Below, one piece after another: positions 1 to 41,124 of a stretch of DNA of 41,124 nucleotides. The notes under the pieces were generated by a model that saw only the letters and a program-made list of their open reading frames with translations, had not been told where the DNA came from and made no database searches. Made by a program: the position numbers and the translations under genes. The stretch's first letter is position 1; each line of letters begins with the position of its first letter. Location: the IMG/VR virus record IMGVR_UViG_3300032893_000131, positions 1 to 41,124 of that record; one strand, written 5' to 3'. Source of the DNA: a virus.

Positions 1-94
1 AATGTCAATGGTGTTGGGAATTGCATGGTAAATTATCTTTAATCATCTCCAACAAATCCAAGCTATTGAGGTTGAAAGGGAAGGAGACCTTGAA

Positions 95-733
95 ATGCCA
101 AAGGAAAATGTGAGTAGAGAGGTTATTAAATTGCATCAAACAATGGATGCAAGAGTATGGACAAAAGAATTTAATCGGGTAATGGTCAAGAATGGTGAAC
201 AGCCAATCAACCCAGAGACTATGATTGCCTGGTTTGCCAATGCCATTATGACAGGCTATGACCATGCTAATTGGGAACGCCCTGCCAAGCCTGAACTGGT
301 GCCGTTGGATGAAAAGGAAATATATGATGCAATTATTCAGGCAACTAAACAATGGCATGATATTCGCAGAAATTTTATGGAACCAGCTTTATCGGAATGT
401 GAATATATAGCAAAATATTTAAGTAAAGTGTTCGGCAAGCCTGAACTTGTTAATAACGATGTTAATAAGTTAAGTAATAAGTTAGTTGATAAGTATACTG
501 GAAGGTTTGGCAAACCAAATAAACATTATTTTGGAACAAGCGATTTATGCCAAATATGTAGTACCCCTAAGAGCATGAAAGATAAATTGGAGTGCAAGCC
601 AAGCGGGGTTACGGTTGAGGATATTTATAAAACTATTGATGAAAATTATGAAATAATCTATGGAGAAAGTAGATCGGATAGAATTAGAAGATTATCTAAG
701 TCAATTCACGCACTCTACGAGAAGAAAGGATAA
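95..733 (+). CDS. Hypothetical phage protein, 212 aa
   Basis: Unknown function. The ATG is preceded by AAGGAGA at good spacing. The N-terminal half contains a segment around WFANAIMTGYDHA that I associate with conserved hypothetical proteins of tailed phages; the C-terminal half is Lys/Asp-rich with a CQIC pair near residue 151. No signal peptide or membrane segment. It is the first complete gene on this side; an open frame running in from the left edge and stopping at 31 may be the end of the preceding gene. The next ORF starts 4 nt downstream, so it is probably in an operon with the two small membrane proteins. Confidence 0.85.
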   Translation: MPKENVSREVIKLHQTMDARVWTKEFNRVMVKNGEQPINPETMIAWFANAIMTGYDHANWERPAKPELVPLDEKEIYDAIIQATKQWHDIRRNFMEPALSECEYIAKYLSKVFGKPELVNNDVNKLSNKLVDKYTGRFGKPNKHYFGTSDLCQICSTPKSMKDKLECKPSGVTVEDIYKTIDENYEIIYGESRSDRIRRLSKSIHALYEKKG

Positions 734-736
734 AAT

Positions 737-826
737 ATGGGGCCAACTATATTTAATATAGGATTAGGAATCGTTTGGATTGGTGTTTTTACAATACTAT
801 TAGCTGCATGGATTCAGGCACATTAA
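737..826 (+). CDS. 29-aa single-span membrane peptide
   Basis: Very short ORF with an AGAAAGGA ribosome binding site that overlaps the end of the upstream gene. Almost the whole peptide is one hydrophobic helix (FNIGLGIVWIGVFTILLAAW) ending in QAH. Phage operons often carry such micro-proteins; a holin-accessory or membrane role is possible but not shown by the sequence. Confidence 0.55.
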   Translation: MGPTIFNIGLGIVWIGVFTILLAAWIQAH

Positions 827-850
827 CGAGCTTTGCGAACAGAGGGGAAA

Positions 851-1015
851 ATGACAATAATTTGGCTTATCTTAATATTTTTATTTATGATTGGCATAGA
901 GATAACATTCACCGCTCCAATTCATGAAAGATTCACCTACTTTTGTCAATGGATGCTTCCTTTTTGTTTGATTGTTTTATTTATATGCGTAGTTTTATTT
1001 TTGTGTGGAGAATAA
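851..1015 (+). CDS. Small two-helix membrane protein, 54 aa
   Basis: I chose the ATG at 851, preceded by GAGGGG, over an upstream TTG at 833 with no ribosome binding site. There are two hydrophobic helices (about residues 2-21 and 31-51) separated by a short polar loop containing HERF. The size and topology would fit a class II-like holin, but that is inference only. Its stop lies 4 nt from the stop of the convergent minus-strand operon, with no terminator hairpin between them. Confidence 0.65.
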   Translation: MTIIWLILIFLFMIGIEITFTAPIHERFTYFCQWMLPFCLIVLFICVVLFLCGE

Positions 1016-1019
1016 ATAA

Positions 1020-1433
1020 TCAATGCACTAAAAATACTATACAGCCCATCCAACAACCAGTTATAGCGTCGCCTATAGGCTGAAACCAGTTACGATAAAA
1101 ACCTCCTAATACGCAACCCAATAGTATATATGGCACAAAAAATAACCAAGATAAGTGATGCGTAAGAAGCAATCCTAATCCCAATACGAAACATTGTAAA
1201 CCAATCCATAAAGCCCTCCCAAAGTTGCCATCCTTGCTGTACCCAATACAAAGCGTTCCACATGCAGGTAATAGCATTAACCCAACCCACCAGGTATGAA
1301 CGAAAATAGAGGCATTTACGGCCAAAAGAATGGGCATTAGGAAGCGCCTCGCATTGTGCCATGAATAGCCGCCCCAAGCATTAAGCGCTCCACAACCTAT
1401 ATCAACCGCTATTTTTATTAACAATAGGCTCAT
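1020..1433 (-). CDS. Multi-span membrane protein, 137 aa
   Basis: Last gene of the minus-strand late operon. The frame is open from 1478, but the ATG at 1433 has a GGGGGAAAA leader and fits the hydrophobic N-terminus (MSLLLIKIAVDIGCG). It has four to five hydrophobic segments, is Trp- and Gly-rich, and contains several Cys. It overlaps the upstream gene by 32 nt. A membrane role at the end of a late operon suggests lysis or superinfection exclusion, but no family is recognised. Confidence 0.7.
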   Translation of the reverse strand: MSLLLIKIAVDIGCGALNAWGGYSWHNARRFLMPILLAVNASIFVHTWWVGLMLLPACGTLCIGYSKDGNFGRALWIGLQCFVLGLGLLLTHHLSWLFFVPYILLGCVLGGFYRNWFQPIGDAITGCWMGCIVFLVH

Positions 1434-1650
1434 TTTTCCCCCAATCTTCCATGACATCAACCCTAACGCATCCACCAAAAGAAGGTCTTGGGCTTATATC
1501 GGTTACACGAGGTTTTGAGTTCGCTTGATATATTTGGGGGCTTGAATCCTTCTTGAAAAGTAGATAAATAACCCCACCAAGCGCAACCATCAAAATAAGG
1601 ATTAAAAATAATTCCCCCATACCTATACCTGTTTGGCCTTTATTGTTCAT
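1402..1650 (-). CDS. Membrane-anchored small protein, 82 aa
   Basis: N-terminal polar stretch (MNNKGQTGIGMGE), one transmembrane helix (about residues 14-32), then a polar Pro/Ser-rich tail. Its ATG overlaps the stop of the upstream gene (ATGA), so translation is probably coupled. One anchor with an exported or periplasmic tail next to holin-like genes would suit a spanin or other lysis accessory, but the tail shows no coiled coil, so I leave the function open. Confidence 0.7.
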   Translation of the reverse strand: MNNKGQTGIGMGELFLILILMVALGGVIYLLFKKDSSPQIYQANSKPRVTDISPRPSFGGCVRVDVMEDWGKNEPIVNKNSG

Positions 1651-2114
1651 ACGCTTGCCTTTATAATATACGCCCCGTAAATTAAACCCTTTTTGCTTTG
1701 AGAGGGAACATTCCCAATAGAGAACAATTCATATTGAACAAATGGACTAATGCCCATATACTTTAAAAGAGGGCTACTGATTCCCCAATTAGAGGGTATG
1801 AATAGATTGAAAGCTGCGCCTACAACGCCCTTATTAGCAGTATCGTAACCGAGGCTTATCCTTGGGTTAACATGGCCTATAAAGTTAAGGTATGACGAGT
1901 AGCTTCCAGTGTTGCTCGTATTAGCATATTCCAAAAATCTAACGGTATCAGTCTGCACCCAAGTCTTATTCCTAACGTCATAACCAGTACCAATCTCAGC
2001 GGTTATTCCATCCAAGATAGTAGTTATCTGTGGAGGTGTTACCGTTGTGCCTGTCTGCGCCTTCACCACCGACGGAATTAATAGTAGTAATACTAATAAA
2101 AATATTTTCTTCAT
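1647..2114 (-). CDS. Secreted protein with Sec signal peptide, 155 aa
   Basis: A clear signal peptide: MKK, a Leu-rich core, and a probable cleavage after VKA-Q near residue 20. The mature part has alternating hydrophobic/polar segments, aromatic-rich strands and a gap near GTGYDV, suggesting a small beta-sheet or beta-barrel-like exported protein. Its stop overlaps the next ATG. It is one of six proteins in the left part of the late operon that begin with export-like sequences. Function unknown. Confidence 0.75.
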   Translation of the reverse strand: MKKIFLLVLLLLIPSVVKAQTGTTVTPPQITTILDGITAEIGTGYDVRNKTWVQTDTVRFLEYANTSNTGSYSSYLNFIGHVNPRISLGYDTANKGVVGAAFNLFIPSNWGISSPLLKYMGISPFVQYELFSIGNVPSQSKKGLIYGAYIIKASV

Positions 2115-2115
2115 G

Positions 2116-2337
2116 TTAATCCACCTTTTGTTGTGTGTTGGTTATTGATTTTACGCGGTTCCCAATGAACAAGTATTGACCAACAGCATTCATGTAATAA
2201 ACAATTCGTGCTATTGGTTGTAACCCTTTTGGTTCTGCGTCGATAGCGTCTTGAAGTGCCTTTAGGAAATTCTGAACCAAAATCCATACAACTCCTATTT
2301 GTATCCAATGACCCGATAACCAGTTTTGTATATTCAT
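2116..2337 (-). CDS. Small membrane protein, holin candidate, 73 aa
   Basis: The start has one of the best ribosome binding sites in the window (TAAGGAGGAG). The N-terminal half is hydrophobic (WIQIGVVWILVQNFLKAL), followed by an acidic turn and a second mildly hydrophobic stretch ending in a basic/Gln tail. Size, position and topology fit a holin, but there is no diagnostic motif. A competing frame at 2111-2308 lacks a start signal and is taken as a shadow. Confidence 0.7.
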   Translation of the reverse strand: MNIQNWLSGHWIQIGVVWILVQNFLKALQDAIDAEPKGLQPIARIVYYMNAVGQYLFIGNRVKSITNTQQKVD

Positions 2338-2462
2338 AACTCCTCCTTATTTGGAATTTCTTCTTTATGGTTAATAATCCATTCGATTATCCTATCCAAA
2401 TCAAAGATAGCCGAGTTTGGCGCAAGTTCTATGATTTTACGTTCAAATTCTTTTCGTGTCAT
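2334..2462 (-). CDS. Small protein, 42 aa
   Basis: Its start overlaps the stop of the 55-aa gene upstream (ATGA), and its stop overlaps the start of the holin candidate downstream (ATGA), so three genes are translationally chained. The product is helical and charged (MTRKEFERKIIELAPNSA..). It contains the strong ribosome binding site of the next gene. No family recognised. Confidence 0.65.
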   Translation of the reverse strand: MTRKEFERKIIELAPNSAIFDLDRIIEWIINHKEEIPNKEEL

Positions 2463-2626
2463 TCTCGCTCATCCGTCATGTCAGACAATAGTCTCATTAT
2501 TTCATACAAAGACTGTATAACCAACCACACCTTCGCTTTCATCGGGAAGGTTGATAAATTACGTATTTCATAATCTACATCAGCAAGTAATTCAAGGGCC
2601 TTGTCTTTCTTTTCTTGTCCGCTCAT
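2459..2626 (-). CDS. Small helical protein, 55 aa
   Basis: ATG preceded by GAGAGGGG. Charged, probably all-helical product beginning MSGQEKKDKALELLAD, with a Leu/Ile/Met-rich second half. First of a three-gene chain with ATGA junctions leading to the holin candidate. No known domain. Confidence 0.65.
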   Translation of the reverse strand: MSGQEKKDKALELLADVDYEIRNLSTFPMKAKVWLVIQSLYEIMRLLSDMTDERE

Positions 2627-2638
2627 ATTAATCCCCTC

Positions 2639-2920
2639 TCAAGAACAATATACAGAATCTTTACAGCATTTTGATAATTGATTCTGAACGCAATCAATTC
2701 GAGTTTCAGACGATTTTAACGCTGACCAAAGTTTGTCATAATGTTGTATGCCATCGCTTTTCAAATCAATTATTGAGTTTCTTATTTGGGATAAATAGTC
2801 ATTCCCTAACCATCCAAAAAATGCGATAAGAATACCTAATATAAATATTCCGGCAGGAGTTGCCCATCTGAATTTTTGCATCCTTGTTTCTCGTTGATAG
2901 AATTTATCGTGGTCGGTCAT
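2639..2920 (-). CDS. Membrane protein with coiled-coil tail, 93 aa
   Basis: A basic N-terminus, one transmembrane helix (about residues 22-42, containing PAGIFILGILIAFFGW), then a helical tail of about 40 residues ending in a Cys-rich segment (CVQNQLSKCCKDSVYC). The architecture resembles small phage membrane proteins of the XhlA/holin-accessory type, but the order (helix first, coil second) and the terminal cysteines differ. The cysteines suggest that the tail lies in an oxidising compartment. Confidence 0.7.
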   Translation of the reverse strand: MTDHDKFYQRETRMQKFRWATPAGIFILGILIAFFGWLGNDYLSQIRNSIIDLKSDGIQHYDKLWSALKSSETRIDCVQNQLSKCCKDSVYCS

Positions 2921-2921
2921 T

Positions 2922-3332
2922 TTAATTACCTACTTTAGCTGGCTGTGCCCCTCCTGAGACTGTCTGTGTTGATACTGCCGTTGCCTGTGCTGTCTGCAAC
3001 GTGGTTAATTTAGATTCTTGAACCGTTGCCGTTGTGCTGTCAATTAATCCTTGATTCTGCAAATCCTGTATAGCCAAAGACCTAATATCATCCTGAATTA
3101 ATTGTTCTTGCTGTTTATCTGCCTGTTGTTGGGCTATAATTGGGGCTTGTGCGGCGTCCCTTGCGTCTAAAGTTGCTTGTGAATCCACTTCATAAGATAC
3201 ATTCGGATTGGAAGCACTAACGCAATTCAAATCTCCGTTTGCGTTCAATACCGTTCCCTTGTCGCCAGGATTACAAACTTGCCCCCAAACTGTTGTTGAG
3301 AAAAGTAAAAAAAAGATAAATATAATTCTCAT
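2922..3332 (-). CDS. Secreted Gln/Ala-rich protein, 136 aa
   Basis: Signal peptide with hydrophobic core IIFIFFLLFSTTVW and a likely cleavage before QVC. A short Cys-containing segment (CNPGDKGTVLNANGDLNC) is followed by a Gln/Asp/Ala-rich region likely to form long helices, then a Thr/Ser-rich end. The small Cys loop resembles a motif in the 455-aa neighbour (ACIHTDNSGNISVTNADC). Located among fibre genes, so perhaps an exported fibre-associated protein; function inferred from context only. Confidence 0.7.
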   Translation of the reverse strand: MRIIFIFFLLFSTTVWGQVCNPGDKGTVLNANGDLNCVSASNPNVSYEVDSQATLDARDAAQAPIIAQQQADKQQEQLIQDDIRSLAIQDLQNQGLIDSTTATVQESKLTTLQTAQATAVSTQTVSGGAQPAKVGN

Positions 3333-3340
3333 ATATCCCC

Positions 3341-4708
3341 TTAATTGATAGTGTAAAGTTCTGCCGCCCCCGTAAAAGTATTGTTAGAGGCTGTCCAAGT
3401 TATAGAAGTCAAATCCGCTGACCCTAAATAAACACCGCCCATAACGGATGAAACATAATTATTAACATTATCATATTGGGTTGAGGTACAAGTTATCAAT
3501 GTCTTATGACCGTCGTCGGTAACAGCGTTAAAAAAGCAGGTAAATTGGGCGTAGCCATTAGCAGGGGAACCGTTTAACCCCGGCAATATATTGGCTTGCG
3601 CTGTGGCTTTTGAATTAGAAACAGTTGCACCACCGTTTATCATTTGTCCCCAGTTATAATTATTTCCCGTATCCCCATTAAAAGTAATTTGCGGCAAATA
3701 GTTATTATTTGAGTTTTTTAAATCAACTAATAACATATATTTTTTTGTCTTAGACAATGAAGAAAATGTAAATGATGAAGCCGCTGATGGGGAAGCCGTA
3801 CCTACTTTAGTCAACATTCCTGAAATAACACCACTTGACGCTGTAAAATCTGTTGCTGTAAATGCAGCAACACCTTTAGTAGAACCATCAGCGGCAGCAT
3901 TCACCCCACTAATTGTTCCGGTTGTAGTAATCGTTCCGCCCGTCACTCCATTACTTGTTGCTATAGAAGTTACAGTCCCACTTCCGCCGCTTGGGAAATC
4001 TGTCCAATTCACTCCGGTAGCAGTCCTTGTTAGAGCTCTTCCAACGCCATCATTTATAGCATTCCAATTTATGCCGCCTGTATGGATTGGGGCAAGCCCA
4101 TTAACATTGTCCCAATTTACAGAAGCCGATGGAATAAGAGCTGTTATTGCTGCCCAATTTATAGTATCTGCTACAGATATAGAGGTAGCCCCTGACCCTG
4201 ACCCTGTTACCTGTCCTGTATGAGTTACTGTAATTGATTGATTTCCTGTAAGATAAGTATTCGTATCAGCCGTTGGCGCAGAGTTAGCATTCCATTTAGC
4301 AAATCCTGATACAGGAAAATTAGTCCAATTAATTCCACCTTCATTTATTGGCCCAATGCCATTTATATTATTCCAATTAATACCAGAACTGTTAATAGTT
4401 TTGTAACTATTTGTATCAGCCCAATTGACATTATAACTCTGAACTACTTGAGATGCTGATTGCCAATTAAATCCTGAAACTCCAACAGATGCTTGTATGC
4501 CTCCTATATTATTCCAATTAACCGCACCTCCACTTCCTGTCCCACAATCAGCATTTGTAACACTTATATTCCCACTATTATCAGTATGAATACAGGCAAC
4601 ACCTGAACCTCCAAGACCTGTGACTTGAAGATTCCCAGTTATCTTTTCTCCTGACCATGCAGTGTTAATAAATAATAATATTATAATAGACTGGATTAAT
4701 ATTCTCAT
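3341..4708 (-). CDS. Tail-fibre/adhesin-like protein with signal peptide, 455 aa
   Basis: N-terminal Sec-type signal (about 19 residues, hydrophobic IIILLFINTAW), then many short repeats around G-x-N-W (for example GINWNNINGIG, GINWTNFP) and Thr/Gly/Ser-rich fibre repeats of the 'VTSI..GTISG' type common in phage tail fibres. The last 150 residues look like a globular tip. A 50-residue module (SGFAKWN..TADTNTYLTGNQ) is shared with the 625-aa protein at 8186, so the two are related by duplication or recombination. Probable receptor-binding fibre; the export signal is unexpected. Confidence 0.8.
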   Translation of the reverse strand: MRILIQSIIILLFINTAWSGEKITGNLQVTGLGGSGVACIHTDNSGNISVTNADCGTGSGGAVNWNNIGGIQASVGVSGFNWQSASQVVQSYNVNWADTNSYKTINSSGINWNNINGIGPINEGGINWTNFPVSGFAKWNANSAPTADTNTYLTGNQSITVTHTGQVTGSGSGATSISVADTINWAAITALIPSASVNWDNVNGLAPIHTGGINWNAINDGVGRALTRTATGVNWTDFPSGGSGTVTSIATSNGVTGGTITTTGTISGVNAAADGSTKGVAAFTATDFTASSGVISGMLTKVGTASPSAASSFTFSSLSKTKKYMLLVDLKNSNNNYLPQITFNGDTGNNYNWGQMINGGATVSNSKATAQANILPGLNGSPANGYAQFTCFFNAVTDDGHKTLITCTSTQYDNVNNYVSSVMGGVYLGSADLTSITWTASNNTFTGAAELYTIN

Positions 4709-4902
4709 GCCGTAGCTCTTCTCTTTTCAACCCATATTCCACTCTCTAATCGCTGATCTACTAAGTCTGTACCAATAACAATTGTTCTCCAAGAACCATC
4801 AGTAACCCCATCCCCATATATCAAGGCTGTAACTGTAGGCGACTGATTAAGATTTATATTTATAATTGCAGAATCAACGAGTTTTACTACCTGAAATGGC
4901 AT
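4705..4902 (-). CDS. Hypothetical protein, 65 aa
   Basis: Small protein with alternating beta-type pattern, without signal peptide or cysteines. An AAGG sequence lies upstream of its ATG, and its stop overlaps the ATG of the 455-aa fibre gene (ATGA). Context suggests a fibre-associated or assembly protein; nothing in the sequence identifies it. Confidence 0.65.
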   Translation of the reverse strand: MPFQVVKLVDSAIININLNQSPTVTALIYGDGVTDGSWRTIVIGTDLVDQRLESGIWVEKRRATA

Positions 4903-4911
4903 ATATAAACC

Positions 4912-5229
4912 TTATGAATATGTTAATCCTGATCTATTAGACCATCTCCCCCATCCAATCTGAGTATTGAATAAAGGAGATGCTATTGTTATCTTTTGAA
5001 TCATCCAATTAGGTTGAGATGAATCATTGTCAACGCCTGAAGTAGTTGCAAAGCCACTACAAGCAGTACCTATATAAATAATAGTTCCATCTGTTATATC
5101 TACTAATTCTTGCTGATCGGAATTTATACCAACAATCCTCGCAGCAGATAATAATGGTTCATATCCATCAATGGCGATACTGTGTGGCTTAGTTGCTCCT
5201 TCAAATTCTGTATGCGCTCTTAATGTCAT
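4912..5229 (-). CDS. Hypothetical protein, 105 aa, possible extension of the beta-helix protein
   Basis: No family recognised; mixed beta-rich sequence with a single Cys. The putative ATG has no ribosome binding site at normal distance and lies in the same frame as the 714-aa gene upstream, separated only by TAG-AAC. It may therefore be translated by reinitiation after that TAG or, less conventionally, as a C-terminal extension by stop readthrough (821 residues in total). Confidence 0.6.
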   Translation of the reverse strand: MTLRAHTEFEGATKPHSIAIDGYEPLLSAARIVGINSDQQELVDITDGTIIYIGTACSGFATTSGVDNDSSQPNWMIQKITIASPLFNTQIGWGRWSNRSGLTYS

Positions 5230-5232
5230 GTT

Positions 5233-7377
5233 CTAAAATTTAGAATTCCCACCCAATAAACACTTACCGCCCAAAGTGGTACTGTAATTACCACTTAAAT
5301 TAAAACATCCAGAAGTATTAAATGACAAGCACCCTGAATTACATCCTAAACTTCCCCCCGCATACCCTTGTGTGACACAAGTTTGATTATTAAGATTAGG
5401 GCCAGTAGTATCACAGACTTCGGGTGAATTAATTACCCCATCCCCACAATTATATGAGGCACAAAAACCAGAAAGGCAGATATTAGAAGTGCAATCTGAA
5501 TTTACAGAACAAGCGCATCCAATAGAAGAACATGATCCAGCGCAGACATTGCTGGTACAGCTTCCACCACAGCAATCAGTATTGAAGAAGCATCCATAAG
5601 TAGCTGCTGCACAAGATTGATATTCCAATCCTCCTATTGACGGAGGAGACCCTCTTGATAAATTATAATAGTCATTAGAATTATTCCAGAATGTCAATCC
5701 AGTCGTACCAGCGGCTTTGGCAGCAGAACCACTTGTTATTGGAGCATATGTAATACCTGACCATGCTTGATAATATGTATTAGCTGCCCCTCCTGCCGTT
5801 CCCATTGGCAAGGAACTAACAAATCCTGGCGATGTCCCGCATTTATCATGAGCACCATTACATCCAGAATTACTATTCTTTGTACCAATTACAATATTAT
5901 AATCTTCAGTCCATGCTAATGAACCGCATGATCCTGCGCCATTACCATCTGAACCTGTATTATAAATATATGTTGTTTGAGCATTCCCACCACCACCAAC
6001 AAAAGAAGAATCATCAATCCAAGCATAGCCACCTTGAATAATATTGTTATACACATATATATGGGTTGTGCTATCACATGTGCTTGAAGTACCTGATTCA
6101 AGAGTTACATTTCCGTTACTATAAATAGTATTATTATAGATATAATCATTTATCCCTGAACCAGTGGCAAATATAATCACATCACCAAGTGCCCTACACG
6201 CATCTCCATAAGGCATAGCTCCTGCTGCGGATTGGGTTGCTCCGTACCACCATCCGCAATTACCAACAATTATACTATTCGTTAATTTACCAATAGAAGC
6301 CGTAACCTTAACTTGATTCCCAGCATTTCCTTCAAATCTCATTTTGTCTATTTGTATCGTGTTTCCTGATGCTATCCCATGTAATGTATCAAGACCATCT
6401 GATGTATTCCAACTAATTGATCCTGGGCCTATAATAGTCCAATTCCCAGGATTTTGATTAGTTGTTGCTCCAAATGCCAATCCATCACCATAACCACCAT
6501 TATTCTGAGCAAAACAATTAGAATAATTAGTCTGTAAATCTATCCCACCAGATAAAGGATAGGCTTCCTGGCAGCCATTCCACTCTACAATAGGCTGATT
6601 GAAGGTAAGAGTTCCGCTAACCGCAGAACTACCATCATTCCCAACTATAAAGCCTCCCCATCCATTGCCAATTACCTTAACATTTGTAAATGTAGCACTA
6701 CCCATAGCTTCGGTAACTATGCCGTATATTCCCATGCCATGAATATATACGTTTGTTAATGTTATTCCTGTCCCTGCCATGTCAATACCATTGGGGGCCC
6801 AAGTCCCGTAAGGATAAGAACCTCCATAATTACAAGCATTAACAGGATCGTTATACGTACAAGTTGAATGGTCGGTAATCTCAATATTCTGTAATTTTAG
6901 ATAATTATTGTGCATTGCTAATACTTGGTATTCCCTCTGGGTCCCCCAGAGTTGAGGCTGATGTGTCCCTGTACCTATGATTGTAGTCTGATGAGAAGCG
7001 TCCGTACCTGCGGGGAGTTCGTTTAATCCACAGTTATATGCCCAGGAAGTAGAACAGCCTGATGTGTTTGGCATACCATAACCAATCATATATTGCGCTT
7101 GAGAACCAGGTGAAGTATCACTATCCCCTGATATAGACATTGTATCCCCACCAACCCACTTAGCAGCGGTTCCACTACCAGAGAATCCACCACCCGTTAC
7201 CCATACAGGATGATTATAGGCACATGCTTGATTTGTGCCACTGCCAGGATAGACCGCATTGGTTGTACCAGAACATTGAGTAGCTGTCCCCCCTCCATCC
7301 CGTACATAATAGGTAGTAGCATTAGCATTTATTGCCATCAATACTAAGAATATTAGAATAATTAATAGTTTCTTCAT
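5233..7377 (-). CDS. Secreted right-handed beta-helix protein with Cys-rich tail, 714 aa
   Basis: Signal peptide (hydrophobic LLIILIFLVLMAINANA), then about 550 residues rich in Asn, Gly and Thr with repeated beta-strand rungs (for example GITLTNVYIHGMGIYGIV, ATFTNVKVIGNGWGGF), typical of parallel beta-helix tailspikes and pectate-lyase-like folds. The last 130 residues contain 19 cysteines: a knottin-like stretch (NTDCCGGSCTSNVC, NSDCTSNICLSGFC) and a CGDGVINSPEVCD module known from secreted surface proteins. Likely a glycan-binding or glycan-degrading adhesin or tailspike. The disulfide-rich tail would need an oxidising compartment, which agrees with the signal peptide. It ends in TAG, with an in-frame ORF continuing after it. 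Confidence 0.8.
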   Translation of the reverse strand: MKKLLIILIFLVLMAINANATTYYVRDGGGTATQCSGTTNAVYPGSGTNQACAYNHPVWVTGGGFSGSGTAAKWVGGDTMSISGDSDTSPGSQAQYMIGYGMPNTSGCSTSWAYNCGLNELPAGTDASHQTTIIGTGTHQPQLWGTQREYQVLAMHNNYLKLQNIEITDHSTCTYNDPVNACNYGGSYPYGTWAPNGIDMAGTGITLTNVYIHGMGIYGIVTEAMGSATFTNVKVIGNGWGGFIVGNDGSSAVSGTLTFNQPIVEWNGCQEAYPLSGGIDLQTNYSNCFAQNNGGYGDGLAFGATTNQNPGNWTIIGPGSISWNTSDGLDTLHGIASGNTIQIDKMRFEGNAGNQVKVTASIGKLTNSIIVGNCGWWYGATQSAAGAMPYGDACRALGDVIIFATGSGINDYIYNNTIYSNGNVTLESGTSSTCDSTTHIYVYNNIIQGGYAWIDDSSFVGGGGNAQTTYIYNTGSDGNGAGSCGSLAWTEDYNIVIGTKNSNSGCNGAHDKCGTSPGFVSSLPMGTAGGAANTYYQAWSGITYAPITSGSAAKAAGTTGLTFWNNSNDYYNLSRGSPPSIGGLEYQSCAAATYGCFFNTDCCGGSCTSNVCAGSCSSIGCACSVNSDCTSNICLSGFCASYNCGDGVINSPEVCDTTGPNLNNQTCVTQGYAGGSLGCNSGCLSFNTSGCFNLSGNYSTTLGGKCLLGGNSKF

Positions 7378-7379
7378 AT

Positions 7380-8186
7380 TTACCTTGTTGCACCCATAAA
7401 TTTCATAAAACTTCCATTGCCAGTAAGACCATTATTATAAATATCAGTCAATTCTGCAGTTGTTAAAACTCTATTAAATATGGCTGCTTGACTTATATAC
7501 CCAGCCCAAGTACGATCAGAAGAAAAATCATCAACATTCCCTATTGCTAATGGATTATTTGCATCGCTTTCTACTGATCCTGAACCATTGGTTTGCGTTC
7601 CATACGAAACCTCTGTATTATCTTGATAAAGATGAGAATTGGAGGCTGTAAGAGAACCATCCCATGTAACTACTACTAAATGCCAAGCATTCAAAGATAG
7701 AGCCGTACTTGAGATAAATGTCATAGAACTGGTGGCAGCTACAGTGAATGATAAATGATGTAATCCTGAAGCATCAAATGCTATTTGCCATCCCCCAGGA
7801 CTTGTTCCTGCAAACTCTTTATCAAAGATTCTACCTCTATTATTTCCTCCATCACCAGTTGCATATACCCATGCTACTAATGTAAATTTAGGAATTGTAT
7901 TCAGGTTTGAACCTGTTCCTGAATTTATATAGTCCCCTGATGCAAACGATGCGGAGTTTGCTGATGTTCCATATGAATGAAAACTTGGAACGGTAGCTGA
8001 CCATGTAGGATGTCCAGATGATTTAAATGTTCCCGTATTTCCATGTCCACAAGAATCTGCAACAGTTGTGCCTGATCCTTCTTTGAACAACCAAGCAGCC
8101 AAACATCCAGAATCTGCTGTATAATCCCTGGCAAATGCAGGAGTTGAAGTAATTAAAATTAATAAAAATGCTATTATTCTTTTCAT
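7380..8186 (-). CDS. Secreted LamG/concanavalin-like protein, 268 aa
   Basis: The ATG at 8186 follows GAGGA and overlaps the stop of the 625-aa gene; an upstream in-frame start at 8216 would add a polar leader before the signal peptide and is rejected. Residues 1-19 are a signal peptide (IIAFLLILITSTPAFA). The rest matches the LamG/concanavalin-like jelly-roll pattern: AAWLFKEGSGTTVADSCGHG near the start, then FTLVAWVYATG, WHLVVVTWDG and a final AAIFNRVLTTAELTDIYN. Probable carbohydrate-binding fibre or adhesin. Confidence 0.85.
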   Translation of the reverse strand: MKRIIAFLLILITSTPAFARDYTADSGCLAAWLFKEGSGTTVADSCGHGNTGTFKSSGHPTWSATVPSFHSYGTSANSASFASGDYINSGTGSNLNTIPKFTLVAWVYATGDGGNNRGRIFDKEFAGTSPGGWQIAFDASGLHHLSFTVAATSSMTFISSTALSLNAWHLVVVTWDGSLTASNSHLYQDNTEVSYGTQTNGSGSVESDANNPLAIGNVDDFSSDRTWAGYISQAAIFNRVLTTAELTDIYNNGLTGNGSFMKFMGATR

Positions 8187-10063
8187 TATTCCTCGCTTAC
8201 AGCCACGCAATCCCATGTTGAAGTAGTTGAATTATAAATAAATCCTACGTATAAATACTTACTTAATACAGTCGTCGTTGGCAACTGTACACCCCGACTT
8301 GCAAACGATGATCCCCACGTTATAGCCCTGGCTGTACCATTATCAAGAATCCTGATTATTAGTTTCTGCCCATTCTGAGGCGTACCAGTGAGATTTGTAC
8401 TCATTGACGTTATTGCAGCAGCGAGAGCAGTAATAGTAAACATATCTGTCGTGTCGGTATTTATTGATGGGGTTGCAGATGATGCTACAGTATTAACCCT
8501 TGTGCCAAACAATGTCCACGTACTTGTACCATTAATCGTAGATGGAGCAGCAATATCCATCCAATTAGTACCAGTAGAATCATAGAGTTTAATATTCCCT
8601 ACGCCTGACCCAGCAGTTGATACGCTCTTGGTAACTAAGGTTACGTTATACCAATTCACTCCTTGATTTAAGTTCTGAGCGTCATACCAATTAATGCCTC
8701 CCATATTGAGATTTGCATTAATATTCATATCTGTCCAATTAACACCAGCACTCTTTAACATATTAATCATGTTAATATCTGTCCAATTAAAGTCAGCGTT
8801 AATAGTTCCAGATGATGTTATTGGGGTATTTGTAACTGTTAATGTATGAGCCGTACTTCCAAGACCTACTGATGTGACGTTACCGGATGGCCCCGTTGAA
8901 CCACAACTAAATGCCCCTGTAGTGGCATTAAAATTAAGGTGATTACCAGCAGAATCCTGACAATCTGATAGGGTCTTTGATTGGTATGCTGATCCTGTTC
9001 CTAATAATAATGAGTTTGATGGGGCCGTTGCTAATCCTGTACCGCCTAATGAGACTGGTATTGTTCCTGCTAACATCGCATTAGTAACCTTGCCATTACC
9101 AATAGCTGTCGTTATTGCTGTAGAACCAGAACCACTAACATCACCTGATAGTGTAATTGTTTGATTACCAGTTAAATATGTATTAGTATCTGCTGTAGGT
9201 GTCCCGCTTCCATTCCATTTAGCGAACCCTGTTGTTGGAAAACTCGTCCAGTTTATGCCACTTGCATTTATAGCAGCAATGGCATTAACGTCAGTCCAAT
9301 TAATGTCATACCCAATAGTCCCTGAACTCGTAACAGGCGTACTCGTTGTGATAATTGTCTTATTAGGGCTATTAGCTCCTATGGAAGTAACTGTACCCGT
9401 ACCAGCAGGAGATACATTGCAATTTAATAATGTCCCTGTAGATGAATATTTGCATATATCACCATCAACGTATGTACCTGCAACTAAGCTAAGATTTGCC
9501 TGTTTAGCATTCCAGTTTGTCTGATCTGATGTAAGTGGCATATAATACCCACTTGCCGCTGTAGCAGTGATAGATGTAGTACCAGAGCCAACAAGAATAC
9601 CTCCCAAAGTTATTGTCTGATTCCCTGATAATTTAGAACTAAATGAATTCCAATCACTTGCTGACAAATACCCGCTTTGTGCAGCGTTTGCCTGTTGAAT
9701 AGCTATAGTCCCAGAAGAGGTTATAGGGCCACCAGTTAAAGGAGAAGTTGTAGCAATATTCGTCACGGAACCAGAACTCGTTGCAGCAGAACAGTTCTGG
9801 GCATTACCTGAAACATCAATACCAGATGGAAAAAATCCAGCGTTACATTGAGTCGGAGTAGTCTTCAATGCTGATGCCTTCCCGACAGTAACATTACCCC
9901 ACTGGATATTATTAGTGGTAGGACTTGTGGTAGGGTTACTGACTGTAAGTGCCAAGTCCGTAGGGCTATTAGAACTCACAGATGGGAGTTGAGATACCTT
10001 AGTATCTGCGCAAGCAGTCGTTGTTAATAATAATATCCCTAATAAAACTTTTCTTATATCCAT
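8186..10063 (-). CDS. Tail-fibre-like protein with export-like N-terminus, 625 aa
   Basis: ATG preceded by GAGGGAG. It begins with a hydrophobic signal (VLLGILLLTTTACA) followed directly by TKVSQLPSVSSNSPTDLA, a start typical of phage fibre proteins. The body has several 'VTS(I/V)..SSGTI' fibre repeats and N-W repeats (GINWTSFP, GVNWTDMN). It shares a module with the 455-aa protein. The C-terminal 130 residues form a probable trimeric tip. A cysteine in the signal could be a weak lipobox, but TTA-C does not match it well. Confidence 0.8.
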   Translation of the reverse strand: MDIRKVLLGILLLTTTACADTKVSQLPSVSSNSPTDLALTVSNPTTSPTTNNIQWGNVTVGKASALKTTPTQCNAGFFPSGIDVSGNAQNCSAATSSGSVTNIATTSPLTGGPITSSGTIAIQQANAAQSGYLSASDWNSFSSKLSGNQTITLGGILVGSGTTSITATAASGYYMPLTSDQTNWNAKQANLSLVAGTYVDGDICKYSSTGTLLNCNVSPAGTGTVTSIGANSPNKTIITTSTPVTSSGTIGYDINWTDVNAIAAINASGINWTSFPTTGFAKWNGSGTPTADTNTYLTGNQTITLSGDVSGSGSTAITTAIGNGKVTNAMLAGTIPVSLGGTGLATAPSNSLLLGTGSAYQSKTLSDCQDSAGNHLNFNATTGAFSCGSTGPSGNVTSVGLGSTAHTLTVTNTPITSSGTINADFNWTDINMINMLKSAGVNWTDMNINANLNMGGINWYDAQNLNQGVNWYNVTLVTKSVSTAGSGVGNIKLYDSTGTNWMDIAAPSTINGTSTWTLFGTRVNTVASSATPSINTDTTDMFTITALAAAITSMSTNLTGTPQNGQKLIIRILDNGTARAITWGSSFASRGVQLPTTTVLSKYLYVGFIYNSTTSTWDCVAVSEE

Positions 10064-10440
10064 TGTGAACTCCCTCGTAGTGAGTCTTGTCGTTTTGTCA
10101 TTTCATCTATAACTTTTTGAGCCTTAATAAATCTCCAAGTCTTCTCATATGATCGCTCATTCGGAGAAGGCGCACCTAATTGTCTTTGTATCTTTGAAAT
10201 CTCTTGTAACATATCGCCAATACTTCCTTCATTACCAACTTTTCCTTTAGCCCACGTAGTTATATCTCTTATCATTTCAAGGTCTTTGGTTGGGATTGTA
10301 CCTAACTCAATATTAAAATTCCTTAATACGTCAATCGGGATCCCTTGCCACTCATAATTTGCCACCCCAGGAGGCACAGGAGAGGCTAAAACAGGTGCGG
10401 TAAGGGTAGGTGATGGTTCGCTTGACTTGGCTATGGGCAT
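10054..10440 (-). CDS. Hypothetical virion-associated protein, 128 aa
   Basis: ATG with AAGGA upstream. Pro/Ser-rich N-terminus, then a helical domain with a conserved-looking WRFIKAQKVIDEMTKRQ near the end. Located between the ejection-type proteins and the fibres, with no membrane segment. The role is not recognisable. It overlaps the start of the 625-aa fibre gene by 10 nt. Confidence 0.7.
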   Translation of the reverse strand: MPIAKSSEPSPTLTAPVLASPVPPGVANYEWQGIPIDVLRNFNIELGTIPTKDLEMIRDITTWAKGKVGNEGSIGDMLQEISKIQRQLGAPSPNERSYEKTWRFIKAQKVIDEMTKRQDSLRGSSQWI

Positions 10441-10455
10441 GTGGTATCCTTAATT

Positions 10456-10530
10456 ATGACCTATATTATTGGTGGTTTCCTAATAGGAATTGGATTAGCT
10501 TTTATTATAAAAATAGCTAAAACAATTTAA
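10456..10530 (+). CDS. Possible 24-aa membrane peptide inside the minus-strand operon
   Basis: The only gap between two late genes holds, on the opposite strand, an ORF for one hydrophobic helix (GGFLIGIGLAFIIKIAKTI) starting MTYI. It has no ribosome binding site, so it may be chance in AT-rich DNA. It resembles the plus-strand micro-peptide at 737-826 in size and topology. Confidence 0.2.
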   Translation: MTYIIGGFLIGIGLAFIIKIAKTI

Positions 10531-11831
10531 TGCTGTTGCTCATTATCCCCAGTATTAATTGATTTCTTCATTTCATTAATTATTGGTTTAGCGATAAATT
10601 GATGTCCTAATCCTACTATTCCTGCTCCTATTGTTCCAATCCCCAATGCCTGTTTTATAAACTGATTCCTTGCTTGATTTGCCACATGCCCTTGTACCGC
10701 TTGTGATAATTTATTCAAACTATCATTAAAATATCCAAACCTTGTGAATAAATCTTGCGCCCCTTCATTGCCAGGGTTTCCCCATATTTTTGATAAATTA
10801 TCTGTCTTTATCTGTCCCGATTTAGGGTCTAATACTTGTTTTAATATTCCTCTTCCAGATTTTAAAGCGTTCTCAAAATGATTATCAAGAATATCTAAAC
10901 TATCTCGTGATTCATTAGGCATTTTATTCATTACTAAAGCTTTCATCTGCCCCATTATTTGTTGTATTTGGCTCTCTTTTAAATTAGTCTTCATTAATAA
11001 ATCAGATTTTAATTGTGGATTGCCCATCGTTTTACTAAGGTCTGTGCGTGCTTGCCATACATCAGCAGTTGTTTTTATATCATCTGGGTTAATTCCTATC
11101 TTACTCAGAAACTTTGAAGGAGATGCTGCTAATACCTCTTCTTGACTAACTGGATTACTCCCAACAAGATTCTTATATTGATCTCCAAAATTATCCATCG
11201 TATCATTTATCGCACTAACAATATTCTTACCTATACCAACCAGCCGTGTATTATCTGGAGGAAGTGGTTTAGTAATGTCTGCTTGAATACCATTAACCAT
11301 CTTATATATTGGTTCCATAGGGTTAGCATCAATTAAAGGTTTAGAAAAAGTCGGCAATTGTGTCTGTAAAAAACGTCTTGTCATTGGATTGTTAGCCATA
11401 GCTGTTGCCCCCTTAGCCATAATATAAGGAGCAATATAAGATGATGGTCTTGTAGCTAAATCTAATCCCATGCCAACTGCTTCTGGAACCATCTGTCCAG
11501 CCATTGATGTTGATTGAGCAAAAGGCATCTTTAATGCAGCATTTCTATATATATCAGACCAGGGTTGATTGGTCTGTTGATTTAATTGGTCAGGCATCAT
11601 TGGACTACCGTTTTTATTAATTGCTGGCATCCCTAAGAAAGTTTGTGGTTGAGAAATAGCTAATTTAAAAGCTGGTTGTGCATTCTGGAAATAATTACCA
11701 ATAGCAGACATAATAGGGTTCTGTGTATTAGATTGCTGTGGCTGTTGGACAGATTGTTGAGGAGACATTGTTTGTCTACTACTCAATTCTCTCTGTATCA
11801 ATTCAGCTTCTATAGCTTCCTGTTCTGTCAT
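10527..11831 (-). CDS. Probable internal virion/DNA-ejection protein, 434 aa
   Basis: Gln/Asn/Met-rich, mostly helical protein with a Gln-rich N-terminus (SPQQSVQQPQQSN), an amphipathic Ala/Met segment and a Gly/Ile-rich hydrophobic stretch near the C-terminus (ALGIGTIGAGIVGLGHQF). This composition and its place next to two similar proteins fit podovirus ejection proteins that pass through the portal. The ATG overlaps the upstream stop (ATGA). Assignment rests on composition and order, not on a motif. Confidence 0.6.
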   Translation of the reverse strand: MTEQEAIEAELIQRELSSRQTMSPQQSVQQPQQSNTQNPIMSAIGNYFQNAQPAFKLAISQPQTFLGMPAINKNGSPMMPDQLNQQTNQPWSDIYRNAALKMPFAQSTSMAGQMVPEAVGMGLDLATRPSSYIAPYIMAKGATAMANNPMTRRFLQTQLPTFSKPLIDANPMEPIYKMVNGIQADITKPLPPDNTRLVGIGKNIVSAINDTMDNFGDQYKNLVGSNPVSQEEVLAASPSKFLSKIGINPDDIKTTADVWQARTDLSKTMGNPQLKSDLLMKTNLKESQIQQIMGQMKALVMNKMPNESRDSLDILDNHFENALKSGRGILKQVLDPKSGQIKTDNLSKIWGNPGNEGAQDLFTRFGYFNDSLNKLSQAVQGHVANQARNQFIKQALGIGTIGAGIVGLGHQFIAKPIINEMKKSINTGDNEQQH

Positions 11832-13060
11832 TTTTTACCTTGTAATTCAGCTAATCTTGCCTTTAATTGTTCTGTTGATTGTTTACTAAAATCAAATTTA
11901 CTATTAGAAGAACCGCCTGGATTCTTTATATAATCATCTATAATGGAAGAAGTAGGGTCTTTAGCATATTTATTCAATGGAGCAGTCATTCCTACCAATA
12001 AGTCTTTAACCTGAGATGCTTCATCTGGTTGTATTTTATATGATTTAGCATCACTCATTATTTTTGGGAGAATCTCTTTTTCTAATTTATCTGGTTCTGT
12101 AATTTGCATTTTTTGTAAATCTGCAAGACTATAACCATTAGATGCAATTGAACGCATAAAACGATAAGCATTATAACCAGTTGTTTGAAGCATATCTCTT
12201 GCAGTATCTCCATTCTCTTTACCACCTGGTAAAGAACCCTTTAGCCATCCAGATAAACTTGCAACACCCCTTGCCCCTCCTAATATTTGTCTTGTCAATT
12301 GTAATGCAATATCTGGTTGTGATACTTTTGTTAATCTTGAATAGTTCTTTACTTGATTCTGAACATCTCCACCCAACATATCTTCTAATCCACTCTTCAT
12401 AGTGGTTAATAATCCAACTTTACCTCCAACGCTTCCTTCTTTTAATGCTTGGTCATAATTCTGTGAATAAGCGTTTATGGAACCTGCTGCTTTAGAAAAA
12501 TCTTGCAAAGCTGTACGTGTTGCATCAGATTGAGAAACATCTCCTTCGGCTTGTTTAGTTGCAACATTCCTAGCAAAATCCAACTGTGCTGAATATCTTG
12601 GATCAATCTGTGTCCCAGGAAATCCCATCATATAATTAGGAGGAGGGAAATTATTTAAACTTCCACTTACTTGTGGTGTAGGGCCAATACCCCCAGGCAT
12701 GCCCACTCCTGGCATCTGGATATTAGGCATTGATATATTTCCACCAACAGAATTAGGCTGTCCTTGCGATCCCTGTGCAGTCTGAGTAGCCATTCCATTT
12801 AACATCTGCATACCACCAGGGGTCATAGCAAGCCAGGGAGCCATCTTCATTGCAGCTATCTGCGGACTAAATTTAAACTTCTGACCAAACAATGTAGTAA
12901 TTCCATCACCTTTTTCATTATCGCCAGCAAGAACAAAACCAGACTCAAACATCTTAGCCTGCGTCTCTTGTTGTGTTTGCCATTTCTGGAATGCTAATTG
13001 ACGAGCATTGTTATATGAATTTGAAAAAGCATTACTGAAATCTTGTCCCCAATTGCTCAT
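11828..13060 (-). CDS. Probable internal virion/DNA-ejection protein, 410 aa
   Basis: Start with TAAGGAG. The N-terminus is helical with Asn/Ser/Gln (MSNWGQDFSNAFSNSYNN), the central region is Gly/Pro/Met-rich and disordered-looking, and the C-terminal half is helical. It resembles Gln/Gly-rich structural proteins encoded between tail hub and fibres in podovirus-like phages. No enzymatic motif or signal peptide. The next gene overlaps its stop. Confidence 0.6.
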   Translation of the reverse strand: MSNWGQDFSNAFSNSYNNARQLAFQKWQTQQETQAKMFESGFVLAGDNEKGDGITTLFGQKFKFSPQIAAMKMAPWLAMTPGGMQMLNGMATQTAQGSQGQPNSVGGNISMPNIQMPGVGMPGGIGPTPQVSGSLNNFPPPNYMMGFPGTQIDPRYSAQLDFARNVATKQAEGDVSQSDATRTALQDFSKAAGSINAYSQNYDQALKEGSVGGKVGLLTTMKSGLEDMLGGDVQNQVKNYSRLTKVSQPDIALQLTRQILGGARGVASLSGWLKGSLPGGKENGDTARDMLQTTGYNAYRFMRSIASNGYSLADLQKMQITEPDKLEKEILPKIMSDAKSYKIQPDEASQVKDLLVGMTAPLNKYAKDPTSSIIDDYIKNPGGSSNSKFDFSKQSTEQLKARLAELQGKK

Positions 13061-13070
13061 ATATTACTCC

Positions 13071-13685
13071 TTATATACCAAATAATTTACCAGCACCAGC
13101 CGCCCCACCTAAGACATTCCCAGTAACACCGCCAATTGCTGATAAAAATGGATTCTGACCAGCTACTTGTGCATTAGCGCCATACATATTCCCGTATAAA
13201 TTTCCATAAGAACCATAATTTTGATTCATTCCAGCCATAACAGAATTAGGGGTAAATCCAGATGTATAATCTAAATTTGGCTGTGCTAATGGTTGACGAC
13301 CAGCAAGAGATAACCCCATGTTCTGATAATATTGTTTCCAGTTCTGTTGCTGTTGCATAAGTCCACGACTCATATAATCCGCACCTATTGGGCTTCCAGC
13401 ATTAGCACCTAATTGAGCATTCATGTCACTTTTATACTGATCTGTCATCCATGATGGAACTCCTGATTGCATTCCTTGAGCCGCTTGTCCTGCCAAATTC
13501 TCTTGCAATGCGGATGTCTGTGGATATAGAGCCTCTTGTGCTGCTTGTTGTGACTCGGCTAATGGCAACATATATTGTTGTTGAGTCTGGTATACTTGAG
13601 GCAATGCACTTATCCAAGCATTTACTTCATCCTGTGCTGATGGCGGAGTAGGCGGTGTTGGTTGTTGTATTTTGGTTGAACCCAT
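13071..13685 (-). CDS. Probable virion ejection protein with amphipathic C-terminus, 204 aa
   Basis: Strong ribosome binding site (AAAGGAG). Pro/Gln-rich N-terminus, long Gln/Tyr/Met-rich helical centre and a hydrophobic Gly/Ala C-terminus (GGVTGNVLGGAAGAGKLFG) that could insert into membranes. This layout is common in short phage structural proteins near the tail, similar in character to T7 gp14-type proteins that line the ejection channel. Assigned by composition and neighbourhood. Confidence 0.6.
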   Translation of the reverse strand: MGSTKIQQPTPPTPPSAQDEVNAWISALPQVYQTQQQYMLPLAESQQAAQEALYPQTSALQENLAGQAAQGMQSGVPSWMTDQYKSDMNAQLGANAGSPIGADYMSRGLMQQQQNWKQYYQNMGLSLAGRQPLAQPNLDYTSGFTPNSVMAGMNQNYGSYGNLYGNMYGANAQVAGQNPFLSAIGGVTGNVLGGAAGAGKLFGI

Positions 13686-13696
13686 ATTAAACTCCT

Positions 13697-14083
13697 TTAA
13701 AATATATTCCGTTTCAATATCCCTCTTATATTTATAACTCTGGTACGTTCATCCCCACGAATACCTCTCACAAATGCAATCTTCTCAATCTCAGGCCATC
13801 TCTTTAAAGCCCGTAATATAAAATCCTTGCCTACCCCACGCTTTCTAAAGTCTTTTCTAATGGCAAAATCTAAGATAGAAGCCAGGGTATAACCTTGAAG
13901 CATGTTATACCTAACAACAGCAACAATGTTCCCATTACTATCGACTGCATAATCAAAAGTACCGTATTTCTCATGTTCTTTAATGTATTTCTTTAGTAGT
14001 TCCCTGTCGCTATACTTCAAATGTTCTTGAATAAAATCTAATATTTTTTCAATATCATTCTCCGATAATCGCATTGATTTCAT
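13697..14083 (-). CDS. GNAT-family N-acetyltransferase, 128 aa
   Basis: Contains the GNAT acetyl-CoA signature: the beta-strand segment ASILDFAIRKDFR followed by RKRGVGKDFILRAL (pyrophosphate loop at about 80-86) and a helix. Acetylates an unknown acceptor. GNAT genes often sit among structural genes of podovirus-like phages, so it may modify a host or virion protein. The ATG at 14083 overlaps the end of the upstream gene; an in-frame ATG three codons later is also possible. Confidence 0.8.
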   Translation of the reverse strand: MKSMRLSENDIEKILDFIQEHLKYSDRELLKKYIKEHEKYGTFDYAVDSNGNIVAVVRYNMLQGYTLASILDFAIRKDFRKRGVGKDFILRALKRWPEIEKIAFVRGIRGDERTRVINIRGILKRNIF

Positions 14084-14333
14084 CTGCTGTTAATCCCATA
14101 TTCTGTAATTTCTTTAAAGCATTATTCCTATGGGATTCTTTCTGTGCTATCTGCTCTTCATATGCAATCTGTTCATCAGATTTATCTAAAACAATCCTGT
14201 CTAACTCTTCTTTACTATTCACTTCAACGTATTCATAACCAACAGGATCAGGATGATAACCTGTGGACAATTCGAATTTCCTAAGTTTTTTGCCATTTTT
14301 TACATAATATCCAAATCCAGTATTTAAATTCAT
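14055..14333 (-). CDS. Possible tail-fibre assembly-like protein, 92 aa
   Basis: Starts MNLNTGFGYYVKNGKK; the C-terminal part is helical with LQNMGLTADEINAIIG, an ending often seen in small phage tail proteins encoded beside fibres. No catalytic motif. Overlaps the GNAT gene by 29 nt, so translation is probably coupled. Fibre-assembly role is inferred from the ending and the adjacent fibre-like gene. Confidence 0.65.
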   Translation of the reverse strand: MNLNTGFGYYVKNGKKLRKFELSTGYHPDPVGYEYVEVNSKEELDRIVLDKSDEQIAYEEQIAQKESHRNNALKKLQNMGLTADEINAIIGE

Positions 14334-14345
14334 ATAACAATCTCC

Positions 14346-14981
14346 TTAAGAACCTAATGGCAACATATACATAAACAAAGTACCGCCCGAACCTGAGAAT
14401 ACTGTTGCCACATAGTAATCACCTTTTTTAACAAAACATGATAAGCCATTGGAATAATTAGATGAACAGTTAATCCTTCCAGTTGTTGGGCTTGAATTTG
14501 AATCTGTGAAAAATTGTATCCCTTGTGAACCACCACTATAGGTATAAACAGTAATAAATAAATCAGTTGCGGCCTGATAAGTAGTGCCAACATTCTTAGT
14601 TGTCCATGTCCCTAACAGACTTCCTATATTAGAAACAGGTATTAAGCCAGCGCCAACAGGGATATTAGGCAATAACACTAATGATGCGCCACTTACTAAA
14701 CCTGGGGCTACTATTTGAGCTAAATTAGAGTTTGCAATTTGTCCACCTAAAGCAGATATATTAACTTTATTAGCAGTAGTTATTTCTGCAAGCTTAGAGT
14801 CTTGTATTGCCGCAGAACTTGAAATATCAGAATCTATAATCCCGCTTACACTTGCCTGGTCAACTAAGTTATAAAAATCAGATTTTTCTGCTGAATCTGG
14901 TAATGTTCCGCCATGTGTGACAATAGCGCCACGCTCATCATGCCACATCTTAATAAAATGATTACATAATTGTCTTAGCAT
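14346..14981 (-). CDS. Fibre-like structural protein, 211 aa
   Basis: Start preceded by AAAGGAG. Contains the motif SSSAAIQDSKLAEITTANKV, a pattern widespread in phage tail-fibre stalks, followed by a 100-residue beta-rich C-terminal domain with two Cys. No signal peptide, unlike the downstream fibres. Probably a virion fibre or knob attached to the tail hub encoded just upstream. Confidence 0.75.
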   Translation of the reverse strand: MLRQLCNHFIKMWHDERGAIVTHGGTLPDSAEKSDFYNLVDQASVSGIIDSDISSSAAIQDSKLAEITTANKVNISALGGQIANSNLAQIVAPGLVSGASLVLLPNIPVGAGLIPVSNIGSLLGTWTTKNVGTTYQAATDLFITVYTYSGGSQGIQFFTDSNSSPTTGRINCSSNYSNGLSCFVKKGDYYVATVFSGSGGTLFMYMLPLGS

Positions 14982-14990
14982 ATAACTCCT

Positions 14991-17012
14991 TTATTCCTTT
15001 AATATCTTCTGTCCATCTTCTGTTGTAATATCTATTCCTGATTCCGTAGTCAATGGAACGCCAACAGGCCCAATATATGGAGGATATGTATCCTCTGACA
15101 CATACTCGTCTTGAAAACAAGTTGCTAAACTCTCTATAACCGTTATATTAGAATTAAGGCTATTACAATAAATCTCAAATTTACAACTTTTAAATCTATT
15201 TATACCAACATTATCTAAATGCCAAATACCACGAGCTTCTATACCTGTATTGGTAAATAATACTGGAAATGAAACTGGGAAAGTCACACCACTAATTAAT
15301 GCTAAATCTAAAGTGCCTAATTGAATCCATCCTAAATCATCAGGATTAGCTGAAACAATCAACGTTCCGTCTCCACCAAGAACTCTTAATTTATATTCCC
15401 CGCCTCTTTTAAACTGCATAGGAGCCTTAAAATCTTCTGCTCTGGATATTTCATCATATACAATAGGATCACCGTCATCATTAGTACTAGAGAATAATTG
15501 ATGAACCTTACCAGTTATGGAATCAATGCCAAATAATGTTTGTTTTCCATTAATATTCATTATCGCAAATCTCGCAATGTTCCATCCTTCATAGACGACC
15601 CAAGACCTCTGCGCTGCCATGTTAGATGTATTTGTGGAAGCATAAAAAGCTGTACTTAATGCAGGATAATAGACCCAACAAACATTATTGGAACTTGAAC
15701 CATTAACAGGGAGGGAAATAATATATTTATTTTCAAAAAATACAGCACATGCTTTACTAATCTGTACCCAATTTATAGAATTGAATTCATTCTGTAGAGG
15801 ATAAGACAATGGAAAGGATTGTCCGGTTTGTAGCTTATCTAATTGTGTGCGGAATAATCCCCTGACTCCATCATATGCCAAAAATATAATATCATCAGCG
15901 ACCTGAACTGCTGTTGCACCAGCCATACAACCAATATCTAATATTTTCTGTGGTTGATCTGTTGTAGGATTAGGAGTCTGACTTGGCAATAATTGCCATA
16001 TTTGGTCGCTTCCTAAAGCTACAATCCCTTGATCTCTTGTAGAAACAAGAGCTTGTGCTTGTCCTACAGGGATACGGAATTGATTAACAACCCTATCAAA
16101 TGGAGCGTAACCACCAGTTGTCCGAGAAGCAGAAAAGAATAATTTTGCAACTACCGTTTGAGAAGTGTTTGTGCCATCAGCTATTGTTACATTAGAGGCA
16201 GTTCCCAATGATGTGGATGTTAAAACTAAATATCCTGAACCACTAACAGAAGCTATTGTAATCCCAATAGCAGCATTTATAAGGCTTGCTACATTGGCTA
16301 TTGTTGTAGCTGTATTAATAGCAATATTATCGTAAACAACACTATCGACAGTTATTTTAAGCTTATCCCCCGATGTCCCTGAGAATGTAGATTGATCGCC
16401 AGTAATTTGAGCGGCGGTTGGATAATATGTTGCGGGGAAAGCATCTGAGAAGGCTAATAGATTATTCTTTAATGCCCATACTCTATCTCCGTAGTAACAT
16501 AATGCAAGAGTCTTAGGACAACTATATTGAGTATCAAGTAAATCATGAAAAGTATGATCTTGATACATGACAAATACATCATCTATGCCATTTGATATGA
16601 TTGCCACATCCAACTGACTCTGTTGACCAGCTTTGATAATGGTGGTTGGCAAGCCATCAGTAAATCCTGTTTTCCTTGTAACAAATGCACCACTTGAAGG
16701 CCAACCGCTAAGATTACCCCCTTGCATAGCCAAAAGTTCAAATGTTCCACCATCAGGATTGAATCCAAATAACCCATATCCTGGCGTATTCACAGATGGA
16801 TAAGAACTATCAATCCTTGATTTACCTGATCTTAAACTTGTCTGACCAGAATTCTCTAATAAAATATTCTGTAATAGAACAGCTTGATTATCTGCAATAA
16901 TTTGTTCATGTTGGCGAGTATTCATGCCACCGCCTAAATCACGCTTCAACACATATAGTGGTTGATCGTCAGGGGCAGAATACTCTAATACTTGTTGTTG
17001 TCGTCTTGGCAT
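14991..17012 (-). CDS. Tail hub/stabilisation protein (P22 gp10-like), 673 aa
   Basis: The opening region (KRDLGGGMNTRQHEQIIADN, then LLQNILLENSGQTSLRSG) matches a common family of podovirus structural proteins that I associate with the P22 gp10 'stabilisation' or tail-hub type; the rest is a long beta-rich sequence, probably a beta-propeller. It follows the adaptor gene, as expected for connector order. I prefer the ATG at 17012 to the TTG at 17018; neither has a clear ribosome binding site, so coupling to the adaptor is likely. Confidence 0.7.
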   Translation of the reverse strand: MPRRQQQVLEYSAPDDQPLYVLKRDLGGGMNTRQHEQIIADNQAVLLQNILLENSGQTSLRSGKSRIDSSYPSVNTPGYGLFGFNPDGGTFELLAMQGGNLSGWPSSGAFVTRKTGFTDGLPTTIIKAGQQSQLDVAIISNGIDDVFVMYQDHTFHDLLDTQYSCPKTLALCYYGDRVWALKNNLLAFSDAFPATYYPTAAQITGDQSTFSGTSGDKLKITVDSVVYDNIAINTATTIANVASLINAAIGITIASVSGSGYLVLTSTSLGTASNVTIADGTNTSQTVVAKLFFSASRTTGGYAPFDRVVNQFRIPVGQAQALVSTRDQGIVALGSDQIWQLLPSQTPNPTTDQPQKILDIGCMAGATAVQVADDIIFLAYDGVRGLFRTQLDKLQTGQSFPLSYPLQNEFNSINWVQISKACAVFFENKYIISLPVNGSSSNNVCWVYYPALSTAFYASTNTSNMAAQRSWVVYEGWNIARFAIMNINGKQTLFGIDSITGKVHQLFSSTNDDGDPIVYDEISRAEDFKAPMQFKRGGEYKLRVLGGDGTLIVSANPDDLGWIQLGTLDLALISGVTFPVSFPVLFTNTGIEARGIWHLDNVGINRFKSCKFEIYCNSLNSNITVIESLATCFQDEYVSEDTYPPYIGPVGVPLTTESGIDITTEDGQKILKE

Positions 17013-17014
17013 AA

Positions 17015-17677
17015 TCAATATAACTGATGAATAGGATAAACATTAGGTCTAAATTGAGTTACTCTATTAGGGTCATTTTCAATTTCCCATATCATTTCCA
17101 TAATTACTTGTTCATATTGTTTCTCAAAATCCGCTGCTTTTTGAAATTGTCTTTTAGTCCTCCAAGCATCAGCAGTAGCCCCTAATTCACAAGCAATATC
17201 ACATTTTATGCTTGGCAAATCAGAAGCATCTGTCATAGCTGAATACGCAATCTGATAAGGCATATTAATCTGAATTATGCTTGTTGGATTAGGATATAAC
17301 TGTATTGTTTTAACTATATTGGCAGGTGTATTTGTATCTAAAGAATCGTAAATAGCATATGCTCTGGGAGAGTCGTTATCATTAAGACTTTGTGTATAAA
17401 TACTTTCTAATTCTGCTAAAGAATTCTTAGTTAAATTAACTCCATTGGTATTATCAAATACATAAAGCTCTTTCCCAATATTACTTGGGAGGGTATAGGT
17501 ATTTGTGCCTATAACAGTATTAAAGTTATACGTGGGATTAATAGTAGGCCAATTAAATTTCTTAAATATACGCTCATATCTCTGGTTGATATATCCATTA
17601 ATGATCTTAGAAAATGGCATAGAAGTATCACTAACACGTATGCCTACGTTATAAGCTATCTGACCAAAATTATTCAT
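17015..17677 (-). CDS. Head-tail adaptor protein, 220 aa
   Basis: Helical N-terminus with INGYINQRYERIFKKFNWP, then beta-rich NPTYNFNTVIGTNTYTLPS, and a C-terminal helical stretch (ACELGATADAWRTKRQFQKA), a pattern typical of podovirus adaptor/connector proteins (P22 gp4-like position). The ATG at 17677 overlaps the stop of the broken glycosyltransferase (TAATG) and follows GGTGG. An in-frame ATG at 17692 lies inside the upstream gene and is less likely. Confidence 0.7.
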   Translation of the reverse strand: MNNFGQIAYNVGIRVSDTSMPFSKIINGYINQRYERIFKKFNWPTINPTYNFNTVIGTNTYTLPSNIGKELYVFDNTNGVNLTKNSLAELESIYTQSLNDNDSPRAYAIYDSLDTNTPANIVKTIQLYPNPTSIIQINMPYQIAYSAMTDASDLPSIKCDIACELGATADAWRTKRQFQKAADFEKQYEQVIMEMIWEIENDPNRVTQFRPNVYPIHQLY

Positions 17678-18351
17678 TAAACCACCGTACATATAGCATC
17701 AAATATCTTCGCTATATCCTTATCAAGATTATTGTCAATATAATTGGCATACGCTAACCGCTCATTCTTTTCAAAGAATCTGCTTGCTCTTGGGTCATTA
17801 ATATCATCTATAACCCTCTTATGTTCTATAATCACATCGGGACAATAAAACAATTTACCAATCGCCCGTCCTATATCTAAAAGAAAAGTATCACCAAACA
17901 ATGCTAATAATTCTCTCGGATAAATATATCCAAGAGTCCTGACGATATTGCCTGACACAAGGCCAAAAGTAGGGAGATTATACCTATGATTATTAGTGCA
18001 ATCATCGCCATATGCTATCCCCCATCCTTTGCCTTTATTCTCTATGACATTTATTAAAATCTTGTCCCATCCTTTGGTTCTAAAGATAATGTCATCATTG
18101 ATTGGCATGTAATAATCATAGTTAGGATATTTCCCTACTAACAAATTATGAATCTACGCTACATTCATCCTGTTACCAACATGTGTAATATGACAATCCG
18201 ATCGACTATATTCCTTCAAAGTAGGGTCATCATTATCAAGATAAACGACCAAATCAGTATCAAAAGACTTAGTTTCTCTAAAGGATTCAATCATCTCCTT
18301 TAATCTATCCGGCCTATTCCTTGATGGACATGTAAGCAATAGTCTACCCAC
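17677..18351 (-). pseudogene. Glycosyltransferase A-type, interrupted by an in-frame TAG
   Basis: One continuous reading frame of 225 codons is cut by TAG at 18154-18156 (codon 66). Before it is a GT2-like start (GRLLLTCPSRNRPDRLKEMI, then VVYLDNDDP); after it the same fold continues without gap (YYMPINDDIIFRTKGWDKIL with the acidic DD pair, then AYGDDCTNN). The GTG start at 18351 has GGAG seven bases upstream and overlaps the stop of the large fusion gene. A single substitution (for instance from CAG) explains the stop, so this is a recent nonsense allele, a sequencing error or a suppressed amber. If restored: a sugar transferase acting with the fusion protein. Confidence 0.7.
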
Positions 18352-21211
18352 AGACGACTCCAATATTTACCCAATGCCCATCTCGTAATTCAACTAATTT
18401 ATAATCAGAAATATCAGCTTTATTCAACCATTCCTTGACCATACCAGAAGATGGGAATTGTTTATGATATAAGTGTTCGAAATTATAATCTGTATTGAAT
18501 TCTTTAGCCTGTGGATTACTGACTTTAGCCAGGGCTAACCTACTGTCTACTCTTTCTATCTTCATTCTTTCCTCGATAGTCGCAAACGGCAATAGTTCAG
18601 AAGTCCATCTTGATTCCCATGGAACAGTAATAATTAATTTCTTTGAAATCCTCATAGCCTCACGGATAACATCTACAGGATTTTCTACATGTTCAACTAT
18701 CTCACCTAAGACTGCTATATCGAATTCCTTATCATTAAAAGGAAGTGTTTTCGTGGCATCTGTCTGAACAAAGTTCGGGAGGTCGTATTTGTCTATATCC
18801 AGAGATGTAATGTTCGTCCTGTCCCAACCCGCAAACAGATGCCCTTTATTACATCCAATATCAATTATTTTTGCTTTCTTATCTGTAATATTACTAACTA
18901 TCCAACTTAATCTTTCGTGATAAACAACCTTATCATCAAACTTAAATAGATTATTTTTCCAATCCTCAGCAACAGTAGACCACGAATTTTCCTGTATGTA
19001 TTTCTTGCAATCTATAATTGGATGACCATTTTTCAGAGTATTTATTAAATATTCTTTGAATCCCACATTATGAACCCAATGATAAGGATTACGTTCTTTC
19101 ATTATTTCATGGTCGTTAGTGACAGCTACACAACCACAAGCAATAGCTTTAGTCAAAGCTATACAATTAATCTCCCCAGCATAATTACAAGGATATGCAA
19201 ATATTTCAGACTTGGCATATTCGACCAATAATTCTTTATGACCAACTTTCCCATGATGAAACACTCCATCTTGTTTCATCAATTTTTCCATCCTCATCTT
19301 GAATCCATCATCCTTAACAAATCCTTGTTTCACAAACGCATCATAAACATTCCAGCCATAGAATATATGAAGCGTGGCATCTGGGACTTCCTTACGCACA
19401 TCAGGCCATATATTAAGTAAATCTTCCAGGCCACGATTATATGAAGATGCCCATATACATCTATGAGTTTCACGTGGAACTGAATCTATTCCAATGAAAT
19501 CACTTGCATTGATTCCATTAGTGGATATATATATTTTCTCTTTAGGAATCCACGAAGGAATAAGAGTAGCATGGTATTTACTCAGTACAACAATTTGATC
19601 AATGCCTTTTATATTGTCCTCAGTAAACTCAATATTTGGAATATCATGTAGCCAAATAATACGTTTCTTAGCGGAGATAGTATTTTCAAATATATTGCTT
19701 CTCCAGCTAATCAGAATGTTATATATATCATTAGGATTAAATTCCATTACCTCACGATAAGTAACGCCGTCATAAACGCCTTTCTGATCTCCACAGTTAC
19801 AAAATACAGTTACCTCCATGCCTAATTTCTGTAATTCTCGTGCTAAATTGATAACTGCTTCCTCAGAACCGCCTATACCTTTCTCAGCAGACTTAGGAGA
19901 CCAATCTTCCAAAGAACTCATTGCAAATATACAAACTGACTTATCAGACCATTCTTTGTTTTTACCGAAATGATGCTGCAACTTCATTATAATCCCATGT
20001 TCTTTCAACCCTTCGGGAACAGCTTTTAATAATTCAGCTATCTTGGAGTCCTCTTTCTTTTCTTTTAGATAATTAACGACTCCAAGAAAATTAGTCATAA
20101 AGTTTTTATGTTCAACTGCCTTATTAAACATCTCTTCGTTCTGTAAAATAAAATCAAGAGTAGGAACATCTTTCTTAGCAATATTAAATAGCTTGAGAGC
20201 ATCTTCGAATTTATCTAATTGGAATAAAGTAAATGCCATGCTAAGAATTGGTCTCCATTTATAAGAAGATAAATCCTGCATCATAAATGTTCTTGGGATT
20301 GGTTTTAACAGTCCTTGCCGACCCCATTCCTCAGCCTTAACCCAATCTTCCATATTGAAATAAATATCATGCAATCGTAAGTAGGCATCAGGGTATTCAG
20401 GACGTTCAGCCAATGCTTCAAATGCTGCGGCCTTTGCCTGTTCATCATTCCCAATGTGCCTATAGGCATCAGATAACTGGCACCATGACATATATCTATC
20501 ATCATCCCAACCAGAGGTAGCAATATGCTTCTCTAAGAAAAATATTGCCTTTTCATATTGACCTACGCCAGCCAACATTCTTCCAAGATATGCAAGTGTT
20601 CTGGAATCCGTATTTTCTTTATCTTGTTTATATTCATCTAATAAATATTTCAGGTTTCTCATCCAAGATTCATTAATATGTTCTTGGGTTGCCAAATGAT
20701 CTATAACTAATTCTTCACTTAAATCTATCTTGTAATCATTCTTACTTTTAGGTAGAACATTCTCATGTATCTTTTTATTCCAATATAGATTAGCCGTATT
20801 CTTAATTAATACTTCTCTCCAATGTGCCGCATTTACATTACCCCATTGATCTCTCGAATAATTATAAAACCCCGATACAATCGAAATTCCATTGTCATAT
20901 GCTCGTTGGGCAATATCCCTTACTTTTTTAACGGAATAATGATTAATGGCATCATCAGCGTCTAAACGCATATACATATCGCCAGTGACATGATAAGCAA
21001 CAAAATTCCTCTTATGAGCAAAATCATTCTGCCAAGTATAAGGAAGGACTTTTATCTCTAAAGATGGATATGAATTAGCAATGTCTTTGAATTCCTGAAT
21101 CTTATCGTCAACAGCAATGACAATTTCATCGAATATTGAACCATAAGAAGCAAGTATCCTCTGAAATTGCTTTGTCTCGTCCTTAAAGATCATTGCAAGA
21201 CTTAATCTCAT
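18344..21211 (-). CDS. Fused GT2 - TPR - GT4 glycosyltransferase - methyltransferase, 955 aa
   Basis: Four parts in one frame. Residues 1-about 230: GT2-type transferase (MRLSLAMIFKDETKQF, acidic DADD at 84-87). About 230-390: TPR helices (LAYLGRMLAGVGQYEKAIFF, then PEYPDAYLRLHDIYFNMEDW). About 420-760: GT4/GT-B transferase with glycine loop GIGGSEEAVINLARELQKLG and a late E-x7-E-like region before GCVAVTND. From 779: class I methyltransferase (IIDIGCNKGH, VLGEIVEHVENP). Likely builds or modifies a surface glycan of host or virion. ATG preceded by AAGG; the stop is TAG. It is coded between capsid and adaptor genes, an unusual place for sugar enzymes. Confidence 0.85.
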   Translation of the reverse strand: MRLSLAMIFKDETKQFQRILASYGSIFDEIVIAVDDKIQEFKDIANSYPSLEIKVLPYTWQNDFAHKRNFVAYHVTGDMYMRLDADDAINHYSVKKVRDIAQRAYDNGISIVSGFYNYSRDQWGNVNAAHWREVLIKNTANLYWNKKIHENVLPKSKNDYKIDLSEELVIDHLATQEHINESWMRNLKYLLDEYKQDKENTDSRTLAYLGRMLAGVGQYEKAIFFLEKHIATSGWDDDRYMSWCQLSDAYRHIGNDEQAKAAAFEALAERPEYPDAYLRLHDIYFNMEDWVKAEEWGRQGLLKPIPRTFMMQDLSSYKWRPILSMAFTLFQLDKFEDALKLFNIAKKDVPTLDFILQNEEMFNKAVEHKNFMTNFLGVVNYLKEKKEDSKIAELLKAVPEGLKEHGIIMKLQHHFGKNKEWSDKSVCIFAMSSLEDWSPKSAEKGIGGSEEAVINLARELQKLGMEVTVFCNCGDQKGVYDGVTYREVMEFNPNDIYNILISWRSNIFENTISAKKRIIWLHDIPNIEFTEDNIKGIDQIVVLSKYHATLIPSWIPKEKIYISTNGINASDFIGIDSVPRETHRCIWASSYNRGLEDLLNIWPDVRKEVPDATLHIFYGWNVYDAFVKQGFVKDDGFKMRMEKLMKQDGVFHHGKVGHKELLVEYAKSEIFAYPCNYAGEINCIALTKAIACGCVAVTNDHEIMKERNPYHWVHNVGFKEYLINTLKNGHPIIDCKKYIQENSWSTVAEDWKNNLFKFDDKVVYHERLSWIVSNITDKKAKIIDIGCNKGHLFAGWDRTNITSLDIDKYDLPNFVQTDATKTLPFNDKEFDIAVLGEIVEHVENPVDVIREAMRISKKLIITVPWESRWTSELLPFATIEERMKIERVDSRLALAKVSNPQAKEFNTDYNFEHLYHKQFPSSGMVKEWLNKADISDYKLVELRDGHWVNIGVVCG

Positions 21212-21214
21212 GCC

Positions 21215-21622
21215 TTACACCCTTTCTGGTATACACAGTTGTGGGAATGCCTTCATAAAATCATTCTGTTCACTATAGTCCTGCCATAACGGTTCTTTTA
21301 ATTGATTAATAGAGTATTCTTCAAGATCAAATAGCAATTTAGGCGGTAAACTCATGGCAAACCTGAAATCTTTCTTATCGTTTGATGCAAAACTATTGTT
21401 CCTTGTTTCTCTTAAAATCTTGTTCTCTTGAATTACTCCCCAAAGGGCAACTAAATTAGTACATATTTGCATTCTGTTACAACATACAAATGGTTCACAC
21501 CCTTCAGGACATGGGATATATTTATCTCCACATGAACTACAATATAAAGTAGGGTCTTTTATCCATTCTTCAATGAATGCTCTTAATGCTGTTTCTTTTG
21601 AATTTGTGAGTTTGAATGCCAT
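21215..21622 (-). CDS. Cys-rich hypothetical protein, 135 aa
   Basis: The frame is open upstream into the capsid gene, but the ATG at 21622, after the terminator, is the sensible start. The central part is Cys-rich (LYCSSCGDKYIPCPEGC, then FVCCNRMQICTN), suggesting a metal site or disulfides; the rest is helical. It lies just after the capsid terminator, so its expression depends on readthrough. Function unknown. Confidence 0.7.
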   Translation of the reverse strand: MAFKLTNSKETALRAFIEEWIKDPTLYCSSCGDKYIPCPEGCEPFVCCNRMQICTNLVALWGVIQENKILRETRNNSFASNDKKDFRFAMSLPPKLLFDLEEYSINQLKEPLWQDYSEQNDFMKAFPQLCIPERV

Positions 21623-21627
21623 ATTAT

Positions 21628-21653
21628 AAAAGGGGTGGGTTTTACCCCACCCC
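21628..21653 (-). terminator. Rho-independent terminator after the major capsid gene
   Basis: Read on the minus strand: GGGGTGGG, loop GTAAAA, CCCACCCC, then TTTT. A perfect 8-bp GC-rich stem 10 nt after the capsid stop codon. It probably keeps capsid transcripts abundant and lowers expression of the downstream tail genes. Confidence 0.9.
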
Positions 21654-21662
21654 AATAACGCA

Positions 21663-22565
21663 TTAGGACATAGAATACGACCAAAATCCGGCGTTATAGT
21701 GTTGCACCTCCAAGGTCGCTTCGACGGTAACCTGACCATCGGTCGAGTCACCAACTTTAGCCAACTGTTGCACAATCGGTTTACGAAGATACGCAAGCTT
21801 GAAGAAATCCTCGTTGATACCGACCACATCATATGCAACGTCGTTAGTCTGACCGCTGATATAACGATGTGGGAACAATTTGACCATTGAAGCAGCGTCA
21901 GCTTGATAAACGTCAATGGCGTTAATCAAACGACGATCGTCCTGTGTGAAGTATTTTGTAGCACCAGCCGTAAAAGCACTAATTTTACGTTTGATGTACA
22001 TAGAACCATACACAGCATTGACCTGAATCCCTGTGTTATCCCAAACTAACTGGAACAAATCATTTAAGATTTTTTCAGTCAATGAAACAGTTGACATACC
22101 AGTTTGAAGAGATAACGAGTTTTTAAGACCTCGCAACTGACGAGCAGTTGTCGTACCATCACCGCAAGCAATAGAACCACGCATTAGAGCAAACTCCATG
22201 TCATTCTTGATGAGTTTTAATGCTTTTGTGGCTTCATATTGGAAGCGATCATTGAACGCAGCTTGATTGACAGCCCTATCAGTATCAGAAACCCTGAAAC
22301 CTTGTTTAAAGATTTGGCAGACGTTCTGAACACGGGCAGGATTGGTTAAAGTGTTAAAAGTAGCCGCAGAACCTTCAATTTGGGCGTTAGCTTTAACAGC
22401 GTTTAACGTATCAATCAAGGTTTGGTGATAAATATTAGTAGCTTGGCTTGTTCCCAAACCAGATACTAATTGAGTCTCTGTCGGTGAAATGTTCTGAAGG
22501 ATAGCCAAAAGGTCTTCCCTCATTGCATTATCATCATATACGACAGCCGTTGTTAAGGTTGTCAT
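21663..22565 (-). CDS. Major capsid protein, SU10/DUF5309-like, 300 aa
   Basis: HK97-fold capsid protein resembling the SU10 major capsid (DUF5309) family: LTNPARVQNVCQIFKQGFRV, then a helix LIKNDMEFALMRGSIACGDG followed by TARQLRGLKN, a beta-rich centre and AYLRKPIVQQLAKVGDSTDG near the end. The length is typical. Start with AGGAG, directly after the scaffold stop TAG. A strong terminator follows, as is usual for an abundant capsid gene. Confidence 0.88.
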   Translation of the reverse strand: MTTLTTAVVYDDNAMREDLLAILQNISPTETQLVSGLGTSQATNIYHQTLIDTLNAVKANAQIEGSAATFNTLTNPARVQNVCQIFKQGFRVSDTDRAVNQAAFNDRFQYEATKALKLIKNDMEFALMRGSIACGDGTTTARQLRGLKNSLSLQTGMSTVSLTEKILNDLFQLVWDNTGIQVNAVYGSMYIKRKISAFTAGATKYFTQDDRRLINAIDVYQADAASMVKLFPHRYISGQTNDVAYDVVGINEDFFKLAYLRKPIVQQLAKVGDSTDGQVTVEATLEVQHYNAGFWSYSMS

Positions 22566-22566
22566 G

Positions 22567-23457
22567 CTATTCTCCTAAGATACCTTTCGCACGAAGGATT
22601 GAACCTATCGCTTGTTCAGCATCTTTTAATGATCCTGTTTTCTTGAGAGTGTTTAAGGCTCCCTGTTGGGGAGTCTCCGATAAGGTAACTCTCCGACCAG
22701 CACCTTCAGTTAGGCTTGCTTTTTGGGCTTGCTTAACATCAGCTTTAGCCTGTTGAACTTTCTGTTGAAGCGCAGGTGTTAGGCTACGTGCGACACGACC
22801 GTATGCAATATCGGCGGCGGCAGCCAATCCTTGAGGATTATTAGATAATTCAGGATTCTTCATAAGTCCAAAAATCTGTTGCGTTATTGGATGGGTTTCA
22901 TCCCATGCCAATGGACGACCCTGTGCATCACGCTTAAACGCTTCGGGATAAGTGTTCTGCACATACGCTAAAGATTGTTGTTTCTGGGCTTCAACCTGAT
23001 TAACTTTCTCCCTTGACCCTACAACTTCTTCAAAAAGCCTCTTATTTTCAGCCTGTTGCATCTTGCGTTGTTCACCTGTAGCCCATGCAACAATATTAGC
23101 GTCGGTAGAATTCTGCAACTTATATGCTTCAAGCTGTTCATAAGTGTACTGAGGCTGTGCTGGTTGTTGATTTACCTTACTTAACTTTTCTTCAATCATC
23201 TGAGGCAATTTATCAATTACCTCTTCAGATTTACGTTTCCACTCCATAGCACGGTTCTTCCAGGGCACGCCAAACTCATCTACGTCAAGATTAGCCGCTT
23301 GGACGGCAGTTTGTGGCTCTGTGACTACGGGTTCTGCTACCACTGGTGGTTCAGTGGATGGTGTTGGCTCCTGTACAGGTTCCTGTACTGGAGGCGTTCT
23401 GTCAATAACGGGCGGCGGTTCCACGTTGAGATTCACTACCTGTTTTTCGTCTGCCAT
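22567..23457 (-). CDS. Scaffolding protein, 296 aa
   Basis: Immediately before the capsid gene. The N-terminus is Pro/Glu/Val-rich and disordered (PPVQEPVQEPTPSTEPPVV), the centre is a long Gln/Lys helical coiled-coil region, and the C-terminus is a compact basic/helical segment (TGSLKDAEQAIGSILRAKG), the usual layout of phage scaffolds that bind the capsid through the C-terminus. ATG with GGAG. Stop TAG lies next to the capsid start. Confidence 0.8.
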   Translation of the reverse strand: MADEKQVVNLNVEPPPVIDRTPPVQEPVQEPTPSTEPPVVAEPVVTEPQTAVQAANLDVDEFGVPWKNRAMEWKRKSEEVIDKLPQMIEEKLSKVNQQPAQPQYTYEQLEAYKLQNSTDANIVAWATGEQRKMQQAENKRLFEEVVGSREKVNQVEAQKQQSLAYVQNTYPEAFKRDAQGRPLAWDETHPITQQIFGLMKNPELSNNPQGLAAAADIAYGRVARSLTPALQQKVQQAKADVKQAQKASLTEGAGRRVTLSETPQQGALNTLKKTGSLKDAEQAIGSILRAKGILGE

Positions 23458-23501
23458 TGCATTACTCCAATTTTAGCCTCTTACGCTTTGGCTATTGCGA
23501 T

Positions 23502-23819
23502 TTATACCTGCTCCGAACCAGATTCCGATGGGTTCTGGTGCATAATATTCGAATGATCTTCTGGAATTAAATCTATCGCCCCACGATTAACTGCCGCTGC
23601 TTTAGCAATATGTTCCTTAAATGAATTCTCTTCATCCTTATTGGCAAATTTATGTTGCATAGCATCAGTAGTATGAGCATTGGCAATCTCATTAATCTGA
23701 TTTGGATGAGAAATCCTGTGATAAATACCAGAAATATTACCCATAATGTTCCCACCTTTACGATGAAAAGCTATTGCCGCTATTCTCTTTACTGTGTTAT
23801 CGTTTAGTCCGTATGCCAT
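23502..23819 (-). CDS. Hypothetical protein, 105 aa
   Basis: Soluble, mixed composition with a His/Asn-rich middle (YHRISHPNQINEIANAHTTD) and a helical segment afterwards. Begins just downstream of a terminator and precedes the scaffold gene. No recognised family. Confidence 0.65.
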   Translation of the reverse strand: MAYGLNDNTVKRIAAIAFHRKGGNIMGNISGIYHRISHPNQINEIANAHTTDAMQHKFANKDEENSFKEHIAKAAAVNRGAIDLIPEDHSNIMHQNPSESGSEQV

Positions 23820-23833
23820 GTTACCTATCTACC

Positions 23834-23876
23834 AATAAAATAGCCCTTACCGACCCTGACAGTCAGATAAGGGCTA
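23834..23876 (-). terminator. Probable Rho-independent terminator
   Basis: On the minus strand a perfect 9-bp stem TAGCCCTTA/TAAGGGCTA with an 18-nt loop is followed by TTTTATT. A second perfect hairpin, TAATCCC-loop-GGGATTA at 23891-23908, lies 14 nt upstream without a T run. The element separates the small-gene cluster from the scaffold/capsid genes. Confidence 0.75.
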
Positions 23877-23913
23877 CTAAATCATATTGGTAATCCCCGT
23901 CGGGATTATAAGT

Positions 23914-24054
23914 TTATCTGTTATTTAAAAATTTATATAATCTCCATTTAAGACTACTATCTAAATTCCATCCATAACTTCCAATATTAAATTTATCCAT
24001 AACATCGCAGAAATAAATCCTATTATTTATATCGTCTTTAAAAAAATCTAACAT
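23914..24054 (-). CDS. Small aromatic-rich protein, 46 aa
   Basis: Coupled to the Cys-cluster gene: its ATG overlaps that stop (TAATG). Product MLDFFKDDINNRIYFCDV.. with many Trp, Tyr and Phe and a basic end. Not in any family I know. The terminator follows directly. Confidence 0.55.
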   Translation of the reverse strand: MLDFFKDDINNRIYFCDVMDKFNIGSYGWNLDSSLKWRLYKFLNNR

Positions 24055-24362
24055 TATTTAATTCCTGATTTACAGATTTTATCTAATATCCATTTCGTTG
24101 ATTCATTCTCTCCAATTTCATCCTGCCATTCTTTAAGCTTGTGTATCATGTGACATCGAGCAATGAGGTATTCGTTTCTATTAAGTCCATCAACATTGAA
24201 CGAATCCACCCTACATACTTTAGGTCTCGTCGAATAGCATCCACAAGACTTGTCCTCCCGTAACATAGGGCATGGTTTTGTTCCTAATGTGAACTCTGCG
24301 AATAAACTACAACAATCTCCGTCTTGACTACATACCCACTTTCCATCAACTACATGCTTCAT
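24054..24362 (-). CDS. YkgJ-type Cys-cluster protein, 102 aa
   Basis: Matches the YkgJ family of putative zinc/iron-chelating proteins: C-x5-CC near residues 11-18 (VCSQDGDCCSLF), CPMLREDKSCGCYSTRPKVCR at 31-51, and a later Cys-His (ARCHM). Such proteins are thought to bind a metal or Fe-S cluster. The ATG directly follows the upstream stop (TAA-ATG). Its presence in a phage structural operon is uncommon. Confidence 0.8.
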   Translation of the reverse strand: MKHVVDGKWVCSQDGDCCSLFAEFTLGTKPCPMLREDKSCGCYSTRPKVCRVDSFNVDGLNRNEYLIARCHMIHKLKEWQDEIGENESTKWILDKICKSGIK

Positions 24363-24536
24363 TTAAACGTCGCCAAAGTACGAGGCTAAATTTGCCATCC
24401 GGCGCACATGTTCATTAGGACTTTTCTTAGCCTTTGCAAGTTTATCAGCAGGTATTTTCTGTCCCTGTGGAACTCCAAGAGCTTTATGTAAGCCACCAGG
24501 ATGTTTAATAGCTGACTGTATCCATTTTTGTGCCAT
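24363..24536 (-). CDS. Small basic phage protein, 57 aa
   Basis: Sequence MAQKWIQSAIKHPGGLHKAL.. with GQKIPADKLAKAKKSPNEHV and ending RRMANLASYFGDV, a pattern I know from many small conserved phage proteins of unknown function ('HPGALHKAL..IPAKKLAKA'). A GAGGAT sequence lies upstream. It overlaps the preceding ORF by 32 nt and is followed immediately by the YkgJ-type gene. Confidence 0.75.
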   Translation of the reverse strand: MAQKWIQSAIKHPGGLHKALGVPQGQKIPADKLAKAKKSPNEHVRRMANLASYFGDV

Positions 24537-24651
24537 TTGTAGTCATATCCTCATATTTTAATATTCCTAAATCATACTTAAATATTTCACAAAGACGCAA
24601 TGCCCACCAATGACCATCTCTTTCTTTTTCCCAATATAATTTATCCTCCAT
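24505..24651 (-). CDS. Small protein, 48 aa
   Basis: I take the ATG at 24651 (MEDKLYWEKERDGHWWALRL), which overlaps the end of the 97-aa gene. Charged and Trp-rich N-terminus. The frame is open further upstream, but that part lies inside the neighbour. No known family. Confidence 0.5.
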   Translation of the reverse strand: MEDKLYWEKERDGHWWALRLCEIFKYDLGILKYEDMTTNGTKMDTVSY

Positions 24652-24934
24652 AGCAATCATCACTACTGTTATGGTTAATATTTGGATTAGGCATTCCAAT
24701 AACCTTAATATGAGGTTTTAAATCTACCTCATAAGCGTCTTTGGACTGCACATCTTTGAACTTACCAGTATATGCCATATTAACGCCTTGTTGTTTTTCC
24801 CATTTATTATCATCGCCATCTATTAGTTGAGTATTATTAAAATTAATACCGCCATTACCAGCACTATTACCAGTAATCTTTGCTAATTTCTCGGATTGAT
24901 CTCCGTCGTAATAAACTCCTTCTTTATCTGCCAT
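24641..24934 (-). CDS. Hypothetical protein, 97 aa
   Basis: Gly/Asn/Asp-rich, probably flexible protein (ADKEGVYYDGDQSEKLAKIT..) without signal or membrane segments. Good ribosome binding site (AAGGAGG). One of three neighbouring Asn/Gly-rich small proteins between portal and YkgJ-type genes; possibly minor virion or decoration proteins, which is inference from position. Confidence 0.65.
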   Translation of the reverse strand: MADKEGVYYDGDQSEKLAKITGNSAGNGGINFNNTQLIDGDDNKWEKQQGVNMAYTGKFKDVQSKDAYEVDLKPHIKVIGMPNPNINHNSSDDCYGG

Positions 24935-24944
24935 ATATTCCTCC

Positions 24945-25196
24945 TTAGAAGCCGTAAGTCACAGGCCCGTAATCCCCATTTTTATTAATAGTCCCTGCGC
25001 CATCTGCCTTACTATCGCCTCCGTTATTATCAAATACTGACGAATCAGTAGTACCCCTAACCATCTTTGCTCCTGTATTAAATATCATATTTTCTTTTTG
25101 GTCAGGCATACCAATACTCGAATTATTAATATCTGAACTTAATACTCGACCATTTCTATTGCTTGTTAAATCTTCTGGAACTTTAAATTTGTCCAT
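24945..25196 (-). CDS. Hypothetical protein, 83 aa
   Basis: Low-complexity, Asn/Asp/Gly-rich (MDKFKVPEDLTSNRNGRV..), lacking hydrophobic segments. Start with AAGGAGAA. Same style as its two neighbours, so probably functions with them in the head module. Confidence 0.65.
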   Translation of the reverse strand: MDKFKVPEDLTSNRNGRVLSSDINNSSIGMPDQKENMIFNTGAKMVRGTTDSSVFDNNGGDSKADGAGTINKNGDYGPVTYGF

Positions 25197-25208
25197 ATTC
25201 TTCTCCTT

Positions 25209-25442
25209 TTAAACAGATGCAATCTTACTTGCCATCTGCATAACTTTTTTCATTTTTTCATCAATATTTTTCTTGCCACCAGCTTTATCATGACTACTGG
25301 CTGTTCCTGTTCTTGTAGTAATATTTGATTGTTTAGGGATTGCCTGTGCTGGAATACTGTGTCTACCTAAATCTTTCCTTCCTGTCATGTTTGGGGCTGT
25401 CATATCTCTCTCCATTTGAAATTGATTTGGATATTTAGACAT
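25209..25442 (-). CDS. Hypothetical protein, 77 aa
   Basis: Basic, flexible N-terminal part (MSKYPNQFQMERDMTAPNMT..) and a Lys/Met helical end (KKNIDEKMKKVMQMASKIAS). Four nt from the upstream gene. No family recognised. Confidence 0.65.
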   Translation of the reverse strand: MSKYPNQFQMERDMTAPNMTGRKDLGRHSIPAQAIPKQSNITTRTGTASSHDKAGGKKNIDEKMKKVMQMASKIASV

Positions 25443-25445
25443 ATT

Positions 25446-25811
25446 TTAATCCTCGTTATCAGCATCCTTCATTATTACTTTATCTGGATTCTGCATATCC
25501 GATAAAGCCTTTTCAATATTATGTAATTCTTGTAAATATTTTCCTGGAAACTCTGATATATGACTACACGCCATTTTCATCACTCGTGCAGACTCGAATT
25601 TATCTGAACCTGGCGGAATATGTTGCCAATTATTGTCCAATGTCTTTATTAATTCTCTAACATCATTCAATAATATTTTCCATGACTTACTCTTTGCCAA
25701 TTCTCCTAAAACAGCATTACATTCAGCCATACGAGCAACTAATTTTTCTTCCGTAAACTCGCCTTCAAGGCGATTCATCGTCTCAAAATATTGATTGCCT
25801 TTATTGCTCAT
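25446..25811 (-). CDS. Hypothetical helical protein, 121 aa
   Basis: All-helical, charged protein with possible coiled coil (LLNDVRELIKTLDNNW; YLQELHNIEKALSDMQ). Overlaps the 3' end of the portal gene by 11 nt. Position directly after the portal suggests a head-associated or portal-accessory protein. Confidence 0.65.
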   Translation of the reverse strand: MSNKGNQYFETMNRLEGEFTEEKLVARMAECNAVLGELAKSKSWKILLNDVRELIKTLDNNWQHIPPGSDKFESARVMKMACSHISEFPGKYLQELHNIEKALSDMQNPDKVIMKDADNED

Positions 25812-27990
25812 TACCTGCTCCTACTGGTTGCTGTTGTGACTGAACTGCCTGTAATAATGCCAAATTCTTCTCATGTTCATGCTGTAAGGCCTGTTGCTGT
25901 AGTGCCAGATTAGCCCTATGACGTTCTTGAATAACCGCATGTTCATGTGCGATACCTTCAGTGTTACTATCTTCCTGCTGTTGAAGCATCATACCGTGCA
26001 TATCCGGCTGAATACCGAATTTCTGCTTTACTTGAGCCTGTTCTAATGGTGTTAAGTCCAACATATTCATTTTCACAGGCGGAGGTGGAGGCGGTTGTTG
26101 TTTAGGTTGGGGGAATGTGACCAATTCCTGCCAATTTGGTATATTAAGCTCCTGATATACACATTTTAAAGCATTAGCTACGTTCATAGGAGTGATTACA
26201 CCCATCTGTGCTAAAAGAGGGTTTTCCATTTGTTGAAGAATAGCTTGTGATTTCTGCAATCTGACCTGTGGATTGGTATTTTGGTCGTTTCCTCTAACAG
26301 TAATCTTATATTTTCCTTTAACTTCCTCCCTGGTAAGCCTAATTTTCTCCCAACCATCCTTACCAAAATAAGAAAATTCTTCTTCATCATTCCCATATTG
26401 ACACCATAAGTCCCAAATCCAGTTAAATAAGTCCTCAATTTGTCCTTTATATAAATCCGCATCAAGAGAAAATGTCATTTGAGACTGTTGCACCTGCTGA
26501 TCTACTTCTCCCAATGTCCTCGGTTGGCGTTTATTTATCATTGATTGTAGAGTAAAATCAACTTGACCAGTTAATTCCTCTACTTTACTCTCTAATATCA
26601 TCTGTTCGTCTTTATAAGAGAACTCAGCCTGGGCATTTGTATTATTCATTGGCTGCATAACGTCTTCTAATGGTGTCATTCCATTAACTGGTATACCTTG
26701 ACCAAAAATAAATTGCACAGTTTTATTATTTATCAGGCCCGCACGATATAAAAACATTGGAGAGTTTCGGATTGTCTGAGAATCAATTTTTTGCATATGC
26801 TGAATATCAATTTCTTTCACAATATCCTCAATCATCTCAGGAATTCCACGATGAGAGAACCATCTATCGTCACAAAGTTCATAAAATAGCTTAATAAAAG
26901 GCCATTTTTGGTTAAAAAATGGTAATGTTGACTTCCTTAAAATCTTCAAAAAATCAGGTGCTAAAGTAACCACACACTTCTCTTTCGCACCATCATTGTT
27001 AATATCGTACCAGCAATAAGCTTCCCAAATCATCACTAACTCATCTGGAGTCTGTAAACGCATAATTCCTTCACGAAAATCCTTAACAATTTGGATATTT
27101 CGCTGATTCAGATTCACTTGCTTCATAGAATTTATCTCAGCCACACCTTTAATATCCCATCCCTTTAATTCAGCATTCTTTTTAACGGTATCTAAAGGCA
27201 TAAAGAACTCATGTATAATCCACTGGCAACCTTGAGGATCATATCCAGAGTCCGTACCTACATAAATACGCTCATCCATACAGGTATCTGCGTCTGGATG
27301 GTTCTTAGTAACTTCCTGCAAATCAACACTTATAGAAGTTTCTCCTGAGTGTATCTTCTCTGCTGCATCACGTAGGGTAGACATATTCACATTCTTTACA
27401 TTATCACTCATATCTGCTTGGAAATATGACACCAACATCTGCGCCAAGTCTTCCGTAGATGTATTGCTTGAATGAATCTTTTCAACGTCACTAATAGACA
27501 GATCGTCCAACGAAGCGGTCTCAGCACGAGTCACCTCCTCATAAGCCCAATATGGTTTCATCAGACACCAACCCTTTTCTAAGGATTGGTCTATAGTAAT
27601 AATAATTTTTTCTTTCAAATTTGTAATATCACAAATCAAATGATCGAGGAACTTTTCAATCTTCATAGCATTATCAAAAGTTCCTGAAGGGGTAGGAATT
27701 ACTTGTACGACGGGACGAATTCCGAAGATAATATTGACAAGAGATGCCTTTAACTTGCGGATTTTTGTCTCGATTGTCGGCATACGGATATTGGCGCAAC
27801 CGACAAATGGAAAGTTCTTTGTTTTCTTGATGCGATAACGCATCTTAGTCCATTTAAGTTGATTAATTTCCCAAGTAGCAGTAAGCCCCCGTGAGGAGTC
27901 CCTCCATTTTCTTATCGTATCAAGAAGAGTTCTATTAGGGTCTACCTGTTGTTCGGGGGCTTCTATTTTAGTTTTTTTAGGTCTTGCCAT
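25801..27990 (-). CDS. Portal protein, 729 aa
   Basis: Large portal of the P22-like size class (P22 gp1 is about 725 aa). N-terminal helical region with RNTIRKWRD-like and NFPFVGCANIRMPTIETKIR, a central stem/wing region (WPFIKLFYELCDDRWFSHRG, IPEMIEDIVKEIDIQHMQKI), and a C-terminal Gln/Pro-rich barrel-like extension (PKQQPPPPPPVKMN.., LALQQQALQHEHEKNLALL). The dodecameric ring at the capsid vertex works with TerL. The ATG overlaps the terminase stop (TAATG) and has GGTGG upstream. Confidence 0.85.
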   Translation of the reverse strand: MARPKKTKIEAPEQQVDPNRTLLDTIRKWRDSSRGLTATWEINQLKWTKMRYRIKKTKNFPFVGCANIRMPTIETKIRKLKASLVNIIFGIRPVVQVIPTPSGTFDNAMKIEKFLDHLICDITNLKEKIIITIDQSLEKGWCLMKPYWAYEEVTRAETASLDDLSISDVEKIHSSNTSTEDLAQMLVSYFQADMSDNVKNVNMSTLRDAAEKIHSGETSISVDLQEVTKNHPDADTCMDERIYVGTDSGYDPQGCQWIIHEFFMPLDTVKKNAELKGWDIKGVAEINSMKQVNLNQRNIQIVKDFREGIMRLQTPDELVMIWEAYCWYDINNDGAKEKCVVTLAPDFLKILRKSTLPFFNQKWPFIKLFYELCDDRWFSHRGIPEMIEDIVKEIDIQHMQKIDSQTIRNSPMFLYRAGLINNKTVQFIFGQGIPVNGMTPLEDVMQPMNNTNAQAEFSYKDEQMILESKVEELTGQVDFTLQSMINKRQPRTLGEVDQQVQQSQMTFSLDADLYKGQIEDLFNWIWDLWCQYGNDEEEFSYFGKDGWEKIRLTREEVKGKYKITVRGNDQNTNPQVRLQKSQAILQQMENPLLAQMGVITPMNVANALKCVYQELNIPNWQELVTFPQPKQQPPPPPPVKMNMLDLTPLEQAQVKQKFGIQPDMHGMMLQQQEDSNTEGIAHEHAVIQERHRANLALQQQALQHEHEKNLALLQAVQSQQQPVGAGNEQ

Positions 27991-29489
27991 TATCCACCTA
28001 TCGTAATATCAACCGGAGCCTCATATTCCCTACCTGATGATGATCCATACCCGTAATCATTAGATATAGCCATTTGCATCTCAACATTATTACCATTCGA
28101 ATCCGTAGTAGCTGTACCATAGAATGGCATAATCAAATTCTCGGCGTATGTCATGCAGTCTACCAAATCATCATGCCTCGATACGCCAATGCTCATAAGT
28201 TCGTCACGGGCTTCCAACATGTCAGCACCGATATAGTATTTCCCCTGCTCAAACAAAGGCTGTAAAGCCGCAATCACACGAGCCGTCTTATTCCTAATGC
28301 TTATGCCTGTAGATGATTGAACAAACGCATTTTTCAACTCCATGACAGGCGGGTATAATTTCCGTTCAGTACACTTACGCAAGAATGAATCAAAAAATCC
28401 TTTCTCAACTCCTGAATTCGGAATTCCCAATGCTGTTACTTCTCCTCGATGGGATAACCACATATTAATCACAGCATCTTGAAAATCACCAATCTTAGAA
28501 TGAGTCCTTATGTAATGTGCTAAGAACCTATTTCCGAACTGATCGCATAATATCAAACACGCCGTCTTAAAATCCGCTGTATCGTCCTCGCTATACGCAG
28601 GGTCTACGGCAATCACCGCATTATAATTCTTAGGCAACTGAGTCCATGTTCGTATCTGAGTTTCTTTGATTGGGGCCGTCTCATCACTAATAGGTGAGTT
28701 CATAAATTCACTACTAAACGCAAAACTCCCAATCTCCCGTTTACGAGCCTGCAATCTATCGTGACTCCACAATAAAGGCCACAACTCATGTCCTGCTTCC
28801 TGAACACCATCCTGATACGCCATATACTTCTTCTTTGTCCATCCATTATCCATCGCCAGTAAATCCGCTAATACTGATAGCGGATGTATGATTGTGCCAA
28901 CAATAATAAACTGTCCTTCAGGGACGAGAGTGTTCAGGCAAGCTTTAAACAACCATTCCTTCAGTTGTTTCCGCTGTTCTTCGCTCCTCACACTATCATC
29001 CGTCTCTAAGTCATCGCAGATAATGACATCAGGGCGAAAACCACGAATTTGGCCGCCAGCACCACGAGCCCTAATATTAACCCCATTACGAAGAATGATA
29101 TGATTCTCTGACCATTTATCACTGACTTGTTCTCCAAAGTATTCCCTCACTCTCGGATTATTACACAGTTCAAATTTTATTTTACGAAGCCAGTCTACAG
29201 CCAATGTTTCGGAAGCGGATATAATTACAATATCCGTCGCACCTTTCCATAGGGCCAGCCATATAGGATAGATGACACTGACCATTGTAGACTTAGCGAA
29301 ACCACGAGGGGATGCTAATACGATCCTTTTGCCATTAGGAAGCATCTTATAAACTTCTAAATGGAAATCCGGCGAGTCACTTAAGAGCAGAGGCTTAAGG
29401 AAGTACTCCGCAAATTTATATATGCTCTCTTGCGTATCAGCGACAGTTTGCGCTATTATCTCACGTTCTTCGTCGGTATATTGTTTCAT
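27990..29489 (-). CDS. terL: Terminase large subunit, 499 aa
   Basis: Packaging motor. ATPase: Walker A variant LASPRGFAKST (about 58-68), Walker B VIICDDLE (155-162), coupling motif FIIVGTIIHP (about 194-203). Nuclease: AVIAVDPAYSEDDTADF with D296, GIPNSGVEKGFF, and RHDDLVDCMTYAEN (about 438-451) with the C-terminal metal-binding Asp. Typical full length. The ATG overlaps the stop of the 60-aa ORF (ATGA). Confidence 0.95.
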   Translation of the reverse strand: MKQYTDEEREIIAQTVADTQESIYKFAEYFLKPLLLSDSPDFHLEVYKMLPNGKRIVLASPRGFAKSTMVSVIYPIWLALWKGATDIVIISASETLAVDWLRKIKFELCNNPRVREYFGEQVSDKWSENHIILRNGVNIRARGAGGQIRGFRPDVIICDDLETDDSVRSEEQRKQLKEWLFKACLNTLVPEGQFIIVGTIIHPLSVLADLLAMDNGWTKKKYMAYQDGVQEAGHELWPLLWSHDRLQARKREIGSFAFSSEFMNSPISDETAPIKETQIRTWTQLPKNYNAVIAVDPAYSEDDTADFKTACLILCDQFGNRFLAHYIRTHSKIGDFQDAVINMWLSHRGEVTALGIPNSGVEKGFFDSFLRKCTERKLYPPVMELKNAFVQSSTGISIRNKTARVIAALQPLFEQGKYYIGADMLEARDELMSIGVSRHDDLVDCMTYAENLIMPFYGTATTDSNGNNVEMQMAISNDYGYGSSSGREYEAPVDITIGG

Positions 29490-29668
29490 ATCGAACAGTC
29501 CATTAATCTCTTCGGGAATATCATCTCATCACTAATAGGGGTTATATAGCATGAGAACTCATGTATAATATTAAACTCCCTCTCAGTAATCTTGCTCAAA
29601 GGAAACTTAGCGTTATATTCACGGATAAATTTAGCGACTGCGAAATTAAGTGTGTCTTTTTGGCTCAT
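29486..29668 (-). CDS. Small protein upstream of terL, 60 aa
   Basis: Helical, mildly basic (MSQKDTLNFAVAKFIREYNA..), coupled by ATGA junctions to the tiny ORF before it and to terL after it. Unknown; possibly packaging-related by position. Confidence 0.6.
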   Translation of the reverse strand: MSQKDTLNFAVAKFIREYNAKFPLSKITEREFNIIHEFSCYITPISDEMIFPKRLMDCSI

Positions 29669-29784
29669 AATTCATCTACCTCTATGAACACTGGGTCATA
29701 ACAACTCAATGCAGAGAAGCAACTTGGGTCAATCAACATTCCCAAATACCTTCCCACTCCAGGCCAGTGCGGTGACTTTTTCAT
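29665..29784 (-). CDS. Tiny ORF, 39 aa
   Basis: Starts MKKSPHWPGVGRYLGMLIDP and ends in FIEVDEL with an ATGA junction to the next gene; its own ATG overlaps the stop of the ORF upstream. The ribosome binding site is weak. The sequence reads like a real short protein, but no homology is known to me. Confidence 0.4.
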   Translation of the reverse strand: MKKSPHWPGVGRYLGMLIDPSCFSALSCYDPVFIEVDEL

Positions 29785-29909
29785 ACCAGGCTACCTGTCG
29801 GCAGTTTCCTAACGTGCATTCTCAAGCAAGCCTTCTCAGTGCATATCTTCCTGCACATCTGGTGAACTCTCTTCCTGTGTTCCCTAACTCTCTTCATCAC
29901 TGATCGCAT
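29781..29909 (-). CDS. Tiny basic ORF, 42 aa, doubtful
   Basis: Very Arg/Lys/His/Cys-rich (MKRVREHRKRVHQMCRKICT), no ribosome binding site, but its stop overlaps the start of the next tiny ORF. Could be a genuine small nucleic-acid-binding protein or part of a decayed gene. Confidence 0.25.
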   Translation of the reverse strand: MRSVMKRVREHRKRVHQMCRKICTEKACLRMHVRKLPTGSLV

Positions 29910-29917
29910 GAACGGAC

Positions 29918-30040
29918 TTAACATAGCAATCCCAACATTCTATTTGTCCTTGCAAACTCACCTTTAATATTCGATAGAATAATAAAATCCTCATCATCAA
30001 CTATGGAAATCTTATTGCGTGTTAATTTAATGAACCTCAT
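29918..30040 (-). pseudogene. Possible truncated HNH/AP2-type fragment, 40 aa
   Basis: The ATG overlaps the stop of the upstream gene (ATGA). The start MRFIKLTRNKISIVDDEDF resembles the opening of AP2/HNH homing endonucleases ('IKLT.GK..IVDDEDF'), but the frame stops after 40 codons. A second frame overlapping it (29884-29997) encodes a segment with GQIECWDCYVKSVHAISDEE, a possible CxxC site. A frameshifted relic or two overlapping micro-genes are both possible. Confidence 0.4.
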
Positions 30041-30429
30041 CCCCTCATCCCCCTCAATCTTTTTGCATCCTCAATTATTCCTGGATCATTCACTATCGCT
30101 ATTTGCTGTATCGTACTCTTGTCCTTAATATGCTTTGCCAATTCCAATATCAACGTCGATGCCATTATCCGGCTACGGTTATCCGCACCCAGTACAAACA
30201 CATCCCCATCCCTATCCTTCGCCATAATATCAGCGTACAACGCAATCTTATTCAGGCCCTTATAGATCGCAAGTAAATCAATCCCCGCTTTTTCGATATA
30301 CTCAAGGGGACTGTCCGACGCTAATATCTTACTTACTGTTTTGTTTAATTTCCCTATCGTCGCTGGTTGACCTGGCTGCGACTCTGTGTTGGCGGGCGCT
30401 ACCGATGTATTGTCCGTAGGAGTATCCAT
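30037..30429 (-). CDS. Terminase small subunit candidate, 130 aa
   Basis: N-terminal 35 residues are Pro/Thr/Gln-rich and disordered; the rest is helical (IGKLNKTVSKILASDSPLEY.., LNKIALYADIMAKDRDGDVF) ending in DAKRLRGMRG. Position upstream of terL, size and helical make-up fit a small terminase, but I see no clear helix-turn-helix. Start overlaps the HNH stop (TAATG). Confidence 0.5.
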   Translation of the reverse strand: MDTPTDNTSVAPANTESQPGQPATIGKLNKTVSKILASDSPLEYIEKAGIDLLAIYKGLNKIALYADIMAKDRDGDVFVLGADNRSRIMASTLILELAKHIKDKSTIQQIAIVNDPGIIEDAKRLRGMRG

Positions 30430-30710
30430 TAAGCTCCAAGTAATGATTCAGAAAGTAATTCTACTTCTTCTGGTAATACTGGGCAAACTTCAATGCCTCT
30501 TTCGGCATACCAATGATCACCAATATTCTTATACAATCTTAAATTTTCTATTCTGTTGTCACTTCTATTTTTGTTTATATGATGTACTTGCTCCTGTGAT
30601 TCCAACCGTCTTCCAAGCTTCATTTCCATCATTAATCTATGCTCTAAAATAAAACCAGATTTATTTGAGCACTTAATTCTTATATAGCCATGTTGGTCTT
30701 TGTATCTCAT
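30429..30710 (-). CDS. HNH endonuclease, 93 aa
   Basis: HNH_3-type: HGYIRIKC, GFILEHRLMMEMKLGRRL, then EQVHHINKNRSDNRIENLRL with the catalytic HH pair (43-44) and the trailing Asn/Asp residues. The frame is open to a TTG at 30740, but the ATG at 30710 gives the normal start of this family. It could be a homing endonuclease or, since it lies close to the terminase genes, an HNH partner of the packaging terminase as known in some cos phages. Confidence 0.8.
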   Translation of the reverse strand: MRYKDQHGYIRIKCSNKSGFILEHRLMMEMKLGRRLESQEQVHHINKNRSDNRIENLRLYKNIGDHWYAERGIEVCPVLPEEVELLSESLLGA

Positions 30711-30765
30711 TCCATCTAAAGTGTCTTGTCTTTTTTTCAATTTGTCAATTATTTTCTTAAATTAT

Positions 30766-30794
30766 TTTACATCACCCCTATTTTATTATACTAT
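30766..30794 (+). promoter_or_regulatory. Candidate divergent promoter
   Basis: Plus strand: TTTACA, then TATACT after 15 nt or TACTAT after 17 nt. The -10 area TATTATACTATA is nearly palindromic, so the minus strand reads TATAAT as well and could start the late operon, although no good minus-strand -35 is seen. The plus-strand transcript would start very close to the GTG at 30801, giving an almost leaderless mRNA. Confidence 0.35.
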
Positions 30795-30800
30795 ACAACC

Positions 30801-31652
30801 GTGTCTCAATCACTATTCTCTTTCACAATCATTCTGTTTAATATCATCCTCTACTGGCGTACACTCTCATATGGATATGTAGTTGATGACCTTGATTGGG
30901 TTGCTAAGGTCGGACGGTTCATACGCATCAAGCCCCAACACTTCTTCCAATCCCGTCTATATGGCCCTGGTACATTTCTTGGCTTCCCACCGCTCGCAAC
31001 TCCCAGAGCCGATCACATCATCACACTCTGCTTACACATCATCACCTGCCTGCTTATCTCATACGTATTTTCTCCACTGACCGCCATCATCTTCTCCTGC
31101 CACCCCTGCGCCCACCAGACCTCCATATGGCTCACAGGCCGTAGGTATTCCGTCCTTAACATCATCTTCCTCACAATCTTATTCACTCACACATATTTCC
31201 TATTCATTCCACTCTTCATCATTCTTACCCATCACTTCCGAGGTCTATACCTAAAACGGCGCCATCTTCCACAAGCACCGTACACATTCCTCAATATCCT
31301 ACGCACCATATACCACTCCACTATCAAGCTCTCAGGCTTAGGCGGTACTCATCCATTTACACCATACCTATTCTCATACCAATACTCTGAACACCCACAC
31401 ACCACATGCTCTTTTATTCCTTGTACCCAGCCTGGCGCCGAAAGGTATCTGTCCATACCACTGATCTACACCTGCTTCCTCTTATCACACATTCCTTTCA
31501 TACTACCAATCCTCATCTGCCACACCTATTATCTCATGCCCATGTATTCATCCATTCAGAGTTTCTACGATTATCACAAGCTTCATAATCCATGCTCTAC
31601 AAAACTTCCTCTTCTTAGACGATTGTATCCACAGATTGTTAGCACTCTGTAA
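30801..31652 (+). CDS. TMTC/PMT-like membrane glycosyltransferase, about 283 aa
   Basis: Polytopic membrane protein. After the first helix comes SYGYVVDDLDW, the acidic motif of the first periplasmic loop in TMTC/PMT-type (GT-C) transferases; later HIITLCLHIITCLLISYVF and FSCHPCAHQTSIWLTGRRYS match the 'HP..TQ..W.SGR.Y' loop of TMTC-like proteins. About eight helices; shorter than usual and without TPRs. The frame opens at 30726 (TTG); I prefer the GTG at 30801, without a ribosome binding site. Codons are strongly C-ending (ATC, CTC, CAC), unlike all neighbours, suggesting recent acquisition. Likely transfers sugar from a lipid donor at the host membrane. Confidence 0.6.
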   Translation: MSQSLFSFTIILFNIILYWRTLSYGYVVDDLDWVAKVGRFIRIKPQHFFQSRLYGPGTFLGFPPLATPRADHIITLCLHIITCLLISYVFSPLTAIIFSCHPCAHQTSIWLTGRRYSVLNIIFLTILFTHTYFLFIPLFIILTHHFRGLYLKRRHLPQAPYTFLNILRTIYHSTIKLSGLGGTHPFTPYLFSYQYSEHPHTTCSFIPCTQPGAERYLSIPLIYTCFLLSHIPFILPILICHTYYLMPMYSSIQSFYDYHKLHNPCSTKLPLLRRLYPQIVSTL

Positions 31653-31721
31653 TTTAAACTGCTAATGTATTCAAACTCAAAATTTATTGTGGATTCGGGA
31701 GTGGTATTATAACTATAATGA

Positions 31722-31736
31722 CACCCGTCGGGGGTG
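31722..31736. repeat. Small hairpin in the gene-free region
   Basis: CACCC-GTCGG-GGGTG inverted repeat, 70 nt after the membrane-protein gene. No T run follows on either strand. The rest of 31653-31940 holds no credible gene on either strand. Confidence 0.3.
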
Positions 31737-31865
31737 GTTACGATCTGCCCAGGAAATCAAAAAGCCATCCTAAAACCATCCGTATAATTATTCAACTACA
31801 CAATAATTAGTATTATGTTAAGTACGCACACATAGATTATGAGTGGCTATGTCATGCTCTGAAAC

Positions 31866-31905
31866 GTGGTGATTCTACACCACTTTATAGGATTTTTTAG
31901 TGGTG
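31866..31905 (+). promoter_or_regulatory. Mutually exclusive hairpins, possible terminator/attenuator
   Basis: GTGGTG (31866-31871), CACCAC (31878-31883) and GTGGTG (31900-31905) allow two alternative 6-bp stems. A T-rich stretch (TTTATAGG then ATTTTTT) follows the first. It may end the transcript of the membrane-protein gene or act as a switch. Confidence 0.35.
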
Positions 31906-31944
31906 AAGTGGAGCAATATACTATGTATATATAATATGCCAAGC

Positions 31945-32163
31945 CGTCCTTAATATGTCCGTCATTTATTATCTGTCTTCCCTTATATAATAAGCTGTCC
32001 TTTATGTCCATCATGTCCTTCTTTTTTTATAATTATATATAAACATATAAATAGAGAGAGATATATAAGAAAAAAAAGATATAGCTACAATGTCAATGTC
32101 CGCCATTTTTGACGGACACAACGGACGGATTTAGAATTATGTCCTTAATGTCCGTAATGTCCG
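31945..32163. repeat. Iteron-like TGTCC repeats (origin or operator)
   Basis: TGTCC-type 9-bp units occur in phase: starts at 31996, 32005, 32014 and again at 32140, 32149, 32158 (ATGTCCTTA, ATGTCCGTA, ATGTCCGTT). Further copies begin at 31945, 31956 and 32097. CGGAC units in the opposite orientation lie at 32113 and 32122, also 9 bp apart, and TGTCCG/CGGACA at 32097-32118 form an inverted pair. Nine-bp spacing places sites almost one helix turn apart, as for replication-initiator or repressor arrays. Confidence 0.7.
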
Positions 32164-32231
32164 TTGTATTTTTATAGAGATGATGAATATTATTATTGAT
32201 ATAATAATTTAAAATAATTAAATAAATTTAC
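32164..32231. other. AT-rich tract beside the iterons
   Basis: About 68 nt almost without G or C, next to the iterons and before the early promoter; a plausible DNA-unwinding element. An 11-bp direct repeat ATGATGAATAT occurs at 32180-32190 and again at 32241-32251 inside the promoter spacer. Confidence 0.5.
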
Positions 32232-32259
32232 TTGACATTAATGATGAATATGGTATAAT
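32232..32259 (+). promoter_or_regulatory. Early promoter, sigma70-like
   Basis: Perfect TTGACA (32232-32237), 16-nt spacer, perfect TATAAT (32254-32259). It reads into the early operon; the leader contains a GGCC-AACA-GGCC inverted repeat before the first gene. The strength and nearby iterons suggest that it is the main, probably repressible, early promoter. Confidence 0.85.
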
Positions 32260-32306
32260 TAAATTGTAAATCGGATAAAGGCCAACAGGCCGGAGAGGGG
32301 AAGGAT

Positions 32307-32537
32307 ATGACGCTCACAGTAGCCACGCCAGCAAGCAATAAGATAGGCTGGGCACAGCTAAAACGAGATATTAAAGAAGCAGAAAGCGTGTATGTATATA
32401 CCAGAATGTTTGAATATTGCAAAGCTGTTAAATGGGATATTTTAGAAGCTATTAAACAATATGATGTATATGGAGAAAATGAACCGCCAAGTTATCACTG
32501 GGCTAAAGACGGATCAAAGAAACTATTTATTAACTAA
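32307..32537 (+). CDS. First early gene, hypothetical, 76 aa
   Basis: ATG with GGGGAAGG upstream. Soluble, helical, charged protein (LKRDIKEAESVYVYTRMFEY, then AVKWDILEAIKQYDVYG). No domain recognised. First ORF after the consensus promoter, so probably among the earliest products; such genes often act on host functions, which is inference. Confidence 0.75.
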   Translation: MTLTVATPASNKIGWAQLKRDIKEAESVYVYTRMFEYCKAVKWDILEAIKQYDVYGENEPPSYHWAKDGSKKLFIN

Positions 32538-32569
32538 CCACCGCCAACCGGCGCAAACAAGGAGGGAAT

Positions 32570-32917
32570 ATGACACTAATCATCCGCAAGCACTACATCC
32601 AAAACAAAGAGACGGGCAAGAAATGTAGAGTGCATTATTCACTTGATAATAGAACAGACGGGCGCAAATGTATTACTATTTACGCTAAAACTTATGATGA
32701 GGATATGAAAGGGATTATTGAATATAAAAATAATTCTGATTTGATGAGCGATTATTTTGAAAAAGATCGTGCTGTATTGTTTGAAGATCATCCTTTATAT
32801 AGTGAAGCTCGGAAGATGGTAGAAAAGATTATTTGGGACAATAAGGTTAAGTACTTTAACCGCTTATTACCTAAATACGGCGAAGCAAAGGCAAGAGAAT
32901 ACGCAGGGATTAATTAA
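32570..32917 (+). CDS. Early hypothetical protein, 115 aa
   Basis: ATG with AAGGAGG. Basic N-terminus (MTLIIRKHYIQNKETGKKCR), a beta-rich centre and a helical end (KYFNRLLPKYGEAKAREYAG). Not recognised. Part of the early operon. Confidence 0.75.
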   Translation: MTLIIRKHYIQNKETGKKCRVHYSLDNRTDGRKCITIYAKTYDEDMKGIIEYKNNSDLMSDYFEKDRAVLFEDHPLYSEARKMVEKIIWDNKVKYFNRLLPKYGEAKAREYAGIN

Positions 32918-32940
32918 CCAACCCAACGAGAGGAGCGGAT

Positions 32941-33423
32941 ATGACTTGCCACACAGACATTGAATTAAACACACCGGATCAAATAAAAGAATTTGTATTA
33001 ACTGTCAATAAACGTAAAGGCGAATTATGCGGCAACCACAAAATATCTCAATGGGTTATTGATAATTGGGATAAGATTGCAACGGAATGTTATATAGACA
33101 CTAAAGCTAAAAATCTGAGCGAATTATTAGGATTAAACATTTCAAGAGGTCAGGAAGGATGGGAAGCATTAACGGGAATTGTCTACACTACAGGACACGA
33201 GATTGATTATCGCAAAGAAAAAGCAGATGGATGGGTTAATTTTAACAATGATGATTTTAAAGAAAATGATAAGGCGGAAATTAAAAAAGATGGGCTTTTA
33301 GGTGTAAGCGTTATTAAGGGGAAGATTATCAAGGCACATGATGGGAGAATGTTTTTCCTTCCTAAAGGCAATAGATCAAGAGGTTATTATTTAACTGGAT
33401 ATGAGAAGTTAAGAAAAATTTAA
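32941..33423 (+). CDS. Early hypothetical protein, 160 aa
   Basis: Start with AGAGGAG. Soluble protein with helical N-terminal half (KISQWVIDNWDKIATECYID) and a beta-rich C-terminal part (GVSVIKGKIIKAHDGRMFFL). No catalytic motif that I recognise. Confidence 0.75.
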   Translation: MTCHTDIELNTPDQIKEFVLTVNKRKGELCGNHKISQWVIDNWDKIATECYIDTKAKNLSELLGLNISRGQEGWEALTGIVYTTGHEIDYRKEKADGWVNFNNDDFKENDKAEIKKDGLLGVSVIKGKIIKAHDGRMFFLPKGNRSRGYYLTGYEKLRKI

Positions 33424-33439
33424 CGAAAGGACTAACCCC

Positions 33440-33490
33440 ATGACAACCAAAGCAAAGACAGAGGCGAGCAAGACAGAAAGCGAGGAATAA
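33440..33490 (+). CDS. Possible 16-aa micro-ORF
   Basis: MTTKAKTEASKTESEE, preceded by GAAAGGA and ending right at the next ATG. Its end carries the ribosome binding site (GAGGAA) of the secreted protein, so it may serve as a coupling leader rather than a product. Confidence 0.3.
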   Translation: MTTKAKTEASKTESEE

Positions 33491-33838
33491 ATGAGAATTA
33501 TAATTTTATTGATATTAATGACGCAGGTTTGTTGGGCTAACATTGATTGTTCTAATAATGATCCCATTACTGTAAAAGCTACATGTAATCCAGATGGAAG
33601 CGATTGCACTAATTTGATGGTAGCTCCAATTAAATGTAGTGATGGCTATATGCCAGTACAAGACTTAGGGCATGAATGGTTCTGCACACCAACAGAACCT
33701 AAATCAATTAAGTTCCCTAAATACAAATGTGAACGTCAACCAAGCCCATGCACGGCTACTTTGGAAGGATATATTCACTGCCCAAAAGACGCTCAAATTG
33801 ATGGTGGATATATTTGTTCACCAATAGAGGAGAAATAA
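33491..33838 (+). CDS. Secreted Cys-rich early protein, 115 aa
   Basis: Signal peptide (MRIIILLILMTQVCWA), then a mature part with nine Cys in a spaced pattern (DCSNNDPITVKATC.., DCTNLMVAPIKC.., then FPKYKC, SPC, IHC and YIC). Probably a disulfide-stabilised exported protein. Being early, it may alter the host envelope, for example in exclusion or adhesion; unproven. ATG immediately follows the preceding stop. Confidence 0.75.
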   Translation: MRIIILLILMTQVCWANIDCSNNDPITVKATCNPDGSDCTNLMVAPIKCSDGYMPVQDLGHEWFCTPTEPKSIKFPKYKCERQPSPCTATLEGYIHCPKDAQIDGGYICSPIEEK

Positions 33839-33840
33839 AA

Positions 33841-34014
33841 ATGATAAAAAACAAGATCGCCAGGTATTCAGTAGCGACAATCACAAGTACAGACGCATCA
33901 CTCATTGACCGCAAGGAAGCGTTAAAAGCAAAGAATGGCAATATTAGAGATGAAGATATATTTAAAGCAGGACTTGAATCACTCGAAAAGGCTATGGAGA
34001 AAGCCTCTGTATAA
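33841..34014 (+). CDS. Small hypothetical protein, 57 aa
   Basis: ATG at 33841 after AGGAGAAATAAAA. Basic N-terminus (MIKNKIARYSVATITSTDAS), charged helical end (EDIFKAGLESLEKAMEKAS). Possibly a small DNA-binding or toxin/antitoxin-type protein; no firm match. Precedes a ribbon-helix-helix gene. Confidence 0.65.
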   Translation: MIKNKIARYSVATITSTDASLIDRKEALKAKNGNIRDEDIFKAGLESLEKAMEKASV

Positions 34015-34041
34015 CAATCAATGCCCCAGGAAAGTTATTCA

Positions 34042-34303
34042 ATGAACACGCAAGGGAAGACATAAATACACAATCAATCTACCAATAGAATTATATGAAC
34101 GAGCAAAGAAGAAAGCGGAAGCGGTTGGAATATACTCAGTGTCGATATATTTTAGGGCGATACTGATTAGGGAAATTAATAATGATCTCACAGCCGATGA
34201 AATAATTATGGGTCGTGATGAAAGTGAATCTGTTCATAATGGTAAACACCGACGAGGGAAATTAAATAATATTTCGAGGAAACAATGGAAATGGCATTGG
34301 TAA
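34042..34303 (+). pseudogene. Ribbon-helix-helix regulator with +1 frameshift
   Basis: ATG at 34042 has AGGAAAG upstream, but the frame ends after seven codons. Skipping one G in the GGG run at 34054-34056 joins MNTQG to RHKYTINLPIELYERAKKKA, a typical Arc/CopG-type ribbon-helix-helix start (beta strand YTINLP, then helix), and the frame then continues to a stop at 34303 (about 87 residues). The C-terminal tail is basic. Sequencing error, decay or programmed frameshift cannot be separated here. If intact, likely a repressor of the early region. Confidence 0.6.
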
Positions 34304-34322
34304 AAAATATTTGAGAAAGTGT

Positions 34323-34350
34323 TTGACATTGAATTAAGAATAAATATACT
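34323..34350 (+). promoter_or_regulatory. Promoter for the structured RNA
   Basis: TTGACA (34323-34328), 16-nt spacer, TATACT (34345-34350). Predicted start near 34357, just before the long structured segment. It lies inside the operon, so the RNA can be made separately from the upstream genes. Confidence 0.75.
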
Positions 34351-34356
34351 AACAAA

Positions 34357-34640
34357 TAGTTCTTTGAGCGATGAATCTTACAGGGTAATATCGAGTCATA
34401 TACCAGAAACATATATTATAGAAATATGATTCAGTAGTAGAAACCCCCACCAAATAGGATTCATGCTCAAAGCTAATAGGCCTGGTATGGCTAAAGGCAA
34501 GAGATGAATCCAATCATCAAAAACCAAAAAGAAATAAATCCCCTATTCAGCCACTGCCCAAGTTATGGCTTTCTGGCACTCGCCGGAGTCTGCCCATCTC
34601 TTGCCGGATACCCTTTGGCTGATAGGGGATATTTATATTT
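34357..34640 (+). ncRNA. Candidate structured RNA with large pseudoknot
   Basis: No gene, but strong pairing. Stem 1: 34362-34380 with 34455-34472 (18 bp, one bulged G) enclosing hairpins at 34384-34404 and 34410-34428. Stem 2: GGTAT and GGCAAGAGATG (34484-34488, 34496-34506) with CATCTCTTGCC and ATACC (34595-34605, 34608-34612). Stem 3: 34538-34553 with 34616-34630 (15 bp, one bulge). Stems 2 and 3 interleave, forming a pseudoknot whose connecting loop 34507-34537 is A-rich; a further hairpin (GGCACTC/GAGT..GCC) lies at 34575-34594. The GGGGAT of stem 3 could instead pair with ATCCCC at 34653-34658, just after the next start codon. I do not recognise it as a known family. Confidence 0.7.
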
Positions 34641-34649
34641 GGAGGGCTT

Positions 34650-34775
34650 ATGATCCCCCGTTCCGGTAACTACCTTGTAGACCTCTATGAAGACCAAATG
34701 AATGAAGAACAAAAAGAACGCATTTATCAGGCTGAAATGGATAGATATGAGCTAATGAACTGTGAGGAAATATGA
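34650..34775 (+). CDS. Small acidic protein after the structured RNA, 41 aa
   Basis: ATG with GGAGGG nine bases upstream. Product begins MIPRSGNYLVDLYEDQMNEE and continues as an acidic helix. Its start region can be sequestered by pairing with the 3' strand of the pseudoknot. Stop overlaps the next ATG (ATGA). Confidence 0.65.
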   Translation: MIPRSGNYLVDLYEDQMNEEQKERIYQAEMDRYELMNCEEI

Positions 34776-35221
34776 CAAAACATTCAAATATCCCCATAAA
34801 AACAAAAAGACTCCTAAATGGTGAAGAATATGAACCTGAATACTATGAACCTTCCAATATAAAAAGCTGGGAATTATGGGCAAGTGCTGTATGTATAGTG
34901 ATTTTGACGGTAATTATGATAGTTATGCTTTTAGGGTGCGCTCAGGCATATACAGTAGAACAATATGCCAATGCTATATATAAGGCTGAAAACAGCCCCA
35001 AACACCCTTACGGCATACTGGCTAAATACCAGCATACAACGCCAAGACAGGCTTGTATTAATACTATTAAACATAGATTATCAATATATAGACGATTGAA
35101 GCCTACAGAGCCATTTACGGCGTTTTTAGGGGCATCCTATTGCCCTATCGGATCAGATACAGACAATGGAACGTGTCAATATTGGGTTAAAAATGTGAAC
35201 TATTGGTTAAAGAAAGGATAA
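34772..35221 (+). CDS. Membrane-anchored lysozyme-like protein, 149 aa
   Basis: A cytoplasmic N-terminus of about 33 residues, one transmembrane helix (about 34-56), then a 90-residue exported domain: YTVEQYANAIYKAENSPKHP, YGILAKYQHTTPRQACINTI, FTAFLGASYCPIG and WVKNVNYWLKKG. This pattern belongs to small lysozyme/transglycosylase-like phage proteins; E73 in YKAEN is a candidate catalytic acid. A conserved Cys set may form disulfides. Could be an endolysin with a signal-anchor helix; its place in the early operon is unusual. Confidence 0.6.
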   Translation: MTKHSNIPIKTKRLLNGEEYEPEYYEPSNIKSWELWASAVCIVILTVIMIVMLLGCAQAYTVEQYANAIYKAENSPKHPYGILAKYQHTTPRQACINTIKHRLSIYRRLKPTEPFTAFLGASYCPIGSDTDNGTCQYWVKNVNYWLKKG

Positions 35222-35222
35222 T

Positions 35223-35432
35223 ATGAAACGACTCAATATATCCGAGAAAATAGATTCTATCCTAACCATTCATAATGTGGAAGTATCATATAGTATTTTC
35301 AAGAAAAATGTCATTAGAGATATTGTCAAGTTTATAGGGGAAAACTACCGCAGACGCAAATACAAAACACCTGGCTATACCTGTCATTGCGGGAAATTTA
35401 ATAAACCTATGAAGATTTGTAACTGTAAATAA
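35223..35432 (+). CDS. Small protein with C-terminal Cys cluster, 69 aa
   Basis: ATG after AAAGGA. Helical basic N-terminal part, then GYTCHCGKFNKPMKICNC at the C-terminus (CxC and CxC), probably a zinc-binding knuckle. Directly precedes the helicase gene; a replication accessory role is possible. Confidence 0.7.
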   Translation: MKRLNISEKIDSILTIHNVEVSYSIFKKNVIRDIVKFIGENYRRRKYKTPGYTCHCGKFNKPMKICNCK

Positions 35433-36896
35433 ATGATTACCCTTATGCCCGAAGAAGTAGATACAGAAAATAAATTTAAAGAAGATAAATTTCGTCAATT
35501 TGCTTGGCGAATCAAAAAGGGAGAAATAGGTCAATTCACATATTGTCTTGAAAATGACCAGATTTATTATTATGAAGATGGATATTGGAGGAAATTAAGA
35601 GAAAAAGAATTTTTAGCATTAGCGGAAAACGGATTATTAGACCGAAATAACAATAAATCCTTAATTAAATTTGACGTGCAAAGACGTAAGAAGGTTTTAG
35701 AGAATTATAAAATTTTAGATTTTAAGATGCTGGCAGAATTTAATCAATTCCATCTCTTGAATTTTGAGAATTATATGTTTGATCCAATAGGAATAAATGT
35801 TTTAGCCCATAAGCCAGAATATTTAAGTACTATTCGCATTCCATATAAATACGATCAGTTAGCCTCTTGTCCCCTTTGGTTAAAAACAATATATCAAATT
35901 CTTGAGGGAGATCAGCTAAAAATAAATATATTACAAGAGTTTTTTGGTCAATGTCTTACAAGGGATATTAAACAAGAAAAATCTTTATTATTACTTGGTG
36001 AAAGTCGAAGCGGTAAAAGCACAATATTAAACACCCTTCATAATATGGTAGGAATAGAAAACGCTTCTACAGTTCCTCTTAAATATATTCTAAATCCTGT
36101 GTATACATCTATGATGATTCATAAATTAATTAATTTTGATAAAGACGTTTCTAAAAAAGCGCAAGATTTTGAGGAAGATTTTAAGAAGATAGTAACGGGC
36201 GAGGAAGTAACAGCAAATGATAAATATGATGATCCTTTTACATTTAAGCCTTTTTGTAAAATGGTATTATCAGCTAATATTTTCCCTAAGATCACCGATC
36301 ACTCCTCCGCTTTCTACAACCGTCTGATCCTCCTACCCTGTAATAGAGTGTTCTCTCCTTCTGAACAAAATAGAAATCTTAGGGAAGAGCTTATCGAAGA
36401 ATTGCCAGGGATATTAAATTGGGCTGTAGAAGGTTTGAAAAGATTGACGAATCGAGGATATTTTGAAGAAGTTAATTTTATGAAAGATGCAATTAATGAA
36501 TTGGAAAGAGAGAATAATCCAGTATATGGATTCTTTGAAGATCATATTGAAATAGATTTAAATGGAAATACTTACATAGAAAAATCAGATTTATACGAGA
36601 AATATATTCAATGGTCTAAAAAGAATGGGCTATTTACTCTTAGTGATATTGTATTTGGGAAATGTATTTTAAAGAAATATTCAAAAGAAACTCAGAAAGA
36701 TTCAAGACTATCAAGTGGGAATAGACCTCGGATTTGGAAAAATATACGCTATGTCGAATTTAAATCAAATGTAATTAAAGAAGAAATCTCATGGGAAGAA
36801 TCCCCTGCTGAAACGTCAGTAAACGCCGTACACATTGGGCAATCGGCTGAGGGCGCTGTGCAGAGTAAGCAGGAAGATATTAATTGGGAAACATGA
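35433..36896 (+). CDS. SF3 (D5/P4-type) DNA helicase, 487 aa
   Basis: Helicase part of the phage/plasmid primase family. A D5_N-like domain before the ATPase (PLWLKTIYQILEGDQLKINI), Walker A LLGESRSGKST (about 187-197), Walker B-like INFDKDVS (233-240), sensor 1 MVLSAN (277-282) followed by SSAFYNRLILLPCNR with arginine finger. No archaeo-eukaryotic primase domain is visible N-terminally, so priming must come from elsewhere. Adjacent start immediately after the upstream stop. Main replicative helicase candidate of this phage. Confidence 0.88.
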   Translation: MITLMPEEVDTENKFKEDKFRQFAWRIKKGEIGQFTYCLENDQIYYYEDGYWRKLREKEFLALAENGLLDRNNNKSLIKFDVQRRKKVLENYKILDFKMLAEFNQFHLLNFENYMFDPIGINVLAHKPEYLSTIRIPYKYDQLASCPLWLKTIYQILEGDQLKINILQEFFGQCLTRDIKQEKSLLLLGESRSGKSTILNTLHNMVGIENASTVPLKYILNPVYTSMMIHKLINFDKDVSKKAQDFEEDFKKIVTGEEVTANDKYDDPFTFKPFCKMVLSANIFPKITDHSSAFYNRLILLPCNRVFSPSEQNRNLREELIEELPGILNWAVEGLKRLTNRGYFEEVNFMKDAINELERENNPVYGFFEDHIEIDLNGNTYIEKSDLYEKYIQWSKKNGLFTLSDIVFGKCILKKYSKETQKDSRLSSGNRPRIWKNIRYVEFKSNVIKEEISWEESPAETSVNAVHIGQSAEGAVQSKQEDINWET

Positions 36897-37090
36897 AATA
36901 CAAAATCAAGAATCAAATATATAAGAAAGCACTAAAAGAAGTTAGGAACCATCCCCTACCAACCCTATTAATGGTGAGGACTTCAAATGATGAGATTAGA
37001 AGACTTAGGAATAACGAAGGAAGAGATAGAGAAGATCAGAACAATAGCGAAGATATTCAAATGCCAACGTATGACGGTGATAGATATTAA
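36893..37090 (+). CDS. Doubtful basic ORF overlapping the next gene, 65 aa
   Basis: ATG overlaps the helicase stop (ATGA). Starts MKYKIKNQIYKKALKEVRNH, very basic. Its second half overlaps the better supported ORF at 36987-37115 in another frame, so only the first part may be meaningful. Confidence 0.35.
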   Translation: MKYKIKNQIYKKALKEVRNHPLPTLLMVRTSNDEIRRLRNNEGRDREDQNNSEDIQMPTYDGDRY

Positions 37091-37115
37091 ACCACCCGCA
37101 ACGACGGGGATATAA
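36987..37115 (+). CDS. Small helical protein, 42 aa
   Basis: ATG with GTGAGGA six bases upstream. Product MMRLEDLGITKEEIEKIRTI, then AKIFKCQRMTVIDIKPP, looks like a compact helix-turn-helix-sized protein. Stronger start signal and more protein-like than the overlapping frame. Confidence 0.55.
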   Translation: MMRLEDLGITKEEIEKIRTIAKIFKCQRMTVIDIKPPATTGI

Positions 37116-37133
37116 ATAAAAAAGGAGTAACGT

Positions 37134-38030
37134 ATGGCATTAAAAGCAAAAAAACCCGACATAATAGAAAAGAGACTGAAAATGTTCTTATTTGGGCCTC
37201 CAGGGAGTCGGAAAACAACAAGTGCAATCCAATTCCCAAAATCTGTACTAATTGACATGGAACGAGGTTCCGAAAATTATGCCAAGACTATTGATAAAGC
37301 AGGTTCAGTTGTATTACATACAACAAGTCCTGATGAAGTTCTTGACGAGGTTAAGTCCCTTCTTACAGAAAAACATAATTATCTTACCCTTATTCTCGAT
37401 CCTGTAACTATTTTCTATGAATCAACCCAAGAAAAATGGACTCGTATATTCGAGAAATATACTGATAACGAAAAGAATAAAGAACTTCAAGACTTCGGTA
37501 TGCGTTATTGGGGACGAGTGAAGTCTAATTATAAGGCCATGCTCCGTATGCTTTTGCGTTTAGATATGAATATTATAATGACCGCCCATCAGAAAGATAT
37601 TTACGGTTCAAGTATGAATAAAATTGGGGTTGGGCCAGATTCCATGAAGGGTGATAATTATTTCTTTGATAATGTATTTCAATTAAATGTTGAAGCTGGA
37701 AAGGCAATAGCAAATACCATTAAACAACGATCCGAACCCCTCTACCCTCCTCGATTCCCTGATAGGTTTGAGTGGTCTTATGAGGCTTTCTGTAATTATT
37801 ATGGTAAGGATATATTAGAGAAAGCTTCTACCCCTATTGCAATGGCAACAACAGAACAAATAGCAAGAGTTAAGCAATTAATAGAAACAATCAAAGTCCC
37901 TGATACACAAATTGAAAAATGGTTTACTGCTTTTGATGTTGATGAATGGGAAGAAACAACGTCAGAACAGATACAGAAGTGTTTGGATTTAATGGAAAAG
38001 AAGATTGCTGAATTATCACCTAAAAAATAA
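37134..38030 (+). CDS. Sak4-like RecA-fold ATPase, 298 aa
   Basis: AAA_24/Sak4-type recombination ATPase: Walker A FLFGPPGSRKTT (21-28), Walker B YLTLILDP (83-90), sensor-like MNIIMTAHQKD, and a C-terminal extension with a helical domain (TTEQIARVKQLIETIKVPD). Such proteins load annealing proteins on single-stranded DNA. ATG after AAAGGAG. Works with the neighbouring putative ssDNA-binding protein and annealing protein. Confidence 0.8.
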   Translation: MALKAKKPDIIEKRLKMFLFGPPGSRKTTSAIQFPKSVLIDMERGSENYAKTIDKAGSVVLHTTSPDEVLDEVKSLLTEKHNYLTLILDPVTIFYESTQEKWTRIFEKYTDNEKNKELQDFGMRYWGRVKSNYKAMLRMLLRLDMNIIMTAHQKDIYGSSMNKIGVGPDSMKGDNYFFDNVFQLNVEAGKAIANTIKQRSEPLYPPRFPDRFEWSYEAFCNYYGKDILEKASTPIAMATTEQIARVKQLIETIKVPDTQIEKWFTAFDVDEWEETTSEQIQKCLDLMEKKIAELSPKK

Positions 38031-38040
38031 GGAGATTCTT

Positions 38041-38502
38041 ATGCGTCGTGATTATATTATTGATGAATCTGAACCAGAACAGAAAAAGTTTGATTTGCCA
38101 AGTCCCAAAAAACATTTATTCCAAATAAGTGATATTTATACCTGTAATGATGAAATGGGACAGAAACTAAAACTCGATGAAGATACTGTTTCTGTGAAAT
38201 GTGAAGTTGTTGATTCAGATGAAGCAGGACGAGCTTTATTGCAAAGATTAACTCTAAACGATCAAGACAAGGGCTTTTATTATACTCGTATGTTCTTAAA
38301 AGCTACAAGTCAAGATTATAAAGGGAAAGTATCTATTGATACAGATATGTGGTGTGGTCTAAGATTCTTAGCAACGGTTATTCATAATGGGAAATATGCA
38401 AATATTGATGAATATGATTTCGATAATAAGCCTCAACAAGTAAGAGCTATACATAATCCTGGAGGAATCACTGACCCTAAAGATATAGCTTGGGAGGAAT
38501 AA
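38041..38502 (+). CDS. Possible ssDNA-binding protein, 153 aa
   Basis: ATG after AAGGAGA, rather than the longer open frame starting inside the ATPase gene. Beta-rich body (VSVKCEVVDSDEAGRALLQR, MFLKATSQDYKGKVS) compatible with an OB-like fold and with DUF669-type proteins often coded beside Sak4 ATPases; acidic C-terminal end (DPKDIAWEE) as in SSBs. Assignment from context and pattern. Confidence 0.5.
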   Translation: MRRDYIIDESEPEQKKFDLPSPKKHLFQISDIYTCNDEMGQKLKLDEDTVSVKCEVVDSDEAGRALLQRLTLNDQDKGFYYTRMFLKATSQDYKGKVSIDTDMWCGLRFLATVIHNGKYANIDEYDFDNKPQQVRAIHNPGGITDPKDIAWEE

Positions 38503-38691
38503 TTGTTTGACTCAATAATCATATGCAAATTCTGCAAGAAACGTGAACTTATAGGCTTTCATGGGTTTTGGGGCAACCGCCCTATTTGCTATGATTGTAG
38601 AGGCAAAATGGTAAAGAGACATAAAAGTTTATTAGATAAATGTAAACGCATGCAATGGTTAAAGAAATACTATCTGGACTTACCCATCTAA
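38503..38691 (+). CDS. Zinc-ribbon-like small protein, 62 aa
   Basis: TTG start immediately after the upstream stop with GAGGA before it. CKFCKKRELIGFHGF and CYDCRGKMVKRHK give a C-x2-C...C-x2-C zinc knuckle, followed by a basic Lys/Arg-rich tail. Probably nucleic-acid binding. Confidence 0.65.
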   Translation: MFDSIIICKFCKKRELIGFHGFWGNRPICYDCRGKMVKRHKSLLDKCKRMQWLKKYYLDLPI

Positions 38692-38741
38692 ATAAAGAAG
38701 AGATATTAGACAGAATTAAAGAACATTTGGATAATGTATGA
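38655..38741 (+). CDS. 28-aa helical micro-protein
   Basis: MVKEILSGLTHLNKEEILDR.. Overlaps the end of the zinc-ribbon gene in another frame and meets the next start in an ATGA junction. No clear ribosome binding site. Confidence 0.4.
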   Translation: MVKEILSGLTHLNKEEILDRIKEHLDNV

Positions 38742-39112
38742 AACTCGAAAAAGACCTCCTAAAACAACTCACCAGACGTCTTTCTCTTTATACAATGACA
38801 GGCGAAATATCATGGTTTGGGAGACTCAATAGTTTAAAGGTCAAAACCATTATGGGCACATGGATTCAGGGATGTCCTAAAGGCACTCCTGACATCTTAG
38901 CCTTTGTAAACACCAATGACGGAATGACAGCCCTATTCATTGAATGTAAAAGCAAGTCAGGCACATTAAGACCAGAGCAATTAGCATTTATGAAGAAATA
39001 CCAATCCCATCCCCACATCAATGTCATGCTACTCAAAGACATTGAAGACTTTGATAAATGGATTTCTCTATATGCTATTGATACTACCAAGGAGCTGCCT
39101 AATGAATTATGA
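38738..39112 (+). CDS. VRR-NUC endonuclease, 124 aa
   Basis: PD-(D/E)xK nuclease of the VRR-NUC type: IQGCPKGTPDILAFV (PD at 51-52), then ALFIECKSKSGTLRPEQLAF with E69 and K71 and the following Gln. The family cleaves branched DNA such as Holliday junctions, fitting the recombination/replication module. Full domain length for a stand-alone phage version. Confidence 0.9.
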   Translation: MKLEKDLLKQLTRRLSLYTMTGEISWFGRLNSLKVKTIMGTWIQGCPKGTPDILAFVNTNDGMTALFIECKSKSGTLRPEQLAFMKKYQSHPHINVMLLKDIEDFDKWISLYAIDTTKELPNEL

Positions 39113-39188
39113 ACCTAAAGCAAGTGTAATGCTATTAGATCAAGTAATTGGAGGTTTCAGTTGGGATTCTACGAGTGAGGTATTGTGA
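39102..39188 (+). CDS. Micro-protein of the EPKAS pair, 28 aa
   Basis: MNYEPKASVMLLDQVIGGFS.. with AAGGAG about eight bases upstream, overlapping the end of the nuclease gene. A related 25-aa ORF lies at 40588-40665; both share EPKAS, a central Asp, a W-D/W-x-D motif and an acidic Leu ending. Confidence 0.55.
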   Translation: MNYEPKASVMLLDQVIGGFSWDSTSEVL

Positions 39189-39213
39189 TAATCAGTGTTA
39201 AATACAAAGGAGA
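39188..39213 (+). repeat. 26-bp leader repeat, copy 1
   Basis: ATAATCAGTGTTAAATACAA plus AGGAGA, repeated at 40853-40878 with one mismatch. Each copy supplies the ribosome binding site of a different gene. Confidence 0.85.
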
Positions 39214-39218
39214 ATAAA

Positions 39219-39404
39219 ATGAATAAAAGAGGCGATAGTTATGTAGCATGGATTGTAATAGCTTTTATAGTTATTGTGCTTGTAATTTGTGGAATTATTT
39301 TTATAGGGCCAATCTATTCCGTATGGCAACAAGGGCTCGAAGGACAAGCTGAACTTGCAAAAGCTGATTATAGCAAAAAGGTGGCGGTTCAAGATTCTTA
39401 TTAA
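39219..39404 (+). CDS. Truncated stomatin-like membrane protein, 61 aa
   Basis: ATG after AAAGGAGA. One transmembrane helix (WIVIAFIVIVLVICGIIFIG), then PIYSVWQQGLEGQAELAKAD, resembling the start of phage-coded band-7/stomatin-like proteins ('VWQQ..GEAEL..A'), which normally continue for another 60 or more residues. Here it stops after VQDSY. The downstream -1 frame stays open to 39526. Confidence 0.6.
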   Translation: MNKRGDSYVAWIVIAFIVIVLVICGIIFIGPIYSVWQQGLEGQAELAKADYSKKVAVQDSY

Positions 39405-39454
39405 TTGATCCTCTATTTAATTTTGCCGCTGTTAAGCGTGAAGAAGGCAGGGAC

Positions 39455-39526
39455 ATGGTTATATGTAATTTAATGGAACCAAAGGAAGAGACCAAACAAG
39501 AAGAACCTAAAACCGAACAATGGTAA
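39455..39526 (+). CDS. Possible 23-aa ORF or frameshift extension
   Basis: MVICNLMEPKEETKQEEPKT.. preceded by an AGG-like site. Same frame as the -1 extension of the stomatin-like gene. It may be a micro-protein or the end of a frameshift product. Confidence 0.3.
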   Translation: MVICNLMEPKEETKQEEPKTEQW

Positions 39527-39538
39527 TAAAGGAGAAAT

Positions 39539-40516
39539 ATGAGCCAAGAATTATCGAATGAAATTTCACCAGAAATAATTAATAGTCTTATTTTGAATGG
39601 AGATATGAGTAAATTAACGCCAGCACAACAGACGCAATATTATACTGCTGTTTGCAAATCTCTTGAATTAAATCCACTTACTCAACCTTTTGCTATTATT
39701 GTGTTAAATCAAAAAAAGATGTTATATGCCACAAAAGCATGTACGCAACAGTTGGCTAATTTAAGAAAGATTAATACAGAGATAAAATCTAAAGAAATCA
39801 TTGATGGGGTTTACATTGTTAATGTAAGAGCTACTCTTCCTGATGGGAGGTTCACTGATGATGTGGGAGCCGTTAATATTGGCGGCTTAAAAGGCCAAGA
39901 TTTTGCTAATGCTATTTTAAAATCTATTACAAAAGCAAAACGCCGAGCAGTTTTAGCATTATGTGGCTTAGGGTTAAATGACGAAACCGAAATTGATGAA
40001 GAACAAAACGCTATGATGAGAATTGATCCTAATAAATCAAGGGTTGAACAAATCATTGATACTCAAATTGAATCGGAGGTCAAAGATGCCCCGCAACAAC
40101 CACCAAAAGAAGAGCCAAAGAAAGAAACTAAAAAGAAACCAAAAGAGGATAAACTCACTAATGAACAGACTACAACTACCTCTAAACTTCCGGCCGGGCA
40201 TGGTGTGGTCATAGGTCTAATTGACAACACCCTCCAAGAAGAAGACGGCTCAATAAAATGCGTCAAAATATCCAAAGAACCAGTAATGAATCCCAATACT
40301 GGAAAAGCAGATATTAAATATTCTTTCCTAATAGTTAAAGATGGCGAAGAAAAACGCTATGGCACTTGGGATACTCAATTAGCCAAACAGATTATGGAAT
40401 GTGTTGATAATCGTATTATGGTTAAATTCGAGTATAAAGAACGCAAAAACGATAAAGGAATTGTATTTAATGATATTGTATCGTTTGCACAAGCTACTAT
40501 GGAGGATGATACGTGA
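39539..40516 (+). CDS. ssDNA-annealing-type recombination protein, 325 aa
   Basis: The N-terminal domain (CKSLELNPLTQPFAIIVLNQ, KKMLYATKACTQQLANLRKI, then KSITKAKRRAVLALCGLGLN at about 128-147) matches a widespread phage family I associate with Rad52/Erf-type annealing proteins. A Lys/Glu/Pro linker (about 175-215) leads to a C-terminal OB-like segment (GHGVVIGLIDNTLQEEDGSI..). ATG after AAAGGAGA. Together with the Sak4-like ATPase and VRR-NUC it forms a recombination set. Family name tentative. Confidence 0.65.
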   Translation: MSQELSNEISPEIINSLILNGDMSKLTPAQQTQYYTAVCKSLELNPLTQPFAIIVLNQKKMLYATKACTQQLANLRKINTEIKSKEIIDGVYIVNVRATLPDGRFTDDVGAVNIGGLKGQDFANAILKSITKAKRRAVLALCGLGLNDETEIDEEQNAMMRIDPNKSRVEQIIDTQIESEVKDAPQQPPKEEPKKETKKKPKEDKLTNEQTTTTSKLPAGHGVVIGLIDNTLQEEDGSIKCVKISKEPVMNPNTGKADIKYSFLIVKDGEEKRYGTWDTQLAKQIMECVDNRIMVKFEYKERKNDKGIVFNDIVSFAQATMEDDT

Positions 40517-40584
40517 TTGACCCGAATAGAGGAATAATAGTTGAAATCCCAGGTGTTGGAGAATGTGTTTTTACAGGAGATTAA
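40513..40584 (+). CDS. 23-aa micro-protein
   Basis: GTG start overlapping the upstream stop (GTGA), with GGAGG about eight bases before. Product (M)IDPNRGIIVEIPGVGECVFT.., a beta-hairpin-like sequence. Confidence 0.45.
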   Translation: MIDPNRGIIVEIPGVGECVFTGD

Positions 40585-40587
40585 TTT

Positions 40588-40665
40588 ATGGAACCTAAAG
40601 CAAGCATAAGAGTTTATGATGCCACACAACAAGGTGTTTGGGACAATCAGGATGAATTATTATAA
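40588..40665 (+). CDS. Micro-protein of the EPKAS pair, 25 aa
   Basis: MEPKASIRVYDATQQGVWDN.. with AGGAG upstream. Paralogue of the 28-aa ORF at 39102. A further 10-codon ORF (40678-40710) follows but is too short to call. Confidence 0.5.
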   Translation: MEPKASIRVYDATQQGVWDNQDELL

Positions 40666-40712
40666 AAGGACTATCCAATGCAAATACGACTTGACGAGGT
40701 TGGAGCATAAAT

Positions 40713-40856
40713 ATGAAAACTATAATTCTATACATAATAATGATATTGACGTGTATGTTTGTTGTGTTCATTCTTATTCCTATATTGGTATATGATATTC
40801 ACCATATTTTTATGATTAGGCATTTTGATATTTTATATTTATGGAGACATTTATAA
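40713..40856 (+). CDS. Small membrane protein, 47 aa
   Basis: ATG with TGGAG upstream. Hydrophobic helix (TIILYIIMILTCMFVVFILI), then an aromatic/His-rich tail. Not recognised. Confidence 0.55.
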   Translation: MKTIILYIIMILTCMFVVFILIPILVYDIHHIFMIRHFDILYLWRHL

Positions 40857-40878
40857 TCAGTATTAAATACAAAGGAGA
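40853..40878 (+). repeat. 26-bp leader repeat, copy 2
   Basis: Second copy of the 39188-39213 element, one mismatch (A for G at the tenth base). It carries the ribosome binding site of the pentapeptide-repeat gene. Confidence 0.85.
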
Positions 40879-40881
40879 CCA

Positions 40882-41124
40882 ATGAGAATTCAGATTAAGC
40901 ACTTTATTTCAGGGGCAGTTCTTTTTGAATGTGACAAAGATTCAATAAAATTAGCCGTTGAATTTGCTGTAAGTCAAAAGGCTGACCTGAGAGGGGCTTA
41001 CCTGAGAGGGGCTTACCTGAGAGGGGCTTACCTGAGAGGGGCTGACCTGAGAGGGGCTGACCTGAGAGGGGCTGACCTGAGAGGGGCTTACCTGAGATGG
41101 GCTGACCTGAGCGGGGCTTACCTG
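40882..41124 (+). CDS. Pentapeptide-repeat protein, partial (N-terminal 81 aa)
   Basis: ATG after AAAGGAGA. The first 33 residues form an N-terminal cap ([20 protein letters not shown]..) known from phage pentapeptide proteins; then A-(D/Y)-L-R-G repeats begin, which would fold into a right-handed quadrilateral beta-helix. The gene runs off the window. Some such proteins mimic DNA and bind gyrase; no sign here which target applies. Confidence 0.85.
40981..41124 (+). repeat. 15-bp tandem repeat (GCTKACCTGAGAGGG)
   Basis: Nine full units and a partial one, nearly identical at the DNA level; variation is mostly GAC/TAC in the second codon, plus one W and one S substitution. Such uniformity points to recent expansion by slippage and is also a place where assemblies break. 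Confidence 0.9.

Follow-up and report, generated by a model that had tools for sequence, protein, structure and literature searches.

A conserved pseudoknotted RNA element heading a replication-helicase operon in four uncultured phages

Analysis of a viral DNA of 41,124 nt (IMG/VR record IMGVR_UViG_3300032893_000131), here called the window in its full length and numbered along one strand, points to a conserved, unnamed pseudoknotted RNA which is well supported by compensatory changes and of which four members are known. The element consists of two crossing stems, P4 (arms A and A′) and P5 (arms B and B′), behind a predicted promoter, and the order of parts common to four uncultured phages is a ribbon-helix-helix-like (RHH-like) gene, the promoter, the pseudoknot, and a helicase gene or helicase operon. 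The features of the window are collected in Table 1.

Table 1. Positions of the element and its neighbours in the window; the promoters of three relatives (L005, L006 and L053) are given in their own coordinates.
Feature	Position	Strand	Basis or remark
Remnant or broken frame of short RHH-like gene	34046-34303	+	position and residue pattern
Sigma70-type promoter TTGACA-N16-TATACT	34323-34350	+	sequence match, 11/12 consensus
Promoter of same spacing and position behind RHH-like gene, relatives	L005 1605-1632; L006 9814-9841; L053 5524-5551		
P1 domain, 8+10 bp stem, one bulged G	34362-34369, 34371-34380/34455-34472 (domain 34362-34472)	+	folding
Hairpin enclosed by P1	34393-34401/34424-34432	+	folding
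Candidate anti-SD CCCACCAAATA, inside P1	34446-34456	+	10/11 complementary to TATTTGGAGGG (34636-34646)
P4 5′ arm (A) GGCAAGAGATG	34496-34506	+	stem search, covariation
49-aa ORF, stop overlaps next start as ATGA	34504-34653	+	probably not a gene
Loop L1, 31 nt, 65% A	34507-34537	+	relatives have T1 hairpin here
P5 5′ arm (B) ATCCCCTAT-T-CAGCC	34538-34552	+	stem search, covariation
P6 hairpin GGCACTC-GCCG-GAGT-CT-GCC, inside 42-nt loop L2	34575-34594	+	sequence, folding
P4 3′ arm (A′) CATCTCTTGCC	34595-34605	+	stem search, covariation
P5 3′ arm (B′) GGCTGATAGGGGAT, then U-rich ATATTTATATTT	34617-34630	+	covariation; terminator-like scan
Shine-Dalgarno GGAGGG of 41-aa ORF	34641-34646	+	sequence
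41-aa ORF (orf41), first gene of operon below element	34650-34775	+	no family match
ATCCCC, possible alternative partner of B′ (34625-34630)	34653-34658	+	sequence complementarity
D5_N + SF3-type replicative helicase, C-terminal part of P4-family primase	35433-36896	+	family matches

A first-pass annotation, made from the letters of the window, had described a TTGACA-N16-TATACT promoter followed by a structured stretch of about 280 nt, and this arrangement is present. Sites of the form TTGACA-N15-17-TATANT are scarce, with two in the 41-kb window against 0.24 expected, and the promoter of the element is one of them. The relatives have the −10 box TATACT (L005 and L053) or TATAGT (L006), and their promoter overlaps the 3′ end of an RHH-like gene of 53-58 aa. 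In all four phages a TTGACA-N16-TATANT site lies directly where a short RHH-like gene ends, with the frame of that gene broken in the window: an in-frame TGA lies at about 34043 and no ATG, GTG or TTG follows until 34139, the relatives being intact at the same place. Scans of the window and the relatives for near-consensus promoters gave none on the minus strand over the element. The window has a local G+C peak at the element. The RHH assignment of the upstream gene was made by eye from the residue pattern alone, and its protein had no match among Pfam, NCBIfam and PDB sequences. A low-confidence structural model shows a coil-helix-helix arrangement, for which the top fold match, an insignificant one, is a ParDE toxin-antitoxin complex. 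It is possible that this tiny gene encodes a DNA-binding protein.

Folding of positions 34355-34660 (306 nt) gave −92.8 kcal/mol (z −3.87), matched by none of 100 shuffles, and a scan covering the right 11 kb singled out the element as the most structured place, with −4.3 on the plus strand versus −1.7 on the minus strand. The P1 domain folded alone has a z of −4.9. The 18-bp bulged stem around two hairpins claimed earlier is found as to the stem (8+10 bp), with one clear hairpin inside instead of two. P4 comprises 11 perfect bp and is extended by GGTAT/ATACC (34484-34488/34608-34612), while P5 comprises 14 bp with one bulged T; the crossing of an 11-bp (+5 bp) stem with a second stem is therefore as first described, apart from the 15 bp ascribed to the latter. 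Pairing of the candidate anti-SD segment with 34636-34646 is as cheap a guess as the start-codon hairpin treated below, and is possibly due to chance.

The relatives were found through the helicase encoded 800 nt downstream and not through the sequence of the element. Searching with this helicase yielded two phages at 69-70% identity (L005, also labelled L003, and L006, also labelled L004), and the consensus of the conserved helicase core yielded a third, L053, the helicase of which is 48% identical to that of the window. A structure scan of the relatives' loci flagged the gap ahead of the helicase gene in L005. The relatives share a plan in which the promoter is followed by arm A soon after the expected start, a terminator-like hairpin T1, B, A′, in most cases a small hairpin, then B′ and finally the start codon of the helicase. 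Arm A of the relatives reads GGCTTAGA, GGGACAG or GGCGAACA. The distance from the end of B′ to the helicase start codon is about 5 nt in L005, 8 nt in L006 and 23 nt in L053; in the window the next start codon is that of orf41, at 19 nt. In all three relatives T1 lies between the 5′ arms of P4 and P5, i.e. in the first loop of the pseudoknot. It is absent from the window, where L1 is a 31-nt A-rich linker, so T1 does not define the proposed RHH-pseudoknot-helicase RNA family. P1, an extra stem domain of 110 nt before A, occurs only in the window among the four phages.

Three lines of comparison argue for the pseudoknot. The strongest crossing stem pair in each of the four sequences is P4 x P5 (A-A′/B-B′), and equally strong crossing stems arose in 7 (window), 14 (L005), 53 (L006) and 2 (L053) of 2000 shuffles; a Fisher combination of the four tests by hand gives about 1e-6, assuming that the four sequences are independent. 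Secondly, every one of the 13 core pairs is formed in each of the four phages (52 of 52 cells), with 8 pairs changed on both sides, which none of 500 shuffles reproduced, and sliding the partners by 1-3 columns lowers the pairing to 29-52%. Because the alignment was built by structure this 13-pair test leans towards structure, which does not apply to the crossing-stem test with 2000 shuffles. Thirdly, a rough pseudoknot energy, taken as the nested ensemble with the P4 arms blocked plus P4 stacking and a penalty of 9.6 kcal/mol, lies below the unconstrained nested ensemble by 1.0 (window), 1.2 (L005), 5.0 (L053) and 1.3 kcal/mol (L006). When 13 promoter-like sites in the retrieved loci were scored for crossing stems, the element sites of the three relatives ranked 1-3. 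A scan of 409 windows along the DNA of Table 1 gave one place in coding DNA (27701-28105) which outscores the element, so the single sequence is suggestive and not proof. That place, with the strongest crossing stems of the window, lies within the portal/terminase coding region and is probably a chance occurrence. Since the arms differ among the four phages and yet stay complementary at all core pairs, the P4 x P5 pseudoknot is very likely real. The large pseudoknot of interleaved stems proposed in the first-pass annotation has thereby passed the test suggested with it, both crossing stems showing compensatory change in the three relatives; P1, to which the same test was to apply, does not, being absent from L005, L006 and L053.

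The same conservation in three relatives makes it very improbable that the element is chance structure or a small protein gene. A 49-aa ORF, which overlaps the next start as ATGA and has a plausible ribosome site, does run through part of it, but its coding score of −0.076 is within the off-frame range and no homolog was found; this ORF is probably not a gene.

As stated earlier, the element belongs to no recognised Rfam family: an Rfam 15 covariance-model search of the whole window gave no match at the gathering score, and permissive E-values added implausible matches only, mostly on the minus strand, in the window and L053, and none in L005 and L006. ARAGORN detected no tRNA or tmRNA in the window. 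A group I intron and a tmRNA were rejected on negative ARAGORN and Rfam results, and an HDV-like ribozyme on the negative Rfam result and on the stretch from the P5 5′ arm to the P4 3′ arm, which is 4 nt in L006 and 0 nt in L053 and leaves no room for P3. The arms diverge and few loop bases are conserved, which speaks against a conserved ligand pocket as in a riboswitch. Direct searches of phages and plasmids with the element DNA gave short chance matches only, and the stem-arm patterns found no match with both arms in viral and genome contig collections, each 16/17-mer match lacking the rest. Ordinary sequence searches miss the element because its arms change sequence and stay complementary. 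No copy was found in the relatives of the lysozyme-like gene (L002 and MW202718) or of the terminase (L007-L010), several of these contigs ending before the locus. MW202718, a Manatee Spring podovirus (L011), has a very strong long-range inverted structure at 21700-21960 (z −8.9 in a 250-nt scan); it lies between convergent genes and was rejected as a copy of the element, being a different thing. By annotation, a gap holding such an element before the P4-family primase gene is absent from PM-CJR, KLEA5, Sasha, LincolnB and an Alicyclobacillus plasmid (<30 nt), and a gap of about 340 nt precedes the primase gene of Henu15, also a P4-family primase phage.

The protein encoded at 35433-36896 corresponds to the D5_N/SF3 helicase part of P4-family primases, the primase domain being absent; it matches these primases from residue 227 on only. 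Its gene directly follows the element in L005, L006 and L053, and in the window it lies 800 nt downstream, separated from the element by the 41-aa ORF, a lysozyme-like gene and orf69. In L053 the homologs of the latter two are located upstream of the RHH-element pair, and not between element and helicase as in the window, so it is the RHH-like gene, and not strictly the helicase, to which the element remains linked. In these layouts the element accompanies the RHH-like gene and heads the helicase operon. It had been suggested that the element could control the 41-aa and lysozyme-like genes, or be a stand-alone phage RNA. Control in cis may hold, with the replication-helicase operon rather than the lysozyme-like gene as the better target because the element abuts the helicase gene directly in three of the four phages. 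The accompanying suggestion of a start-codon switch is weakly supported: GGGGAT (34625-34630) and ATCCCC are indeed complementary, but forcing the hairpin raises the energy by about 11 kcal/mol; it would therefore be relevant only with P5 held open, for example by a ribosome. In one of the three relatives (L053), UAGGG could similarly pair with CCCUA at the start codon. In L005 and L006 the helicase start has no clear Shine-Dalgarno sequence.

Our favoured reading, which we consider evenly poised between right and wrong, is that the element acts as a pseudoknotted leader close to its promoter and controls the replication-helicase operon; it is favoured because the element has a promoter of its own, ends near a start codon in each of the four phages and contains terminator-like parts. 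A strong sigma70-type promoter, located where the short RHH-like gene ends, would start the leader RNA. Arm A would pair with A′, which the B-B′ stem encloses, giving an H-type pseudoknot with its last strand 5-23 nt before the start codon. Folding beside a terminator, T1 in the relatives and the P5 stem with the U-rich run at the 3′ end, would then set the flow of RNA polymerase or ribosomes into the helicase operon, and a protein, a ribosome or a competing pairing would shift the balance. The RHH-like protein may co-regulate. Against a leader stand the distant helicase in the window, the gene order of L053, the lack of T1 in the window and of P1 elsewhere, the helicase starts of L005 and L006 with no clear Shine-Dalgarno sequence, and the small number of members (four).

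Some of the same features would suit a stand-alone phage ncRNA, ended by P5 and the U-rich run (or by T1) and working in trans or together with a protein, for instance the product of the RHH-like gene; the helicase would then merely be the next gene. This explanation is clearly less probable than a leader and still deserves attention: the near-consensus promoter is present in all four phages, P5 is followed by ATATTTATATTT, GTTAATTTTT or ATTTATTTTT in the window, L005 and L053, and it is the RHH-like gene, not the neighbouring genes, that the element travels with. However, its end lies 5-23 nt from a start codon in four of four phages, the U-run after P5 is weak in L006, and no separate helicase promoter was seen in the gap.

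No integrase was found in the four phage records and the phage is probably non-integrating, so replication control is a likelier use than lysogenic immunity. This bears on an attenuator like phage P4 CI/P1 C4 or a plasmid counter-transcript, in which a released A′ hairpin would pair in trans with A on new transcripts and stop transcription before the replication gene. The order of A, the terminator-like T1, A′ inside a stem-loop and a P4-family helicase gene fits such a circuit, and in L053 arm A is also able to pair with the T1 loop (CGAAGGCGA/TCGCCTTTG). We nevertheless regard it as unlikely, given the missing integrase, no Rfam C4 match, the absence of T1 from the window, and the failure to find a second copy of A (seqC) below the element.

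The four phage records gave neither a Prim-Pol nor a Toprim_2 domain, which together with the truncated match of the helicase to P4-family primases would allow the transcript to serve phage DNA replication as a primer or as an origin element, the neighbouring helicase having no primase domain of its own. Such a role is improbable to a high degree: host DnaG could prime, an origin does not require compensatory change at the RNA level, and the window contains a better origin candidate. The latter is an iteron-like ATGTCCGTNATG cluster at 31955-32168, with 7 of the 13 window matches within 214 bp and some 9 bp apart, just before an early promoter at 32232; it may be an origin or an operator. A separate conserved control region is seen at 31803-31968 of the window and 3092-3256 of L004, where 165 bp between divergent operons are 75% identical and the flanking DNA is unlike.

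Beyond the leader, we tentatively propose a broader and rather doubtful picture of a phage cassette resembling a plasmid copy module, in which the dose of a primase-less replicative helicase is set together by a small DNA-binding protein and by a pseudoknotted RNA that has a promoter of its own, and which moves as a unit between phages while the RNA sequence diversifies and the fold is kept. If the element sets helicase dose, it would be an example, open to testing, of replication under plasmid-like control by RNA in a phage that probably does not integrate, and it would gain in interest if shown to govern replication. The element suggests that many such phage RNAs go unseen, and provides a search recipe: a small possible RHH gene, a near-consensus promoter, crossing stems and a helicase.

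Pseudoknots in replication-gene control regions are known from plasmids and T4-like phages. In phages that have a stand-alone SF3 helicase, we know of no syntenic pseudoknot cassette that brings a promoter of its own. IncI-type pseudoknot leaders are acted on by a leader peptide and antisense RNA. According to titles cited in PMC10724649, the repZ (repA) genes of IncI-alpha, IncB and IncL/M plasmids have an RNA pseudoknot in the replication-gene leader; the element is alike in this position and has different arms. With respect to the leader-peptide feature, the 49-aa ORF of the window overlaps the next start and is not coding-like. In phages T4 and RB69 the translational operator of gene 32, also a replication gene, is a pseudoknot situated in the 5′ leader (PMC535899), but that one is about 28 nt and bound by gp32, whereas the element measures 120-150 nt, carries hairpins inside its loops and has its own promoter.

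In phage P4 the CI RNA pairs with seqA and seqC and ends replication-gene transcription early (PMC4825925). Leader complementarity before a P4-family replication gene and the involvement of a terminator are common to both, unlike seqC, an integrase and an Rfam C4 match, which the element phages lack. The copG-RNAII-repB region of pMV158 has an RHH-type gene, then an RNA element and a replication gene (PMC4485353); RNAII is antisense, whereas the promoter of the element is sense. The control region of plasmid R1 (IncFII) consists of copB, PrepA, the CopT leader, tap and repA and, as described in PMC5717011, is without a pseudoknot, unlike the element. A small DNA-binding-protein gene, a promoter behind it, a structured leader and a replication gene are the points of likeness, with the differences that no antisense promoter was seen here, that a phage helicase replaces RepA and that no sequence relation was seen. 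On the features tested, the element would appear to stand outside the R1, IncI/IncL/M and T4 gene 32 systems and to be alike in layout.
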